From assembly GCA_013314775.1 (NCBI GenBank), contig JABUFB010000009.1, positions 248,001 to 312,000 on the forward strand: 64,000 nucleotides of DNA, read 5' to 3'. The position numbers and the translations under genes are program-made. Of this stretch, positions 1 to 64,000 are shown one piece after another. Every line of letters starts with the position of its first letter. The stretch's first letter is position 1. The notes beneath the pieces were generated by a model, which had not been told where the DNA came from, did no database searches, and worked only from the letters and a program-made list of their open reading frames with translations. The stretch is from Armatimonadota bacterium (lineage in GTDB: Bacteria > Armatimonadota > Zipacnadia > Zipacnadales > JABUFB01).

Positions 1-761
1 TGGATTTCCGCAGCCTTGAGCCCAAGCTTCCGGACTTCTTCGTAATTGCTCTGCCTTTCCAGCAGGACTCGCGCAAGCCGGACCATCGCCATCGCGTGAT
101 TCGGGTCCAGGCTCAAAGCGGCGCGGAACTCTTTCTCGGCCTCCTTAGGCCTCCCAGCGAGCAGCAGCACATCTCCGTACGTGTATCGGACCTGTGCCGA
201 CTTGGCATGCCGTGCAGCCTGCTTTGAGGCCAATTCCACCGCCTTGCCCTTGTTCCTGGCCTGGACGTGGGCATAGACAAGGTCCACACCAGCGTCAATG
301 TGGTTTGGGTCCGCGGCGAGGGCTTTTTCCAGCACCTTGATAGCCTCCGCGGGATCTTGGCGGAGGATGTAGGCTCGCCCGAGAAGGTCCAGAGCGTCGG
401 CATTGTCCGGTTGCTGCTTGAGCACCTCGCCCAGTTCCTTGATGGCGTGCTCGGCATTGCCTAGCTCCAGGTCCGTCTTAGCCAGACCGATGCGCGCCGC
501 AACGTTCGAGGGGTCAAGCTCAATTGCCGTGCGATAGCTGACGAAAGCGTCATTGTGCATGCCCTGTTCCGAATAGGCCTTGGCCAGCGCGAGCTGAGCT
601 TCCGCGGACTTCGGGGCACGCCTGGCTTCTCGCCGGGCCTTGGCGAGGGGGTCGTCAGACTTGTCACCGCACCCGGCGAGGATGACTGCGCTGGTAACAA
701 CCAGCAGCAGCCCACCCAGTGCTCTGATCCGAGCTGGTAGATTGTGGCTGGTGTGATGCAT
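1..761 (-). CDS. TPR-repeat lipoprotein, C-terminus beyond window
   Basis: The gene runs off the left edge, so only the first 253 residues are visible. The start ATG at 761 has a GGAGAGG ribosome-binding site five bases upstream. Residues 1-31 form a lipoprotein signal ending in LAGC, so the protein is probably anchored to a membrane by Cys31. From about residue 50 onward there are successive tetratricopeptide repeats, recognisable from alternating helices with A-Y and A-x-x-L-x-P-x-N spacing (for example AIELDPSN, ALAADPNH and ALSLDPNH). TPR proteins are scaffolds for protein-protein contact; no catalytic domain is visible in this part. The partner is unknown. The downstream C-terminus could add another domain. 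Confidence 0.85.
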   Translation of the reverse strand, partial: MHHTSHNLPARIRALGGLLLVVTSAVILAGCGDKSDDPLAKARREARRAPKSAEAQLALAKAYSEQGMHNDAFVSYRTAIELDPSNVAARIGLAKTDLELGNAEHAIKELGEVLKQQPDNADALDLLGRAYILRQDPAEAIKVLEKALAADPNHIDAGVDLVYAHVQARNKGKAVELASKQAARHAKSAQVRYTYGDVLLLAGRPKEAEKEFRAALSLDPNHAMAMVRLARVLLERQSNYEEVRKLGLKAAEI

Positions 762-813
762 CAGGCCTCTCCAGTGGCGCGTTCTCCGGGCGCTCAGTGG
801 CCCCGGGGGTTTT

Positions 814-1989
814 CTATTCCTCGTATCGGCACGCGCCGAGGGCGTCCGCAAAGCTAAAATGCACGAATTCCTGGTCATATCCGGGCGCGTTGGCAGGGGC
901 AGGGGTGGCGTTGGCCACCCAAAGCTCGAGCCCGGCCACGTCGAAGTGGACGGCGTGCAGGTCCCCCGTCTTCAGTCCCCGCATGATGTCGATCATGCCC
1001 ACCTGCGGATCAATCCGGCCATGCTTCTGTTTCAAGACCGTGTAGACGTTGGTGTTCCACTTCACCGAGTCCGCACCCATCGACCAGTATACCACGTCAG
1101 GAAGCCTCATGTCGCCGTCGTCCGGCCCGAGCACTTCGCAGAAAGCTTTGCTGGTCCGCAGCTTGCGCGCGGAGGGGATTTTCGCATCCCCGACACAGTA
1201 GAGGTAAGAGCTGGTCCTCTTCGCTTCGCGGAAGATCGCCAATGCGTCGTCAAGGCTCTCGGACTGCTCCAGCACCCGGCGCATCAGTAAGGGCATGGGC
1301 TCGCCGGCGAGGGTCTCCACGTCATCGCCGAAATGGTCGCCGATCTCGCTGAGCGCGATCTTCTCCTCGTTCATGCCGGTAACGACGCCAATGAACCCCA
1401 GCCACCCGACGTTCACGAAAGCGTTCGCGTCATCGGGGATCTGCACAATGAGGGCCGGCTCGTCCTGGATCCCCGCGCGGGTCTCGTAGTCCAGGGCCCG
1501 GATCTGCTGAAGGCTGCCGTCTTCCGTGGCGCTCCCCCATGCGGCGAAGAAGGTGCAGTGGAACTCGGACAGGTCCGGGATGGCGTGGGCGCGCTGAACC
1601 ATCTTGATGTCGATGCCCGAGCCGTCTGCGAGGCCTTTCATCTCCTGCTTGTACCGGTCGGATACGAAGGGTTCCATCTGCGCCCAGGCATTATCCAGGA
1701 CGCTCATATCTACTCCCATGCCCAGCGCCATCGCCATGGTCAGGCGCGTGTAGAACCCGCGGATCTTCTCGGCGCACAGCTTCCCGTGGGCATAGCCCAT
1801 CTCGTAGGGCGTGCCCCAGACTTTGAGGACGTGGATCATGTCCTCGCCTTCGCCAATGCTGGTCAGCACTCCCTTGACAGGCGGCGCATCCTGTCCGAAT
1901 GCGGCGGCAGCCCACAGCATTCCCAGCAGACAGGTCAGCACCAGCCAGCGGGGCAGACTCCGGTCCCGGACTTTAGTCATGCGCGGCAT
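814..1989 (-). CDS. secreted C45/AAT-like (Ntn hydrolase) family protein
   Basis: This 391-residue protein starts at the ATG at 1989, which has AGGGGGT seven bases upstream; an in-frame ATG at 2010 lacks a comparable site. Residues 10-33 are a signal peptide ending near AFGQ. The body resembles the peptidase C45 / acyl-CoA:6-aminopenicillanate acyltransferase family, in which a cysteine becomes the N-terminal nucleophile after self-cleavage. The candidate nucleophile is Cys145 in EFHCTFFAAWGSAT, followed by the family-like RALDYE. A GYAHG motif near residue 66 matches the conserved start of these proteins. Substrate is unknown; an amidase or acyltransferase acting outside the cytoplasm is the likely role. 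Assignment is from motif recognition and could be wrong in detail. Confidence 0.7.
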   Translation of the reverse strand: MPRMTKVRDRSLPRWLVLTCLLGMLWAAAAFGQDAPPVKGVLTSIGEGEDMIHVLKVWGTPYEMGYAHGKLCAEKIRGFYTRLTMAMALGMGVDMSVLDNAWAQMEPFVSDRYKQEMKGLADGSGIDIKMVQRAHAIPDLSEFHCTFFAAWGSATEDGSLQQIRALDYETRAGIQDEPALIVQIPDDANAFVNVGWLGFIGVVTGMNEEKIALSEIGDHFGDDVETLAGEPMPLLMRRVLEQSESLDDALAIFREAKRTSSYLYCVGDAKIPSARKLRTSKAFCEVLGPDDGDMRLPDVVYWSMGADSVKWNTNVYTVLKQKHGRIDPQVGMIDIMRGLKTGDLHAVHFDVAGLELWVANATPAPANAPGYDQEFVHFSFADALGACRYEE

Positions 1990-2082
1990 GTCTGCGACCC
2001 CCTGAGGCAACGGTTATCGGCGAGCCGAACATCAGCGATCCACAATTCGCCGCGCAGGGCCGCCAATCCTGCGACGCCCGAC

Positions 2083-3057
2083 TCAAGGGAGCCCCAGCGC
2101 GGAAATCAGCGCCGGGAAGGCATCGAAGTAGGCGTCGTAGCGGTCCAGCGGTGCGCCGAAGACGGCCACGTATGACCAGCTCCCGCGGGTGAAGATCAGC
2201 AGCATGAACCCGCCGGGTTGCTCGCCAATAAGGCCCTGGCCGGTGATGATGTACCCGGGCAAGGTGCCGCCCACTTTGATCTGGTCCCGGGATTCCTCCT
2301 GGAAGCCGCTGTCCGGTGCGAACTCGGCAAGAAACTGTTCGGTGAAAGCATCCAGTGCCAGCCCCGCATTGGCCGCGGTGAGGATCATCCGGACCCCTGG
2401 CACGGGGCCGGTGAACTTTACCGAATCTTCGGACAGTTGCGCGCGGAAGCCACGAGGCGCCGAAAAGGTGATACCCGTGCCCGCGTGGGTGACGGTATCG
2501 ATCACGTCGGTTGTCACCGGGTCTTCAAGCTGCTTACTGGTCCCGTGGACGTTGATGTCCCACCGGTATGTGCGCCTCTTTCCGGCCTCGCGCGCCTCGA
2601 TTGTCGCCTTCGCGCCAAACTGCCCGACCTCGAAGACCGCACTCTCCAGCGCCCCGGGGCCGATGTCGCCTGACAGCGGAGCGTTCCCCATCGGCGTGAC
2701 GGCCTTGCCCGACTGGAAGTGCAGGAGCGCATACTTGATCTGGTTGTCCCGGCTGAAGATGAATACGGGCCCGCCGGGTGTGGCGACGGCTCCGAAGTCC
2801 ACCAGGGAACGCAGTCGCTCGGCAACCGTGACACGCCACTGGCACCCGTCGTTGTCTGAGACGCACTCCAGTTTCCCGGTGTTCGGGTCCACAATCGCCG
2901 TGTATACGGCGTTCTTGTAGTGGAGGGCGAAGGTGATCGGCTGGAGTTCCTGCTGGGGTGCAGATTCAGTCTGTTGGCCAAGAGACGGCACCAGCACGGC
3001 GAGGAGAGCAGTAAGGGCGAAGAATCTGGGCAAAAGGCGGCCTCCTGGTGGGGACAT
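2083..3057 (-). CDS. secreted protein of unknown function
   Basis: The chosen start at 3057 (MSPPGGRLLPRFF) places a signal peptide at the N-terminus, with cleavage near SLGQ; the longer open frame up to 3159 would bury that signal. The mature protein of about 295 residues has alternating beta-rich segments and no catalytic motif I recognise. The last 100 residues (ITFSAPRGF to ISALGLP) resemble the small beta-sheet domains that bacteria use in exported lipoproteins, with a mid-domain helix, but I cannot name a family. It lies between the C45-like gene and a promoter region, on the same strand as its downstream neighbours. A role in the cell envelope is inferred only from the signal. Confidence 0.6.
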   Translation of the reverse strand: MSPPGGRLLPRFFALTALLAVLVPSLGQQTESAPQQELQPITFALHYKNAVYTAIVDPNTGKLECVSDNDGCQWRVTVAERLRSLVDFGAVATPGGPVFIFSRDNQIKYALLHFQSGKAVTPMGNAPLSGDIGPGALESAVFEVGQFGAKATIEAREAGKRRTYRWDINVHGTSKQLEDPVTTDVIDTVTHAGTGITFSAPRGFRAQLSEDSVKFTGPVPGVRMILTAANAGLALDAFTEQFLAEFAPDSGFQEESRDQIKVGGTLPGYIITGQGLIGEQPGGFMLLIFTRGSWSYVAVFGAPLDRYDAYFDAFPALISALGLP

Positions 3058-3327
3058 TCTATATGTCCCGTCTGATGAGCCCTGATGATGACAGGTATTG
3101 GGCTCTTTGGCAAGCAGCCCCGGGAGGAAGCTCTGTAAGCGATGTTCTTCATCCGCCACCGTTCACCTGTGGCAATCTCGTCGGCGAGCACGATGACCAC
3201 GAAGGGCTGGTGCGGATGCCGGCGGCGCTGCCCAGTGGCGTTCAGCATGCCCTTCGCCTCGAGCCGTAGCCCCAAAGCCCGCGAAGCGTGCGACAGCCTA
3301 TAGACGGGGACTACAGGCGGACGGCCT

Positions 3328-3393
3328 CAACACCGCGGGCACCGGACGCTGACCACACACGAGGCATGCGAGCATCCCACAAAGCCCCTGGTC
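3328..3393. repeat. dispersed 66-bp repeat, copy A
   Basis: This 66-bp segment aligns without gaps to 45032-45097, with 54 identical positions (82 percent). It lies in the 442-bp gap between the secreted unknown gene and the PHP gene, just upstream of the PHP promoter. Read on the minus strand, both copies encode ALWDARxPRVWxASGARGV, and six of the nine changed codons are synonymous. The frame ends at a TAG at 3311-3313. The rest of the gap from 3058 to 3327 shows no gene I can support. Confidence 0.6.
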
Positions 3394-3415
3394 TTGCCCC
3401 CTTTCTCCCTCGCCT

Positions 3416-3445
3416 TTGACTTGCCCGCCGCGCCGGTGCTATCAT
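3416..3445 (+). promoter_or_regulatory. sigma-70-like promoter for the PHP gene
   Basis: TTGACT at 3416-3421 and TATCAT at 3440-3445 are separated by 18 bp. The predicted transcript start lies near 3452, leaving a leader of about 48 bases before the GTG start at 3500. An alternative -10, TATAAC at 3451-3456, has no matching -35 at normal spacing. Confidence 0.55.
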
Positions 3446-3499
3446 CGTCGTATAACCACGTTTCTAACTGACTGCCCGTTCGCTCCTGGAGCCTCCATC

Positions 3500-4144
3500 G
3501 TGTACCCGTTCGAAATACACTCACATACATCCGAACATTCGGCCTGCTCGGGTATGACCGCACGCGAGTTGATCGCGCGTTGCGCGGAACTCGGCATTGC
3601 AGGCCTTGTGGTCACCGACCACCACTATCAGTGGCCGCTTGCTGAACTTCAGGAGATCGCCAGAGAGGTCGCGTCCGACGGTCTGGTGGTCCTCAGCGCA
3701 TATGAAGTCACCACCGTCGACCCCCGCACCGGCCGCCATGCGGGTGATCTGCTGATCTTCGGCGCACCAGAAGACGAGCCGCCGATGCAGATCTGGACGC
3801 CGTACAAGGAGGCCTGCGCGAGAGCCCGGGAACTGGGGGCGATGAGCATTTCGGCTCATCCCTTCCGCGAGGGTATGGGCGCCGGCGACCGGGTCTACGA
3901 GATGGACGTCGATGGCATCGAAATCTTCAACCAGAACCACTCGCGCATCAACGTGGCCCAGGCGCGGCAGGCCGTGCTGTGCAGGGGGTTTCTCGGAGTG
4001 GCCGGCAGCGACGCTCACAGCGTGGTGCAGGTCGGCCAGTTCTACACCGTCTTTGACCGCCCGGTGCAGACAATGGACGAGTTCATCACGGAATTGCGCG
4101 CGCGCCGGTATGCGATCCAGTCGAACCGGCCCGACATCCGGTAG
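3500..4144 (+). CDS. PHP-domain metal-dependent phosphoesterase
   Basis: I chose the GTG at 3500 because GGAG at 3488-3491 sits eight bases upstream and translation then begins directly with the domain (VYPFEIHSHTSEHS). The 214-residue protein carries the polymerase and histidinol phosphatase (PHP) signature: HSHTSEHS near the N-terminus, TDHH about residue 40, a glutamate in SAYEVTT, ISAHPF in the middle and SDAH near residue 173. These residues bind two or three metal ions in the family, which hydrolyses phosphoesters such as histidinol phosphate or nucleotides. Length fits stand-alone YciV/TrpH-like proteins rather than DNA polymerase. The substrate cannot be told from sequence. It is transcribed alone and ends at a convergent terminator. 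Confidence 0.88.
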   Translation: MYPFEIHSHTSEHSACSGMTARELIARCAELGIAGLVVTDHHYQWPLAELQEIAREVASDGLVVLSAYEVTTVDPRTGRHAGDLLIFGAPEDEPPMQIWTPYKEACARARELGAMSISAHPFREGMGAGDRVYEMDVDGIEIFNQNHSRINVAQARQAVLCRGFLGVAGSDAHSVVQVGQFYTVFDRPVQTMDEFITELRARRYAIQSNRPDIR

Positions 4145-4155
4145 CCGGAATCAGG

Positions 4156-4179
4156 GAGAGCCCGGCGAACCGGGCTCTC
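4156..4179. terminator. hairpin terminator between convergent genes
   Basis: GAGAGCCCGG at 4156-4165 pairs perfectly with CCGGGCTCTC at 4170-4179 around a CGAA tetraloop. It lies between the converging PHP gene and the oxidoreductase gene and could serve both. There is no long U tract. Confidence 0.6.
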
Positions 4180-4200
4180 GCATTATCGTGACCGTCACGG

Positions 4201-5202
4201 CTACAGGCTGTAATCCACATCCACCGCGGAACGCGTCTCCCAGGACTTGATCGCCGCCTCAATGACCATCTGGGCACGCAGGGCGTCTTCGGCCTTCGCG
4301 TCGATCTGGTCCGGTGCAACGCCCTCGGTGAGCTGCTCCAGCCAACGGTGGATGCGGCTGGCGAAAGTCTCTCCGAAGCTCATCATCCCGCCCAGGTAGT
4401 AGTAGACCTCTTTTTGCTGCGAGCGCCGCGGGTAGTACGTGAGCACCTCGCAAGCATCATCCAGGACGAACCGGCCTTCGGACCCCACGAGATCACACTG
4501 CTCCAGGCCATACGAGCCGCCGGCGTCATAACTGCCGGTAAGGTGCCCGATGACCCCGGAGTCGAACATCATGTTGATGTGCGCGTTGGACCAGATGCCC
4601 CGGCCCTCACCTTTCATGCAGATCATGTGGACATGGGTCACGTCCCCGCAGAAGTAGCGCATGACGTCGATGGAATGCGGATGCAAGGCGCGCAGGTGGA
4701 ACCATTCGGATGTCTCGTTGGGGTTGTTGATCCACATGCGGAAGTTGAGCAGGTGCAGCTTGCCCAGACGCCCCTCATCCACCCACTCCTTCGCCCGTCG
4801 CGCCGCCGGCGTGAACCGGTGGTTGAGGTTGATGGCGTAGGGGATGTTTTTCTGCTTCGCGAGGGCCACCATCTGTTTGCCCTCCTCGATACTGTTCGAG
4901 ATCGGCTTTTCGCCAAGAGTGGGGATGCCCGCCTCGAGCAGTTCCATGGTGGGGGCAAAGTGGTCTCCCCCATTCTCCTTTCCCGCCGAACACACACTGG
5001 CCGCGTCGATCTCGATGCCCGCCGCCAGGAGCTCCTTGACACTGTAAAAGGCTGGAACCCCGAACTTCTCCGCTGCCTTATCGGCGCGTTCCTTGATGAT
5101 GTCGCACACGGCCACAAGCTCGGACAAGTCATCGGCGGCGTAGCACCCGGCGTGATTGTTGCCGATGCCGCCCATTCCCACAACGGCCACCCTGATTGCC
5201 AT
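4201..5202 (-). CDS. Gfo/Idh/MocA family NAD(P)-dependent oxidoreductase
   Basis: The 333-residue protein opens with a Rossmann fold (VAVVGMGGIGNNHAGC, residues 5-20) that binds NAD(P). The family's catalytic EKP motif is at residues 98-100 (LGEKPIS), followed by the QKNIPYAINLNHRFTPA segment typical of sugar and inositol dehydrogenases. The C-terminal half is the beta-sheet substrate domain with an HSIDVMRYFCGD motif containing the conserved histidine and aspartate. Members oxidise or reduce sugar hydroxyls; the actual sugar is not readable here. The neighbouring TIM-barrel isomerase, ribokinase and glycosidase-like genes suggest sugar metabolism. Start ATG at 5202 begins the Rossmann strand at once, so the N-terminus is secure. 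Confidence 0.9.
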   Translation of the reverse strand: MAIRVAVVGMGGIGNNHAGCYAADDLSELVAVCDIIKERADKAAEKFGVPAFYSVKELLAAGIEIDAASVCSAGKENGGDHFAPTMELLEAGIPTLGEKPISNSIEEGKQMVALAKQKNIPYAINLNHRFTPAARRAKEWVDEGRLGKLHLLNFRMWINNPNETSEWFHLRALHPHSIDVMRYFCGDVTHVHMICMKGEGRGIWSNAHINMMFDSGVIGHLTGSYDAGGSYGLEQCDLVGSEGRFVLDDACEVLTYYPRRSQQKEVYYYLGGMMSFGETFASRIHRWLEQLTEGVAPDQIDAKAEDALRAQMVIEAAIKSWETRSAVDVDYSL

Positions 5203-5258
5203 CTGACTGCCTCCATCTCGCCCTCAAGAGGCGGTAATCTGAACACTGCGATGTGCAG

Positions 5259-6203
5259 CTATTCGCCGTCCGTCCCGGATGGCCTCTGGAAAAAGCGGCT
5301 CTCATCATACTCTTCCTGCTCAAATGCGATGACCCGCATGCGCACGAGCTCGCCACTGTCCACCCAGGTGCCCTTGCAGCGAAGACAGCGGTCCACGAAG
5401 AGGGTCTCATCCCCTGCATACGCGCGCCGGTCCAGGAACACCTGGCAGACCGGGCAGACCAGGGCGTCGTCGCGGGTGTCCTCGTGGGACTGAGACGCCT
5501 CAGGCAACTGGAGGGTCTCCTGCCAGGCCTGGAGCACATCATCCGCGGCTGCCACGAGTGTGCTCAGCGTGTCACGCGACACCCACAGCCCGCCGCAGTC
5601 CCGGCAGAGGTCCAGTCTGGCGTCAGCCAGGTCGCCCGCAACCGGTGCGCCGTCCCGGGTCTCCAGCGGCGAATCGCACCGGGGGCAGAGCATGGCTCCG
5701 CGGCGTCCAGTGAGGTTCGTCCCGCAAGCCCAGCACACCAGCGCGCAGGTTGGGTTCGCTTGCCCGCAGCGCCTGCAGGGCACTTTCTGAATCAACGACG
5801 CGGCCGCCCGGACATTCCGGCGCAATCTGGCGCGGGGAGAGGAAGCCGTGGTCTCCTGCGTGGCGATCCGGCGCGAAGCCAGTGCCTGCAGTTCGCCGTC
5901 ATCCAGCCAGACCCCGCGGCATTCGGGGCAGGCATTCAGCGTGACTTGCGGGCTGTGCTCATACTGGAACTCGTACAGGGTCACCCCGCAGCGAGGGCAG
6001 GCCATCCCCCCACCGTGGGCCCGAGAAGGCCTGCCTTCGGCCAGATTCTCGGCGTTCCGGGCATCACCCGCACCCTGTTGCATGAGCCTGCCGAGTTCGC
6101 CGGGATCGAACCACAACCCGCCGCAATCAGAGCAGGCGTCCAGTTCCACACCGCCGACACTTTGCGGGGCCAGTTCGGCGCTGCAACGAGGGCAGACGGC
6201 CAT
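5259..6203 (-). CDS. multi zinc-ribbon protein (zf-TFIIB-like repeats)
   Basis: About 314 residues dominated by paired CPxC motifs. Four zf-TFIIB-like units can be read: CPRCSAEL with CSDCGGLWFD, CPRCGVTL with CPECRGVWLD, CPRCDSPL with CRDCGGLWVS, and CPVCQVFL with CLRCKGTWVD. A fifth, double-zinc-ribbon-like pair (CRRCGQAN, CWACGTNL) sits in the middle after a basic helix. Each unit should bind one zinc ion. Function is unknown; such proteins are cytoplasmic and possibly nucleic-acid or protein binding. A GTG at 6215 overlaps the stop of the upstream gene as GTGA, whereas the ATG at 6203 lies 11 bases after GGGAG and begins right at the first ribbon; I prefer 6203 but translation is coupled either way. 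Confidence 0.8.
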   Translation of the reverse strand: MAVCPRCSAELAPQSVGGVELDACSDCGGLWFDPGELGRLMQQGAGDARNAENLAEGRPSRAHGGGMACPRCGVTLYEFQYEHSPQVTLNACPECRGVWLDDGELQALASRRIATQETTASSPRARLRRNVRAAASLIQKVPCRRCGQANPTCALVCWACGTNLTGRRGAMLCPRCDSPLETRDGAPVAGDLADARLDLCRDCGGLWVSRDTLSTLVAAADDVLQAWQETLQLPEASQSHEDTRDDALVCPVCQVFLDRRAYAGDETLFVDRCLRCKGTWVDSGELVRMRVIAFEQEEYDESRFFQRPSGTDGE

Positions 6204-6211
6204 GCGTGAGA

Positions 6212-8374
6212 TCACTCCCTGATGGATTTGACGCGCAGATCATCCATGTCTATGTAACCGGCAGAGGTCTCGCCGGCAGTAGCCACAACATATACCGACT
6301 GCCAGGTCAAAGGTCCTTTCGCCTCTGCGGGCAGGCGGGCTTCCAGCCGCGTCCAGGCATCGCCGGCAGGCAATGCTTCGCTCAAGGTCACCAGGTGCCG
6401 CGTACCTTCCTTATCCACCAGCGCAGCTCGCACCCAGACCGGCTTGGTGCTGCGACCCCTTGCGAGGAGAGAAACGGCAGCTGCGGCCCCAACCGGCCTA
6501 TCCAGGCGCGCATAGACGGCCCGGGTTGCGGTGGGCTTGCCCAGGTCATAGCTCATGCGGCAGAAGCGCTTGCCCTGGCCCGCATCGCCAGTGTTTAGCT
6601 GAATGCCGCCGCTGATCGCCGGGTCGTCCGGGTAGCGCTCGAACTTGAGCGTAGCCCCCTTCTCGAAGTCCTCCACCAGCATCTCGCCGGCAACGCGTAT
6701 CGGAAGCTCGCAGGTCGCTCTTCCGAGCCGGGCGATGACCTTTGCCGAGCCGCCCGCCTGGGTGGCGCGGAAGGTCGCCGGACCGGTCTGGACCACCCCG
6801 AAGCCCTCTACCGACCACGTCAGCGCGGTCTCCGGCATCCAGACCCGCTCATTATTGTCCGTGAGCCCCAGGGCCTCGAAGGTCACGCTGTCTCCGGGCG
6901 CAAGGTCCGCGGAAGACGGCCAGACCAGGAGCTTCGGGCAGCCGGCAACCACATTGAGCGGCACCTTCGCGGAGGCAGGAGACTTGCTGTGACGGATTTC
7001 GATCTCCCCCGCACCCAGACCGGGACCGATCGTGAGTTCGGAACCCTTGAGAGTCGCGGTGGGCACTGGTTTCCCGTTGCCTCCAGCCGGCGCAACCACC
7101 ACGAAATCAGCTTCTTTCGCAGCCACCGGATTATACCAGTCGTCGGTGCCAATCAGTTCCAGGGGGACTTTCGCGCCGGGGAGGGCCACGATGGATGGCG
7201 GGTTCACGATCAGTCGCGCCAGCGGGCCACGTGGCGCCAGGGACCGCACCAGGACGCCATTGGCGATAAGCCGCTCGCGGCCGTCACTGGGTCGGTTGAC
7301 TACTTTGCCACGCACCCAGGCGGTGGTGGAGCCCCCGCCGTCGAGATTGAGGGCATCGGTGCAGCCCAGTTCCTGCATCAGGCACGCCAGTTCGGACAAT
7401 GTCATGCCGATGCTCCAGCCGGGCTGGCGCCCGTCCACCATGGCCAGAATGATCTGCTTGTCGTTGTAACCGATGGCCGTGCGGGGATGTCGGGGCGGCT
7501 TCGGTCCCTCATTGGCCACGAGCTTGCCACCCTTGACGAGTTCTCCGCTGCCGCCCACTGCCAGCAGGACGCTCCCCGGAAGCGCGGGCGTTGTCACAGT
7601 CTCGATAGTCACCGGCTGTCCCACGGCCAGCTTCTCAAGCACCCCGGCGGCGTAGCCGTCGCCGGCCAGCAGGACCTCATCCGGCCCCGGCCTTCGCGAC
7701 TTGCCGGGGGGGACGACCTCGGTAACAGTCCCCTCCCATTTACCGTCAGCTTTCACAGGCAGGCCGGCCATCTTCGCAATCCAGCAGCCGCCGTCCCCGT
7801 CCCAGCCCCACGACGCGGTGCAGGCGACGGCAATGTCCTTCGAGGGCTTCTGGTTGAACCCGATGCGTGGGATCACACCCGCGGGGGTCTTCAGCTTCAC
7901 CTGTGTGTCGAAGACGCCGATGAGCGGCGTCCAGTCCTCCAGGAGGACGAATGCCGGGCGGTTCCGGGCGGTCATGAGCAATTCGCCATCACGCACGGCC
8001 ATGCCGCAGAGCGTCCCGGCCCAGGGGTCCGGAGCCATGACAAAGAAGTCGCCATTTGCGGCGGCGATCACATAGTCGTCTTCTCTCGTCTCTCGTTCGA
8101 TAATTCCGGACAGTCGTTCGACGCCTTTCACCATGCCCTTACCGGGGGCCATCTGCATCCGGATCTGGGCCTCGGCCCGGTTGATGGTGAAGACCCGGAT
8201 CTCCCACGGGCCTTCGGTCCGACGGATGGCAGTGTATTCGACGCCGGGCCCAATGGGTCGGCGGTAGGTAACGTCATACGCGTGGGCAACCGATGCCGCC
8301 GCCAGGAAGACGAGCAAGCCAGGCAGCGGTCGGATTCTGCGAATTGGTGCTGTGGTAGCCAATATTCCGTTCAC
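6212..8374 (-). CDS. secreted phosphodiester glycosidase-like (NAGPA domain) protein
   Basis: The 720-residue protein starts with a signal peptide (cleavage after VAHA, residue 32). Residues about 60-380 are a NAGPA / phosphodiester glycosidase domain: NGDFF at 107-111, RTAIGYND at 299-306 and the hallmark LNLDGGGSTT at 342-351. In the family this fold removes N-acetylglucosamine from phosphodiester-linked glycans and may act on cell-wall or exopolysaccharide sugars. Residues 380-560 look like Ig-like or Big domains, and the last 150 residues like a jelly-roll carbohydrate-binding domain. It is the first gene of a two-gene unit whose stop overlaps the zinc-ribbon gene. The substrate is unknown. 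Confidence 0.85.
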   Translation of the reverse strand: MNGILATTAPIRRIRPLPGLLVFLAAASVAHAYDVTYRRPIGPGVEYTAIRRTEGPWEIRVFTINRAEAQIRMQMAPGKGMVKGVERLSGIIERETREDDYVIAAANGDFFVMAPDPWAGTLCGMAVRDGELLMTARNRPAFVLLEDWTPLIGVFDTQVKLKTPAGVIPRIGFNQKPSKDIAVACTASWGWDGDGGCWIAKMAGLPVKADGKWEGTVTEVVPPGKSRRPGPDEVLLAGDGYAAGVLEKLAVGQPVTIETVTTPALPGSVLLAVGGSGELVKGGKLVANEGPKPPRHPRTAIGYNDKQIILAMVDGRQPGWSIGMTLSELACLMQELGCTDALNLDGGGSTTAWVRGKVVNRPSDGRERLIANGVLVRSLAPRGPLARLIVNPPSIVALPGAKVPLELIGTDDWYNPVAAKEADFVVVAPAGGNGKPVPTATLKGSELTIGPGLGAGEIEIRHSKSPASAKVPLNVVAGCPKLLVWPSSADLAPGDSVTFEALGLTDNNERVWMPETALTWSVEGFGVVQTGPATFRATQAGGSAKVIARLGRATCELPIRVAGEMLVEDFEKGATLKFERYPDDPAISGGIQLNTGDAGQGKRFCRMSYDLGKPTATRAVYARLDRPVGAAAAVSLLARGRSTKPVWVRAALVDKEGTRHLVTLSEALPAGDAWTRLEARLPAEAKGPLTWQSVYVVATAGETSAGYIDMDDLRVKSIRE

Positions 8375-8384
8375 CCGCGAACAG

Positions 8385-8451
8385 TGGTATGATATGCAGC
8401 CGTGAATGGGGGGCTGACCCCTGGCCTAGCGGCCCGGGGCGTATCATACCA
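8385..8451. promoter_or_regulatory. divergent extended -10 promoters within an inverted repeat
   Basis: TGGTATGATA at 8385-8394 is perfectly mirrored by TATCATACCA at 8442-8451. Each arm reads TGGTATGAT in its own direction, an extended -10 element. The left arm would drive the plus-strand isomerase gene, the right arm the minus-strand glycosidase gene, so the two transcripts would overlap at their 5' ends. The -35 boxes are poor (TTCCGT near 8365 on plus, TTCTGA on minus). Confidence 0.5.
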
Positions 8452-8486
8452 CGACGGCCCGACCGTCAGAAAGCCGGGAGATGCTC

Positions 8487-9266
8487 ATGGGCTCAATCAA
8501 GCAGTCCCTTTGCCTCGGGTGCTACCTGCGCGATGGTATCACCCTCGAGGAGCTCATCAAGTTCGCATCCGAAACCGGGTTCGCCGCAATCGAATTCTGG
8601 AGCCGCGAGGGCCTGGACTGCGAGCAGATCTTCGACCTCACCCAGAAGTATGGAATCCGCATCGCCAGCATGAGCGGCCACGGGACGCTCACCGACGGCA
8701 TGAACAAGCCGGAGAACAAGAGCCGAATTGTGGACGAACTGCATGAAAGCATCGAGCTGGCAGTCAAGTGGAACGTCCCCGGGCTCATCTGCTTCTCGGG
8801 GAACCGCAACGGGATGGACGACATCACCGGGGCCGAGAACTGCGCAGAGTGCCTGTCTGAAGTCATTGGCCACGCGGAAGAGGCCGGGGTCAACCTGAAC
8901 ATGGAGCTGCTCAACAGTAAGGTTGACCACCACGACTACCAGTGCGACCACACCAAGTGGGGCGTCCATGTCTGCAAGATGGTGGGCTCGCCCCGGGCCA
9001 AGCTCCTGTACGACATCTACCACATGCAGATCATGGAAGGTGACATCATCCGCACCGTCGCCGACAACATCCAGTATATCGGCCATTTCCACACCGCGGG
9101 CAATCCCGGCCGGCGGGACATGGACGAGACCCAGGAGCTGTATTACCCAGCGATCATGCGGGCAATCGCGGACACGGGCTATGAGTACTTCGTTGGCCAC
9201 GAGTTCGGGGCGAAGGGTTCAGTCCTTCCCGCCCTCAAGGCCGCCTTCGACCTTTGCAACGTCTGA
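8487..9266 (+). CDS. hydroxypyruvate isomerase-like TIM-barrel protein
   Basis: I use the second ATG (8487) because CGGGAG then lies at normal distance; it touches the first ATG at 8481. The 259-residue protein is an AP endonuclease 2 / xylose isomerase-like TIM barrel. Motifs match the hydroxypyruvate isomerase group: MELLNSKVDH with the catalytic glutamate, LLYDIYHMQIMEGD with metal-binding aspartate and histidine, GHFHTAGNPGR, and a final FVGHEF glutamate. The family interconverts hydroxypyruvate with tartronate semialdehyde or epimerises related ketoses in the cytoplasm. The exact substrate is open. It is monocistronic, with a divergent promoter in front and a strong hairpin behind. Confidence 0.85.
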   Translation: MGSIKQSLCLGCYLRDGITLEELIKFASETGFAAIEFWSREGLDCEQIFDLTQKYGIRIASMSGHGTLTDGMNKPENKSRIVDELHESIELAVKWNVPGLICFSGNRNGMDDITGAENCAECLSEVIGHAEEAGVNLNMELLNSKVDHHDYQCDHTKWGVHVCKMVGSPRAKLLYDIYHMQIMEGDIIRTVADNIQYIGHFHTAGNPGRRDMDETQELYYPAIMRAIADTGYEYFVGHEFGAKGSVLPALKAAFDLCNV

Positions 9267-9287
9267 CAACCGACGCTGCGCTCGCTC

Positions 9288-9318
9288 AACGGCCCGGGTG
9301 ATCATCGCCCGGGCCGTT
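9288..9318 (+). terminator. hairpin terminator
   Basis: AACGGCCCGGG at 9288-9298 pairs with CCCGGGCCGTT at 9308-9318, an 11-bp perfect stem with a nine-base loop, 21 bases after the isomerase stop codon. It ends with only two Us, so termination strength is uncertain. Confidence 0.6.
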
Positions 9319-9428
9319 CGCTTCGCATTGTCCGCGCAGGACTGGCGGCCGGGATGTCGAAACTGACCTCAATGCGAGCCCCGGCGCGGACCAGCGTGCG
9401 CGCCGCTGTCCACGGATGGTGATCTGCC

Positions 9429-12400
9429 GTGACCCGCCTGTTCCTCCTGCTTCTTATCACTGCCTGCACCTGCGCGCTGTGCTACGACGAGTTCCGCGAG
9501 GACTTCAGCTCCGCCGATGTCTGGACTGCCCAGCCGAGCTGGCTGCGACCGGCGGCAGAGCACCCCTCGCTGACCATGACTGACGGGGGCGCCCATTTCA
9601 GCATCGCCGAGCCCGGCAAGGGCATGAAATGGCGGCGCGAGGTGGACCTGGCCGACACCGACCTGGCCCCATGGCTGGTGTTCCGCTACAGGGCTCAAGG
9701 ATATGCCACCGATAAGGTGGACTACGTGGTCTGGCTGGACGATGCCGACCGCAAACGCGACGGGTTGAGAGCAGTGCTGGGCGCGGACATCATTGCGGAC
9801 GGAGAATGGCACACGCGGGTAGTGGACCTGTCCGCGGCCGGGTGCATCCCGCCTGTCAAACATATCGCGGTGCAGTGTTACGCAGGGCCGGACGGCCCGG
9901 CGCATCTGTGGGTGGATACGCTGGCGATTACGGACACTCCGCCGCCGGGAACCGTTGCCGAGCCGGTTCAGCCCGGCGAGGAGAGGAGCGCCTTGATCCC
10001 CGTGAACGATCCGCACGTATGGACCATCCAGCCCTCCTGGCTTGCGAACTACAGCGAGAATCACGCCTGCGTGGCCACCCGGGACGGCACGCGGTTCTCG
10101 GTGCAAGACGCGGGAACCGGCGCCAAGTGGTCGCGGAACCTCGACGAACCGGTGGAAGCCCCCGTTTGGGTATCCATGCGCTACCGGGCGAAAGGCCTCG
10201 TGGCGAACCCGGACTACGCGCTGTATGTGGCCAACCGCCCCGGTGGGCAGGCACCCGAAGAGCAGTATGCCATCTGCCTGCAAGATCTGGTCTCCGACGG
10301 CGTCTGGCATGTACAGTCCGCCCGGCTCACCGTGTCGCAGGTCTCCACACTCGCGGTGCAGGTGCAGGCGCTATCCCCCGGCGCATTCCTGGAGATTGCC
10401 TCCATCCGCTTCCATGATTCCGCGCCCCGGGTGAAGGTGGCGGAAGTCTTCGCCGCTACACCGGGCTGGCCACAGGATATGGGTGCATTCCGTCCTGTCG
10501 CCCTGCCCGCCGGGGACACCAGCGCCACCGAGCTGGTCACCCGTCTGCGCCTTGAAGGCGACCTGCCTTCCGGTCAGGTGACCGTGGACGGTATCCCATT
10601 CCTGCTGCGCGAAGCTCACTCGACCGCGAACATGACCGCTGTGCGGCAACCGAGCGCAATTGCCATTCCGCTGTCCGGACGCGCGGCGGAGTTGCACTTC
10701 ATCCTGGCGGCACAGTTGCCGTCCCGGGATGAACCGGCCTTCGGCGAATCGGCCCTGGGGAGCTTCAACCAGATTGACCGGCTGCGGGTGCGCATCGAGT
10801 ATGCCGACGGCACCAGTGAGGAACAGTTCCCCTTCAGCGCCCCGGCCGGACAGCATCGAGTCTCGCGCGGCCTGGGCACATATTGCGTGGCCCTGGATCC
10901 TGCACGGGAACTGAAATCCGTGGTCTTCCGCGACGGATTTCGGCGCGCCGCTTTCGGGCTGCTGGCAGCCACGCTCTGCGCGAACCCCGGCCCGGCGACC
11001 GATGCTACCCGGTTCCGTCCGCTGGCCGAGATGGGCTCGCCTGGACCGATGGCTGCGCGCCAGGCCGGGATAACTGTGGGCGACGGGTTCGTTCGCGTCG
11101 ATGCCTGGTCGGTCGCAATGATCCTGGACACCCGCCGGGGACTTCTCGTCACCGGGCTGGAGAACCACTCGGGCGCAAACGCTGCGCTGGAGTTCACCCC
11201 TGGTCCACTGTTCCGCATGCGCCTGGGGTTGCGCGAACTGACTTCGGCGGATTTCGCGGTGACGTCCATCGAAAGCGACCCCGCGGAGACTTCGAAGCGC
11301 GTGGTGAACCTCGCCTGTGACAGCGTGGAGCCCGCGATCCGGATGCGCCTGAGCCTGGATGTCACCGACCCGCGGGAGATCGGGATGAGCCTGGAGGGCG
11401 ACCTCCCCGGGCAGGACCCGGCGGCCGCCATGATCCTCTTCCCCGACCTGCGCGGCCTGCATTTCGCCGACGATCCACAGGATGCCTGGTACTGGATGCC
11501 CCGGCGCGGCGCGTTGGTGAACAACATCCCCATCAGCCAGCGGGAGCCCTACGGTGGCAGGATGCCGATGCAGGTCATGGGCGCGTTTTCGCCGGCACGG
11601 GGAACAGGCCTGTACGTGATGACGCAGGACCTGGAATCCACCCCCCGCTTCTACCGCCTCGCCAAAGCGGAGGGGACGGTGGACCTGGGCGTGGAGTATT
11701 CGCCCGTGCACAGCACCCGGCTCCCGCACACGGTGATTGGCTGCAATCAGGGCGACTGGCACGCGCAACTTGCACGATACCGCGAGTGGGTGGCGACGTG
11801 GTACGAACCCGCCGCGCCGCGCAAGAAGTGGTTCCGGGAAGTGTTCAACTTCCGCCAACAGTTCCTGCATTTCGCCCTGCCTGAGCGAAGCGGGATGTTC
11901 GACCCGGAGACGAAGAAGCTGGACCTGGCGAGGGTGCTGGCGAAGGATGCCGAGGCATTCGGCGGCGCAGACTACCTGCACATTTTCGACTGGGGCTGGG
12001 ACCCGGTGCATGGCCGCTGCGGAGACTACGTGCCCTGGGATTACCTCGGGCCGCCCGAGAGCTTCCAACGGGCCATCCAGGAGGTCAAAGACAGCGGAGT
12101 GCCCGTGGGTCTGTACATCGAGGGCTACCTGGTGGACCCGCAATCAGACCTGGGCAAAGCGAAGGGGCAGCAGTGGCAGTTGCTCGACGCCGAAGGCAAT
12201 CCGTACACCTACTTCGCGCCCAGCTATAACATCTGTTCGTGGGTCGATGAGTGGCAGGACTACCTGCCCGCCACCTACGCCCGGGTTCGCGGGCAGACTG
12301 GCGCGGTTGGCTTCTACATTGACGAGTACGGCTTCGCCCAGCCGGGCCACAACTGCTTCAACAAGACCCATAAGCATCCGATTCCCGCGTCTCCGGTGAT

Positions 12401-13094
12401 CGGCGAGCAGCAGATGACCCGCAAGGTGCGCGAGGCCCTTGGACCGGACTGCGCGCTTTACACCGAGGAAAGCCCGGCTGACGTGACCTCGCAGTATCAG
12501 GACGGGAGCTTCACCTACGCCATTTCCTGCGCCTCGGATGCCTGGTCGCCGCACCATCTCAACCTGTATCGCTTCGCCTTCCCCACCTTCAAGACCATCG
12601 AGATCATCGTCTGCGACAAGCCTCTGGGTTCCAACGTGGATGCCTGCCGCCGCATTCTGTTCAACGGCGAAGCCATTTGGCTGGAGGGCATCCCTGACCG
12701 CTGGTTCGCGCCGGAGACGCTGGAGTACATCGCCCGGATGCACAGGGTGCTTCGCGAGAACCGCCAGTGTTTCGCGGGCGATTACCTCGAGCCGCTGGTG
12801 CCGGTGCTGGTAGAAGGAATCTACGCCAACCGCTTCTCCGAGAGCGCCGATGGAACGGGAAAGACCTGCTGGACTGTTTACAACACCGGGTACCGCAGTT
12901 TCTCGGCGGAGGCACTGAAGGTGGCGCATGTGCCGGGAGCCACATACAGGGACGAATTTACAGGGGAGCCGATCCCTGCGCGGGTGGAGGGTGACTGGGC
13001 CTTTCTGCGGCTGAACATCGGTCCGCGTGACGTGGCGGTGATCTCGCGCACCGCAGGCGAGGGAAACGTGCTCCTGGACGAACCCAAACAATGA
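9429..13094 (+). CDS. large secreted glycosidase-like protein (DUF6259-like barrel)
   Basis: This 1221-residue protein has an N-terminal signal peptide (residues 1-19). Two related beta-sandwich units follow: one begins WTAQPSWL near residue 33, the other WTIQPSWL near residue 198, both continuing into a GxKW motif, so an internal duplication is visible. Residues about 330-820 are beta-rich. The catalytic candidate is a TIM barrel around residues 820-1130, with IFDWGWDP near 855 and FYIDEYGF near 965; these resemble the aspartate and glutamate positions of DUF6259 and alpha-galactosidase-like barrels. It probably acts on an extracellular polysaccharide. The stop overlaps the DUF58 start by four bases (ATGA), so the two are cotranslated. 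Confidence 0.75.
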   Translation: MTRLFLLLLITACTCALCYDEFREDFSSADVWTAQPSWLRPAAEHPSLTMTDGGAHFSIAEPGKGMKWRREVDLADTDLAPWLVFRYRAQGYATDKVDYVVWLDDADRKRDGLRAVLGADIIADGEWHTRVVDLSAAGCIPPVKHIAVQCYAGPDGPAHLWVDTLAITDTPPPGTVAEPVQPGEERSALIPVNDPHVWTIQPSWLANYSENHACVATRDGTRFSVQDAGTGAKWSRNLDEPVEAPVWVSMRYRAKGLVANPDYALYVANRPGGQAPEEQYAICLQDLVSDGVWHVQSARLTVSQVSTLAVQVQALSPGAFLEIASIRFHDSAPRVKVAEVFAATPGWPQDMGAFRPVALPAGDTSATELVTRLRLEGDLPSGQVTVDGIPFLLREAHSTANMTAVRQPSAIAIPLSGRAAELHFILAAQLPSRDEPAFGESALGSFNQIDRLRVRIEYADGTSEEQFPFSAPAGQHRVSRGLGTYCVALDPARELKSVVFRDGFRRAAFGLLAATLCANPGPATDATRFRPLAEMGSPGPMAARQAGITVGDGFVRVDAWSVAMILDTRRGLLVTGLENHSGANAALEFTPGPLFRMRLGLRELTSADFAVTSIESDPAETSKRVVNLACDSVEPAIRMRLSLDVTDPREIGMSLEGDLPGQDPAAAMILFPDLRGLHFADDPQDAWYWMPRRGALVNNIPISQREPYGGRMPMQVMGAFSPARGTGLYVMTQDLESTPRFYRLAKAEGTVDLGVEYSPVHSTRLPHTVIGCNQGDWHAQLARYREWVATWYEPAAPRKKWFREVFNFRQQFLHFALPERSGMFDPETKKLDLARVLAKDAEAFGGADYLHIFDWGWDPVHGRCGDYVPWDYLGPPESFQRAIQEVKDSGVPVGLYIEGYLVDPQSDLGKAKGQQWQLLDAEGNPYTYFAPSYNICSWVDEWQDYLPATYARVRGQTGAVGFYIDEYGFAQPGHNCFNKTHKHPIPASPVIGEQQMTRKVREALGPDCALYTEESPADVTSQYQDGSFTYAISCASDAWSPHHLNLYRFAFPTFKTIEIIVCDKPLGSNVDACRRILFNGEAIWLEGIPDRWFAPETLEYIARMHRVLRENRQCFAGDYLEPLVPVLVEGIYANRFSESADGTGKTCWTVYNTGYRSFSAEALKVAHVPGATYRDEFTGEPIPARVEGDWAFLRLNIGPRDVAVISRTAGEGNVLLDEPKQ

Positions 13095-14539
13095 CCCGCA
13101 ATCTGAAGATATTCGGCGGCGCTGCGCTGATCTTCTATGTGATCGGGGCGATCAACGACTCGGTGGGCATGTATGTGCTGGCCGCCGCGTCGCTCGCCGT
13201 GATTCTCGCCGCCTACTTCCTGACGCGTCTGCAGATTCGCGGCGTCCAGGCGGACGTCGACGTGCATCACCACCGGAGCCGTGCGGGAGAGGCCGTGCCG
13301 GCTCTTATCACCGTGCGCAATGCGGGACTGATCACCCGGACCGGGATGACGCTGGCGCTGGAAGTGGAGAACGAGACCGTGCCCGATGGCTCGCGTTACT
13401 ACGAGTTCCTGCTGCCCGCCCTGGCGCCCAGTTCGCGGACGGAAATGGAAACGCTACTCGACTGCCCCCACCGAGGAGCGCACCGCATCCGGAATGCCAC
13501 CGTCTATGCGCATGACCCCATCGGGGTATATCACCGGCGCGCGGAAATGCCGGTTTCTGTAGGGTTCCTGGCAGTCCCTCGCTCGCACCCGGCCGAGGGC
13601 GTCTCCGGCTGGGAACTGCTATCTCCCGAGGGGCGCAGGGCATCCCGGATGCTTCAGCGCTCCGGCGGGGAGTTCCAGTCGATCCGTCCTCACACACCGG
13701 GCGACGACCTGAAGCACGTTCACTGGAAGGTCACCGCCCATGCAGGTGAACTGGTCGTCAAGGAGTACCGCAGGCGGCGCGAGGCAGAGATCACCATCTG
13801 GCTTGACCTGTGGGACCGCAACCACCGGTGGATGGAAGACACCGAGACCGCCATTTCGCTGGCCGCCACACTGCTGGATCTGTACGTGCGGGGAGACTAT
13901 CTCATATCCCTGGCCGGACAGGGCTTGCCGCGAGACCTCGCCATGCCATCCCGCGGCGAGAGTTACCTGGACCGCTGTCTCGTTGAGCTTGCCCAGGTGC
14001 GTCCCGTACCCGGGATGAGTTTCACTGAGTTCTGCGAGGAGCAGTTGCGCACTTCTCCCAGGCTCCGGAATCTGTTCGTCATCACGCCGCGCCCGGAACC
14101 CGGCCTCGAAGACGCCCTCACCGCCGCCCGGCTGCGTGGCGCGCACGTGGTGGTCTTCCTGGCCGGCGAGGATTATGAGGCGCCAGTCGCGGGACTGCTC
14201 GGTGATGAGGACCTGGAAGAGGCAGATTACCTGCCGAAGACCCCGTGGCGACGTTTACTGGAGTTCTTGGGTTTCGGCGAGGACCCGGACCTGGGAGAGC
14301 CCGTCCGCACGGGGATACGCGCCATCGATACATTCCTCGAATGGATAGGGCTGAACTGGCCGGACGACCAAGCGGACGAGGACCTGACTTTCGAGTACCT
14401 CCACGGCGACGATGACCTGGCGCTGCGGCGACTGCAGGCCGTGGGCGTGAACGCGGCTCGAGCAACGGGTTTCGAAAACATCCCGGAGGCCTTCGGCGAA
14501 GTCGCCTCTCAGACCGCCGGGGGCGTGACGGTATCCTGA
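13091..14539 (+). CDS. DUF58 domain membrane protein
   Basis: Two hydrophobic helices occupy residues 8-42, followed by a beta-sandwich region and, from about residue 195, the DUF58 core: FQSIRPHTPGDDLKHVHWK and LVVKEYRRRREAEITIWLD. The latter leads into a degenerate von Willebrand A fold. DUF58 proteins usually sit next to a MoxR ATPase and a transglutaminase-like gene and are thought to work together in folding or assembling surface proteins; the TgpA-like partner is directly downstream, but no MoxR gene is in this window. The C-terminal 150 residues are acidic and poorly conserved. The ATGA overlap with the upstream glycosidase-like gene is unusual and ties it to that operon. Confidence 0.88.
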   Translation: MTRNLKIFGGAALIFYVIGAINDSVGMYVLAAASLAVILAAYFLTRLQIRGVQADVDVHHHRSRAGEAVPALITVRNAGLITRTGMTLALEVENETVPDGSRYYEFLLPALAPSSRTEMETLLDCPHRGAHRIRNATVYAHDPIGVYHRRAEMPVSVGFLAVPRSHPAEGVSGWELLSPEGRRASRMLQRSGGEFQSIRPHTPGDDLKHVHWKVTAHAGELVVKEYRRRREAEITIWLDLWDRNHRWMEDTETAISLAATLLDLYVRGDYLISLAGQGLPRDLAMPSRGESYLDRCLVELAQVRPVPGMSFTEFCEEQLRTSPRLRNLFVITPRPEPGLEDALTAARLRGAHVVVFLAGEDYEAPVAGLLGDEDLEEADYLPKTPWRRLLEFLGFGEDPDLGEPVRTGIRAIDTFLEWIGLNWPDDQADEDLTFEYLHGDDDLALRRLQAVGVNAARATGFENIPEAFGEVASQTAGGVTVS

Positions 14540-14555
14540 CAGGACAGACATCTTG

Positions 14556-16772
14556 ATGGCGCTGCCCAGACCCACAGGCGCATGGTTCCGTCGACGCATG
14601 GTGGCGGTCGGGGTCATCCCCGGCCCGGATGACCGTGCCGGCCCGCAGCACGGCGCGGGCCTGACGCCGCTGTCCTGGTTCATCCTGTGCATCGGCGGCT
14701 GGACCACCATGCTCGGGGCCCTCATGGCCTCCGCGCCCCTGATCGGGCAACCGGCCTTCGTTTTGAAGATCGGCGGGCTGCTGGTGGCGGCGTTCCCGGC
14801 AGCCTACTACTTGTACCTCTCCCGGATCTCGCGCTGGCGTGTGAACACCATCGTGTTCCTGGCGGCCGTGGGACTGGGCGTCCTGGATTTGGTCCTGACC
14901 TGGCCCGCAGAGGGGATGGAGGCCCTCTACGGACTGACTGCCGGCTACCGCTTCCTGGTCAAAGGGTTCCTGTGGGTCATGGCCTTCCGCGCATTCGCCA
15001 TTCGGGAACTGCGCGACATGGTCCTGTCTGCGATTCCGGCCATGTCCTGCATCATCCTGGTCATGGTCGCGATGCCGTCCGCACTGGCAGTGGTGGGAGC
15101 GGCAATGGTCATCGTTGGCTCGCTGTTCCTGCTGGCCGCCGAATACCGCGCTGACAGCCGCGAAAACGGCCTTGAGGCCCTGTTGGTGCGCCGGGTGATC
15201 TGGGAGCGTGGTCCTCGCAGCGGTGCGACGCTCAACACTTGGCAGGCCGTGTCCGTTGTGGTCCTCGTCGCGGCAATTGTCGCCAGCGCCGGCGCCTCGT
15301 ACATGCAGGGCTCCAGTGCAGTCGGGCGCAGCTTCCGGGACACACTCGCGCGGTACCTGGCGGGGTTCATGATCAGCCAGCGCGCAGACTTCTCCCCCGA
15401 CCCCTTGATCTGGCTCACCGGCGAGACGCCCTCCGAAAGCAGCCGGGTGCTGTTCGTGGTCGAGTGCGATCGTGGTGAGAACTGGCGGCAGCAGGTGTAT
15501 GCCAACTACAATGGTCGGTCGTGGCAGATCGGCCGGGAACGTCGGGACAGGACCGCCTTCGACGGCACCCGCTGGATCGTGGACACAGACCTGATCCACG
15601 GTTTCCGGCCCCAGGACGCGACGCGCGTCAAGCAGGTGTTCCACATTCAGGCGCCTTTCGCGGCCTCCTTGCCAGGGCTGTTCTGCGCGGCGGAAGTGGA
15701 AGCGCCCGTGTCGCGCATCCGCGTGAGTCGCAGCGGTGTGATCCATTGCGCCGGGTACATCCGGCCGGGGCAGAGCTACGAAGTGGTGTCCCTGGTGCCC
15801 GCTGAGGGCCCGGCGCCCCGGGAGAACCGGCTGCCTCCCCTGGACCCGGAACTCCGGCGGCAGTACCTGGCACTGCCCCCCGAACTGCCGGCGCGGGTCG
15901 CCCAGCTTGCCCGGCAGATTACCCTTCAGGCGCGGGACGAATTCGACGCGGCTACGATGATCCGCCAGTATCTGGTGGATAACTACCCTTACGACCTGCG
16001 CCCGGATATCCGACCACGGGACGCGGACTTCGTGGATCACTTCCTGTTCGAGGCGAAGTCCGGCTACTGCATGCATTACGCCAGCGCGATGGCGATTCTG
16101 TGTCGCTGCATCGGGATTCCGACCCGTTTCGTCACCGGGTTCGTGCCCGGTGAACTCGATATTGAGACGGACTCGTACCAGGTCCAGGCCAAAGATGCCC
16201 ACAGTTGGGTGGAGGCGTACATCGAGGGACGGGGCTGGCAGAGCTTCGACCCTACTCCGCCGCAGGACGAGGAGGACGACAAGGGGTTCTTCGCGTCCCT
16301 CTGGGCTCAGCTGACGAAGATGCTGCCGGGGTTGCTCGAACCTGGCGGAGCCCTGGAGAGAGCCGGTCGCTGGGCCTTACTGGCGCTGGGGTTGATCGCG
16401 CTGGTAGCCGCGGCCGCTGCCGGAGAGAAGCACTGGCGCCTGTACTACCGACTGCGCCTGAACCCGCGCCGCTCAACACCCGAAGAGCGCATCTATTTCG
16501 TCTACGGTCAGCTCCTGCGCTGGACTGAACGGTTCGGCCTGCCAAGGCGGGAATCCGAGCCGCCGCTGGAGTTCCTGGGTCGCCTGCGCTCCCCTCTCTC
16601 ATCGCTCTCTGAGCCCCTCAGTCGGATCACCCACGCATTCCTGCGCGCTCGCTACGGTGGCTCATCCGTCTCCCCTGAGCTGGCGACCGCCGCGGAGGAG
16701 GACCTTGCCGGGGTGCACCGGGCGCTCTTCCGCGAGCGCGCCCTTGCAAGGAAACGTCCGCCGCTGGAGTAG
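14556..16772 (+). CDS. TgpA-like transglutaminase membrane protein
   Basis: The 738-residue protein starts at ATG 14556 (an in-frame TTG lies just before). About six transmembrane helices fill residues 30-270 (DUF3488-like), then an extracytoplasmic part holds the transglutaminase-like core. The catalytic Cys is in GYCMHYASAMAILCRCIGI near residue 504, the His in DAHSWVEAY near 548 and the Asp in FDPTPP near 565. One more helix (LALGLIALVAAAAAG) near residue 610 is followed by a DUF4129-type cytoplasmic tail. This is the TgpA architecture, an exported protease or transglutaminase-like enzyme of uncertain substrate. It lies 16 bases after DUF58 and completes the usual pair. Confidence 0.88.
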   Translation: MALPRPTGAWFRRRMVAVGVIPGPDDRAGPQHGAGLTPLSWFILCIGGWTTMLGALMASAPLIGQPAFVLKIGGLLVAAFPAAYYLYLSRISRWRVNTIVFLAAVGLGVLDLVLTWPAEGMEALYGLTAGYRFLVKGFLWVMAFRAFAIRELRDMVLSAIPAMSCIILVMVAMPSALAVVGAAMVIVGSLFLLAAEYRADSRENGLEALLVRRVIWERGPRSGATLNTWQAVSVVVLVAAIVASAGASYMQGSSAVGRSFRDTLARYLAGFMISQRADFSPDPLIWLTGETPSESSRVLFVVECDRGENWRQQVYANYNGRSWQIGRERRDRTAFDGTRWIVDTDLIHGFRPQDATRVKQVFHIQAPFAASLPGLFCAAEVEAPVSRIRVSRSGVIHCAGYIRPGQSYEVVSLVPAEGPAPRENRLPPLDPELRRQYLALPPELPARVAQLARQITLQARDEFDAATMIRQYLVDNYPYDLRPDIRPRDADFVDHFLFEAKSGYCMHYASAMAILCRCIGIPTRFVTGFVPGELDIETDSYQVQAKDAHSWVEAYIEGRGWQSFDPTPPQDEEDDKGFFASLWAQLTKMLPGLLEPGGALERAGRWALLALGLIALVAAAAAGEKHWRLYYRLRLNPRRSTPEERIYFVYGQLLRWTERFGLPRRESEPPLEFLGRLRSPLSSLSEPLSRITHAFLRARYGGSSVSPELATAAEEDLAGVHRALFRERALARKRPPLE

Positions 16773-16840
16773 CCTGTCCGGCGGGGCTCGGCCCATTCAA
16801 CTTTCGTCACCCACCGCACCCACACCAAGCCTTCTTATGT

Positions 16841-16846
16841 TATAGT
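16841..16846 (+). promoter_or_regulatory. candidate -10 for the ribokinase gene
   Basis: TATAGT at 16841-16846 lies 42 bases upstream of the preferred ribokinase start. No good -35 is found 16-18 bases upstream, so this is a weak candidate. The 115-bp gap otherwise shows nothing. Confidence 0.3.
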
Positions 16847-16888
16847 ATGCCAATCGCGCACCAGCACATAAGTCAGGAGTGTCTTCGT

Positions 16889-17842
16889 GTGGCTGCAAAG
16901 CTGTCCGTTCTCGGGAACATCAATATCGACTTCGTGATGGAAGCCGAGCGAATGCCGATCCCTGGCGAGACCCTGATCGGGTCCAACCTGAGATTCGTCC
17001 CCGGTGGCAAAGCGGCCAACCAGGCGGTCACGGCCGCGCGCCTGGGCGCCCAAGTTACGCTCATCGGCAGCGTGGGACGGGACGCATACGGTCCGGCGTT
17101 GCTGGAAAACTTCGAGCGCGAGGGCATCAACACAGACCATGTCTCGCGCCGCCGGGAGGCCAACACCGGCGCCGCTTTCATCACCCTCCTTCCTGGTGGC
17201 GAGAACAGCATTGTGTCGATTCTTGGCGCGAATGAGCTGATTACCCCGGATCACGTGGAGAAAGCGGCAGCAGCCATCGAGCGCACCGACATGCTGCTGC
17301 TTCAGCTGGCCGTTCCCCTGGAAGTCGTGGACCGGGCGATCCAGGTGGCGGTGGACCGCGGCGTCCCGGTACAGCTTGATCCAACGCCTATCAGCCGGGG
17401 GCTCCCCAAGCTCTGGCGCCGCGCGTATCGCATGACGCCCAATGAGGTGGAAGCCGCCGAGATCGCCAAGTCTCCCGTGAGAACACCGGAGGAGGCTCTC
17501 GAGGCTGCCCGCAAGATCCGCCGGCGCGGGGTGAAGGTGCCCCTTATCAAACTGGGGCGGCAGGGTGCACTGATCCTGGACGACCAGGGGCCGCGGCTCA
17601 TCGAAGGCTATGATGTCCCCGTGGTGGATACCACGGGCGCCGGAGATGCTTTCGCGGCCGGGCTTGCGGTGCGCTGCGCTGAAGGCGCGCCTATTAATCA
17701 GGCGGTGGCCTTCGCCAATGCCTGCGGCGCCCTGGCCTGCATGCGTTTCGGCGCACAGCCCAGTCTGCCCCGGCGTGAGGAAGTCGAGGCATTCCTGGCG
17801 GAACACGGCGGCGAAACAGGCGCGGTGATCCGCCCGCTGTAG
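16889..17842 (+). CDS. rbsK: ribokinase (PfkB family)
   Basis: The GTG at 16889 follows AGGAG by nine bases and starts the protein directly at the conserved VAAKLSVLGNINIDF; an ATG at 16847 would add 14 residues with no ribosome-binding site. The 317-residue PfkB fold contains GGKAANQAV (residues 36-44, ribokinase type), MTPNEVEAAEI in the central region, and the anion-hole / catalytic DTTGAGDAF near 246-254, whose Asp is the base. Ribokinase phosphorylates D-ribose at O5 with ATP for entry to the pentose phosphate pathway. No ribose transporter is nearby, so another pentose or nucleoside sugar is possible. Assignment to the family is firm; the exact sugar is inference. Confidence 0.88.
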   Translation: MAAKLSVLGNINIDFVMEAERMPIPGETLIGSNLRFVPGGKAANQAVTAARLGAQVTLIGSVGRDAYGPALLENFEREGINTDHVSRRREANTGAAFITLLPGGENSIVSILGANELITPDHVEKAAAAIERTDMLLLQLAVPLEVVDRAIQVAVDRGVPVQLDPTPISRGLPKLWRRAYRMTPNEVEAAEIAKSPVRTPEEALEAARKIRRRGVKVPLIKLGRQGALILDDQGPRLIEGYDVPVVDTTGAGDAFAAGLAVRCAEGAPINQAVAFANACGALACMRFGAQPSLPRREEVEAFLAEHGGETGAVIRPL

Positions 17843-17988
17843 AGCATGCCGGGTGCCACACCTGCGGCTCCAGGGCTTCCACCGGCGCAGCACAGTCACG
17901 CTGAAGTCTCTTCCCGCGCCAAACGCGGCCCCTTCCCACTGTTTCGTTCGTTTCGTGTCGGGCCGCTACTGAACGGAGGTGCGCTGTC

Positions 17989-18735
17989 ATGGGCCGCTGC
18001 ATCGCTGTCGGATTGAGCATCTCGGCCGCCCTGGTCGCCCTCGCGGTGGCCTGTGCCGAGCCGATCAAGCCCGACCCGGACAAGCCGCGGTACGAGTGCC
18101 GCCGCGCCGAAGGGATCAAGGTGGACGGCAGCCTCAATGACTGGGATGAGGCGCAGTTCACTGAACCCTTCGTGTACCCGTGGCCTGCCCAGACCGGCCC
18201 GCGCCTGGAAACCCGGGCCGCGCTGGCCTGGGACGACTGCTTCCTGTATGTGGCCTATCGCTGTGAAGACCCGGACATCACCGCGACCCATACGGAGCGC
18301 GACGATCCCACCTACATGGACGATTGCGTGGAGATCTTCATCGCGGCCGCGCCTGAGCGTTCCCGTATGTACTTTGGGTTCGAAATGAATGCACTAGGCA
18401 CCATGTACGACTACTTCAACGCGATCCCCGACGTTCTCCTCAACGAGTGGGATGCCGCCGGATGGAGCCTGCGCACCCGCATCGAGGGCACGGTCAATGA
18501 CCGCGAGGACACGGACCGGGGCTGGACGCTGGAGGTGGCGATCCCGCTGGCCAACTTTTCGGGCCTGTCCCGCAAACCACGCCCCGAGCCGGGGGATGTC
18601 TGGCGCATCATCCTGAATCGCTGGGACGGAACCGCGCCCGACCGCGCCCTGAGCGAGTGGACGCCGTCCGGCCAGAAGAACCCGGACCCTCACCGACCCG
18701 AGGGATTTGGCGAACTCCTGTTCGTGGGCAAGTGA
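17989..18735 (+). CDS. secreted CBM9-like carbohydrate-binding protein
   Basis: The ATG at 17989 follows GGAGGT by nine bases. A 23-residue signal peptide (ending CAE) leads to a single domain of about 220 residues that resembles the family 9 carbohydrate-binding module: IKVDGSLNDWDEA, a central AALAWDDCFLYVAYRCEDPDI, and DDCVEIFIAA, with a final FGELLFV. In such proteins the domain binds sugar reducing ends or acts as a membrane-side sensor domain. There is no enzymatic part. The gene ends four bases before the LarA-like gene, so they are cotranscribed. Confidence 0.75.
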   Translation: MGRCIAVGLSISAALVALAVACAEPIKPDPDKPRYECRRAEGIKVDGSLNDWDEAQFTEPFVYPWPAQTGPRLETRAALAWDDCFLYVAYRCEDPDITATHTERDDPTYMDDCVEIFIAAAPERSRMYFGFEMNALGTMYDYFNAIPDVLLNEWDAAGWSLRTRIEGTVNDREDTDRGWTLEVAIPLANFSGLSRKPRPEPGDVWRIILNRWDGTAPDRALSEWTPSGQKNPDPHRPEGFGELLFVGK

Positions 18736-18739
18736 TGCG

Positions 18740-19990
18740 ATGGAGCTTTCCTTCCGGTACGGAACAGGCACACAGACCGTGGACGTTGACCCGTCGCTGG
18801 TGGTTGCACGGGTGGGAGCCGGGGCACATCGGGCTATCGAGGACATCCCCGGCGCCCTGCGCAAGTCCGTAGCCTATCCGACAGGCCCGTACCTGGAGGA
18901 GATCATCAGCCACGGTGACCGCGTTCTGTTCATGACCGTGGATGACACCCGTCCCAACCCCTCGCCGATGCTGCACTTCCTCATGGAACGGGTGGAGGAC
19001 CTGGGTGGCCGGCCGGAGGTCATGGTGGGTCTCGGCCTGCACCGGCCCATGCGGCCCGAACGACTGCTGGAGTTCCTGGGTATCGAAGTCGCACACCAGA
19101 ATGATTCCCGCAGCGATGATCAGTGGTGTCTGGGGCGTACTGCCAATGGAACGCCGCTTGAGATCAGTCCCGTACTGCGGGAGTTCGACAAGCGCATTGT
19201 GGTGGGTTTCATCGAGCCCCACTACATCGCGGGGTTTTCGGGTGGCAGGAAGATGGTGCTCCCCGGCTGCGCGTCTCGTGACAGCATCACCCACAACCAT
19301 TTCCTGACCGCACTCCATGGCCCGCAGTTAGGCCGGCTGGAGGGCAATCCGGTTCACGAGGACATGATGCAGGCTGCCCTGGCGGTGGGAATCCACTGGA
19401 TCTGCGACGCGGTGGTAAACCCGGACGACACCTGGCACGCGATCACCTGTGGCGACCTGCGCGCCGCCCATGAAGCGGGGGTGCGGGCCGCCCGGTCCCT
19501 GTACACCGAAGAGGTTCCGAAACGGGCCGACATTGTGATATGCTGTGCTGGCGGCTATCCGTACGACGTGGACATGGTGCAGGCCAAGAAGACCCTGGTC
19601 CCGGCGATGGACTGCGTGCGCCCGGGCGGGGTCATCATTCTCCTTGGTGAATGCTCCCAGGGCTGGGGCGCATCCACGCCGGAGATGGGCCTGATGGACC
19701 CGGAGGGCGCTCTGGAGCTGCGGGCCCGGATCCTGGATGACATCCGATCCGGGCGCCTCGAGCACCACTGGGGCCCCTGCAGCCCGGGCATCTTGTTCAT
19801 GCGCGTGGTCTATGACCTGCCGGCCACGCTGATCGTGGTCTCCCAACTGCAGGAGCAACTACGCGGAACCTACCTGCATCCCGCGCCGGATCTTCCCGCG
19901 GCCCTGGAAATGGCCCGCGATCTGCTGGGCCGGGATGCCACTGTTACCGCCATCCATGACGGCCGCCGGGCGATCTGCCGCGTCGGCTGA
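18740..19990 (+). CDS. lactate racemase-like (LarA/DUF2088) protein
   Basis: The start at 18740 (MELSFRYGTG) lies four bases after the CBM9-like stop and begins the family's first strand. The 416-residue protein shows the LarA layout: DDTRPNPS near residue 67, GLGLHRP near 95, GFSGGRKM near 165 with the lysine that holds the nickel-pincer cofactor in LarA, and HNHF near 184. LarA racemises lactate or other 2-hydroxy acids using a nickel pincer nucleotide made by LarB, LarC and LarE. None of those is in the window, and many DUF2088 proteins racemise or epimerise other hydroxy acids or sugar acids, so the substrate is open. It sits in a sugar-related neighbourhood. Confidence 0.8.
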   Translation: MELSFRYGTGTQTVDVDPSLVVARVGAGAHRAIEDIPGALRKSVAYPTGPYLEEIISHGDRVLFMTVDDTRPNPSPMLHFLMERVEDLGGRPEVMVGLGLHRPMRPERLLEFLGIEVAHQNDSRSDDQWCLGRTANGTPLEISPVLREFDKRIVVGFIEPHYIAGFSGGRKMVLPGCASRDSITHNHFLTALHGPQLGRLEGNPVHEDMMQAALAVGIHWICDAVVNPDDTWHAITCGDLRAAHEAGVRAARSLYTEEVPKRADIVICCAGGYPYDVDMVQAKKTLVPAMDCVRPGGVIILLGECSQGWGASTPEMGLMDPEGALELRARILDDIRSGRLEHHWGPCSPGILFMRVVYDLPATLIVVSQLQEQLRGTYLHPAPDLPAALEMARDLLGRDATVTAIHDGRRAICRVG

Positions 19991-20012
19991 TCTCCACCGA
20001 AAGGACCAGGGA

Positions 20013-21302
20013 ATGTCTGATTGTGCAGTCCGCACCGACCCGAACCTCATCATGCGTCACGTCGAGCATCTTGCGGTCACTATCGGAGAGAGACTGGCCG
20101 GAAGTGCCGGGGAAGCGCAGGCAGCCGATTATATCCAGGCCGAGATGGAGCGCATCGGCCTGCAGAATATCCGCCGCAGAGAGTTCGACTGCGCGTGGTT
20201 CGAAGTGCGCAAGGCGAAGATGCAGGCGCGTTTCGGCAAAACGTGGGAGCCCGTGGTCATGGACGCGTGCGCACACACGCCCTGCACCAACGGGGTGCTT
20301 GAGGCCGAACTGGTCTACGTCGAGAATGCATCGGACATGATCCTGGACCGCCTGGACCTCAGGGGCAAGGTGGCTCTCGTGCACGGCAGTTACGGGCCGA
20401 ACAGCCACATTCTCAAGCGTCTCAATGAGAAGGAAATCGCGGCGGTCATCTGGGTGGATGTGCGTTACACGCCGGACTGGAACCTGCGCGTGGGCCTGCC
20501 GTTTACCTTCCTGCCGCTGCTGAAGTTCCCTGCGGCCTCGGTGCCGCATCCGGTGGAATGGGACCTGGTGCGCCGGGGGGCCGATCGCGTTCGCCTGGAG
20601 CTGGACTGCATCGTGGAGACCCGCCCTTCGCAGAATGTGTCGGGGGAACTGCCCGGCAAGTCGGACACCGGCGGCGTTATAATCACCGGACACCACGACT
20701 CGGTCCTCGGTACGGCCGGCGCCGAGGACAATGCGGCGGGTGTGGGCGTTGCTCTGGCGCTGGCGGAACTCTTCGCCGGGCGCGAGTTCGAAAAGCCCAT
20801 GCGGTTCGCGTCCTTCGGCACCGAAGAGCAGCTCAGCCAGGGCGCATTTGCTTTCGTCGCGGACCCCGAGAACCGCGCTCGCGAAATCGACATGGTGCTC
20901 AACACCGACGGCCAGGGCTGTTGGACCGGAGTGAATGAGGTGTATCTCACCGGGTCACCCTCGCTCCACGAGTACATGGGCGAAATGATGCGAAAGTGCG
21001 GCTGGTCGGGGACGATCCGCGACGAACCCGACGGGTTCTCCGACCATTTCCCGTTCATCATCGAGGACGTTCCCGCTGCGTGGTTCTGCCGGCGTAACTG
21101 CGCGGGCGGGCGCTGGTTCCACCACAGCCATTTCGACAACATCGAGGCGCTGTCGCCCCAGGTTCTCGCTGCCTGCGCGGATTTCGTGGGGGAACTCGCG
21201 CTGGACATCTGCACGCGGAATTGCTTGCCCTTCGACCGCGCCTTCCCGGAATGCACCCGAGAGGCCGTTCGCAAGGTGGCGGACGGCTGGCTGAAGCTCT
21301 GA
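20013..21302 (+). CDS. M28 family zinc metallopeptidase
   Basis: The 429-residue protein starts at ATG 20013 after GAAAGGA. It has no signal peptide. Zinc ligands of the M28 aminopeptidase family are all visible: TGHHDSV (His near 228), AEDNAAG (Asp), GTEEQ (catalytic and ligand Glu), LNTDGQG (Asp) and HHSHFDN (His) close to residue 376. A PA-like insert may occupy residues 70-200. The family cleaves N-terminal amino acids or modified peptides. It lies between the LarA-like gene and the riboflavin genes with 16-22 base gaps, so it may be cotranscribed with them, without an obvious functional link. Confidence 0.88.
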   Translation: MSDCAVRTDPNLIMRHVEHLAVTIGERLAGSAGEAQAADYIQAEMERIGLQNIRRREFDCAWFEVRKAKMQARFGKTWEPVVMDACAHTPCTNGVLEAELVYVENASDMILDRLDLRGKVALVHGSYGPNSHILKRLNEKEIAAVIWVDVRYTPDWNLRVGLPFTFLPLLKFPAASVPHPVEWDLVRRGADRVRLELDCIVETRPSQNVSGELPGKSDTGGVIITGHHDSVLGTAGAEDNAAGVGVALALAELFAGREFEKPMRFASFGTEEQLSQGAFAFVADPENRAREIDMVLNTDGQGCWTGVNEVYLTGSPSLHEYMGEMMRKCGWSGTIRDEPDGFSDHFPFIIEDVPAAWFCRRNCAGGRWFHHSHFDNIEALSPQVLAACADFVGELALDICTRNCLPFDRAFPECTREAVRKVADGWLKL

Positions 21303-21318
21303 TCCGCCCGGAGGCTCC

Positions 21319-21963
21319 ATGTTCACCGGTCTCATCGAGGAAGTCGGAGTTGTCCGCTCCGTGCGCCGCACCGACACTGGCGCCGAGATCGCCATTCAGG
21401 CTGCCATTGTCCTGGACGGCACGCGCATCGGCGACAGTATCGCCTGCAATGGCTGCTGCCTGACTGCGACCTCCCTGGGTTCCGGCTTCTTCACCGCACA
21501 CGCCGGGACCGAAACCCTGGCACGCACCACGGTGGGCGCGTGGAAGCCGGGCGACCGTGTGAACCTTGAACGCGCGCTAAGCGTGGGCGGTCGACTGGGC
21601 GGACATTTCTTGCAGGGCCACGTGGATGGCGTTGGCGCGGTGCTTTCGGTGACGCCCGAAGGCGAAACAACCCGCTGGCGGTTCAGCATTCCGAGCGAAC
21701 TAGCCGCGTTCATTGTGGAAAAGGGCAGTATCGCCATCGACGGCATAAGCCTGACCGTCACGGCGATCACCAGCGGGGCATGCGAGGTGGCGATCATCCC
21801 TCACACCCTCGCACACACAACCCTCGGAACCGCACGCCCCGGGGATCGCGTTAATCTTGAGGTCGACATTCTGGCCAAGTACGTCCGCCGGATTTTGTTG
21901 GCGATGGGGCGGGACAGTGGCGGCATCACCGAGGAATTCCTTCGAGAACAGGGCTTCTGCTGA
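21319..21963 (+). CDS. ribE: riboflavin synthase alpha chain
   Basis: A 214-residue protein with the two tandem lumazine-binding half-domains of the family. It begins with the characteristic [10 protein letters not shown], shows the N-terminal half's GNGCCLTAT-like region ([11 protein letters not shown]) and HFLQGHVDG, and repeats the pattern in the second half ([21 protein letters not shown]). It converts two 6,7-dimethyl-8-ribityllumazine molecules to riboflavin plus a pyrimidine. It lies in order ribE-ribBA-ribH, three bases from ribBA, so translation is coupled. No FMN riboswitch sequence was seen in front; the gene follows the M28 peptidase by 16 bases. ribD is not in the window. Confidence 0.95.
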
Positions 21964-21965
21964 AC

Positions 21966-23225
21966 ATGCCACAGTCAGTAATCACCGCCAGCGAGGCCAT
22001 CAAGGCCTTCGGTGCGGGAGAGTTCCTCATACTCGTAGACGACGCCGGGGAGCAGAACACGGGCGACCTTGTGTTGTGCGCCGAGCACGGCGATGCCCGG
22101 GCCATCAACTTCATGATGCACCACGCCCGTGGGACGCTCTGCGTGGCGCTGACGGGCGAGCGCCTGGCCGAACTGGCGATTCCCGCAATGCTCGCGGACC
22201 AGGACCGCCGCCCGGGCCCTGCTTTCCACGTGAGTGTCGATGCCCGGCACGGTGTGCGGAACGGTGATTCGGCCACAGATCGCGCGATAACGGTGCGGAC
22301 GCTGATCGACCCTGCCACCAGACCAAATGATCTGGTGCGTCCCGGCCATGTGCAGACCGTTCGGGCGATGGATGGCGGCGTGCTGCGGCGCGTGGGGCAC
22401 ACTGAGGCCGCGGTGGACCTTGCGCGTATGTCCGGCCGCATCCCGGCGGCGCTCACCGCAACGATCCTGGACGACAATGGCAACGCGGCCACCATGGCCG
22501 ACCTCATCGCGCTATCGGAGCGCGAGGGCATCAAGATCGCCTCTATCGCCAGCCTGATCGAACACCGCCGCCACACCGAGCGCCTTGTGGAGCGGCAGGC
22601 CGAAGCCAACCTGCCGACCCGGTGGGGGATGTTTCGGATTGTCATCTACACGTCCGTGGTGGACAACCTGGACTACGTCGCGCTGGTGCGGGGGGATATT
22701 GAACACTGCGACGCGCCACTGGTGCGGGTTCATTCGGGCTGCGTTACCGGCGACATCCTCGGCTCGCTCAAGTGCGACTGCGGCCAGCAGCTCGAGCGTG
22801 CTTTCGAGAAAATCGCCGAGGAAGGCTGCGGGGTCATCATCTACATCCCGGGCCACGAGGGGCGGGGCATCGGCCTGGCGAACAAGATAAGGGCCTACCA
22901 TCTGCAGGACGAGGGCTACGACACGGTGGAGGCCAATGTGGCGCTGGGCTTCGAGCCTGACCTGCGGGACTATGGGAGCGGCGCGCAGGTGCTGGCCGAC
23001 CTGGGCATTACCCGCATGCGTCTGATGACCAACAATCCGGCGAAGTACGTGGGCCTGGAGGCCTTCGGGCTGGATATCGTCGAGCGCGTGCCCATGGAAG
23101 TGTGCCCCACCGACTACAATCTGCACTATCTGCAGACCAAGCGCGATAAGATGGGCCATCTGCTGCAGGGCGACATCCAGCCTTCGGGCGGCAGCAGGTC
23201 GGGCCCGGTTTCGCCACACGACTGA
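21966..23225 (+). CDS. ribBA: RibBA, with atypical DHBP synthase domain
   Basis: The 419-residue protein has an N-terminal 3,4-dihydroxy-2-butanone 4-phosphate synthase (DHBPS) domain and a C-terminal GTP cyclohydrolase II domain. The second half looks intact: zinc cysteines 259, 270 and 272 in [34 protein letters not shown] and a final KRDKMGH. The DHBPS half is odd: the metal-binding acidic loop is usually DDEDRENEGD, but residues 25-34 read [10 protein letters not shown], so the acidic and arginine positions are replaced. The CVAL and GHTEA motifs remain. GTP cyclohydrolase II should work; DHBPS activity may be lost or altered. Fusion and riboflavin operon context support the name. Confidence 0.9.
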
Positions 23226-23236
23226 AGGAGACAGCC

Positions 23237-23704
23237 ATGCCCAGAGTGATCGAAGGCAAGCTCGACGCCACCGGCCTCAAGTTCGGGATCGTAGTCTCCC
23301 GGTTCAATGAGTTCATCACCGGAAAACTGCTGGCCGGGGCGCTGGATGCCATCGTACGCCACGGAGGGTCGGATGAGGACGTGGACGTGGTCTGGATGCC
23401 CGGGTCTTTCGAGCTGCCTCTGGCGGCGAAGAAAATGGCCGAATCCGGCCGGTATGACGCGATCATCTGCGTCGGAGCGGTCATCCGCGGGGGCACGAGC
23501 CACTTCGATTTCGTGGCCGGTGAAGCGGCCAAAGGCATCGCGCAGGCCGCCATGCAGACCGGCATTCCCGTGATTTTCGGTGTCATCACCACCGAGACCA
23601 TTGAGCAGGCCATCGAGCGTGCGGGCACCCGCCTGCCCAACCGCGGGTTCGAGGCCGCCGTAACCGCAATTGAGGCCGTGAACGCGCTCAAACAGATCGG
23701 CTGA
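23237..23704 (+). CDS. ribH: 6,7-dimethyl-8-ribityllumazine synthase
   Basis: 155 residues, a normal length. Motifs are [40 protein letters not shown] (the active-site histidine is in SHF), and [13 protein letters not shown] near the end. It joins 3,4-dihydroxy-2-butanone 4-phosphate with the ribitylaminopyrimidine to give the lumazine, usually as a 60-subunit or pentameric assembly. The GTS in place of the common ETP next to that histidine is a tolerated variant. It lies 11 bases after ribBA, with a GAAGGAG site, and completes the riboflavin block. Confidence 0.95.
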
Positions 23705-23742
23705 GCACGGTCCAGCCAGCCCTTTGCGATGGGAGGACCACT

Positions 23743-24891
23743 GTGAGTTCCAGGAGCGGCCCCAGCGCATGTTCCGTCGTCGTGCTCGCGTTGATCTTCG
23801 GGGTCATCGGCGGGGGGGTAGGCGCGTGGCTGTTCACACGCACCCAGGGCGAGACCCCTCCGCCGGTCAACCTGCCGACACAACCCGGCACCACCGTCTC
23901 TCAGAGCGCCGGGACTCTCGAAGTCGTCACTGACAAGGACGCCATCGTCAATGCGGTCAAGCGCATCAGTCCCTCGGTGGTGAAGGTCATCGGCAGCCGC
24001 CCACCCCGCAATTGGCAGGAGCTACTGATGAGCGGCGGCATCATCGAGGGCATGGGCTCCGGCTTCATTTTCGAGTATGACGGCCGCAAGCTGGTCATGA
24101 CTAACACTCATGTTATCGGTGATTTCACAGACCTGACCCTCAAACTCACCGACGGCCGGGAACTCAAGGCCAAGCCCCTTGGCCGCAAGCAGGCCGAAGA
24201 CCTTGCAGTGCTGGAGATCATCGACCCGCCGGACGACCTCGTCGCGGCGAAGCTGGGGGACTCTCAGAAACTTTCCCCGGGCGAATGGGTCATCGCTGTC
24301 GGCAACCCCTTCAACTTCGAGCACACCGTCACTGTCGGCGTGGTCAGCGCCCTGGCTATGCGCCAGATCGGCGAAACGACCCGCAATGTGATCCAGACCG
24401 ATGCAGCGATCAACGCCGGAAACAGCGGCGGCCCGCTGGTGGACCTCGCAGGTAATGTGGTCGGGATCAATTTCGCGATTTTCGACCCCCAGCGCAACCA
24501 GGTGGCCACCACGGTGGGCATAGGCTTCGCGATCCCCATCAATGAAGCCAAGGAACTCATGTATTTCCTGGTCCACCGAGGGCCGTACGTGGGCTTTGCC
24601 CAGGTCACGCCCAACAGCATGGGCCTGTCCCGCTTCCTCGGGCTGGACACTGACAAGGGCTTTGTGGTGCGCGCGATCTACACCCCCAGCCCGGCAGCGG
24701 AAGCGGGGATCGAGATCCACGACGTGATCCTGGCCGTCGACGGAAAGCCCATAGCCAGCCTGGATGAACTTCAGAGGGCTATCTTCCGACACAAGATCGG
24801 CGAGACCATCACCTTCACCGTGCAGCGGGGCCGCAAGACTCTTGACGTAAAGGTAGTCGCCGGCAGAGCCCCGGACGACATCTACTTCTGA
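23743..24891 (+). CDS. membrane-anchored HtrA/DegP-like serine protease
   Basis: A GTG start at 23743 follows GGGAGG by six bases. Residues 12-31 form a single transmembrane anchor, then a trypsin-like domain has His near 122 in TNTHVIG, Asp in DLAVLEI and the nucleophile Ser near 230 in GNSGGPL. A PDZ domain fills the last 95 residues (GLSRFLGLDTD to VVAGR). HtrA proteases degrade misfolded envelope proteins. The domain order matches DegS/HtrA with one PDZ. It follows ribH by 38 bases and may be read through from the riboflavin genes, without a known functional reason. Confidence 0.9.
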   Translation: MSSRSGPSACSVVVLALIFGVIGGGVGAWLFTRTQGETPPPVNLPTQPGTTVSQSAGTLEVVTDKDAIVNAVKRISPSVVKVIGSRPPRNWQELLMSGGIIEGMGSGFIFEYDGRKLVMTNTHVIGDFTDLTLKLTDGRELKAKPLGRKQAEDLAVLEIIDPPDDLVAAKLGDSQKLSPGEWVIAVGNPFNFEHTVTVGVVSALAMRQIGETTRNVIQTDAAINAGNSGGPLVDLAGNVVGINFAIFDPQRNQVATTVGIGFAIPINEAKELMYFLVHRGPYVGFAQVTPNSMGLSRFLGLDTDKGFVVRAIYTPSPAAEAGIEIHDVILAVDGKPIASLDELQRAIFRHKIGETITFTVQRGRKTLDVKVVAGRAPDDIYF

Positions 24892-24999
24892 CGCGCGCTG
24901 GATCGGTTATGACACAGTGTAATGGCCGCCGCATATGTCTGTGAGCAGACCGCCGGCGGCTATTTCACATTGCGCACTTGGAAAGGACGGTTGGCTACC

Positions 25000-27900
25000 G
25001 TGGCGTCTCCCAAGCACATGGCATCTCTTCCAATCCACCTCTGTACGGTTCTCACTCTCGCCCTGGCTCTCTCGGCATCGGCCGACCTCATACGAAACCC
25101 TTCCTTTGAGTCCGGCGCGGACATGCCGGATCACTGGCGGCTGTCGGCGCCAGATGGCAGGTGGGAGAAGGGCGGCAATAGCGGCGAACGCTCTGTCAGC
25201 GTCACCAGAGACGGCGAACGAGAGACCAACGCGTGGTTCCAGGATGACATCCCGGTGGAGCCATTCACGACCTACCGATTTGCTTTCCACGCCCGAGCCG
25301 GAGCTGGATCAGGTGGCGGCTGCATCGTTTCAGGCCCGGATTTCGCCAATCGCGACCTGAACGTCTCAGACCGCTGGACGCGCCAGTCCCACGTGTTCAC
25401 AACCCGTCCCGGACAGAAACGGATGTCGGTGCGTCTGGGCCAGTGGATGAAGACCGGCACGGTGTATTTCGATGACGTCTCTGTTCAGCCGGTGACCCCG
25501 GTCTATCGGAACACCGGCGGAGTGGTCCTTGGCGAGGGCGAGAAAATCTCCGCCGGGTCGTATTCCTTCCGCGCGCCATTGTCGGGAGAGGGCTCCAATC
25601 ACTCCCGTCCGCTTGAATCATTCAGCGCCGGCTTCAACTCCAATCGCTGGGTGTTTTCCCCGGGCACCCACGTTACCTACCGTCATGCACTGCCGGGGGC
25701 ACGCTTCACCAGCGGCAGACTGCGAGTGACTGTCAACTACTACTCCGCTGGTGACTGCATTGTTGAGGCTTCTGCGGATGGCGAACAGTACGTTCAACTG
25801 GCTCGCATTGGAGCCGTTGAAACGGGGGAGTATGGGCTCCCTGCGAACCTGTTTCCTGCCGCCGCTCTTTGGATAAGACTGCGCAGCCCCGGCCAGGAGG
25901 AAGCCCGCGAGGATTCCAACCCCGGTTCATTCCAAGTCAATGACTATGCCTTCACCGCGAACCTGGACCACGACATGCCCGACGCCATTGGCTCAACGCG
26001 TTACCTGGACGTACCCGTCACTGATCCACGCCTCGCGGTAACAGTGGATGACCTGGGCGCGCTCCTGCCGGGCGGCGAGAACCGGGCCCGAGTGCGTCTG
26101 GCGAACCGCACCGGCGAGCCGATGACCTGCAGTGTCCGGGTCACTGTCGCCGACGGGAGCACGACGCCGGATGTTCCCGGCCGCGAGACTGCCGCGCAGG
26201 TGACGGTACCCGGGAACGGCGAGGCATCGGCGGAGGTGGATTACCTTGTTGCCGGTGCAGGCGAAGGCGACCTGCAACTGACGGTCGCCGCAGGGGGTGA
26301 GACGCTGTTCACGGCGGCAACCCGTTTCACCGTCCCGAGCCTGTATGCGTCCGACTATGGCGCACCGGTCACCAGCCTGCCGGACTGCGACCTATGGTGG
26401 TGCGAGGGCACCTACAAGGTGAGCCGAGAGCGCCCGGCGGTTGTCGCGATGCAGGGCCAGCTCAGTCCAGTGTCGCTGTCAGCGGCGCGCAATGAGTTCG
26501 AGCCCTGCCAGATCGTGCTGAGCCCGAAGCGCAATATCAGCGGCTTGCGCGCACGCGCCCAGGACCTCATCGGACCGGGAGAGGCGCGCATCTCCGCTGG
26601 GAACGTGGAGATCTGCAGCGTTTGGTATCACTATGTCGAGCATCCCACGGACGCGGCCGGCTGCCAGGGCTGGTGGCCCGATGCCCTGCCGCCGCTGGAG
26701 GAGCCCATTGATCTGACCGCGGGGCAGAACCAGCCGTTGTGGCTCACGGTGAAGGTGCCAGCAGATGCGCGTGCAGGCCTCTATCGCGGGGCCATCGAGT
26801 TGGTTGCAGAGGGCTTCCAGGCAACTGTGCCGCTGGAGCTCCGCGTCTGGGATTTCGCGCTGCCCGAAGAGCCCTCGCTCACCAGCGCCTTCGGGCTCAG
26901 CCCGGGGACTATATGGCAGTACCAGAATATCACCGACGAGGCCACGCGCGACCACGTCTGGGACCTTTATATGCAGAACTTCCGCGATCACCGCATCGCC
27001 CCGTACTCCTTCTGGCGCAGTCCCATCAAAGTGGAGTACACGGGCTTCGACTGGACAGGCGGCCAGGTGGTTGCCGGCGACGCCTTCGAGGGTGACAAGT
27101 GCCTGCAGATCGTGGATGACAGTGAGTCCGCATCCATCGCCGCCACGGCGGCCCGGCGAGTGAATGTCGACCCTGACGCGCTATACACGCTGTCTTTCGC
27201 GGCTCGCACCACCGACCCGGGCCAGCGGTACCTGGTCACACTCCAGAGCTACAATGCCTCCGGCAACTGGATATCGGGACACAATCTTGACCTAGCGTTC
27301 ACCGGTGCCGGAACCTGGAAGCGGGAGCAGATTACATTCCGTCCCGCCGACCGGTCGCCTCAGGCGCGCAGCCTCCTATTGGTCCTGCGCCCCGCGCCGT
27401 GGACGGAAGACGGCAAGCACATCGGCACTGCGTGGTTCGACGCAATCAGCCTGACGCGCGAAGGCTCCGAAGAGAACCTCGTCGCCGGCGGCGGGTTCGA
27501 GGAGGGCCCCGGCGCGGTCCGTCCTGAAGTGGACTTCACTGCCTGGGACGTCGAAGCCCGCAAGTACCTGGACGAATACCACTTCACCGCTTTCAGTCTC
27601 CCCCTGGCGGGGCTTGGCGGTGGGACCTTCCACGAGCGCCACTACGGGAAGATCGGTCCATACGACCAGGGCACGCCGGAGTACCGTCGTATCTTCCGCG
27701 ACTACTGCATGCAGATCCAGAATCATCTGCAAGAGAACGGCTGGCTGGACAAGGCTTACGTCTACTGGTTCGACGAGCCTGAGCCGAGGGACTACGAGTT
27801 CGTGCGCGAAGGCATGCAGGAGATCAAGCTTGCCGGGCCGCTGATCCAGCGCATGCTCACCGAGGAGCCCACCCCGGCGCTGTTCGGCGCGGTGGACATC

Positions 27901-28524
27901 TGGTGCCCGGTCCTGAGCAATATGGAACCCGAGATCTGCCGCGAACGCCAGGAACTTGGCGAGAAGATTTGGTGGTACGTCTGCACCGGCCCAAAGACGC
28001 CATACCCCGGCCTGTTCATCGACCATCCCGCCGTAGACTTGCGAGTCTGGCTGTGGATGAGCTGGAAGTGGAACGTTCAGGGCGTCCTGGTGTGGGCATC
28101 CAACTACTGGACCAGTTCCTGCGCCTACCCGAATCAGCCGCAGAACCCCTGGGAAGACCCCATGGGCTACGTGTCCGGCTACGGGCTTCCCGCGGGGCAT
28201 ATCGCGTACTGGGGCAACGGAGACGGCCGGTTCCTGTATCCACCGAATAAGGACATCAACGCGAACCGCGAGCCCTTCGTGACGGGGCCGGTCAACTCGA
28301 TCCGCTGGGAGATGCTGCGTGAGGGCATGGAGGACTTCGAGTACTTCGCGCTGCTCAAGAAGCTGACCGCTGCGCAACCGGGGACTGAGTACGAGCGACT
28401 GCTTGCAGTGCCCGAGGACGTGGTCAAGTCCCAGACCGAGTTCTCGCTGGATCCCCGGCCCATGTACCAGCACCGAGAAGCGATGGCCAGGGCGATCGAG
28501 GCACTGAGTCAGCAGGGAAAGTAG
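25000..28524 (+). CDS. secreted GH123/DUF4091-like protein with carbohydrate-binding domains
   Basis: The GTG at 25000 follows AGGACGG by nine bases and leaves a normal signal peptide ending SASAD; upstream in-frame starts lack a ribosome-binding site. Of 1174 residues, the first 150 are a CBM-like sandwich (NPSFESGADMPDHW, YFDDVSV). A similar unit recurs around residues 680-840 (FEGDKCLQIVDDS ... FDAISL), inserted before the catalytic part. The catalytic candidate resembles glycoside hydrolase family 123 or DUF4091: EFEPCQIVL in the middle, YWFDEPEPRDY near residue 922 with the Asp-Glu pair, and EGMEDFEYFALLKKL near the end. It probably cleaves an N-acetylhexosamine polymer outside the cell. 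Monocistronic with a strong hairpin behind. Confidence 0.78.
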   Translation: MASPKHMASLPIHLCTVLTLALALSASADLIRNPSFESGADMPDHWRLSAPDGRWEKGGNSGERSVSVTRDGERETNAWFQDDIPVEPFTTYRFAFHARAGAGSGGGCIVSGPDFANRDLNVSDRWTRQSHVFTTRPGQKRMSVRLGQWMKTGTVYFDDVSVQPVTPVYRNTGGVVLGEGEKISAGSYSFRAPLSGEGSNHSRPLESFSAGFNSNRWVFSPGTHVTYRHALPGARFTSGRLRVTVNYYSAGDCIVEASADGEQYVQLARIGAVETGEYGLPANLFPAAALWIRLRSPGQEEAREDSNPGSFQVNDYAFTANLDHDMPDAIGSTRYLDVPVTDPRLAVTVDDLGALLPGGENRARVRLANRTGEPMTCSVRVTVADGSTTPDVPGRETAAQVTVPGNGEASAEVDYLVAGAGEGDLQLTVAAGGETLFTAATRFTVPSLYASDYGAPVTSLPDCDLWWCEGTYKVSRERPAVVAMQGQLSPVSLSAARNEFEPCQIVLSPKRNISGLRARAQDLIGPGEARISAGNVEICSVWYHYVEHPTDAAGCQGWWPDALPPLEEPIDLTAGQNQPLWLTVKVPADARAGLYRGAIELVAEGFQATVPLELRVWDFALPEEPSLTSAFGLSPGTIWQYQNITDEATRDHVWDLYMQNFRDHRIAPYSFWRSPIKVEYTGFDWTGGQVVAGDAFEGDKCLQIVDDSESASIAATAARRVNVDPDALYTLSFAARTTDPGQRYLVTLQSYNASGNWISGHNLDLAFTGAGTWKREQITFRPADRSPQARSLLLVLRPAPWTEDGKHIGTAWFDAISLTREGSEENLVAGGGFEEGPGAVRPEVDFTAWDVEARKYLDEYHFTAFSLPLAGLGGGTFHERHYGKIGPYDQGTPEYRRIFRDYCMQIQNHLQENGWLDKAYVYWFDEPEPRDYEFVREGMQEIKLAGPLIQRMLTEEPTPALFGAVDIWCPVLSNMEPEICRERQELGEKIWWYVCTGPKTPYPGLFIDHPAVDLRVWLWMSWKWNVQGVLVWASNYWTSSCAYPNQPQNPWEDPMGYVSGYGLPAGHIAYWGNGDGRFLYPPNKDINANREPFVTGPVNSIRWEMLREGMEDFEYFALLKKLTAAQPGTEYERLLAVPEDVVKSQTEFSLDPRPMYQHREAMARAIEALSQQGK

Positions 28525-28550
28525 ACGGCGCAACCGTTCCCTCCGAACAC

Positions 28551-28585
28551 AGCGCGGGCGAGGCATTCATTGCCTCGCCCGCGCT
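28551..28585. terminator. strong hairpin between convergent genes
   Basis: AGCGCGGGCGAGGC at 28551-28564 pairs with GCCTCGCCCGCGCT at 28572-28585, a perfect 14-bp stem with loop ATTCATT. It lies between the convergent GH123-like and TadG-like genes and may stop both transcripts; no U tract. Confidence 0.7.
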
Positions 28586-28609
28586 GCTCTCCAGGCGGAT
28601 GCCGCCGCT

Positions 28610-29626
28610 TTAGTACAATAGGTGTGTCGGCTTGATGCCCTTGACCGTGCCGCCGGGTTTCGTGAAATCGATGAAGCGTCCGTAGACGACCTTGTCGCTC
28701 CCTTGCTTCCTGCAGTCCTCCAGCCACCAGGCCCCGAAACGTGTGATAGTGAAGTAGGCGTTGTTCCCACTCGACCCTTCGTAGACGCAGAATGGGACGA
28801 TCATGATGCGCGGATTGTCGTGGTGGAAGTTCTCGAAGGTGTCATTCCGCCAGCGCGGCCATTGGGCGCGTCTCAGACGGGAGTCCCAGTCGGTCTCCAG
28901 ATCGGCCATCCACTGGCCCGTTCGCTGCCCCGGGCGGTTATAGACGATGTCCCCTTCGCGTACTCGGCAGAGTTCTTCGATCTCGGGCTCGACCGTGCCC
29001 TTGAGGGCCTCGTCCCAGTCTACCCCACTGGGGGTGTCCAGCCAGCCGAAGATGCCGTACGAGCGGGACTGGGTGGTGGGGTCATCGCAGAAGTGCATAT
29101 CCATGCCCAGGCCGTACTCGACATAGGTGCCTTCCGAGACCCACATCGGGCTGATGCAGGTGCCCAGGTCCAGATGGGCCGCCGCCGCGGTGCGGGAGAC
29201 GCGCACTCCTCGCATTCCGATCACAGGCAGGAAGATGTAGTCCACCCACTTGGTGGCGGTGACGGTGAAGCTCCCTTTGCTGGGCGCCGGACCGAAATCG
29301 GGAATCTCCTCGCCCTCGGCATAGACCCCGGTGGTGACCTGGAAAACTTGAGCCTGGTCGGCGGGGATGTTGGCGCGGGCCGTCTCCAGCGCCGTGGTCA
29401 CGGCAAGGTCCGTGTTCGGCAGGTCCTGCGCCCCTCCCAGACAGCCGGCATCCGCAATCTGCTGGCACTGCTGGGCGGAAAGCACCACCTGTCCGACGTC
29501 CAAAGCCATGCCCATGAACGCCAGGAGCACGACCAGCGCAAACAGCGTGGTTGCGACTGTAGCGCCTCTTCTTGCATTGCGGCCTGAGTTGAGCCCGACG
29601 TGGCCTCCCGTGCGAAGTGATCGCAT
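28610..29626 (-). CDS. TadG-like pilus/surface protein 1
   Basis: The start at 29626 (MRSLRTGGHVGLN) follows AGGGGGG; a GTG at 29647 is upstream. Residues 15-50 hold the Tad N-terminal basic-hydrophobic motif (RRGATVATTLFALVVLLAF), a single transmembrane helix that leaves the bulk outside. The 338-residue body has no enzyme motif and shows two to three cysteines near residues 170-230 that could form a disulfide. It ends THLLY, a tail shared with TadG-like protein 2. Tad/Flp loci make adhesive pili; TadG-like proteins with von Willebrand domains are minor pilus or tip components, though this one lacks the vWA. It is the last gene of the tad operon. Confidence 0.75.
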   Translation of the reverse strand: MRSLRTGGHVGLNSGRNARRGATVATTLFALVVLLAFMGMALDVGQVVLSAQQCQQIADAGCLGGAQDLPNTDLAVTTALETARANIPADQAQVFQVTTGVYAEGEEIPDFGPAPSKGSFTVTATKWVDYIFLPVIGMRGVRVSRTAAAAHLDLGTCISPMWVSEGTYVEYGLGMDMHFCDDPTTQSRSYGIFGWLDTPSGVDWDEALKGTVEPEIEELCRVREGDIVYNRPGQRTGQWMADLETDWDSRLRRAQWPRWRNDTFENFHHDNPRIMIVPFCVYEGSSGNNAYFTITRFGAWWLEDCRKQGSDKVVYGRFIDFTKPGGTVKGIKPTHLLY

Positions 29627-29793
29627 GGAACAGCCCCCCTGAAGCACAGTCTCCCGCTACCCGCTGCGTGCAAGCAGATGAGCGGGTCAACTCAGTTCGA
29701 CGCTATAGTGCGCCTGGCCTGAGCTGCCGGTACTGCCCCCCAGGTTGTCTGCTCTGGACGCTGGTCGCCTCCTGGCGTCCGACTGCGCGGAGT

Positions 29794-31308
29794 CTAGTAC
29801 ATCAGGTGTGACTGGCCGACCTCAACCTGCCCCACGCCCACCATCAGTGTTTTCAGCTTCGCGGCGTCGTAGGTGTAGAACGCATACCCGCCATTGCGGC
29901 ACAGTGACGCGTTGTACTCGGAGTCTGCCCCCATGTCGCCCGAAGCTGTTCCCTGATCGAGAGTCACCGTGTGGATCCGGATCCCCTTTGCCGCGAGCTT
30001 GTCCGCGATGTATGTCCCCAGGGCCTTGATCGAGCTGTCGCCGGCGCTGCCCCCACCCCACCAGGGCATGCCGTCACTTACCAGAACGACAACGTGCTCG
30101 GCATCGCTATTTGCGAAGTCATAGTCCAGCAGCTCGTCGATCCACGCCTTCAACTGGTTTTTTTGGGTCGTCGTGCCGTTTTTCCAGTACCAGCCGATGT
30201 CCTTATGCACCCAGAGAGTGGTACTGCGACGACCGTACTTCTTGCCATTGAACCACTTCACCTGTGTATACTTGCTGGCATTGACACTCCGGTAAGGCTC
30301 CCACTGATTGTACGTGCCCTTGCTGTAGCAGTTGGTGCTGCTGGCCGTCTCCCACCACTTGTCGGCATAGAAGTGATCAATGAACTCCTGCCATCGCGCC
30401 TGAGCGTCGGATGCTTCCGCGAAGCCAAGCCCCGCCCGAAGGAGCCCCGTGTACATGTTCGTCCAGGAGTTGTGCTGTGGTGCTTGGTTGTACGGGACAG
30501 TAGGCATCCCGGCCACGTAATCGCTGAGCGGGTCGCTATACTCATCGGGCCCGGTGGAGTACTTCGCCGTCTCGTACTCGTCGGTTGGATGAATATCATG
30601 GAATAGGTTCGTGTCCATCCGTGAGCGGTCATCCATGAACTCATGAATGGCGTGCTGACCAAATCCGCAGATACCCACCCGGTCTCCGTCCGCGAAACAC
30701 TCGCGCATGAACTTGATGAACTCCACATTCCCGGTTCGCGCGTACGGGAACTCGTCCTCAAACGACCCCGACTGGTCCTGCGCCAGCATGACCTCGACAG
30801 GCGGTCTCGGACTGCGTGAGACCGTGAGGGTTGCTATGGCGCGGGCGGTGAGATTGACGGTCTCAATGCCGAGTACCTTGGCAAAGTACAAATGTATCGG
30901 ACCATCTGCCGCATCTTCAGTTCGACGTCCAATCACCTGAACCGCCACGGTCCCGTCGGGGACGGAGATCACGCCTTCGCTTACCTCGAACGGGTGTATG
31001 ACATGGTTTTCATAATCCCAAGCGCCCACGACAATGTCATTGTCCGGGTCGAGGGTCAAGTTGCCGTCCCAGACCCGGTTCGCCTGTGCCGTGGCAACGG
31101 CGGCGTCAACGGCCGCCACGGGATCCAGGCTCATCTGCAGTGCGCTCACAGCCGCTAGCGCAGCAGCGTCCACTGCGTTCTGCAGCTGCTGCTTGGCCAA
31201 GGCCGCCACACCGTAGTCGATGCACAGGGCCGCCATCCCCAACAGTACGGCCAGTGAGAAGAGTACTGTGGCGATGACCGCCCCGCGCCCTTTTCGGACC
31301 CTATGCAT
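29794..31308 (-). CDS. TadG-like protein 2 with von Willebrand A domain
   Basis: The 504-residue protein starts at ATG 31308, with TGGGGGGC 7-13 bases upstream rather than a standard site. Residues 8-35 are the Tad N-terminal helix (RGAVIATVLFSLAVLL). The von Willebrand A domain spans about 170-470, with the metal-binding MIDAS DQSGS in LAQDQSGSFEDEF near residue 177 and DAEHVVVLVSDGMPWWGGG near 400. The tail ends SHLMY, like its neighbour's THLLY. In Tad loci vWA proteins are pilus-tip adhesins. It lies between tadE and TadG-like 1 with gaps of 433 and 167 bases, so it is cotranscribed with both if the hairpin in front does not terminate. Confidence 0.8.
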   Translation of the reverse strand: MHRVRKGRGAVIATVLFSLAVLLGMAALCIDYGVAALAKQQLQNAVDAAALAAVSALQMSLDPVAAVDAAVATAQANRVWDGNLTLDPDNDIVVGAWDYENHVIHPFEVSEGVISVPDGTVAVQVIGRRTEDAADGPIHLYFAKVLGIETVNLTARAIATLTVSRSPRPPVEVMLAQDQSGSFEDEFPYARTGNVEFIKFMRECFADGDRVGICGFGQHAIHEFMDDRSRMDTNLFHDIHPTDEYETAKYSTGPDEYSDPLSDYVAGMPTVPYNQAPQHNSWTNMYTGLLRAGLGFAEASDAQARWQEFIDHFYADKWWETASSTNCYSKGTYNQWEPYRSVNASKYTQVKWFNGKKYGRRSTTLWVHKDIGWYWKNGTTTQKNQLKAWIDELLDYDFANSDAEHVVVLVSDGMPWWGGGSAGDSSIKALGTYIADKLAAKGIRIHTVTLDQGTASGDMGADSEYNASLCRNGGYAFYTYDAAKLKTLMVGVGQVEVGQSHLMY

Positions 31309-31542
31309 ACTGGTTGCCCCCCAGCATGGTCCGTGAGATTATTCGCCCGCGTGCAATCACGCAGGTGGCGGACGGTCGTCCTGCCCGGGTTTCAGTTCTC
31401 GCCCCGGATATCAAGGTGCGCCTTTGGACTGCGACCTGCCAGTCTCCGAAGACAGACAGGAGCTACCAAGGGCCGGTCGACACTTGTAAATCTACCTCCT
31501 GCACACCTCTCCTTCCCCGACTGAAGGTATAGCCCCGCATAA

Positions 31543-31660
31543 CGGGCCCGGCTCCCTCAACCCCCAATGCAAAATGCCCCGGCGCCACTCCACGAGTCTC
31601 CGTCCTGGCAGACTGGTGGGGTGGCGCCGGGTCTCTGAGGGAGCCCCTACTTAGGGCCCG
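31543..31660 (-). other. nested perfect inverted repeats between tadE and tadG, candidate structured RNA
   Basis: On the minus (transcribed) strand this 118-bp stretch can fold into four concentric stems: CGGGCCC 31654-31660 with 31543-31549, GGCTCCCTCA 31636-31645 with 31550-31559, CGGCGCCAC 31621-31629 with 31580-31588, and AGTCT 31610-31614 with 31595-31599. All stems are perfect. It lies in the 433-bp gap (31309-31741) that holds no gene I can support. Candidates are an unclassified leader RNA, an attenuator or a mobile palindrome. No known riboswitch core was recognised. Confidence 0.55.
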
Positions 31661-31741
31661 GGACAGCAAACCGTTTGATTGCCCCCGCTCCGATCAGCGA
31701 CATCGACCGCGCTGCCCCCCAGCGCTTGGCCATTTCACGCG

Positions 31742-32221
31742 CTATTCGCGGCGCATCACCGCACTTGCGCGGAGTGTCTTGGTGTGGGCAGTGGTGTCGT
31801 CGGCGAACCTGCCGAACAAGCCTCCGAGCATGAGGTGATGGTCGTATGAAGCTCTCACGCGAATCTGTGCGCCCAAGGGTGCGGTGTTGCGGACGCCGTC
31901 ATCCGTCAGGGTCTGCCATTGGGACCAATATCCACCTGAATACGTTCGAAACTCCAGGACAACGGTCATTGCATCCGGGTCCAAGCGACCCAGGCTACCC
32001 TCCATCCGGTCGAGAACCTCTGTTACGGTGGAACCGGTGCATGCCACACGCGCGCCCTCACGCGTGACATTGTTGAGCTGCATCAGACTGCTGAAGATCA
32101 TGCCGAACTCAATGATTCCGAACAGCGCAATTATCAGGAACGGCGTAACCATCGCCATTTCGACGGATGCCGTTCCCCCGCGCATCCCGCGGCCCCGCGT
32201 TCGAGCTCGATTGACGGGCAT
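31742..32221 (-). CDS. tadE: TadE-like pilus assembly protein
   Basis: I choose ATG 32221 because GAGGTG lies six bases upstream; a 22-residue longer start at 32287 is worse. Of 159 residues the motif RGGTASVEMAMVTPFL (residues 12-30) is the classic TadE signature, followed by one transmembrane helix (IIALFGIIEFGMIF) and NVTREGAR. The exposed 100-residue C-terminal part is beta-rich. TadE pseudopilins are processed by a prepilin peptidase and sit at the base or tip of Flp pili. The promoter at 32269-32298 would give a leader of about 40 bases. It heads the operon tadE-TadG2-TadG1. Confidence 0.85.
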   Translation of the reverse strand: MPVNRARTRGRGMRGGTASVEMAMVTPFLIIALFGIIEFGMIFSSLMQLNNVTREGARVACTGSTVTEVLDRMEGSLGRLDPDAMTVVLEFRTYSGGYWSQWQTLTDDGVRNTAPLGAQIRVRASYDHHLMLGGLFGRFADDTTAHTKTLRASAVMRRE

Positions 32222-32268
32222 GTCCTTCACCTCGGCTCTCGCTCCCCGCCTCATCATCCATCGAACCC

Positions 32269-32298
32269 AGTATACCCCGAAACTCAACGTTTAGTCAA
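32269..32298 (-). promoter_or_regulatory. sigma-70-like promoter of the tad operon
   Basis: On the minus strand TTGACT (32298-32293) and TATACT (32274-32269) are spaced by 18 bp, with a start predicted near 32262, about 40 bases before tadE. Upstream to the transaldolase terminator at 32553 the gap has no supported gene. Confidence 0.7.
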
Positions 32299-32552
32299 GA
32301 CATTATCAAGAGAAACGCTGGAATACCGCATTTTTTCCTCGAAGCTCCCTCGCCGTAGGCCCTCCAACCACACTATCGGGGACGAGCGACGCATCTACAG
32401 CGTTCGCATGTCACAGTCACGCAACATTCGCAGGGGCTCCGGACGGCCGACCCGGGCATTTGTTCCGTGCCTCCGTGGAGCAAAGGTCTTCCCCTGCGTC
32501 CGCCGCCGTTTCTCCGGCTGGACCCGCAGCTTGTACCCTGGCAGGAATCACG

Positions 32553-32586
32553 AAAGAGCCCGCCGGAAATGCGCGGCGGGCTCTTT
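32553..32586 (-). terminator. hairpin terminator of the transaldolase-like gene
   Basis: AAAGAGCCCGCCG at 32553-32565 pairs with CGGCGGGCTCTTT at 32574-32586, a 13-bp perfect stem ending in UUU in both directions. It is 27 bases after the stop of the minus-strand gene. Confidence 0.75.
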
Positions 32587-32612
32587 GTCGTCGGGAGGCT
32601 GTTCTCGTCCGG

Positions 32613-34043
32613 TTACTTGCCGGAGACCCAGGCGAGGAACTCGTCGTAGCTGTCGTTGAACTGGGCCAAGGTCTTGACCACGGGCAGATAGGTGTCGAAC
32701 TCATCGACCTTCATGCCGTCCGGCTCGTAGGCCTTGCGGAACAGCTCGGACTTGTAGAGCTTGTCCAGCGTGCCCGGGGGGAGGGGGGTCCACATGCCGT
32801 TGGGGTCGATTTCCCGGGGTTCGGCGTCGAACTCTTCCTGGCGGTTGGGGAATACGGTGAGCCACAGCGGCACTTCCGGCTCACTGTGCACCGAGCGCAG
32901 GATATTCCAGGGGCCACGGCCGGAAGCGGGCAACGGCCGGGACTTGGTGAACCCGAGACCGCCGCGCTGCGGAGCGAAACTAAGCAGCCGGTACTCGCGC
33001 TGCCGGATGGCGGTGGTGCACCAGGTCTTGACCTCCTCCCAGTCGGGGATGAACTCCTTGAGTTCATCGCCCACAGGGTCGTCCAGGCGGCCGTCCATCT
33101 GGGTCCGGTAGCTGACCTTGCAGGTGCTGTTCTTCTCGATGGCGCCGGCGAACGCGATCTGCTGGGGCAGAGAGAAGTTGACGGTAACGTTCACGCCCAT
33201 GCCGCAGCGGGTAGCCTCGGCGGCGACATCGATCCCGGCCTTGGTTCCAGGGACCTTGAACACGCAGTTCGGGACGCCCTGAAGCTCGCGCTCAAGCTGG
33301 CCCCAAACCCACTTGGCTTCCTTGATCATCTGGTCGGCATCGGTGGCGTTCTTCGGGCTGAGCTGCAGGCTGACGTATCCCATCTCGCCGTCGGTGAGCT
33401 CCCAGATCGGGCGCAGCAGCCGGGCGTTATGCACGACGACCTGGATGGTCAGCGCGTAGGCCAGGTCTACCGGGCCGTAATTGGGGTGCGCCTCGAGCAG
33501 CCTGTCGCGAACTGGGGTCCAGTACTCCGGCTCTTCCTCACGAGCGACATTGACGAGAACTGGGTTGGTGGTGACCATCGCCGCACCGCGTCGCATTGCA
33601 TCGCGCAGGTGGGAGGCGTAATCATTGCCCCAGTAGGTGTTGACCGGCCCGAAAAGGCTCATCCGTGTGAGCTTCAGCAGATTGCTGGACTTGATAGCGG
33701 CGATTTCGGCTTCTGCAGCGTCTGCGAGATCAGCCCGACCCCAGTCCCGGAGCATTCCGATGCACTGCTTGCTCTCGCCCTCGAGTACTGCCTCGTTGGT
33801 GGTGCAGCAGGCCGCGGAGTGCTCGTGCTGGACATTGCACTTCAGGGCCCAGTCGGCAAGGCCGGACTGCAGGTCGATCGCCAGTTCCTTGATGCCCTCG
33901 GCGATTTCGGCCTGTCGCTCGTCACTGGCGCCGGGGAACTCTTTCTTCAGCTCAGCCTGCCACGCGTTCAAATCGGTGGAGAGCCGGTCACACGGGGTGC
34001 GGAACATGAAGTTCTGCAAGATATTCAGGGTGTCTTCCGTCAT
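32613..34043 (-). CDS. transaldolase-like protein
   Basis: Start ATG 34043 has AGGAG ten bases upstream; a longer frame to 34172 covers the promoter. The 476-residue protein has transaldolase TIM-barrel motifs: MVTTNPVLV (compare ATTNPSL), VSLQLSPKNATDADQM, and FKVPGTKAGIDVAAEATRCG with the candidate Schiff-base Lys in the FKVPGT strand, followed by VNVTVNFSLPQQIAF. An extra N-terminal region of about 130 residues (many cysteines and acidic helices) and a 100-residue C-terminal extension make it about 1.5 times the usual transaldolase length. It probably exchanges dihydroxyacetone or related units in sugar phosphates, or has diverged. It stands alone between the pyrimidine genes and the tad operon. 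Confidence 0.75.
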   Translation of the reverse strand: MTEDTLNILQNFMFRTPCDRLSTDLNAWQAELKKEFPGASDERQAEIAEGIKELAIDLQSGLADWALKCNVQHEHSAACCTTNEAVLEGESKQCIGMLRDWGRADLADAAEAEIAAIKSSNLLKLTRMSLFGPVNTYWGNDYASHLRDAMRRGAAMVTTNPVLVNVAREEEPEYWTPVRDRLLEAHPNYGPVDLAYALTIQVVVHNARLLRPIWELTDGEMGYVSLQLSPKNATDADQMIKEAKWVWGQLERELQGVPNCVFKVPGTKAGIDVAAEATRCGMGVNVTVNFSLPQQIAFAGAIEKNSTCKVSYRTQMDGRLDDPVGDELKEFIPDWEEVKTWCTTAIRQREYRLLSFAPQRGGLGFTKSRPLPASGRGPWNILRSVHSEPEVPLWLTVFPNRQEEFDAEPREIDPNGMWTPLPPGTLDKLYKSELFRKAYEPDGMKVDEFDTYLPVVKTLAQFNDSYDEFLAWVSGK

Positions 34044-34117
34044 CTGTACTCGCTCCTCACAGGGCGACGGCTGCCGACCTGGTATTTGATCGCGGCCCGG
34101 GGGCCACGAGAAACGCC

Positions 34118-34145
34118 AGTATATCACAAGAAAACTCAGGCGCAA
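34118..34145 (-). promoter_or_regulatory. candidate promoter of the transaldolase-like gene
   Basis: TTGCGC (34145-34140) and TATACT (34123-34118) on the minus strand with a 16-bp spacer. The start would lie near 34111, about 68 bases before the ATG. The -10 is good, the -35 moderate. Confidence 0.5.
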
Positions 34146-34220
34146 ACGCCGGGGAGACAGCGACCGGATCACGCGCAGACGCGTACGAAGCCGGAACGCA
34201 CCGGGAACTGGACTGGGGAT

Positions 34221-35138
34221 TCAGCCTGTCTGCACCGCACCAACTAGCTCTGCGATTCGACTTACGCCGTGAGTCCCGCAGAAATCCCGCAAGCCGTGGA
34301 CCACCTTGAGCGCGGCCCGTGGATCCACGAAGTTCGCCGTGCCAACCGCCACCGCACTCGCTCCGGCAAGGATGAACTCAACCGCGTCCCTGGCGGTCAT
34401 TATCCCGCCCGAGCCGATGATCGGCACATCCAACTCTCGTGCAAGCTGCCAGACCATGCGCACAGCGACCGGGCGAATGGCTGGTCCGGATAGGCCACCG
34501 GTGACGTTTGCCAGCACCGGGCGGCGACGCTCGACATCGATCGCCATGCCCAGCAGTGTGTTGATCGCCGACAGCGCGTCGGCGCCTGCCTCGACCGCCG
34601 CTTCTCCCATGACCAGGATGTCGGTGACGTTGGGCGAGAGTTTGACAACGAGCGGGTGAGTGGTTTGGCCACGGACGGCCTGCACAAGATCGCGGATCAG
34701 GACCGGATCGACCCCGAACTGCATCCCACCGTGCTGAACATTGGGGCAGCTTATGTTGACCTCGATGGCTGCGATCGACGGCACCGGATCCAGCCGCCGG
34801 GCAAGCTCCGCGTACTCATCAACGGTACGGCCGGAGATATTGACGATGACCGCCGTGTCGAAACGGGACAGGCTGGGGAGCTTGTCGGTGATGACCGCAT
34901 CGATGCCCGGGTTCTGCAGGCCGATGGCATTGAGCATCCCGGCCGGGGTTTCAGCGATGCGCGTCGGGGGATTCCCCTCCCGCGGCTCGAGAGTGGTTCC
35001 TTTGAGGATGATTCCCCCGAGTGCCGACAGGTCATAGAACTCGGCATACTCTTCACCGTATCCGAAAGTGCCGGAGGCAGTGAGGATCGGGTTCTTGAGC
35101 TGGATCTTGCCCACGGTGGTAGTCAGGTCGGGAGTCAT
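34221..35138 (-). CDS. pyrD: dihydroorotate dehydrogenase B, catalytic subunit
   Basis: The start at 35138 (MTPDLTTTVG) overlaps the pyrK stop as TGATG, so the two are coupled. The 305-residue FMN enzyme has the class 1B features: NPILTASGTFGYG, a Cys in VNISCPNV as catalytic base (class 1B uses Cys rather than Ser), AINTLLGM, and GSGGIMTARDAVEF as FMN phosphate binding. It oxidises dihydroorotate to orotate, passing electrons through PyrK to NAD. The order pyrK-pyrD is that expected of the two-subunit 1B complex. It is the last gene of the pyrimidine-arginine block before a 177-bp gap. Confidence 0.95.
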   Translation of the reverse strand: MTPDLTTTVGKIQLKNPILTASGTFGYGEEYAEFYDLSALGGIILKGTTLEPREGNPPTRIAETPAGMLNAIGLQNPGIDAVITDKLPSLSRFDTAVIVNISGRTVDEYAELARRLDPVPSIAAIEVNISCPNVQHGGMQFGVDPVLIRDLVQAVRGQTTHPLVVKLSPNVTDILVMGEAAVEAGADALSAINTLLGMAIDVERRRPVLANVTGGLSGPAIRPVAVRMVWQLARELDVPIIGSGGIMTARDAVEFILAGASAVAVGTANFVDPRAALKVVHGLRDFCGTHGVSRIAELVGAVQTG

Positions 35139-35932
35139 CACTCGCTCAGCTCCTCCCAGGCAACCTCGCTGGCGCTGAAGACGGGCCCGTCCTTGCACAC
35201 CCTGCGGTGTTTGGGTTGCAGCCGGGTCGGGATCACACAGCCCAGACACGCACCCACCCCGCAGCCCATGAACTGTTCAAGCGACGCCCAGCAGGGAACG
35301 CTCTGTTCTGCGCAGAGCTCCGCCACGCGCGCCATCATAGGCCGTGGCCCGCAGGTATAGACGATGTCGACACCGCGCTGCAGCTGCTCGGAGACGAGTT
35401 CCGTAACCAGCCCGCGCGCCCCCGCAGTGCCGTCTTCTGTGGCTGCCTGGAACGCCTCGCAGCGACCGGCGAAGTCCTGCCAGCACACCAACATGTCCTC
35501 AGTTGCCGCGCCCAGGAGCCCACGCACATAGTGCTGCTGTTCGGCAAGCTGCAGCGTGTCGGCCAGGAAGATTAGCGGCGCGACGCCCACTCCGCCCGCT
35601 ACCAATAGAACCCTGCTATCTTCCTCCGGCACCGGGAAACCGTGACCGAGAGGACCAATGATGTCTAGCGCGCTTCCTGGCGCGAGGTTGGACAGGATCG
35701 CGGTGCCCCTGCCAACCGCGCGCACGAGAATCTCGATGCGCCCCCGGTAGTTGTCGCGCAGCATGATGCTGATCGGCCTGCGCAGGAGCGGGTCGTCGGT
35801 ACCAGACACGCGCACGTGAACGAACTGGCCCGGAGTCGCAGCGTGCGCGATCGCCGGGCAGTCAAGCTCAAGGGTGATATGATGCGGCGCAACTTCCTCG
35901 CGGCGCGTGATTCTCGCGGCCAGGGACTCCAT
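35138..35932 (-). CDS. pyrK: dihydroorotate dehydrogenase electron-transfer subunit
   Basis: With the start at 35932 (MESLAAR, preceded by GGGGGAT) it has 264 residues, the family length; a GTG at 35995 is an alternative. An FAD-binding oxidoreductase domain (LLRRPISI for FAD, GGVGVAPLIFLADTL for NAD) leads to a 2Fe-2S motif at the end: CGVGACLGC and VCKDGPVF. It carries electrons from PyrD to NAD+. The stop overlaps the pyrD start by one base. It follows argH by about 70 bases, linking pyrimidine and arginine genes in one minus-strand run. Confidence 0.93.
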   Translation of the reverse strand: MESLAARITRREEVAPHHITLELDCPAIAHAATPGQFVHVRVSGTDDPLLRRPISIMLRDNYRGRIEILVRAVGRGTAILSNLAPGSALDIIGPLGHGFPVPEEDSRVLLVAGGVGVAPLIFLADTLQLAEQQHYVRGLLGAATEDMLVCWQDFAGRCEAFQAATEDGTAGARGLVTELVSEQLQRGVDIVYTCGPRPMMARVAELCAEQSVPCWASLEQFMGCGVGACLGCVIPTRLQPKHRRVCKDGPVFSASEVAWEELSE

Positions 35933-36003
35933 CGCGGGATCCCCCACGGGGTCGGCCCATCGTCGGCCGGTGATGCGAACAGGTGTGCAGTTCACGCGAG
36001 CTT

Positions 36004-37527
36004 TCAGCGCAGGTTCATGTCTTCCAGCGCCCCACCGGCCAGGACGTGCTCAGCGATCTTGCGCGTCATCGCATACGCCTCATTCAGTCCACTGCGCCAG
36101 GCGGCGAGTTCTGCCCGACTGTTCTTGAGGCCCTCGGCAAGCAGCGCATGCATCTCAAGAACGGCCGCCGGCCCGGTGCTGCCGAGACTGACCTGCCGAT
36201 TGAGACAGGAGACAGGGTCCACCACCAGCGCTATCTCTTCCAGGCTGAGATCCTGCCCGTGCTCTGCAAGGAGCTCGCGCACGCGTTCGTGGTCATCCAA
36301 CGTCTTGCCCTCGCGCACCAGGGTCCCCACCAGGCCGCCCACGATCTCGTGGCAGGTCCGGAAGGGCAGGCCGCGCCCAGCCACGAGGTAGTTGGCAAGT
36401 TCGGTTGCGGTAGCGAAGTTGCGGCCCACAAGCTCCCGCATGCGCTCGGTGTTGAAGGTTACCGTGCGCACCATCTCCGTCACCGCACGCAGGCATAGCT
36501 CGGCGCAGTCCAGCGCGTCCCAAAGCGGCGGTTTGTCTTCCTGCAGGTCGCGGTTGTAGCCGCTGGGCAGGGCCTTGAGCATGGTCAGTATCTGCATCAG
36601 TCGCCCGTAGACCACGCCCACCTTGCCCCGGGTGAGTTCGGCAATGCAAGGGTTCTTCTTCTGCGGCATAATGCTGGAGCCTGACGAGTAGGCGTCGTCG
36701 ATCTCCAACATCCGATATTCGTATGTGGACCAGAGTACGAACTCCTCGGCGATCTTGGACAACGCGGACATCATGATCGCGAGGTCCGCCACCGTCTCGG
36801 CAGCCCAGTCTCGGGTGCCCACGCAGTCGAGGCTGTGCGGCTGGACATCAGCGAAACCCAGCAGGCGCGCGCTCAGGCGGCGGTCGGTGGGGAACGAAGT
36901 GCCCGCAAGTGCAGCGGCCCCCAGCGGGCAGGTGTTCACACGCGTGTACAGGTCGGACAAGCGCTGATCGTCCCGCGCGAGACCGGCGGCGTGACCCGTG
37001 AGCCAGAAGGCCACGGAAATCGGCTGGGCATGCTGGGTGTGGGTGTAGCCCGGCATGACCGTCTGCTCGTGCCCCTCCGCCCGGTCGAGGAGCGCCTGCC
37101 GCAGTTCCGCCAGGGCGTCACGAATGTCGATGAGTCTGGCGCGGCAGTGCATCTTGCCGTCGGTGGCTACCTGGTCATTGCGGGAGCGTGCGGTGTGCAA
37201 GCGGCCACCCATCTCCGGTCCGGCTCCCTGGCGCAAGTACGTCTCCACGTTCATGTGGACATCCTCAAGCTCGCGCTTGAGTTCAAAGCTTCCGTCTTCC
37301 CACGCTTGGCGAGCATGCTCGAGCCAACGCAGGATCTCCCGCAGGTCCTCTTGAGAGATGATACCGCAGCTTGCCAGCATGATGCTGTGGGCCTGACTGC
37401 CCCAGATATCTTCAAACACCATGCGGCCGTCTGCGCCCGTCGATTCCGATATCTGCAGGGCAATGTCGGCCATCTCCGCCGAAAACCGTCCGCCCCAGAG
37501 CTTACTCGACTTGCCGTCGCCTGACAT
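36004..37527 (-). CDS. argH: argininosuccinate lyase
   Basis: The 507-residue protein carries the fumarase/ASL superfamily signature GSSIMPQKKNP (near residue 290), the N-terminal WGGRFSAEMAD, and TARSRNDQVATD near 115. It splits argininosuccinate into arginine and fumarate and closes the arginine pathway; argG lies nearby on the same strand. The start ATG directly touches the TAA of the HtrA-YbjN gene (TAAATG), so it is translated from that message. It is about 40 residues longer than many ArgH proteins, mainly in the C-terminal helices. No other arg genes are present in this window. Confidence 0.95.
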   Translation of the reverse strand: MSGDGKSSKLWGGRFSAEMADIALQISESTGADGRMVFEDIWGSQAHSIMLASCGIISQEDLREILRWLEHARQAWEDGSFELKRELEDVHMNVETYLRQGAGPEMGGRLHTARSRNDQVATDGKMHCRARLIDIRDALAELRQALLDRAEGHEQTVMPGYTHTQHAQPISVAFWLTGHAAGLARDDQRLSDLYTRVNTCPLGAAALAGTSFPTDRRLSARLLGFADVQPHSLDCVGTRDWAAETVADLAIMMSALSKIAEEFVLWSTYEYRMLEIDDAYSSGSSIMPQKKNPCIAELTRGKVGVVYGRLMQILTMLKALPSGYNRDLQEDKPPLWDALDCAELCLRAVTEMVRTVTFNTERMRELVGRNFATATELANYLVAGRGLPFRTCHEIVGGLVGTLVREGKTLDDHERVRELLAEHGQDLSLEEIALVVDPVSCLNRQVSLGSTGPAAVLEMHALLAEGLKNSRAELAAWRSGLNEAYAMTRKIAEHVLAGGALEDMNLR

Positions 37528-38724
37528 TTACTCGTTCCCTTCGTCCGTATCCGCAGGAGCTTTCCCGTCCACAATCGCTTTCAGTTCGGGCCACAACTGG
37601 TCCCCCAGCCGGGCCAAAGCGAAGTACATGGCCTCGAATGCCTCGAAGCCCAAGCCGTTCTCCGTGGTGAAAATCTGGGAGAAGCGCACCTCACCGTCGC
37701 TCTTATCCCATTCGAACTTACCGATGTTCACCCGCCAGTTATAGTCCATCAAGGTGCGTAGGACGGTATCGATGTTCGCCTGGTCGGGAGGAGCCATGAG
37801 GTAGCGGTTGAGGTACAGGTAGACCAGTTCGCGGTTCGCATCGACCACGATATTGGGGTGGTGAACGGCATTCTCGAGAGTAATTTCGGTGGTGATGAGC
37901 GGGTGCTGGAGGTCGGTCTTCACCTCGTACTTCACTTGCATTCGGTCGAGATACTCGCTCAACAGCGCCACGGCGTTTTTCGCGAAGTCACTGATGCCCT
38001 CGCCGGCCGCGCCCTGGATGGTGCCGGGTGCGACGCGGTCGGACATGATCTGGACCACCGCGGGGCTGGCCATGGCGTCGAGTTCATTGAGTTCCAGACG
38101 TCCCTTGGCCTTGCCCACGGACATCCAGTCGAAGTCAGGGATCGACGCGAACATGGGCATCGCGAAACTGATCGGGATGGCATAGACCTCGCCGGCCTTG
38201 ACGCGCGCCCCATCGACGTTGGCCATTAGCAGCGAACTGATTACCCCTATGACTTCGCCATTCTGGTTGAGCAGCGGTCCTCCACTGTTGCCCGGGTTCG
38301 CGACCGCATCGGTGACGATCAACTGGTTGGCGTCTTCGGTGCGGATCGACACGATCCGGCCGCTCGTGGAGGTGATGGCGCCCTCTCCGAAGGGGAAGCC
38401 CAGCGCAAGCACCACCTCCTGCCGCTTCACCTCGGCGGAACTCCCGATGGGCAGAAACGGCAGGTGCCGGTCGGCGTCCACCTTCAGCAGCGCCAAGTCG
38501 TGATCTTGGTCCACGCTGAGGATCGTCGCCGGGATTCGCTCGCGCCCGCGTAACACGACTTCCACGGACTTGGCGCGATGGACGACATGCTCGTTTGTGA
38601 TCACGTACCCGCGCGAGTCCACGATGAAGCCGGAGCCGAAGGACGTGAGGTCATCGGCCTGGGCCGGCACGGTCGCCAGCAACAGGGCGACCGTCGCCGC
38701 TATCAGAAGGATGCGCGCAGCCAT
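37528..38724 (-). CDS. secreted HtrA-like protease with YbjN-like C-terminal domain
   Basis: The start at 38724 (MAARILLIAATVALLLATVPAQA) follows AAGGAG by nine bases and gives a clean signal peptide; the frame continues upstream to 38808. The mature 375 residues contain a trypsin-like domain with His46 (TNEHVV), Asp76 (DHDLALLK) and Ser147 (NPGNSGGPL). There is no PDZ. Instead, residues about 255-385 resemble a YbjN-like fold (VNIGKFEWDKSDGEVRFSQI, FEAFEAMYFALARLGDQLWPELK). The pairing of a protease with that domain is unusual; a chaperone-like substrate-handling role is inferred. The stop touches the argH start. Confidence 0.8.
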   Translation of the reverse strand: MAARILLIAATVALLLATVPAQADDLTSFGSGFIVDSRGYVITNEHVVHRAKSVEVVLRGRERIPATILSVDQDHDLALLKVDADRHLPFLPIGSSAEVKRQEVVLALGFPFGEGAITSTSGRIVSIRTEDANQLIVTDAVANPGNSGGPLLNQNGEVIGVISSLLMANVDGARVKAGEVYAIPISFAMPMFASIPDFDWMSVGKAKGRLELNELDAMASPAVVQIMSDRVAPGTIQGAAGEGISDFAKNAVALLSEYLDRMQVKYEVKTDLQHPLITTEITLENAVHHPNIVVDANRELVYLYLNRYLMAPPDQANIDTVLRTLMDYNWRVNIGKFEWDKSDGEVRFSQIFTTENGLGFEAFEAMYFALARLGDQLWPELKAIVDGKAPADTDEGNE

Positions 38725-38826
38725 GAAAGGGGTCTCCTTTTCACGCAGCCACGGAAGCAGCGCAGACACACCGGCCCGCGGTATTTCGCGGCCCAATGTG
38801 TCGCGCACGGGAAAGCGGGCAGGTGG

Positions 38827-39357
38827 CTATCCGGTGACGCCCCACTGCTCCTCGTCGAAGAACCACTTCGCCGTGTCGTTCAGATAGTCTTCGGTCTGCG
38901 AAAGAAGCTGCAGGTGAAGGCGTTCGGCGTGCAGAAGAGCGTCGTAGAATGCCTTCGCGTTGGGATCGGTGGCCGCGTCGAGTTGCTCCTTGTAGTAGTC
39001 GATGCTGTCGCGTTCGCCCTGCATGGCAATGGCGTAGGCGTCGCTCAACTCGGTGTCGCACGTGACTTCGCCATCGATGTTGGCCCGGGCATTCGTGAAG
39101 ACCTGTCGGATCTCCTCGGCCTGGAGCTTGCACTCGGCGTCGCACATGGCTGGATCCGGCCAGACACCGTCCTGCTCCATCTTTCCATAGTACGCTTTGA
39201 TGAACTCGGCGTGCTTCGCTTCCTGGGCGGCCAGGAAGGTGAAGGTCTGCTGTGCGAGCGGGTTGCATGTCCGCTGCGCGGCATCTTCGTAGTACGCCTT
39301 CCGGTCTTCTTCCTTGTTCAGCGCCTGCTGCAGTATGACAAGCACATCATCGGCCAT
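38827..39357 (-). CDS. rubrerythrin-like ferritin-family protein without rubredoxin domain
   Basis: The 176-residue four-helix protein begins after GGAGGGG. Two ExxH diiron motifs are visible: EAKH near residue 46 and ERLH near 147, with additional glutamates in NKEEDRKAYYE and GERDSIDYY that complete the di-iron site of rubrerythrins. The C-terminal rubredoxin domain is missing. Three cysteines (TCNPL, MCDAEC, VTCDTE) are scattered and do not form a CxxC pair. Such proteins reduce peroxide or bind iron in anaerobes or microaerophiles. It lies between the protease and the broken MNT/HEPN pair, on the same strand. Confidence 0.8.
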   Translation of the reverse strand: MADDVLVILQQALNKEEDRKAYYEDAAQRTCNPLAQQTFTFLAAQEAKHAEFIKAYYGKMEQDGVWPDPAMCDAECKLQAEEIRQVFTNARANIDGEVTCDTELSDAYAIAMQGERDSIDYYKEQLDAATDPNAKAFYDALLHAERLHLQLLSQTEDYLNDTAKWFFDEEQWGVTG

Positions 39358-39395
39358 GGAATGACCCCTCCGTTCAGGCTGTTCGTGCCTCGCGG

Positions 39396-39862
39396 TCAGT
39401 AGTGGTCGGGCCCACCGGGTATCCCGAGATAGTCTCGCGCAGCCGCGAGGAACTCCGATGCATCCGCGATCTTCGTCACAGCTTCGTGCTTGTCAGCTCT
39501 TCCGTTGCGCGGTAGTCGCCAATCAGACGCCGTTCCTGCGCATCGATGAGCATCCGGTAGAACTTCGCGTCCATCAGCGACTGCCTGGCAAATACCTGCC
39601 CGAACTTGCTGATGACAGCACTGTGTTTCGACAGGTCGAGCCCTTGCTCTGCGAGGAGGGTCTCCGCAACGTAGAACATGGCATAATAGGCTCTGGACAC
39701 CGTGAACCCGGCCATGCCCTCCTGCGCAGCGAGGATTCCTGCCGCCTCGATGCTGCTCTCCGCCCTGGATAACAGAGCTACGGTGTGCCGGTCAGCGCTC
39801 GTGCCACGGCGCGCCCTTCGCGGCGGATGTTCCGCACCAGCGGCTCCTCGCCAGCCAGCCAC
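39396..39862 (-). pseudogene. HEPN-domain protein, frameshifted near 3' end
   Basis: The first part (39476-39862) reads a HEPN domain: LLSRAESSIEAA, SRAYYAMFYVAETLLAEQG, LSKHSAVISKFGQVF and LIGDYRATEEL. It then stops after STKL. The expected C-terminal helix continues in the next frame as EAVTKIADASEFLAAARDYL and ends at 39396, so one base seems to be missing around 39476-39495. A true start codon upstream of LLSR is also not obvious; the frame's GTG at 39862 lies inside the MNT gene. HEPN proteins of this size pair with minimal nucleotidyltransferases as toxin-antitoxin systems. The frameshift may be real decay or an assembly error. Confidence 0.7.
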
Positions 39863-40134
39863 TCATTCGCGCGGATCGGCATCAACTGCACTACGCAGTT
39901 GCGCGTCAGCGAGACACGGGCGACTAAGTCCATCGTCCGGGTGATCTCGTCACCGATACGCCCTTAGTCATCCAGGATCAGGGCCACATCCACATCCGAG
40001 TCTTCACCAGCATCACCGCGCGCCCTGGACCCGTAGAGGTAGAGGCCGACCAGGCGCGGCCCGTAGATCTCCCGCAGGCCTCGCCGGAGTTCGAGCAACA
40101 CCTGGTCAAGCCCCTTCAACTCGCCTTGCCTCAC
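39778..40134 (-). pseudogene. minimal nucleotidyltransferase (MNT) with in-frame stop
   Basis: A GTG at 40134, overlapping the argG stop, opens a 118-codon frame encoding a minimal nucleotidyltransferase: LYLYGSRARGDAGEDSDVDVAL at residues 31-52, with the GSRARGD loop and the SDVDV aspartates. Codon 57 is TAA (39964-39966), directly after ALILDD, and the frame continues without other stops through GRIGDEITRT and VRNIRREG to a TAG at 39778. A single TAC to TAA change at the usual DYGRIGDE tyrosine would explain it. The antitoxin-type protein therefore cannot be made full length. It lies next to the frameshifted HEPN gene. Confidence 0.75.
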
Positions 40135-41378
40135 TTCACATACGGCATTCCACGGTGACCCATGATCTGGTACTGGAAGCCGTGGATCTTCACCGCCGGG
40201 CCCGATTCCTGCTGGTCCCAGACGATGCGGACCTCGCCCGGCTCCTTCTCGCGCTCAACGATGGCGCGCAGTTCGGGCCGGAACAGCCGGCTTTCCGACT
40301 GCCGCTCGATGATGTCGATGTTGCCCTTGTACAGGACCACCTTGTACTTGCCGTTGACCGCCCACTGGGAGGCCGCGATGAACTGGTCGCAGTCGTGCTT
40401 CAGCGGGTGATACCAGCCGCCGTGGTATACGAGATACGCCCACTGGCGCTCCACAATGGGCTTGAACAGCACCTGCTCCTTGCTCAGGCAGAGCTGCTCC
40501 ATGTCCTGGTGGATGGTCAGGATGATCTTGGCCGCCGGGGCCTCGTATACCTCGCGGGACTTCAGGCCGATCATGCCGTCCTCGAACATGTCAATCTTGC
40601 CGATGCTGTGGGATCCGCCGAGATCGTTCAGGTAGTGGACGATGTTAGCCAGGCCCTCGACTCCGTCGCACTTGACCGGCAGGCCACCCTCAAACTCAAT
40701 CTCCATTTCATGGGGCTCGTCGCAGGCGTTTTCCGGGTACTTGTACCAGATGAACTCGTCCTGCGGGATGCGCATCTTCAGGTTCGAGACCTCGCCCGAG
40801 CCGATGCTGCGACACCACATGGTCAGGTCGTCGCCGATCCCCGCCTTGTACGGGATGCCATACTGCTTGGACAGCTCCTTCTCCTCTTCGCGGTTCATGT
40901 TGAAGTCGCGGACCGGAACCACGATGGTCAGGTCCGGCGCGAACAGGGAGAAGACATTGTGCATGCGGAACTGGTCATTGCCCTTGCCGGTAGATCCTTC
41001 GCACAGGGAGTCGCAGCCCTGCTCGACGGCGAACTCGGCGACCTTCCGGGCGATGAGCTGCCGGGTCATAGACGTAGCGACTGGATAGCCCTCGTAGGAT
41101 GAGTTCGCCCAGATGGCCTTGGTCAGGCACTCGTTGACGAACTCTTCTTCAGCGTCGATGAAGAACCACGGCACGCCCAGCAGCTCTGCCTTGGACTTGC
41201 ACATCTCGATCTCAGCGTCTGTGAGCCCGACATTGACGGTGCAGGCCAGGACCTCTTCGCAGCCGTAGTATTCGGGCAGGAGCTTGAGCGCGAGCGCCGA
41301 ATCGAGCCCACCGGAATACGCCACGGCACATTTCTTCACCTGCGGGATTTCGATCGTGTACTTTCCGGACAGGTCCAT
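40131..41378 (-). CDS. argG: argininosuccinate synthase (divergent)
   Basis: 415 residues. The ATP-binding loop AYSGGLDSALALKL is near residue 19, and the second signature GSTGKGNDQFR stands in place of the usual GCTGKGNDQVRFE, so the protein belongs to the family but is divergent. Other matching parts are SMTRQLIARKVAE, IGDDLTMWCRSI, and PLKHDCDQFI. It condenses citrulline with aspartate using ATP. The start ATG follows AAGGAGGG at normal spacing. It lies between pyrB and the MNT relic; argH is 2.6 kb away on the same strand. Name is likely; kinetics cannot be inferred. Confidence 0.85.
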   Translation of the reverse strand: MDLSGKYTIEIPQVKKCAVAYSGGLDSALALKLLPEYYGCEEVLACTVNVGLTDAEIEMCKSKAELLGVPWFFIDAEEEFVNECLTKAIWANSSYEGYPVATSMTRQLIARKVAEFAVEQGCDSLCEGSTGKGNDQFRMHNVFSLFAPDLTIVVPVRDFNMNREEEKELSKQYGIPYKAGIGDDLTMWCRSIGSGEVSNLKMRIPQDEFIWYKYPENACDEPHEMEIEFEGGLPVKCDGVEGLANIVHYLNDLGGSHSIGKIDMFEDGMIGLKSREVYEAPAAKIILTIHQDMEQLCLSKEQVLFKPIVERQWAYLVYHGGWYHPLKHDCDQFIAASQWAVNGKYKVVLYKGNIDIIERQSESRLFRPELRAIVEREKEPGEVRIVWDQQESGPAVKIHGFQYQIMGHRGMPYVK

Positions 41379-41498
41379 TTGTGTCCCTCCTTATATGGCT
41401 TGCGCCTGCATCATCGTGAGCAGGAAGCCTTTGATACATTCCCTTGCGGGATGGTTGGAATTGAGGTCGCCGGCACCGGTGGCGGAACCAGCACATTG

Positions 41499-42680
41499 CT
41501 ACAACGTCCTCTGGACGCTGGTTTCCTCGCAGTATACGCACCGCAGGGCGCCGGGTTCATCGTAGAATAGCGGCTCCAGCGGCTCCTGGGTCGTGATGCA
41601 CTTCGGGTTCGCGCAACGCGGACCCGTCACCAGTTTCGGCGCGGGCTTGCGAGGCTCGGTGGCTGCTTGCGTCGCATCGCAGGACCCGGCGGAGTTAGAG
41701 CCGCCGCCGAGGCCGAACTGCCCGCGGCTGGTGCGACTGCCCGACATGCCAAGCAGCAGTGATATGAGCGCCATGCGTACAGGGACACCACCAGCGGCCT
41801 GCTTGAAATACAAAGCGCGCGGGTCCGCGTCCACTGCCGGCGTGATCTCGTTCACCCGCGGCAACGGATGCAGGACGATCATGCCCTCCGGGCCGCGTTT
41901 CATGATCTCCGGGGTGAGGATGTATACGTTCTTGACCCGCTCATAGTCCTCGGGCCGATCAAAACGCTCCCGCTGAATGCGGGTCATGTACAGGACATCC
42001 AGCCCGGAGATGGCTTCCTCCAGGCTCGCAACCTGAGCTGGACGCCTGCCAGAGATTGCCTGGCACTCGCTCATCCACCGCTCGGGCAGCTGCAACTCAT
42101 CCGGCGCGATGCAGACGATTTCCGACCCGAACCGCGCCATCATCGGCGCGAGCGAATGCACAGTGCGCCCGTACTTCAGGTCTCCACAGAGCCCGACCTT
42201 GAGCCCGTCCAGTTTCCCCTGGGCGCGGCGGATGCAGAACAGATCGGTAAGGGTCTGGGTCGGGTGCTCATGGGGTCCGTCGCCCGCGTTGATCACCGGC
42301 ACGCTGGAGAAGTCCGCCGCCACTTTCGCCGACCCCGCCAGCGGATGGCGGATGACGATGATGTCGGAATACCCGGCGGCCATGCGGACGGTATCGGCAA
42401 GCGACTCGCCCTTGCTCACCGAACTCCCCGACGGGTCCGCGAAGCCGATGACCTGGCCGCCCAGGCGCAGCATGGCGGACTCGAAGGAAAGGCGGGTCCG
42501 GGTGCTGGGTTCGAAGAAGAGTGCGGCGAGGATGCGATCCAGTGGCTCTGATGGGGTGCGCTTGGACGGATCGTCAAAGCCCACCGCATCGGCCATACCG
42601 TCGGCGACGTCGAGAATCTGCAGGATTTCGGTTGTGCTCAGATCCCCGAGAGCAACCAGACTGCGCCCGGCCAGTGACAC
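41499..42680 (-). CDS. pyrB: aspartate carbamoyltransferase fused to a PyrI-type zinc domain
   Basis: Residues 1-305 are a normal catalytic chain: FFEPSTRTRLSFE (carbamoyl-phosphate site), HEHPTQTLTDLF, and VLHPLPRVNEI. After a Ser/Gly/Ala-rich linker (about residues 306-345), the tail holds four cysteines in the pattern of the PyrI C-terminal zinc domain: Cys356 and Cys361 (CANPKC, then ITTQEP) and Cys381 and Cys384 (RCVYC). In classical enzymes this domain is on the separate regulatory chain and holds it to PyrB; the nucleotide-binding half of PyrI is absent. It lies 41 bases downstream of pyrF. CTP/ATP control is therefore probably missing. Confidence 0.92.
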   Translation of the reverse strand: MSLAGRSLVALGDLSTTEILQILDVADGMADAVGFDDPSKRTPSEPLDRILAALFFEPSTRTRLSFESAMLRLGGQVIGFADPSGSSVSKGESLADTVRMAAGYSDIIVIRHPLAGSAKVAADFSSVPVINAGDGPHEHPTQTLTDLFCIRRAQGKLDGLKVGLCGDLKYGRTVHSLAPMMARFGSEIVCIAPDELQLPERWMSECQAISGRRPAQVASLEEAISGLDVLYMTRIQRERFDRPEDYERVKNVYILTPEIMKRGPEGMIVLHPLPRVNEITPAVDADPRALYFKQAAGGVPVRMALISLLLGMSGSRTSRGQFGLGGGSNSAGSCDATQAATEPRKPAPKLVTGPRCANPKCITTQEPLEPLFYDEPGALRCVYCEETSVQRTL

Positions 42681-42721
42681 CCGCGTTCCTCCCAGATCGC
42701 CCCAGGCTGCCGCGCGGACGG

Positions 42722-43633
42722 TCAGCGACTGGCCAGGGCGCGGTTGATATCTTCCCGCATGTCACATGCGGCGGCGGCGGCAGCAGCAGCGTACTGTTCG
42801 GGCGCGAACCGATCGCGATACGCGGCGTCGCGCCAGGCGAAGATGATGCCCCGGGATGAGTTGACCACGGCACCCAGACCGTTGTCATCGAAAGCCCCGA
42901 CGACATCGCCTGCGCCCGCTCCCTGCGCCCCATAGCCGGGCACCAGGAAAGGCACCGTGGGTGCCTCGGCGCGCATCTGGGCGAGTTGTTCAGGGAAAGT
43001 TGCGCCTGCAACGGCCCCGACCGATGAGTATCCGCAATCGCCCACAAGTTCCCGGCCCCAGGTTGCGATGAGATCAGTCATGACCTGGAAAATCGCGGCG
43101 CCACCCACATCCAGGTCCTGCAGTTCGCCTGATGAAGGGTTGGAGGTCTTGGCGAGCACGAAGAGCCCCCGGCCAGTGCGAGCCGCGACGTTCACGAACG
43201 GAAGCACACCGTCACTGCCGAGATATGCGTTGATTGTCAGCGCATCTGGGGCTGCAAGACCACCCGGCGGGTCAAGGTATGCTTCGGCATAGGCTTCCGC
43301 AGTGGAGCCGATGTCGGAGCGCTTGGCATCCAGAATCACCACAATCCCGACGGAACGTGCTTCAGCGATCACATCCCACAAAGTCTGGTAGCCGGGGGGC
43401 CCGAGCAACTCAAAGAAGGCCGCCTGCGGTTTGACTGCCACCGCGCAGTCGGCTACAGCATGTATGATTGCTACACAGAACTCAGCGAAGGCGCGCGCTG
43501 CTTCCCGTGGACCTGCTTGCGCGGCCTGTCTGAGATGCGGCGGCAAACTATCGACTCGCGGGTCCAACCCAACGCAGACGCGGCTGTCCTTCCTGCCCAT
43601 CTCTGCGTGCAGGCGGTCCGCGAAATTGCCCAT
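42722..43633 (-). CDS. pyrF: orotidine 5'-phosphate decarboxylase (type 2)
   Basis: 303 residues with the mycobacterial-type (PyrF type 2) layout: VCVGLDPRVD at the N-terminus, VKPQAAFFELLG, and the catalytic DAKRSDIGSTAEAYA in the middle, with VPGYGAQG near 245. It decarboxylates OMP to UMP, the last step of pyrimidine synthesis. A GGAGGC site precedes the ATG at 43633, and the promoter at 43677-43706 is perfect consensus. It is the first gene of the pyrF-pyrB-argG run; the ending AAAAAAACDMRE is a low-complexity helix. Confidence 0.95.
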   Translation of the reverse strand: MGNFADRLHAEMGRKDSRVCVGLDPRVDSLPPHLRQAAQAGPREAARAFAEFCVAIIHAVADCAVAVKPQAAFFELLGPPGYQTLWDVIAEARSVGIVVILDAKRSDIGSTAEAYAEAYLDPPGGLAAPDALTINAYLGSDGVLPFVNVAARTGRGLFVLAKTSNPSSGELQDLDVGGAAIFQVMTDLIATWGRELVGDCGYSSVGAVAGATFPEQLAQMRAEAPTVPFLVPGYGAQGAGAGDVVGAFDDNGLGAVVNSSRGIIFAWRDAAYRDRFAPEQYAAAAAAAACDMREDINRALASR

Positions 43634-43676
43634 ACGTTCACTGCCTCCGGTGTCCGAGAACCCAATCGTGAAGGTG

Positions 43677-43706
43677 ATTATACAAGCAGCATCCGGGGGC
43701 TGTCAA
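43677..43706 (-). promoter_or_regulatory. consensus sigma-70 promoter of pyrF
   Basis: On the minus strand TTGACA (43706-43701) and TATAAT (43682-43677), both perfect, with an 18-bp spacer. Transcription should start near 43670, 37 bases before pyrF. The 380-bp gap 43634-44013 also holds the prepilin terminator; the part 43707-43921 shows nothing I can support. Confidence 0.8.
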
Positions 43707-43921
43707 AGCTCACGAGATTGAGGGGGTGCGTTTCATTCTGCAGGCCGATTGCGCGTCATCTATCGCTGTCCCGAGCGGGTCTGGACCTGCCGAAGTCCGG
43801 CGCTTTCCCTGCTTGCTATGGACTCAGCTGGCCGAGGGTGTTGATAGCGCCGAACTCACCTGTTTTCGGGGAACGCAGCCAGGCCGAGGCTTGAGCCGGC
43901 TCGGCGCTCGGGGAAAACGCG

Positions 43922-43964
43922 ACTGCGCTCAGGTCCACCTTGTGACGATGGCCCTGAGCGCAGT
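43922..43964 (-). terminator. rho-independent-like terminator of the prepilin gene
   Basis: On the minus strand ACTGCGCTCAGG (43964-43953) pairs perfectly with CCTGAGCGCAGT (43933-43922), a 12-bp stem with a 19-base loop, then CGCGTTTT. It lies 50 bases after the prepilin stop. Confidence 0.7.
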
Positions 43965-44013
43965 TTGAATGATGCCGTCCAGTCGCTGTCTCGCGACCCT
44001 GCTCTCGTCTAGT

Positions 44014-44703
44014 CTAGTCGTTCTCAATAGACCAGTTCCGGGCGGGCATGCCGTCCGGCTTGGACCACTTCACGTGCCCGTCATAGAACAGGAAGTTGGA
44101 GCCGTCGTTGTGGCGCAGGCTGGGCGCGAAACCGTCGTTCGCCCAGGGAACGGCCGCCGTGGGGCCAGGCCACGAGATATACCGCGGTCCGGGGCGGTTG
44201 CAGCTGTCGGATTCCTGCATGTTCACGGTCTCGGCCGGCAGCGGTATGTTGGCCTCCGGAATGCTCCAGGGCTGCATGTTGTGGCCGGCGCTGTTGTTGA
44301 AGTACCCAAGCTGGCGACCGTAGCTGTAGACCCGGATATTCCCCGGAGCCGTGCCTGCGTAACGGATCGTCACGGCCTGACTGGGGCACCAGAACACCTG
44401 CCAGTTCTTGATGTAGGGCATGGCCACTTCAGCGAAGGAGTACCACACGGTCACGGCAGCGGTGTTGTTCGGGTCCTGCAATGGAACTCCCGGGGGGCCA
44501 GTGTACCGGCACATGGGCGTCACATTGTCGTAGTCGGACATGTACATGGCGAAAGCGATGCCCATCTGCTTCATATTGCTCTGGCACGAAGCCTGACGGG
44601 CCTTCTCACGGGCTCTGGCGAAAACGGGGAAGAGAATGGCGGCCAGGATTGCAATGATTGCAATCACGACGAGCAACTCAATCAGCGTGAAACCCTTCCG
44701 CAT
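44014..44703 (-). CDS. type IV-like prepilin (DUF1559-like)
   Basis: The ATG at 44703 follows AGGAGGA at nine bases; an earlier ATG at 44745 lies inside the -10/-35 region. The 229-residue protein begins [17 protein letters not shown], the prepilin peptidase site (G/FTLIE) and hydrophobic helix, then [19 protein letters not shown], typical of Armatimonadota and Planctomycetes prepilins. The C-terminal motif [18 protein letters not shown] is the H-X9-DG element of DUF1559. It should be a pilin-like surface or secretion-system protein. It is a single gene with its own promoter and terminator. Confidence 0.88.
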
Positions 44704-44749
44704 GCGATCGCTCCTCCTGGTCATAAGGTGGCATTCCTTCGGCATTGGA

Positions 44750-44778
44750 ATAATAAGGTCCTATGCAGTTGCTGTCAA
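44750..44778 (-). promoter_or_regulatory. sigma-70 promoter of the prepilin gene
   Basis: TTGACA (44778-44773) and TATTAT (44755-44750) on the minus strand, spacer 17 bp. Predicted start near 44743, giving a leader of about 40 bases to the ATG at 44703. Confidence 0.75.
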
Positions 44779-45215
44779 CCATGCTCATCCGGGGGGGTAT
44801 CGGTTCTGGGAGATGTGTGCAGGCAGAGGCCCTGTTCGCGTTGGGCACGCCATTCGCCCTGAGCCCTTGCCCCACAGCCCCGAAGCGGGCGACGGGCCGT
44901 TACCCGCGCACCGCGTCCGGCCGCCCCTCAGGGATTCTTGGCCGACTCCTGGTGCCGGAATTCCCCGGCTTCCGCCGGGGGCTATAATAAGGAGGGCTAA
45001 ATCCGGAGCCTGACAGCCCGCGGCACGGCGCCAACACCCCGGGCACCAGACGCAGGCCATACCCGAGGCCCGCGCGCATCCCACAACGCCGATGGTCGCG
45101 GAGTTTCATCGACAGACCGGTTGCCTCTGCCAGAGTTCGCAGGAATCTCGCGGGCACGGGCAGAATACACTCTGGACAACCTCACCTGGAGGACCAGTCC
45201 GGAGGTGTTCCCATC
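44779..45215. other. 437-bp intergenic region with hairpin and repeat
   Basis: Between the prepilin promoter and the next gene there is no gene I can support. CCCCGGC at 44963-44969 pairs with GCCGGGG at 44974-44980, followed by a TATAAT at 44983-44988 and AAGGAGGG that lead to no open frame. Copy B of the 66-bp repeat is at 45032-45097. The GGAGGT at 45201-45206 serves the gene at 45216. Confidence 0.5.
45032..45097. repeat. dispersed 66-bp repeat, copy B
   Basis: Gap-free match to 3328-3393 at 54 of 66 positions. On the minus strand the shared reading frame continues past the repeat to a TAG and upstream for about 60 codons (end at 44997, frame open to 45185), which is longer than in copy A. 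It sits 119 bases before the secreted unknown gene. Confidence 0.6.
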
Positions 45216-46340
45216 GTGAACCGTTGCCGGCGCCTTGTCTTGTGCGCGCTAATTCTGCTCATCGGCGCCAGCGCGCTCGCCCAGACTGACCGGCCGCGCA
45301 AGAAGATGATCGAGGCCCTCACCGCCATTGACGTCAGTGCGGGTGTAGAGGCCATCGAGTACCGCGCGAGTCTCCCCTGGATGATCTCACAAGTGCTTGT
45401 CTACAATGGCGTAAAGACCAACTATGCCGAATTCTGTGCGGTGAGCGGCTGGTCGGCGGAGTTCCATTACGACCATGACAAGGTATGGCTGGCGTACCTG
45501 TCGCTGGACAAGCTTCCGGCGGGTAGATGCTTCAACCGCGGCATCGAAAACTACGGCAAGCGCCTGACGCTCTTCTCGTGGCCCGAGGTGAGCGATGAGG
45601 AAGATCGGCTGCTCGCGGCCCGCGCGGCCTGGGAGTTCATCGTCACCAATATCGGCGCGGGAATCCCGGTCCTTACCGACTACATCGACGGCGGTGTGCT
45701 CTACGGGTACGACGAAACATTGGAGGACCCGGCGGTCTACTTCAACACGAATGGCCCTGGATTCGGCGCGATTCGCCGGTCGAAGTTCAATGAGATCTTC
45801 CTGAAGGAACTGCATGGGCTGGGAATCATCGAGGACGACGAGCCTGGCCCGGAGCCCAGAGCGCTCTTGGCGGGGACCCTGGCGAACCTGCTGATCCGGG
45901 CGTACGAGGCGGAAAGCGACGGCGCCCCCGCGGGCATTGCAGCCATGCAGAAGCTTGCCATTGACCTGCTGGACCCCACGACCACCTGGTCGCCCCAGGA
46001 TTCCTGGCTGTGCTTCCCCCTCGGCGAGCAGACCGAGAACCGCCTGTGCACGGCTGTTTACCTGCGTCGCAACGCGTCTCTGCTGGGGCCGAAAGCCGAG
46101 CCTCACATTCTGGCGGCGGCGGACCGCTACGAAGAGGCATTCGAGGCCTGGCGCAAGCGTTGGGAAGCTTCGTGGCTGACCAACGGAGCGAAGGATGACC
46201 GGTCGTGTGCGGAGATGATCAACGACACCGGCCGGCGCGAAGCCATCGCCGGGCATGTATACCGGGCGCTCGGCGCTGAGTTGCTGGCGCTGTCGGAAGT
46301 CCAGAAGGCCATTGATGCCCTGGAAGCGACTGCGCCGTGA
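45216..46340 (+). CDS. secreted protein of unknown function
   Basis: A GTG start follows GGAGGT by nine bases. Residues 1-22 are a signal peptide ending ALAQ. The 350-residue mature protein has an N-terminal part with YNGVKTNYAEFCAVSG and a later GIPVLTDYIDGGVLYGYDE, which resembles the layout of papain-like C39/BtrH peptidase domains (a Cys region and a later His/Asp strand), but the catalytic residues are not clear. The C-terminal 150 residues are alpha-helical, with WLCFPLGEQTENRLCTAVYLRR. I cannot name the family. It lies 49 bases upstream of the BatA-like gene and is likely cotranscribed with it. Confidence 0.55.
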   Translation: MNRCRRLVLCALILLIGASALAQTDRPRKKMIEALTAIDVSAGVEAIEYRASLPWMISQVLVYNGVKTNYAEFCAVSGWSAEFHYDHDKVWLAYLSLDKLPAGRCFNRGIENYGKRLTLFSWPEVSDEEDRLLAARAAWEFIVTNIGAGIPVLTDYIDGGVLYGYDETLEDPAVYFNTNGPGFGAIRRSKFNEIFLKELHGLGIIEDDEPGPEPRALLAGTLANLLIRAYEAESDGAPAGIAAMQKLAIDLLDPTTTWSPQDSWLCFPLGEQTENRLCTAVYLRRNASLLGPKAEPHILAAADRYEEAFEAWRKRWEASWLTNGAKDDRSCAEMINDTGRREAIAGHVYRALGAELLALSEVQKAIDALEATAP

Positions 46341-46389
46341 GATGCGCCATGTCTCATGAATCGCGGAAGTCGAAGGCGGCCGGGGGGAC

Positions 46390-48435
46390 ATGACCTTCCT
46401 GCACCCGGCGGCGCTGTGGGGGCTTCTGGCGGCAGGTGTGCCGCTGCTCATCCATCTCTGGGGCCGGCAGAGACCCCGGCGGGTCCCTTTCCCCTCACTG
46501 CGTCTACTGAAAGCGGGGGAACGCCGGCAGCGCAGCTTCTCGCGCATCCGCGACCTGCTTCTTCTCCTCCTGCGCATGCTCCTGATCTGGCTGGTCGCCC
46601 TGGCGCTGGCGGGGCCCACGGTTGAGACGCGGGCACACCACAGCTTCCCTGAGTCCGCGGCGAGCCCGACGCTGCTGCTGGATGTCTCAGCCAGCATGGG
46701 GTGCAAGGTGGGTGACGAGACGGCGCTCTCGCGGGGCATCCGAGCAGCAGAGATGATCTTGCACAGCCTGCCGGACGGACAGCAAGCCGAATTGCTGGTG
46801 CTCGGTGCGGAGCTCGAAGCGATCCAACCCGAGGGACTCCCGCGCGTCCGGGAGCGGCCGGTGCGGGCCGACGTGATGTGGTCCCTCCTCCGATCAGGCT
46901 CCGACCGCATCTGGGGCCCGGATGCGCAGGTCTTCATCATCACTGACCTGCAGGCGACGTCCTTCGGCCGCGCGCTACCCGAAGCATTGCCCCAGCCCCC
47001 CGTGATCGTGGACGTGGGGCATCCGCGGGCCGCCAACCGGTACTTCCGAACGGTGCGCACCGTAACCCCTTGTCCCCTGAGGGGCCGGCCGCTGGAACTG
47101 CGTGCGGAAATGGGGGAGTCTGGCAAGGGAGAGCTGGATGAACCCGGGCGGGTAACCGCATCCATAGCCGGGAACACAGTGCCTGGGCAGACGGCGATTT
47201 TCCGGCAGGGCCGAGCGAAGGTCAGTCTTCGCGCCACGCCGCAGGCTGGCGGACCCGCAGTCTGGGAGCTGGAACTCGACGGCGACTGCATGGATGCTGA
47301 CAACACCTTCCGCCTGGTCGAACCCGTTCGGGAGCTGCTGGAGGTCGCCATCATCGCCGGTGAATCCGATGCCTCGCTGGCTGCGACGGCACTCAATCCC
47401 GGGGGGGAGGCGGAGACCCACATTCGGGTCCGGTCCCTGCGGTGGGGGCAAATTGCCGGCGAACTGCCGACGGCAGACGCATACATCGCCGCGGATGTGC
47501 CCGACGATTGGCGCGCCGGGTTGCTCGAAGATCTGCTGCGTCGCGGGAAAGGTGTTCTGCTTTTTGCGGGCACGACCGGTAACGTCTCGGCAGGGATGCT
47601 TAGCCGAATGATGGGAGCGGGAGTCAGCGTTGGTCGAACCGTCGCGGCGCCGAGGAACGAGCCGTGGACGCTGGCAGATGTCGAGACCCACCCCGGGCCA
47701 CTGCAGCCCTTCGCGAACCCGAGGGCCGGCAATCTGGCGGCATTCAGCTTCAGCCGGCGCCGGGAGCTGACCGTGGACGCGCAGGCGCGGGTTCTGGCGT
47801 GGTTCTCGGACGGCAGCCCGGCGATTATCGGGTCGGCGGACCCAGGGCGCCGTTGCATCCTGCTGAACACAAGTGTTGACGATTCCTGGAACGACGCGCC
47901 TTTCCAGCCGGCATTCGTGCCTTTCATTCATCACCTGTGTTATCATCTTGCCGGACCGGTGATCCGGAACTGGCCTGACGGCTGGGCCGGCCAGGCATTG
48001 CGGATCGCTGTGCCCATCGGCTCCAGTGGCGAATGTGCCGTCACCGCGCCTGATGGTCAGGTCGTGACCCAGAGACCCCAGCGTGGCGGGTGGCAGTACA
48101 CGCCGTCGATTCCGGGGGTGTATGAGGCCGCCTGGAACGAAGGCAGTCGCCGGGTGCGCCAGAAGTTTGCAGCCAACGTGCATCCGCTGGAATCCGACCT
48201 GTCTCGCATTTCTGTGACCGAACTGCGGCGCCGGCTGAAGGCTCCCGAAGCTCGGGTGATCCGGCTGGAGGAACTTGGCAACTACCTTTCCGGGAGGGCA
48301 TCGCGCCGGGTGAACCTCGCTTTCCCGCTGCTCGCGCTCGCCCTGATCATGCTGGCCGCGGACACTCTCCTGAGCGCCCGGCCCTCCGGCAGTCTCGACG
48401 AGGAAGGACGAAACCCTTGCGTCATGCGCCTGTGA
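46390..48435 (+). CDS. BatA-like membrane protein with vWA domain
   Basis: The 681-residue protein begins MTFLHPAALWGLLAAGVPLLIHLW, the aerotolerance-regulator N-terminal (BatA) signature, then RRVPFPSLRLLK and a second helix (LLLLLLRMLLIWLVALALA). Residues about 85-260 form a von Willebrand A domain with MIDAS DVSASM near 98-103. A central beta-rich region leads to a C-terminal helix (LAFPLLALALIMLAA) near residue 640. These proteins sit with MoxR, DUF58 and Bat genes in others; here no MoxR is nearby. Role in envelope stress or metal handling is inferred. It overlaps the start of alr by 19 bases, so those two are coupled. Confidence 0.82.
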   Translation: MTFLHPAALWGLLAAGVPLLIHLWGRQRPRRVPFPSLRLLKAGERRQRSFSRIRDLLLLLLRMLLIWLVALALAGPTVETRAHHSFPESAASPTLLLDVSASMGCKVGDETALSRGIRAAEMILHSLPDGQQAELLVLGAELEAIQPEGLPRVRERPVRADVMWSLLRSGSDRIWGPDAQVFIITDLQATSFGRALPEALPQPPVIVDVGHPRAANRYFRTVRTVTPCPLRGRPLELRAEMGESGKGELDEPGRVTASIAGNTVPGQTAIFRQGRAKVSLRATPQAGGPAVWELELDGDCMDADNTFRLVEPVRELLEVAIIAGESDASLAATALNPGGEAETHIRVRSLRWGQIAGELPTADAYIAADVPDDWRAGLLEDLLRRGKGVLLFAGTTGNVSAGMLSRMMGAGVSVGRTVAAPRNEPWTLADVETHPGPLQPFANPRAGNLAAFSFSRRRELTVDAQARVLAWFSDGSPAIIGSADPGRRCILLNTSVDDSWNDAPFQPAFVPFIHHLCYHLAGPVIRNWPDGWAGQALRIAVPIGSSGECAVTAPDGQVVTQRPQRGGWQYTPSIPGVYEAAWNEGSRRVRQKFAANVHPLESDLSRISVTELRRRLKAPEARVIRLEELGNYLSGRASRRVNLAFPLLALALIMLAADTLLSARPSGSLDEEGRNPCVMRL

Positions 48436-49601
48436 CCTACGTTGCCGTGGATCTTGCGGCCATCCGCCACAATTTGCAGCAGGTCCGCGCAAGACTTTCG
48501 CCCGGCGCGATGCTCTGTGCGGTGGTGAAGGCCAACGCCTACGGCCACGGTACATCGGAGGTCGCCCGGTGCTGTGCGGATTCGGGCGCCCAGTGGCTCG
48601 CTGTAAGCAGCGTGGACGAGGGAGTGGCATTGCGGGAGGCAGGCATCGTCCTGCCGATTCTCGTTTTCCTGCCGCCAGCGCGGGACGAACTTGCGGCGCT
48701 GGTTGAGCACGACCTCACTGCCACCGTCACATCAACTGCGGGCGCGATGGCGCTCATGCGCGAAGCCGACCGGCAGGGCAAGACCGCGCGCGGCCACCTG
48801 TACGAGGACATGGGCCTGTCGCGCATGGGGCCCTCTGAGCCGGTCCTGGAAATCCTGGCGGCAACCGAGCCGTGGCCATCCCTGCGCATCGAAGGCCTTT
48901 ACAGCCATTTCGGCCCACCTGGTTCCGGTGTGAGCGTGGACGAGGTGGAGTGGATGTGCGAGGGGGCAAGCCTGAAGCTGTACGCCTCTGCGCTGGCGGA
49001 TTCCTGGCGCGAGATCACAGGCGAACGGCCCATCTTTCATGTGGCCGCGAGTTCCGTTTTCCTGGAGCACCCAGAGCACCATTTCCACATGGCGCGCATC
49101 GGGACGCTGCTTTACGGACAGCATCCGGGGCACATCCCGCCAGCGAAGCGCGACCTTGACCTGCGTGATACTTTCGAGCTGCGCAGCCGGATCGTGTCGG
49201 TCCACACCGTTCGCAAAGGCGCGAAGATCGGCTACGGCGGAGATTTCGTAGCCCCTCGCGAAATGCGGCTGGGGACAGTGCCCGTGGGCCTCACCCACGG
49301 CCTTGGCATGACCCCCGAATCCGTGGCAGAGACGCCTCGGGCCTGCGCCAAGGCATTTCTGCGCAGGCTTGCGGCAAAGTCAGGGCGCGAGTCCCTGCTG
49401 CCGCGGGTCGGCATCGGGGACAAGAGCGCGGCGCTGGTAGGGCGCATCTCTATGGACCAGTGCTGCGTGGACTTGACGGACCTGCCGGAAGTGGGTGTCG
49501 AGAGCGAGGTCGTGCTTCCGGTGCGCAGGACGGCGGTGCCGTCATCTGTTCCAAGAGTCTACACGGACGACCCGGCGGCGGCCCCCAAAGCGCCACGTTG
49601 A
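48417..49601 (+). CDS. alr: alanine racemase
   Basis: A TTG start at 48417 has GGAAGGA nine bases upstream and lies within the end of the BatA-like gene; a GTG at 48429 is possible. The 394-residue PLP enzyme has the lysine signature VVKANAYGHG (Lys38), MGLSRMG in place of TGMGRLG, the second catalytic tyrosine in KIGYGGDF near 276 and SMDQCCVDLT near 350. It interconverts L- and D-alanine for peptidoglycan. The tail after residue 375 is a degenerate proline/alanine-rich stretch. It is followed by selD after 90 bases. Confidence 0.9.
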   Translation: MRHAPVTYVAVDLAAIRHNLQQVRARLSPGAMLCAVVKANAYGHGTSEVARCCADSGAQWLAVSSVDEGVALREAGIVLPILVFLPPARDELAALVEHDLTATVTSTAGAMALMREADRQGKTARGHLYEDMGLSRMGPSEPVLEILAATEPWPSLRIEGLYSHFGPPGSGVSVDEVEWMCEGASLKLYASALADSWREITGERPIFHVAASSVFLEHPEHHFHMARIGTLLYGQHPGHIPPAKRDLDLRDTFELRSRIVSVHTVRKGAKIGYGGDFVAPREMRLGTVPVGLTHGLGMTPESVAETPRACAKAFLRRLAAKSGRESLLPRVGIGDKSAALVGRISMDQCCVDLTDLPEVGVESEVVLPVRRTAVPSSVPRVYTDDPAAAPKAPR

Positions 49602-49691
49602 CAGTCTCAGGAGCGCCACCTATACTCGGACTGCACAGTGCTGGCCTGCGGGCCGCAATCTCCGAAGCAGACGGGGAGTCTGGGCTGCTCA

Positions 49692-50735
49692 ATGGCAGAC
49701 CACGAGCGTGTCCGCCTCACCAAAATGGCCTCCGCGGCTGGGTGAGCGGCGAAACTTGAGCCAGAGGCGCTCTCGCAGGTCCTGCGAGGGTTAGAGCCCT
49801 TTGTTGACCCCAACCTCATTGTCGGCCTGGGTACCAGCGACGATGCGGCAGTGTATCGTATTGCCCCGAGTCAGGCGGTCATCGTCACCGTGGATTACTT
49901 CACACCGGTCCACGACGACCCGCACACTTTCGGCAGGATCGCCGCCGCCAACAGCCTCAGCGACGTCTACGCCATGGGCGGGAAACCCTTCCTCGCCATC
50001 AATGTGTGCGGCTTCCCGGCGTGCAGCATGCCGCTGGAACTCATGAACGAGGTGCTCCAGGGCGGCCGTGCCATTGCTGCGGAAGCGGGCATCGCGGTGG
50101 CAGGCGGACACACTATTGACAGCCCCGAGCCTTTCTACGGCATGTGCGTTCTGGGCATGGTCCATCCGGACCGGGTCATCACAAACAGCGCAGCGCGCGA
50201 AGGCGATGTGGTGATCCTCACCAAAGCACTGGGCACGGGTATCATCATGTCCGCGATGATGTTCGACGCCGCGACACAGGAGGCGGTTGAGCGTGCCGCC
50301 GCCTCGATGACCACGCTCAACCGGCGAGCCGCCGAAATCATGGTGGACTGCGGAGCCCATGCGGCCACGGATGTCACCGGTTTCGGCCTCGTGGGCCACG
50401 GGCACGAGATGGCAGAAGGCAGCGGATTGGAGATGCACGTGGAGCTGGGCGCCGTGCCCATGTTCGCCGATGCGCTGGAGTACGCAGGGCAGTGGATCGT
50501 GACCGGCGGCGGCCAGCGAAACCGGGAGTACTACGGCCAGTGGGTGGATTTCGGCCCGGCGAGTGACGAGCAGATCGCGGTGCTGTGCGACCCGCAGACA
50601 TCGGGCGGGCTGCTGATCAGCCTGCCTCCCGACGCGGCACCGGGCGCGGTCCAACAGATGCAGGCGGAAGGACTGCCCGCGGCGATCATCGGGACCATGC
50701 GTCCGGGAGAAGCGGGACGAGTCGTCTTCCGCTGA
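49692..50735 (+). CDS. selD: selenophosphate synthetase, selenoprotein (UGA-coded Sec18)
   Basis: From ATG 49692 the frame reads MADHERVRLTKMASAAG, then TGA at 49743-49745, then AAKLEPEALSQVLRGLEP and continues through the recognised SelD body (DDAAVYR, GGHTID, TDVTGFGLVGH, CDPQTSGGLL) to 50735. This is the position of the catalytic Cys17/Sec of SelD, with Lys21 three residues on as in E. coli Cys17/Lys20. So the TGA should be decoded as selenocysteine and the protein has 347 residues. It makes selenophosphate from selenide and ATP, the donor for Sec-tRNA. The tRNA for Sec follows 105 bases downstream. An ordinary annotation would start at 49851 and lose the active site. Confidence 0.92.
49743..49797 (+). 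promoter_or_regulatory. UGA codon plus candidate bacterial SECIS hairpin
   Basis: After TGA (49743-49745), CTCGCAG at 49772-49778 pairs with CTGCGAG at 49782-49788 around a GUC loop, and GCTCT (49769-49773) can extend with AGAGC (49793-49797). The stem starts 26 bases after UGA, within the usual range for bacterial SECIS elements read by SelB, and carries a G-U in the apical part. Function is inferred from the position. Confidence 0.7.
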
Positions 50736-50806
50736 ACCCCTATGCGTAGGCCGGCCGACCCGGTCGGTGACTGCGGGCCGCGCCAAATCGTCTTCCGCTG
50801 AGCCCC
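50722..50806 (+). repeat. short direct repeat of the selD 3' end
   Basis: TCGTCTTCCGCTGAACCCC (50722-50740), spanning the selD stop, recurs with one change at 50788-50806. The copies are 66 bases apart. The second lies just before the tRNA-Sec promoter, suggesting a small local duplication. Confidence 0.7.
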
Positions 50807-50821
50807 AGAGTGTTGTATGAT
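50793..50821 (+). promoter_or_regulatory. candidate promoter of the tRNA-Sec gene
   Basis: TATGAT at 50816-50821 is a good -10, 18 bases before the mature tRNA end at 50840. A -35 TTCCGC at 50793-50798, 17 bp upstream, is poor and lies in the repeat of the selD 3' end. Read-through from selD is also possible. Confidence 0.4.
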
Positions 50822-50839
50822 ACAGGTGCCGCAAAGGTT

Positions 50840-50937
50840 GGGGGCGGATGGTGCCTGGTGGTGCTCGCGGGCTTCAAACCCGTTGCGGGGCATTGAGAGA
50901 TGTCCTGGGTGAGTTCGATTCTCACACGCCCTCGCCA
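50840..50937 (+). tRNA. selC: selenocysteine tRNA, anticodon UCA
   Basis: A 98-nt tRNA with CCA encoded. The acceptor stem pairs GGGGGCG (50840-50846) with CGCCCTC (50927-50933, one G-U); the eighth pair expected of bacterial tRNA-Sec would be G-A here. The anticodon loop CTTCAAA at 50872-50878 has UCA at 50874-50876. A long variable arm (GGGCAT with ATGTCC, loop TGAGAG) and a T-arm (GTGAG/CTCAC with TTCGATT) follow. Long variable arm, UCA and the neighbouring selD make the identity secure. Confidence 0.93.
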
Positions 50938-50967
50938 ATGAACGATCTTCGTCCCGCCTGGTCTCCC

Positions 50968-51783
50968 CTACCCCAGTTCCACCACACGCGCGTTTTCGGA
51001 CAGCATTTCCGGAGTCATGTTGTAGATAGCGTCATACAGGGCCGCTTTGAAAGACCCGGGGCCTTTGGCGTCTTTCGCCGCGATTTCCGCCGCATAGCCC
51101 AGATGCGCCAGAGCCCCTGCCGCAGCCAGGACGTGGTTGCTCTCAACCGCCGCGTAGGCCGCGACCATGGCGGTTGAACTGCAGCCGGTGCCGGTGAGGG
51201 TGGTCAGCCAGCGGTCTCCGTTGTCTACACCCAGGGCGCCTTTGCCGTCGGTGATCAGGTCCCGGGCGCCGGTCATGGCCACCGTTGCGCCCCAGGCGTT
51301 GGCCGCGAGTTTCGCCACAGCCAACGGATCGTCCAGGGTGCCGACGCTCTCCACTCCGCGCACTTCCCCACCCGCACCGATGAGGGCCGCGATTTCGCCC
51401 GGATTGCCACGCACGATGTCGGGGCCCACCTCGCGAATAATGAGCAGGTCCGTGTCGGTGCGATAGCTGGTTGCGCCTGCACCCACGGGGTCGAGCACCA
51501 CGGGGATGCCCCGCAGTCTGGCATGTTTGCCCGCACTGATCATCGCGTCGATCCACGGGCGCTCCAGGGTGCCCGTATTGAGCACCAGCGCACCGGCAAG
51601 GCCCACCATCTCCTCCACCTCTTCGGGCGCGTGGGCCATGACCGGCAACGCACCTACCTGGAGGGTCACGTTAGCGGTATCATTCATCACCACAAAGTTT
51701 GTGATCTGGTGGACAAGCGGTTTGTGTTCACGAAGCCTGCGCAGGATGTCCCCCAACCGCATCTGAATGCTGTCCGAAGACAT
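50968..51783 (-). CDS. thiM: hydroxyethylthiazole kinase
   Basis: 271 residues with ribokinase-like ThiM features: HQITNFVVMNDTANVTL near the N-terminus, LDPVGAGATSYR, IVRGNPGEIAAL and the catalytic TLTGTGCSSTAM near 195. It phosphorylates 5-(2-hydroxyethyl)-4-methylthiazole with ATP, salvaging the thiazole half of thiamine. The stop faces the tRNA-Sec gene; the start lies five bases after the thiE stop, so they are cotranslated. No TPP riboswitch core was seen before the pair. Confidence 0.95.
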   Translation of the reverse strand: MSSDSIQMRLGDILRRLREHKPLVHQITNFVVMNDTANVTLQVGALPVMAHAPEEVEEMVGLAGALVLNTGTLERPWIDAMISAGKHARLRGIPVVLDPVGAGATSYRTDTDLLIIREVGPDIVRGNPGEIAALIGAGGEVRGVESVGTLDDPLAVAKLAANAWGATVAMTGARDLITDGKGALGVDNGDRWLTTLTGTGCSSTAMVAAYAAVESNHVLAAAGALAHLGYAAEIAAKDAKGPGSFKAALYDAIYNMTPEMLSENARVVELG

Positions 51784-51788
51784 ATCGC

Positions 51789-52466
51789 TTACTCCCTGCT
51801 TGTTTCGGCGAGGCTTGCCCGAACGATCTCCGCGAGTTTGCGGGCAGCCTGCTCGGGGTCGTGAGCGGCCATGATTGCCCGGACTACCGCCACACCGTCA
51901 GCGCCGGCCCGGATCACATCAGCCGCGTTTCCATGGTCGATGCCGCCGATTGCCACCACCGGGATGGGGGAATCCGCGTAGCGTTCGCGCAACCCCTCCG
52001 GGCCTATCGGCGGCCGTATGTCGCTTTTCGTCGGGGTGCCGAAGACCGCATTGGAGCCCACGTAATCGGCGCCGTCAGCCACGGCCTGCTCAAGTTCGGC
52101 GCGGTCATGGGCCGTCACGCCGAGTATCCTGTCCGGGCCGATAATCCGTCGGACCATTGCGGCGGGGATATCGTCCTGCCCAACGTGCACCCCGTCCGCA
52201 CCCACTGCAAGAGCGACGTCCACACGGTCGTTGATAAGCAACGGAACTCCTGCCGGGCGCGTGACTGCCAGGCACTCCAGAGCCTCAGCCACGAAATCCC
52301 GGGCGCAGAGGTCCTTTTCGCGGATCTGCACCACCGTCACGCCGCCGGCAACGGCTGCCGCGACAACGTCAGCAAGTCTGCGGCCCGCAAGGAGGGCCCT
52401 GTCCGTGACAAGGTACACAGAGTAGTCCGCGCGATGAATGCTTTTGTCAGTCTGGTCTTTGGACAT
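51789..52466 (-). CDS. thiE: thiamine-phosphate synthase
   Basis: The start at 52466 (MSKDQTDK) lies six bases after a TATATT box and has no ribosome-binding site, suggesting leaderless translation. The 225-residue TIM barrel has VQIREKDL, INDRVDVALAVGADGVHVGQDD, GVTAHDRAELEQA, and GIDHGNAADVIRAGADGVAVV, all ThiE motifs. It joins the pyrimidine and thiazole phosphates to thiamine phosphate. A longer start at 52523 is unlikely because it would cross the promoter. It heads the thiE-thiM pair, with no thiC or thiG in the window. Confidence 0.93.
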   Translation of the reverse strand: MSKDQTDKSIHRADYSVYLVTDRALLAGRRLADVVAAAVAGGVTVVQIREKDLCARDFVAEALECLAVTRPAGVPLLINDRVDVALAVGADGVHVGQDDIPAAMVRRIIGPDRILGVTAHDRAELEQAVADGADYVGSNAVFGTPTKSDIRPPIGPEGLRERYADSPIPVVAIGGIDHGNAADVIRAGADGVAVVRAIMAAHDPEQAARKLAEIVRASLAETSRE

Positions 52467-52472
52467 GGGGCC

Positions 52473-52500
52473 AATATACCACGGCTCGGCAGCCCGGCAA
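52473..52500 (-). promoter_or_regulatory. promoter of thiE, leaderless
   Basis: On the minus strand TTGCCG (52500-52495) and TATATT (52478-52473) with a 16-bp spacer. The -10 ends six bases before the ATG at 52466, so the predicted start is at or next to A of the start codon. Confidence 0.5.
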
Positions 52501-52516
52501 AGGCCTCGCCGCTGTT

Positions 52517-52545
52517 TTGACAACCTCTCGGCACAGGTCTATAAT
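52517..52545 (+). promoter_or_regulatory. consensus sigma-70 promoter of purH
   Basis: TTGACA at 52517-52522 and TATAAT at 52540-52545, both perfect, spacer 17 bp. Start near 52552. It diverges from the thiE promoter 17 bases away. Confidence 0.85.
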
Positions 52546-52561
52546 CGAATCGTTGTGGAGA

Positions 52562-52594
52562 GCCGACCCGTCCTCGAGGTGTCGGCCATTTTTT
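52562..52594 (+). terminator. leader terminator (attenuator candidate) before purH
   Basis: GCCGAC at 52562-52567 pairs with GTCGGC at 52581-52586, enclosing the palindrome CCTCGAGG, followed by six Ts at 52589-52594. It begins about 10 bases after the predicted start, so a 43-base aborted transcript is expected if it terminates. There is no room for a large upstream aptamer. Confidence 0.55.
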
Positions 52595-52615
52595 CCTGCC
52601 AGGGGAGCCGTACGT

Positions 52616-54256
52616 ATGCGCAAGATTCAGCGTGCTCTCATCAGCGTAAGCGACAAGACGGGTGTTGTTGAGTTTGCCACCGCCCTCGTGGACCTGGGCG
52701 TGGAGATTTTGTCGACCGGCGGAACCCGACGGAAGCTCGAAGAGGCCGGGATTCCAGTCAAGGCGGTCGAGGACTACACGGGCTTCCCCGAGATCATGAA
52801 CCACCGCGTGGTCACTCTGCACCCCCGGGTGCATGGTGGTCTGCTTGCCGTGCGCGATAACGCCGAGCACATGCGCGAGGCCGACGAACTGGGCATCCAG
52901 ATGATCGACATGGTCGTGGTCAACCTGTATCCCTTCCAGGATACGGTGGCCAGGGAGGGCGTCACGCTGGATGAGGCGGTGGAGAACATCGACATCGGCG
53001 GGCCCGCCATGCTCCGTGCCTCTGCCAAGAACCACAAGTACGTCGCCGTGGTCTGCAAGGTGGAGTTCTATGATCAGATCCTCGCCGAGATGCGCGCCAA
53101 TGACGGTTGCCTGAGCTTCGCGACCCGCCAGAAGCTGGCCCTGGAGGCCTTCGCGCACACCGGACAATACGACGCCGCAATTGTGAAGTACCTGTGCGAA
53201 CAGACCAAAGAGGCGGACCAGAAGCTGCCGAAGTACTTCGCCCCGTGGTATGTGAAACAGGGCGGGGATCTGCGCTATGGCGAGAACCCTCACCAGGCCG
53301 GTGCGGCATACGCGCAGATCGGGGCCGCAGAGCCTGGCATCGCCCGGGCCGAGAAGCTCCTGGGCGAGAAGGAACTCTCCTTCAACAACTACCTGGACCT
53401 CACCGCTGCTCTCGAGTGCGTGCGGGAATTCGAGGAACCCACCGCCTGCGTGATCAAGCACCTGAACCCCTGCGGTCTCGCCAGTGCTGACACCATTGCC
53501 CAGGCCTTCCAGGATGCATGGTCCGGCGACCCGATCTCCGCTTTCGGAGGCATCTTCGGGTTCAACAGGCTGGTGGATGCGGAAGTTGCGGCAATGATCG
53601 GCAACAATGACTTTCTGCGCGAGGTGATTGAGCCGCGGTTCCGAGAGGAGAGCGGTGACACCGAAAGCTTCATCATCAGCGCCTTCCCCGAGTGCGTCAT
53701 CGCGCCGGACTACACCGACGAGGCCCTGGAGATCCTGAAGCAGAAGAAGAACGTGCGGGTCATGCGGATGAAGGATTTTGCGCCTCCGGGGAGGTTCGCA
53801 GACTACGACGTGAAGAAGATACCCGGTGGTGCCGTGGTGCAGGAGCCTGACAGCCTCACGGTGTCGCGCGCAGACGTGAAGGTGGTCACGAAGCTGCAGC
53901 CTACCCTGGAGCAACTCGAAAGCCTGTTGTTCGCGGACAAGGTGGCCAAGCATGTGAAGAGCAACGCCATCGTGCTAGTCCAGGGGAAGCGGCTGGTGGG
54001 ATGCGGGGCCGGTCAAATGAGCCGGATCGACTCATCTCTCATCGCCGCGCGCAAAGCGGGCAAGCGCGCCCAGGGCTCGTGCCTGGCTTCGGACGCCATG
54101 TTCCCCGCGGCAGACGGACTGGTATCCGCGGCGACAACGGGCGCGGTGGCAATCATCCAGCCGGGCGGTTCGGTGAAGGATGATGAAGTCATCCGCGCGG
54201 CTGACGAAGCGGGCGTCGTGATGGTTCTGTCGGGGATGCGTCACTTCTGGCATTGA
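52616..54256 (+). CDS. purH: bifunctional AICAR transformylase / IMP cyclohydrolase
   Basis: The ATG at 52616 follows AGGGGAG by eight bases and begins at the conserved KIQRALISVSDKTG. 546 residues form the two usual domains: an MGS-like IMP cyclohydrolase half (LSTGGTRRKL, HPRVHGGLL) and an AICAR formyltransferase half (RYGENPHQ, LSFNNYLDL, IKHLNPCG, SNAIVLVQGK, GAGQMSRIDS, and MRHFWH at the end). It carries out the last two steps of IMP synthesis. It is driven by a consensus promoter and a short leader terminator. A small gene follows by 39 bases. Confidence 0.95.
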   Translation: MRKIQRALISVSDKTGVVEFATALVDLGVEILSTGGTRRKLEEAGIPVKAVEDYTGFPEIMNHRVVTLHPRVHGGLLAVRDNAEHMREADELGIQMIDMVVVNLYPFQDTVAREGVTLDEAVENIDIGGPAMLRASAKNHKYVAVVCKVEFYDQILAEMRANDGCLSFATRQKLALEAFAHTGQYDAAIVKYLCEQTKEADQKLPKYFAPWYVKQGGDLRYGENPHQAGAAYAQIGAAEPGIARAEKLLGEKELSFNNYLDLTAALECVREFEEPTACVIKHLNPCGLASADTIAQAFQDAWSGDPISAFGGIFGFNRLVDAEVAAMIGNNDFLREVIEPRFREESGDTESFIISAFPECVIAPDYTDEALEILKQKKNVRVMRMKDFAPPGRFADYDVKKIPGGAVVQEPDSLTVSRADVKVVTKLQPTLEQLESLLFADKVAKHVKSNAIVLVQGKRLVGCGAGQMSRIDSSLIAARKAGKRAQGSCLASDAMFPAADGLVSAATTGAVAIIQPGGSVKDDEVIRAADEAGVVMVLSGMRHFWH

Positions 54257-54295
54257 TGCGGGCACCCAGTTTGGCTCAGCTCGGAGCGGGATCCC

Positions 54296-54559
54296 GTGGC
54301 CGATGACCTCGAACTCACGGCATTTGAGAGGGAGCTGATCCGCAGGCTCCGCGCACTTTCGTTCGAGCAGAGACAGCGAATCTCTCGAGCGATACTGGGG
54401 CTGCAGCGTGAGCAAGGGGTCGTGCCCACGGACGATCGCGAGAAACCCGGACCCGGTAAGTCATCCGGGCCTTTGTGGAACATGGCGCCGGACGAGATTG
54501 CCGAGCTGCGGCGGTCACTGGCCGAGGCCGAAGAGGACCCACCCGACGAGAATGAGTAG
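54296..54559 (+). CDS. small acidic protein of unknown function
   Basis: An 87-codon frame from GTG 54296, preceded by GGAGCGGG at about six bases, follows purH by 39 bases. The protein has an amphipathic N-terminal helix (LTAFERELIRRLRALSFEQRQR) and an acidic proline-rich tail ending in DPPDENE. No domain is recognised. Coding is supported by a plausible start, good third-position bias and operon placement, but homologues are not known to me. It could be a regulator of neighbouring metabolism or a non-functional frame. Confidence 0.5.
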   Translation: MADDLELTAFERELIRRLRALSFEQRQRISRAILGLQREQGVVPTDDREKPGPGKSSGPLWNMAPDEIAELRRSLAEAEEDPPDENE

Positions 54560-54694
54560 AAGAACCCCCTGATCCAAGACAGCATCCCGGACCGGTGAAC
54601 CAGGCCGGTCCCGCCAATTCTTTGACGGGGAGCGTGATCCGCGAAATGCCCCACCTCGGCCGCTGCAAGTGGGCAAGAGGCGGTTGCGGTACGC

Positions 54695-54751
54695 GCCCCG
54701 GTTCGGTGGCCCCGTAACACTATCCGCAGGCCACGCCACGGGAACCGGGGC
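54695..54751 (+). promoter_or_regulatory. structured leader before glyA
   Basis: GCCCCGGTTC at 54695-54704 pairs perfectly with GAACCGGGGC at 54742-54751, and GTGGCC (54706-54711) with GGCCAC (54729-54734) inside it. The fold sits in the 258-bp gap 54560-54817 with no gene. A vague likeness to cobalamin-riboswitch pieces is seen but I would not call it. Confidence 0.45.
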
Positions 54752-54817
54752 ACTGAAAACGCCAGGCCGTACCCGCCACGTCCGTGGCTCAACCTGCTTT
54801 CGGAGGAAGTCCGCACC

Positions 54818-56083
54818 ATGATGGAGCGCAGTATTCTCGAGGCTGATTACGAACTCGCCCGCATCATGCAGGCCGAGCTTGAGCGCCAGCAGCGCACACT
54901 GATGATGATCCCGTCGGAGAACTACGCCAGCCGCGCAGTCATGGCCGCGTGCGGCTCGGTCCTCACCAACAAATACGCCGAGGGGTACCCCTTCAAGCGC
55001 TACTATAATGGCTGCGAGAATTACGACAAGATCGAGCAGCTCGCGATCGATCGCGCCAAGGCCATCTTCCGGGCCGAGCATGCCAATGTCCAGCCCCACA
55101 CCGGCACCGCGGCGAATATGGCGGCCTACTGGGCGCTCCTGGAAAAGGGCGACCGGATACTTGCAATGAGCGTCCCGCAGGGCGGACACCTGACCCACGG
55201 CGACAAGGTGAACTTCAGCGGACAGAACTACGATTGCCACTTCTACGGTCTCGATCCCGACACCGACCAGCTCAACTATGACGCCATTGCCGAGGTGGCC
55301 CGTGAGGTTCGCCCGAAGCTGATCATCGCCGGGGCAAGCGCCTACCCGCGGATCATCGACTTCCGACGGTTCAAGGAGATCGCGGACGAGGTGGGCGCAT
55401 TCCTGATGGCAGACATCGCCCATATCTGCGGCCTCGTCGCGGCTGAGTGCCACCCGGATCCGGTGCCGTATTGCGACGTGGTGACCTCCACTACCCACAA
55501 GACCCTGCGGGGGCCCCGCGGCGCCCTGGCGCTGTGCAAGGAGAAGTGGGCGAAAGCTCTGGACCGCGCGGTCTTCCCCGGCGTGCAGGCCGGCCCGCTC
55601 ATGCACATCATCGCGGCAAAGGCTGTCGCTTTCCGAGAGGCCCAGGAGTTCGGGTTCCGCGAGTACCAGCGTCAGATCATCCGCAATGCGCAGGCTCTCG
55701 CGCGCACGCTGCAGGAGCATGATTTCGACCTGGTGACCGGCGGCACCGACAATCATCTGCTGCTGGTACGGCTCACCAACAAGAACATCAGCGGCAAGAT
55801 CGCCGCGGATTTGCTTGAGACCGCCGGCATCGTGCTCAACAAGAACCTGGTGCCCAACGACCCCCTTGGGGCGCAGGAAACATCGGGCATTCGCCCTGGA
55901 ACGCCCGCGATCACTACGCGCCAGATGAAGGAGCCGGAGATGAAGCTCATCGGCGACTGGATCGCACGTGTCATCCATGAAGGCCGCAACTCCGATGGCT
56001 CGCCCAACGAGACCGTACTCGCGCAGGTGCGCAAGGAAGTTGAGGAGCTCTGCGAAGCCTTCCCGATCTACCAGAGCCTCTGA
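54818..56083 (+). CDS. glyA: serine hydroxymethyltransferase
   Basis: 421 residues. MIPSENYASRAVMAACGS near the N-terminus, NVQPHTGTAANMAAYWALL, and the PLP lysine in STTHKTLRGPRG near residue 228 are all family signatures, as are GGTDNHLLLVRL and SGIRPGTPAITTR. It converts serine to glycine while loading methylene-tetrahydrofolate, feeding purine synthesis by the neighbour PurH. The MSVPQGGHLTHG variant (usual LxxGGHLTHG) is a mild divergence. GGAGGA precedes the ATG. The gene ends at a strong bidirectional terminator. Confidence 0.95.
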   Translation: MMERSILEADYELARIMQAELERQQRTLMMIPSENYASRAVMAACGSVLTNKYAEGYPFKRYYNGCENYDKIEQLAIDRAKAIFRAEHANVQPHTGTAANMAAYWALLEKGDRILAMSVPQGGHLTHGDKVNFSGQNYDCHFYGLDPDTDQLNYDAIAEVAREVRPKLIIAGASAYPRIIDFRRFKEIADEVGAFLMADIAHICGLVAAECHPDPVPYCDVVTSTTHKTLRGPRGALALCKEKWAKALDRAVFPGVQAGPLMHIIAAKAVAFREAQEFGFREYQRQIIRNAQALARTLQEHDFDLVTGGTDNHLLLVRLTNKNISGKIAADLLETAGIVLNKNLVPNDPLGAQETSGIRPGTPAITTRQMKEPEMKLIGDWIARVIHEGRNSDGSPNETVLAQVRKEVEELCEAFPIYQSL

Positions 56084-56117
56084 AGCACCGCGCCGACAAG
56101 CGTCTGCGTAAGCCAAA

Positions 56118-56144
56118 GGGCCTGCTCCCACTGGGAGCAGGCCC
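56118..56144. terminator. strong bidirectional rho-independent terminator
   Basis: GGGCCTGCTCCC at 56118-56129 and GGGAGCAGGCCC at 56133-56144 form a 12-bp perfect stem with loop ACT, followed by TTTT on the plus strand (and TTT on the minus). It separates convergent glyA and the PPIase gene. Confidence 0.92.
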
Positions 56145-56168
56145 TTTTGTTCACCGGGAACGGCCGAA

Positions 56169-57167
56169 TCAGAGCTGACCGGGCATGGGTGGCGGCTTGA
56201 GGACCTCGATCCGCTTCTCGAATTCCTCACGCAACCTCTTGTCGCCAATGCGCACCTTTGCCGCCTTGCGGGCTTCGAGCAGCCACTGCCCCCGCATCAG
56301 CTGGGTCTTCTCGTGGATCAGACGCTGGCGAATCTGGTCCCTGACCTCCTCAAGGGTCAGAGGCCCGGCGGGCTTGCGATCCAGCACCTGCAGGATCACC
56401 CAACCATCAGGCACCTGGATGATGTCGCTGATTGCGTTTGGCGTGAGCTTGAAGGCCACGTCGGTAATGGCTTCCGCGTAGTCGTCCTTTTCGAAGTACC
56501 CCATGTCACCGCCCTCAGCGGCGGTTGCGGCATCCTCTGACAGGCTCTTCGCCAGACCCGCGAAATCGGCTTCAGGGTCTTTCAGCACCTCAGCGACAGC
56601 CTCAGCGCTGCCGCGGTCGGTGAACAGCATCATCCGTGCGTGCACCCGGGGTCCGCGCTCGAACTCCGAGACGTTCTCGTAGTAGTATTGACTGATTTCG
56701 TTGTCCGTGACCTTGACTTCCTCACGGGCGATGCGGTCCAGGAGTACGTCTGTCTCGACGCTGTGCGCGTAGGCATCCATCGGGATGCCGGTCTCGTCCA
56801 GGCGGGTCTTGAGGTCGGCCATCGATCCCACCCGGGCAGCTGCTCGCTCAACGGCCAGCCGCCGATCTTCCTCCGTGAGCTTGATGCCGCGCTTTGCCGC
56901 TTCCTGTCGAATGATGGCCTCATCCACCAGGTCCATCAGCACCACCGGCCCCTGGCGCTCTTCGAGTTCCCGCAGAAGCTCACCGTAGGTAATGTCCTGG
57001 CCGTTGACTGTGGCCACGACCCTTCCCCGATCTATATCATCGCCACACGATGCCATGCCCAGGGGCGTAAGCGCCAGGATGAGCATGAGGACCGCGGAGG
57101 CGGCCCGGCGCAGAAGGGGAACGAAGAAACATGTGAAGCTTGAGACGATTCCAGACCATTGCGTCAT
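56169..57167 (-). CDS. parvulin-type peptidyl-prolyl isomerase lipoprotein
   Basis: I start at 57167 (MTQWSG), although the site is weak; the frame is open much further. A hydrophobic stretch (SAVLMLILALTPLGMASC) with a lipobox-like GMASC follows. A SurA-like N-terminal helical region (RLDETGIP, DVLLDRIAREEVKVTDNEISQYY) leads to a PPIC rotamase core near 160-260: RVHARMMLFTDRGSA, SEDAATAAEGGDMGYFEKDD, and VPDGWVILQVLDRKP. It is probably an exported folding catalyst of the PrsA/SurA kind. It lies 151 bases after the cupin gene. Confidence 0.82.
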   Translation of the reverse strand: MTQWSGIVSSFTCFFVPLLRRAASAVLMLILALTPLGMASCGDDIDRGRVVATVNGQDITYGELLRELEERQGPVVLMDLVDEAIIRQEAAKRGIKLTEEDRRLAVERAAARVGSMADLKTRLDETGIPMDAYAHSVETDVLLDRIAREEVKVTDNEISQYYYENVSEFERGPRVHARMMLFTDRGSAEAVAEVLKDPEADFAGLAKSLSEDAATAAEGGDMGYFEKDDYAEAITDVAFKLTPNAISDIIQVPDGWVILQVLDRKPAGPLTLEEVRDQIRQRLIHEKTQLMRGQWLLEARKAAKVRIGDKRLREEFEKRIEVLKPPPMPGQL

Positions 57168-57318
57168 GCAGCACCACATCGAAAGACCCCTGGTCCAGAC
57201 AGCTCGAAGGCTGGCGAATAGGGAAATGATGCCGGGGAAACCCGGTACTTTTGTCCGGCTATTCGACACAAGATGCGCGTGCCCGTTGCAGCGGACGCGC
57301 CGACGTCGGCGTGGCGGA

Positions 57319-57675
57319 TCAAACCGTGACTTCGCCCGTGATCTCTGTGTCTTCATGCTGGTAGGGCGGTGCGCACAGACACAGGATCCGGAGCGGCTCC
57401 GGCCCCACGCATAGAACACTGTGTTCGCAGCCCGGCGGGATCAGGACGGCGTCCCCCGGCCGCAAATCAAGCTGCAGCGCACCCAGGTTCAGCACGCCCT
57501 CCCCCGCGAGGACGTAGTAGACCTCTTCGCTCTCGCGGTGTACGTGCGAATGGGTTCGCTGCCCCGGATTTAGAACGGCCTCGGCCAAGCTCAGGTTCCG
57601 GCTGCCCTCAGTCTCAGGGCGCACCAGTTCGCGGATCACCGAGCCATCAAGGGTAACGTAGGGCTCTCCCGGCAC
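57319..57675 (-). CDS. small cupin-domain protein
   Basis: 118 residues with the two cupin motifs: HSHVHRESEEVYYVLAGEG (His-His-Glu metal site) and PGDAVLIPPGCEHSV (third His). GTG start at 57675 with GGAGG nearby. Such proteins are often sugar or oxalate enzymes, or simply metal-binding sensors; single-domain cupins are hard to assign. It is 19 bases downstream of the DegT-like gene and shares its strand, so it may modify a sugar intermediate of that pathway. Confidence 0.75.
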   Translation of the reverse strand: MPGEPYVTLDGSVIRELVRPETEGSRNLSLAEAVLNPGQRTHSHVHRESEEVYYVLAGEGVLNLGALQLDLRPGDAVLIPPGCEHSVLCVGPEPLRILCLCAPPYQHEDTEITGEVTV

Positions 57676-57694
57676 ACTCTGCCTCCGCCTGGAT

Positions 57695-58993
57695 TTAACT
57701 CGTTGCGGAATCCTGCTGTGCTTCCCAGTCCCTCAGCGCCGGCAGATTAGCCTCGACCTTTGCGAAGACATCAGCCAGTCGCTGCATATTCCCCTCATCC
57801 GGTGTCACGTAGTTCCAGCCCATCTCCACGGAACGCGCGATCTTGGTCTCGCAGTTGGGAACCGCCACGTCACGGTAGTCAATGCCATTCTGGCGCAGCG
57901 GCTCGGTCCACATGACTTTCGGGCCGTCGTATGTCTGCCAGTGCAGCCGCGGCCAAGTGGTAATCGGCGATGGCACGTACTGGTAGCAGCCAACGCCCTC
58001 GGCTGCCATGGCTGCAAAGAAGGTACCCTTGCGCACGCCCGCATATTCCTGGTCGTAGTTCATGGTGAGCATGTGGTAGACCGGCTCGTCGCCGGGCGCG
58101 TATTCAGGGAAGCTGACCACGCGCAGGCCGGCCATCTTTTCCCGGAACCAGGCAACGTTCCGGCGCCGCCCTTCGTTCTCCTCATCCAGCTTCTTGAGTT
58201 GTTCGGTGAGGATCACCGCGATCATCGGCGAAAGTCGGTACGTGTAGACCAGGGAATCGACATACTTACCGAATCGTTCTCGTGGGAAGTCCGGCTCGGG
58301 CGAGCGGCCCATGTGCTGACCGCAGAGCGCCGCTTTCCAGTACACATCCGGGTCCGGCGTCACCATGTAGCCGCCCTCAGCGCCGGCAAGGAGCTTCCCG
58401 CCCATGCAAGAGAAGCCCGCGGCGTGGCCGAAGGTGCCCACCTTGCGCCCCGCGTGGATGGAGCCGTGGGCCTGGCTGCCGTCTTCAATCACCACCAGTC
58501 CGTGGCGGTCGGCGATCTCCCGGATCGCAGTCATGTTCGCCGCCTGGCCGAAGATGTGCACTGCGAGGATAGCCTTGGTGCGGGGGGTGATCGCAGCCTC
58601 GATCTTCGCCGGGTCGATGAGACCAGTCTCCGGGCAGACATCCACAAAGACCGGCACCGCGTTGTTATGCAGGATGCAGGCGATCGACGCGCCCCAGGTG
58701 AAGGGCGTGGTGATGACCTCGTCGCCCCAGGAGATCTCCAGGCCGATCACGGCGCTGTGCAGAGCCGAGTGGCCGGAGCTGGTGACCATGCAGTGCGGAA
58801 CGCCTTGCCAGTCGGCGATAGCCTGCTCGGCTTCGGCGATCTCGGGGATGGTCTTGTTCAGGCCCACTGTGCGGGGCTTGGAGAGCATCTCAGCCACTCG
58901 GTCCAGCGTGTGCTGGGAGAACCGCGGGTGCGGGTCAGCCGGGGGCGCGCCCAGAGGAGTGCCGCCGAGAAGCGCGAGGTCGCTTGTGCTCAT
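57695..58993 (-). CDS. DegT/DnrJ/EryC1-type aminotransferase
   Basis: The start at 58993 (MSTSDLALLGG) follows GGAGGC. The 432-residue PLP fold has SSGHSALHSAV, DEVITTPFTWGASI, VIEDGSQAHGS (Asp171) and the Schiff-base lysine in CMGGKLLAGAEGG (Lys200; the common form is PTKNL). Members aminate keto-sugars for surface polysaccharides or antibiotics, or, in the AHBA group, other substrates. The GGK context is a variant that still keeps the lysine. Next to it lie a cupin and sugar-hydrolase genes. The specific sugar is unknown. Confidence 0.85.
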   Translation of the reverse strand: MSTSDLALLGGTPLGAPPADPHPRFSQHTLDRVAEMLSKPRTVGLNKTIPEIAEAEQAIADWQGVPHCMVTSSGHSALHSAVIGLEISWGDEVITTPFTWGASIACILHNNAVPVFVDVCPETGLIDPAKIEAAITPRTKAILAVHIFGQAANMTAIREIADRHGLVVIEDGSQAHGSIHAGRKVGTFGHAAGFSCMGGKLLAGAEGGYMVTPDPDVYWKAALCGQHMGRSPEPDFPRERFGKYVDSLVYTYRLSPMIAVILTEQLKKLDEENEGRRRNVAWFREKMAGLRVVSFPEYAPGDEPVYHMLTMNYDQEYAGVRKGTFFAAMAAEGVGCYQYVPSPITTWPRLHWQTYDGPKVMWTEPLRQNGIDYRDVAVPNCETKIARSVEMGWNYVTPDEGNMQRLADVFAKVEANLPALRDWEAQQDSATS

Positions 58994-59084
58994 AGTGCTG
59001 CCTCCAGCGAGAGAGATGGGCATTGCGCGGAGCGACGCTGGATTGTAACCCCTGCCCGTGGCGGTGGCAAGCGCCCCCTGGCGG

Positions 59085-60167
59085 TCAAATCACCTCAAGG
59101 TAGTCCTTGTCCGGCAACTGAGGGAAGGGCGCCGTGGGCAGCGTCTGGTACCAATAGGCCACCGAGGCGATGTCATCCTGCAGGGGCAGGTAGCGGTGGT
59201 CACTGCGCCATCCCAGAGCCTGGATAGTCACCCGCAGGTCCTCTTCGAACCGAATTGGGTCCATGATGTGCCAGCGGTACATGCCGAAACGGGTCTGTGA
59301 GGAGTAGACGCCGTCAGGGCGGATCACCTGGCACAGCCCCGCATACGGCGTGGTGAATTCCTGGTACTGATGAGTGTCGCGATTCTCGAAGTTGTAGGAG
59401 CCGCAGAAGTAGTCCTCGGTACCCGTGCCGCAGATGGTGGGGAACTCCCCGTCGCCATCCATGAAGAACTTGATCTCGCCCTCGCCCCACCAGCCCGTGT
59501 TATTGACTCCCCAGGCCATATAGGTGCCCACGTACTGCCCGCGCCCGCGCACACCGTCGAGGATCGTGTAGACATCCTTGTACGGCAGCGGGTTGGTGCG
59601 GCGGAACTGGGCGTGGAAGTACGCGCAGTCCTCGGGCACTTCAGTCAGTGTGTAGTCGATCTGGTAATACAGCGTCATGGCTTCGGAAGCGATGTTGGTG
59701 ACGGTCATCCGGCAGCGTTTGCGGAAAGGCATCTCCCAGTAACAGTTGAAGGCGCTCCCAGGGTTCACGCACACCGGCAGCGACGAGACAGGCGCGTACT
59801 TGCCCCATCCGCAGGCGAAGAAGTCACCGACGGGACACTCCACCGCCGGGGTATCCTGGTCGTCCCAGTAAATGCGCAGGATCGCGAAGCGCCAGTGGCC
59901 GGTGGGAGTCATCCACACGTGCTGGATCGCGCCCGAACCGTGGATGTCGCACAGGGTGAATGTCGCCCCGGCTTCAATGCGCACCGAGGGCGAGATCTTC
60001 CAGCCCTGGCCGAGATCCCGGGCGCAATGGGCACCGGTGCCCTCGGTGGCCATTCCCGCCTTGCCCTTCTCGCCGGTGAAGTTTTCGGCGGAAATGGAGC
60101 GGGTCTTCGCAGACGACAGGCGCGACAAGTTCCCCAGGTTCATCCCAAGACCATTGAAGCCCGACAT
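59085..60167 (-). CDS. DUF2961 / GH172-like protein
   Basis: The ATG at 60167 follows GGAGG with close-to-ideal spacing; the frame reaches on to 60269 through a hairpin, so that extension is rejected. The 360-residue protein shows the family features: ENFTGEKGKAGMATEG early, GSGAIQHVWMT, DDQDTPAVECPVGDFF, and the core IKFFMDGDGEFPTICGTGTEDYF. GH172 enzymes hydrolyse or rearrange D-fructofuranose or D-arabinofuranose linkages. No signal peptide is seen, so it may act in the cytoplasm. Neighbours are sugar enzymes. Confidence 0.88.
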   Translation of the reverse strand: MSGFNGLGMNLGNLSRLSSAKTRSISAENFTGEKGKAGMATEGTGAHCARDLGQGWKISPSVRIEAGATFTLCDIHGSGAIQHVWMTPTGHWRFAILRIYWDDQDTPAVECPVGDFFACGWGKYAPVSSLPVCVNPGSAFNCYWEMPFRKRCRMTVTNIASEAMTLYYQIDYTLTEVPEDCAYFHAQFRRTNPLPYKDVYTILDGVRGRGQYVGTYMAWGVNNTGWWGEGEIKFFMDGDGEFPTICGTGTEDYFCGSYNFENRDTHQYQEFTTPYAGLCQVIRPDGVYSSQTRFGMYRWHIMDPIRFEEDLRVTIQALGWRSDHRYLPLQDDIASVAYWYQTLPTAPFPQLPDKDYLEVI

Positions 60168-60227
60168 GGTGGTTCCTCCAAGGATTGATTGGTCATCTTG
60201 CGGACAGAGACCCTCGTGCTTCCGTCT

Positions 60228-60250
60228 GGCGCGGGCGTTCCGCCCGCGTC
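60228..60250. repeat. GC-rich palindrome, terminator or REP-like
   Basis: GGCGCGGGCG at 60228-60237 pairs with CGCCCGCGTC at 60241-60250 around TTC. It lies between the minus-strand DUF2961-like start and the stop of the gene behind it. The sequence style resembles small extragenic palindromes; only one copy is seen in this window. Confidence 0.5.
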
Positions 60251-60277
60251 TGCCTTCCTCCCCTGCCATTTCGCTGA

Positions 60278-62029
60278 TCAGACGCGCACTTCGGCAAATC
60301 CGTCCAGCCTGTCAATGTCCACGACACGCCGAACGCAGCCGTCGCCATCGTTGTCCCAGATCGTCAGCGGGGACGGACCATCGGTGACGCCGGCAAGCTC
60401 GCACTGCAAGCCTCCGTCCGCGTAATCGGCGCGCACAAGGCGGGAGTCGTACAGGCGCTTGGTGATGACCCCAACGTGCTCGCGACCCGCGAACTCCACA
60501 TCCCAGCCGTTCAGACCGCGGACAATGGAGGTGACCACAGTCTCCCAGTCTTCCGGGCTGATGGCGTCGATGCGCTCCTCATGGGTCATCAGGACGCCGA
60601 AGGCCAGGGCATCCAGTCCGAGCTTGATATTGCGCACGCCCTGAGCCGCAGCTTCAGCGACTTTCGGCGTCTCGGATTCTCCCAGAAACGGCACGCGGCC
60701 GCTGAGGATATCGCCGGTCATGTGGGTCTTGCTGGCGTGTGACACGGACATATTGATGAAAGTGAGTCCGCTTCCGTACGGGCAACGTTGGATGACGAGG
60801 CCGAATCGGCCGGACCTGCCCCGGCTCCCGTAGGGTCCCGGTCGCCAAGCAGGCTGGTTGCCGTAGAGCTGCCCGACCACGCTATTGTTGCAGGGCATGT
60901 CCGCTCCGCGCTCCAGGAACAGGGGTACGGCGCGCCAGGCGATCTCCCCGAAATGGGCATTGATCACGCGGCTGTGCCGGATGCCGGCCCTTGCGAAAGC
61001 CTCATCCATGCGCTGGAAATTGCGGCGGATTGTGGCCGAATCCAGGTCGCGCCCGGTGTTGTGGTCCAGCGACAGGCCCTCGAAGACCGTCACCTTGCCT
61101 CCATTGGACAGGTCGGGCTTATCCGGCGATACGGCGAAGGGTTTGTAGTTCGCGCGGGCCTTGTAGAAGTCGTCGCGGAAGGCATGCATGGAGAAGTCCG
61201 CGCCGCCGGCATCGAACAGGCGCTTTGCGGCAGCCCAGTCCGACGGCCCCATCTCGTCGATGAACAGGCCGAGATTGGGCTTGATGCCGAACCGGTTCAT
61301 CACATCCACGTAAGCGAAAGCGCCGTAGGTGCCGTTGCAGTCGTCCATGCGGGCCGTAACGAAGGGCGGGATGCAACGCATGGCAAAGGGCTTCCTTGCA
61401 GCCCAGACCAGTGAGCGCCAGAGAAGCCCGTCGGCGCCCTGAACATGGCCGAAAACGTCTTCGCCGTAGAGTCGTTCGCCGGTGCCGAAGATGACCACAC
61501 GGCCCTGTCCCACTTGCCTGCACACGAGAGCGGGATCGCCTGCGCTGGTGGCAAGGAGCGTTTCCCAGCCATCGGCGGCGGGGAAAGCGGTGACGGCCAA
61601 CGGCGCATCAAGCTCGAGTTCCTCGTCCTGCTCATGCCCGAAGGTGATGAAGTTCGGCGCAGATGGGAAACGCAGAACCGGGGTTTCAGCGCAACGCAAC
61701 TCGCTCGGGGCCAGCGCGCGCAGAGCACAGGGCCATGCGTTCACTTCGCGGTCCATTGACAGGAGCCCAGCACCGGCCGCAACGGCTTCGGCGATCTCAG
61801 TCGCAACGACATCGGTCAGGCCCGCCCCCGCACCATCATGGGCGAGAACATACAGGCCGCGCGGGGTAACGTGGTGGGGCGGCTGGGGCATGTAGTCGCC
61901 GCATTCGAGCACCTCCCATGGAACACCGAAATGGTCGAGCGCAGCGAAGACGGTGGTGTCTGACAAGGCGCGCTGGGCCCTGCGGCGACTGTCGAGAACA
62001 ACGAGCACACTGCGGTTTCCGGCGGGCAT
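60278..62029 (-). CDS. polysaccharide-deacetylase-like protein with N-terminal domain
   Basis: The start at 62029 (MPAGNRSVLVVLDS) has AGGAG eight bases upstream. Residues 1-215 resemble a class I glutamine amidotransferase-like or BPL_LplA-like Rossmann domain. After that a NodB/DUF2334-like barrel begins: PPFVTARMDDCNG (Asp-Asp), KPNLGLFIDE, and later DFSMHAFRDD and VINAHFGE, which suit a metal-bound deacetylase. A C-terminal beta domain finishes with IWDNDGDGC. It could deacetylate a surface polysaccharide, but the canonical His-x3-His pair is not certain. It is divergent to the glycosyl-hydrolase-like gene at 62161. Confidence 0.6.
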   Translation of the reverse strand: MPAGNRSVLVVLDSRRRAQRALSDTTVFAALDHFGVPWEVLECGDYMPQPPHHVTPRGLYVLAHDGAGAGLTDVVATEIAEAVAAGAGLLSMDREVNAWPCALRALAPSELRCAETPVLRFPSAPNFITFGHEQDEELELDAPLAVTAFPAADGWETLLATSAGDPALVCRQVGQGRVVIFGTGERLYGEDVFGHVQGADGLLWRSLVWAARKPFAMRCIPPFVTARMDDCNGTYGAFAYVDVMNRFGIKPNLGLFIDEMGPSDWAAAKRLFDAGGADFSMHAFRDDFYKARANYKPFAVSPDKPDLSNGGKVTVFEGLSLDHNTGRDLDSATIRRNFQRMDEAFARAGIRHSRVINAHFGEIAWRAVPLFLERGADMPCNNSVVGQLYGNQPAWRPGPYGSRGRSGRFGLVIQRCPYGSGLTFINMSVSHASKTHMTGDILSGRVPFLGESETPKVAEAAAQGVRNIKLGLDALAFGVLMTHEERIDAISPEDWETVVTSIVRGLNGWDVEFAGREHVGVITKRLYDSRLVRADYADGGLQCELAGVTDGPSPLTIWDNDGDGCVRRVVDIDRLDGFAEVRV

Positions 62030-62160
62030 GATCCAAGCTCCTGGCGCGACATGATTGGGTGCAGAGGGCAATTCGTCGTTGGCCCCGCGAGACCCTCCGC
62101 GCGGGAGGTTGCTATGCGGTGTGCGGGGAATTGGTGAACACGTCATCTAGGAGGCAGACC

Positions 62161-63750
62161 ATGACTGCCAGGAGCCGAGTTCTCACCTGCCTTGTGTTTG
62201 CGGTGTGCTTAGCGACGTCAGGCCTCGCTGATACGACCAACCAGGACCCGCCGGAGGCGGGAGGAGGCACTCGGATGCCCAAACTCACCGGACCCCTTTT
62301 CAACCAAGATTGTACCGATTTCTTCTACACGAACTACATCACCGAGGATAAGGACGCCGGGGCCGAGATAGACAGGTACTTCGACGTGCTGGCAGACGCA
62401 GGAGTGAAGGTGCTGCTGATCAACACGAACGCTCGGAAGACCAATTACAAGAGCGAGGTGTGGGAGACCTTCTGGGATGGCTACGACCCGAAGGCCGGAG
62501 ACGACCACCCCTTCATCCAGTCGCTCGGTCCCGGGGACACCGCGGGTTACCGGCGGATGACCCACAGCATGATGGAGATCGATCGGCAGGGCGTGGACTA
62601 CCCGGCCCGAGTCATCGAGCGCTGCCGGGTGCGCGGGGTATCGCCGTGGATCAGCCTGCGCATGAATGACGTGCATTTCAATGACAACCTCGACCACCCT
62701 TTCCACGGCGCAATCTGGCGCCAGGAAGAATTCCATCGCGGCGGCGGGGGCTACTACGGGCGCGGGCTGGACTACGCGCATGCCGAAGTGCGCGACCTGT
62801 ATCGTGCGTTGATTGTTGAAAGCCTTGGACGCTACGACATGGACGGCCTGGAGCTGGATTTCATGCGGGAGCCTTACCTGTTCCGACCCGGCGCGGAGCA
62901 GGAGGGCCGCGCGATCCTGACCCAGTGGATACGGGAGATAAGTGCTCTCGTCAAGGAGGCGGCCGAAAAGCGCGGACACCCGATCCTGCTTGGAGTGCGC
63001 ATGCCATCGCACGTGGAAGTGGCCCTAAGTTGGGGGCTTGACGCGCCGGCATGGGCCCGAGAGGGTCTGATCGACCTTGTGGTGGCGACTCCGCGCTGGG
63101 CCACGCTGGAGTATGACATGCCCCTCGGGGATTGGAAACAGGCGCTGGAGGGGACCGGCGTCACGCTGGCAGGTGGGCTGGAGATCCTGCACCGGCCAAT
63201 GCCTTCCGGTCCGGCGGTACCGGTGACCAGAGAACAGGCTGCCGGAGCCGCAACCGCGGTGCTTGCTGCCGGAGCCGACGCGGTCTACCTGTTCAACTAC
63301 TTCAGCCCTATCGCTAACAGCCCGGCCTGGACGCCCGAGGGGTACCGCACAACACTGAGCGCCATGTCCTCACTGGACGCGATCAGCGCCCTGCCCCGAA
63401 GGCATGCCATCACCTGGCGGGACATCGTCGGGTGCGGTGAACAGTACCAGGCGCCTCTTCCGGCCGAAGGCAAGAGCCTCTCGTTCCAAATCCCCACCGG
63501 ACCGAAGCCGGCCGACAACGCACGAGTCTGGGTCGAAGTCCATGTCGAGAAGCCCGACAGCCCGCCGATTGTCAGCCTCAACGGCAAGACCTGCAATCTG
63601 CGCGAGGGCGAGACCGGGGCGGCAGGGGCGCTCATTTACGATGCGCCGGCGAATGCGCTGCCGGGCATGCAGCGAGACACCGTTGGGATCGCCGCGGTCG
63701 GCGACGCAACGGTGAAAGTCATGGGCGTCGAGATCCGCATCGGGCCGTAG
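62161..63750 (+). CDS. secreted glycosyl-hydrolase-like (GHL10-type) protein
   Basis: The ATG at 62161 follows AGGAGG by six bases; a signal peptide (residues 1-23, ending SGLA) comes first. The 529-residue protein has a TIM barrel like glycosyl hydrolase-like 10 or DUF4015 families: DGLELDFMREPYLF in the middle (candidate acids), LGVRMPSHVEVALSWG, DLVVATPRW, and AGADAVYLFNYFSP. The last 100 residues form a beta-sandwich binding module (VWVEVHVEKPDSPPIVSLNG). Acts on extracellular sugars; substrate unknown. A partner on the opposite strand is the deacetylase-like gene. Confidence 0.72.
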   Translation: MTARSRVLTCLVFAVCLATSGLADTTNQDPPEAGGGTRMPKLTGPLFNQDCTDFFYTNYITEDKDAGAEIDRYFDVLADAGVKVLLINTNARKTNYKSEVWETFWDGYDPKAGDDHPFIQSLGPGDTAGYRRMTHSMMEIDRQGVDYPARVIERCRVRGVSPWISLRMNDVHFNDNLDHPFHGAIWRQEEFHRGGGGYYGRGLDYAHAEVRDLYRALIVESLGRYDMDGLELDFMREPYLFRPGAEQEGRAILTQWIREISALVKEAAEKRGHPILLGVRMPSHVEVALSWGLDAPAWAREGLIDLVVATPRWATLEYDMPLGDWKQALEGTGVTLAGGLEILHRPMPSGPAVPVTREQAAGAATAVLAAGADAVYLFNYFSPIANSPAWTPEGYRTTLSAMSSLDAISALPRRHAITWRDIVGCGEQYQAPLPAEGKSLSFQIPTGPKPADNARVWVEVHVEKPDSPPIVSLNGKTCNLREGETGAAGALIYDAPANALPGMQRDTVGIAAVGDATVKVMGVEIRIGP

Positions 63751-63806
63751 GAGCCGCAGCGTATGCCCGGTGGGTACAGGCACCGGTTCCGTATGGCCCT
63801 CGGAGC

Positions 63807-63820
63807 CGGACTTCAGTCCG
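63807..63820. repeat. small extragenic palindrome
   Basis: CGGACTTCAGTCCG is a perfect 14-base palindrome with a six-base stem and two-base loop, 57 bases after the glycosyl-hydrolase-like stop. It may be a REP-like element or a weak terminator. Confidence 0.35.
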
Positions 63821-63924
63821 CCATGAGTTTCGAATGCCAGTCCTCCACCAGGCGTTTGCAGGCACGCCCATCCCTTGGCTGTGAGCACTAGTTCGGGAAA
63901 TGTTTGCCCAGTTCGAGCGGGAAA

Positions 63925-64000
63925 TCACTTCCCGCGCTGCACCGTCACCGGCAGCTTCCCCGGACAGGTGCGCTTGCCCAGTGTCGCCTCGGCGACCGCG
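63925..64000 (-). CDS. C-terminal end of a gene, possibly GH3/beta-hexosaminidase-like
   Basis: Only 24 codons are inside the window, ending in TGA at 63925. The visible peptide is AVAEATLGKRTCPGKLPVTV, then QRGK. GKLPVTV near the C-terminus is common in family 3 glycoside hydrolases and related beta-hexosaminidases, so a sugar hydrolase is a guess. The frame continues beyond the right edge. Confidence rests on the open frame and the tail motif only. Confidence 0.4.
   Translation of the reverse strand, partial: AVAEATLGKRTCPGKLPVTVQRGK

Follow-up and report, generated by a model that had tools for sequence, protein, structure and literature searches.

The selD gene in a window of 64,000 nucleotides from an Armatimonadota bacterium (G000:C9:248001–312000; draft genome of 6.12 Mb in 37 contigs, 98.5% complete) almost certainly encodes a selenophosphate synthetase that is both functional and a selenoprotein in its own right, as judged from its sequence and that of its relatives. 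In the phylum, the selenocysteine (Sec) trait is probably upheld by this Sec-containing SelD (Sec-SelD), possibly the sole selenoprotein in the window's genome, and, in many genomes with a cysteine form of the enzyme (Cys-SelD), by an apparently undescribed, probably secreted family with the motif FG-U-GG, an FN3/Ig-like beta-sandwich, several copies per genome and its own covarying SECIS element. The features of the window were as follows:

49692–50735, + strand: selD (selenophosphate synthetase; selenide, water dikinase), 347 amino acids with Sec18, assigned by translation with TGA as U, TIGR00476, the AIRS and AIRS_C domains and alignment to 3u0o
49743–49745, + strand: TGA predicted to be recoded to Sec, catalytic residue 18, assigned by comparison of SelD genes (TGA in 57 of 70, a Cys codon in 13 of 70)
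49752–49754, + strand: conserved Lys21 codon AAA of the U-x-x-K motif, assigned by translation; G[UC]xxK is kept by all aligned SelD
49769–49791, + strand: putative SECIS hairpin GCTCTCGCAG - GTC - CTGCGAGGGT, assigned by fit to the bSECIS model and by comparison with a synonymous-codon null and with Cys-SelD genes
50840–50937, + strand: tRNA-Sec (selC), anticodon TCA, encoded CCA, assigned by ARAGORN, RF01852 and linkage to selD

With TGA translated as U, the selD frame ended at a second TGA (50733) and contained U18 and K21 in the motif GUAAK. The product scored 387.9 bits against the curated profile TIGR00476 (cut-off 125) over residues 8–315, both AIR-synthase-like domains, N-terminal (PF00586, AIRS) and C-terminal (PF02769, AIRS_C), were found, and E. 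coli SelD (3u0o) was aligned over residues 5–345 (E 1.3e-78), with its catalytic Cys opposite U18. These results confirm the first-pass annotation, which had placed an in-frame TGA at 49743 at the catalytic Cys/Sec position, together with Lys21. It had also predicted that standard callers would start at 49851, and this agrees with translation under table 11: without recoding, the longest remaining ORF begins with GTG at 49851 and lacks the active site, which in Sec-SelD would be lost with a standard gene caller.

Compared with Sec-containing bacterial SelD (TIGR00476, UxxK), the gene belongs to the same family and has the same recoded position, the same motif, a bSECIS directly downstream and the Sec machinery in its genome, with no difference in kind. 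E. coli SelD, in contrast, has Cys where the window protein has Sec and needs no SECIS for that reason; its second Cys (GCGCK) is replaced by Ala in the window protein (GUAAK), as in the 2yye protein (gcaak). Sec-SelD is an experimentally verified selenoprotein and ranks second among bacterial selenoproteins by spread (PMC13188914), and in a survey of 2015, 19% of the SelD genes were of the Sec form (PMC4561486). The class is already well known, and the window gene adds a member to it; no description of Sec or Sec-SelD in Armatimonadota was found in the literature searched.

A total of 70 SelD genes from this and related genomes of many families, the window gene included, were read at codon level. 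The recoded codon, in the motif G[U/C]xxK, was TGA in 57 genes and a Cys codon in 13; neither TAA nor TAG nor any third codon type was found at the catalytic position of the 70 genes read. According to stop counts, SelD of most relatives has exactly one in-frame TGA; for five further TGA selD genes, outside the 70, the stop count is the sole evidence. The nearest named match was the Armatimonadetes MAG contig JAGPGE010000082.1, the SelD of which is 92% identical, separately assembled and retains the TGA. Two genomes (G073 and G012) carried two different Sec-SelD genes apiece. As far as these codons can tell, Sec-SelD is common to most selenium-using Armatimonadota.

Cys at the same codon in 13 relatives would fit a sequencing or assembly error, in which TGA stands for TGC or TGT and SelD is an ordinary Cys enzyme. 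Since TGA occurs at exactly the same codon in 57 of the 70 genes, directly read, from many families and including the separately assembled MAG, and since the hairpin accompanies the TGA genes, an error has next to no probability and is refuted in practice. TGC or TGT in other data had been named beforehand as an observation against recoding; in effect, the 92%-identity relative answered this with TGA. A decaying pseudogene is just as improbable: selD has one in-frame TGA, which is a premature stop in table 11, but the frame is otherwise intact, with no further disruption in 347 codons, the TIGR00476 score is high, and the site in relatives holds TGA, never TAA or TAG.

According to the bSECIS model, a stem of 4–16 bp carries a loop of 3–9 nt with a G among its first two nucleotides, located 16–37 nt after UGA (PMC13188914). 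The hairpin at 49769–49791, with a 10-pair stem and a 3-nt GUC loop, agrees with the model in stem, loop, early G and spacing: counted from the TGA, the first paired base lies at 23 nt and the loop at 33 nt. A hairpin downstream of the TGA, as described in the first-pass annotation, was thus recovered, its distance of 26 bases being close to the 23 nt found here. The fold energy of this single hairpin was not exceptional (z −1.23), and the SECIS assignment is therefore carried by a comparative test, for which synonymous codons were redrawn from each gene's own usage. In the 57 Sec genes, a mean of 5.30 of the six inner pairs was formed, versus 3.78 (sd 0.13) in the synonymous-codon nulls, and all six pairs were formed in 74% of Sec genes versus 7% in the nulls. 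The 13 Cys-SelD genes showed no clear excess (3.0 pairs versus 2.7, sd 0.2). Two-sided pair changes included G-C in place of C-G at offsets 33/41 and 31/43, and U-A in place of G-C at 30/44. In these alignments, conservation of the predicted hairpin exceeds what amino acids and codon use explain.

The common hairpin was missing from nine Sec genes (G046, G073, G117, G145, G057, G081, G068, G054 and G055; the other Sec-SelD genes numbered 48). Each had another bSECIS-like stem of at least 5 pairs with different spacing, e.g. GGGCC-GUC-GGCCC or AAGACCTG-GTT-CAGGTCTT, so that the SECIS element seems to have moved or re-formed elsewhere; this point is weakened by stems of at least 5 pairs in 5 of the 13 Cys-SelD genes.

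The tRNA with UCA anticodon and encoded CCA, proposed at 50840–50937 from the letters alone, was recovered by ARAGORN (anticodon TCA) and by Rfam RF01852 (72 bits, threshold 47; span 50840–50933, full model 1–91). SelA and SelB, which the first-pass annotation expected and whose absence it regarded as evidence against recoding, were both found on other contigs of the genome:

G000:C6:283096–284460: SelA, 550.8 bits
G000:C19:33206–35077: SelB, 382.6 bits over the joined frame

As neither selA nor selB shares the contig of selD, the operon evidence concerns selD and selC. In 24 genomes, selD was followed on its own strand by tRNA-Sec at a distance of at most 3 kb, in 14 of them of at most 200 bases. 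The tRNA-Sec gene is linked to a sel gene here as in the selABC and selDABC clusters of other bacteria (PMC5330540, PMC1794560); unlike in those clusters, selC of the window directly follows selD, selA and selB are found on other contigs, and the pairing of selD with selC is seen again in other genomes of the phylum. Across 151 genomes, SelD and SelB were both present in 68, SelD only in 5, SelB only in 2 and neither in 76 (Fisher p 5.5e-34, which overstates independence because the genomes are related); SelD in this table comprises 60 genomes with TGA and 13 with Cys. The genes thiM and thiE (50968–52523, − strand) are convergent to selD/selC, and no selenium link was seen. In a genome of the same genus, a 5.9-kb contig (G001:C351, L172) carried a second SelB-like gene (178.6 bits) beside a second tRNA-Sec; this contig may be contamination, the draft being listed as 6% contaminated.

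Read-through of the TGA in selD would likewise be expected if TGA were a plain sense codon, e.g. for Trp under code 4. This is refuted by how rarely TGA occurs in frame: in 1.30 Mb of the genome, the selD TGA alone is flanked by coding sequence on either side and has a SECIS-like stem of at least 6 pairs. Given also that selD itself terminates with TGA (50733) and that SelA, SelB and tRNA-Sec are all present, the chance of such a code is negligible.

Recoding to Sec and the chemistry of SelD in the cell would proceed as in the known family. The tRNA encoded just downstream of selD would first be loaded with Ser and then turned into Sec-tRNA-Sec by SelA, and SelB with Sec-tRNA-Sec would bind the hairpin at 49769–49791 and decode UGA 49743 as Sec18. 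By analogy with the family, Sec18 and Lys21 in a flexible N-terminal loop would handle selenide, while the AIR-synthase-like core would bind and split ATP, giving selenophosphate. This product would return to SelA and Sec-tRNA-Sec synthesis, so that SelD would be needed for its own production.

Neither FdhA nor ybbB (selenouridine synthase) was detected in the window's genome, and the FG-U-GG family gave one chance-level match only (TAA, E 0.03). An in-frame TGA scan of 1.30 Mb (21% of the genome) yielded no second TGA that lies within coding sequence and has a stem of at least 6 pairs; none of the 29 candidates besides selD had a stem longer than 5 pairs, and several, on inspection, read as neighbouring genes in one frame. 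Strict settings of the scan missed selD, and the loosened settings used were tuned on selD. Other selenoproteins, which the first-pass annotation took to be implied, were thus not borne out; nor are they implied, because Sec-SelD may maintain the Sec trait alone, and organisms without FdhA all had Sec-SelD (PMC1794560). With a scan of 21% of the genome at settings tuned on selD, SelD is possibly the only selenoprotein of this genome.

Among the 13 Cys-SelD genomes, tRNA-Sec was present in 13 and SelB in 11, and no Sec-FdhA was detected, FdhA being either absent at family level or without in-frame stop. The Sec loci of these genomes were scanned, and genes were found whose TGA falls within a conserved domain at the C-terminus, [FY]G-U-GG..YSVRV. 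Members of this FG-U-GG family, with 2–4 copies in some genomes, include, among others:

L156:11413–12327
L157:5068–6051
L159:2697–4490
L215:1417–2262

A profile search gave 45 matches at E ≤1.2e-5, of which 41 had exactly one TGA and 4 no stop (Cys in G018); TAA or TAG was found in none of the 45. At codon level, 34 TGA members were read. The family was present in 8 of the 13 Cys-SelD genomes, often beside selD or tRNA-Sec, and also in some Sec-SelD genomes, e.g. G003 and G007. Five Cys-SelD genomes with tRNA-Sec (G047, G060, G064, G074 and G077) had no convincing FG-U-GG member and no detected Sec-FdhA.

The profile searches were queried with the family itself, and their counts describe the family and are no independent proof. 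Independent evidence comes from the fixed TGA column, the covariation of the SECIS and the distribution among genomes. A hairpin such as CTACTCCGTGCGAGTAG was found in every strong member, 12–18 nt after the TGA. In an alignment of 16 of these elements all cells paired, 3 of 6 pairs changed on both sides, and the covariation score was reached by 0 of 500 shuffles. Searched against the 151 genomes, a covariance model of the element gave 23 matches at E <0.01, each in a genome that carries SelB or tRNA-Sec.

The FG-U-GG proteins fell into none of the families of Pfam or NCBIfam and showed weak FlgD Ig-like similarity only, and no PDB sequence matched them. NF049953 (Hypothetical protein DG, motif GUxG) was considered and rejected: its best score in the four genomes searched was 31.4 bits (cut-off 130), at places other than FG-U-GG genes. 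A structure model (pLDDT 86.8) probably includes a signal peptide; its domains are beta-sandwiches, and the final one is FN3/Ig-like. Foldseek matches were of low TM, and VIA Z values of up to 7.6 over residues 177–282 reflect the common FN3/Ig-like arrangement and demonstrate no relative. According to this model, the proteins are probably secreted or membrane-bound with a C-terminal Ig/FN3-like domain; a redox or metal role for their Sec would be a guess. By sequence comparison they apparently form an undescribed selenoprotein family; to judge by motifs, it is not among the 119 selenoprotein families inventoried in 2026 (PMC13188914).

In most Sec-using members of the phylum, the selenium-donor enzyme would thus depend on its own product. 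Sec and Cys alternate repeatedly at a single codon, with the SECIS in the Sec copies and missing from the Cys copies. The 2006 generalisation that Sec-FdhA or Sec-SelD occurs in every bacterial selenoproteome (PMC1794560) is apparently broken, because eight Cys-SelD genomes without detected Sec-FdhA have the FG-U-GG family.
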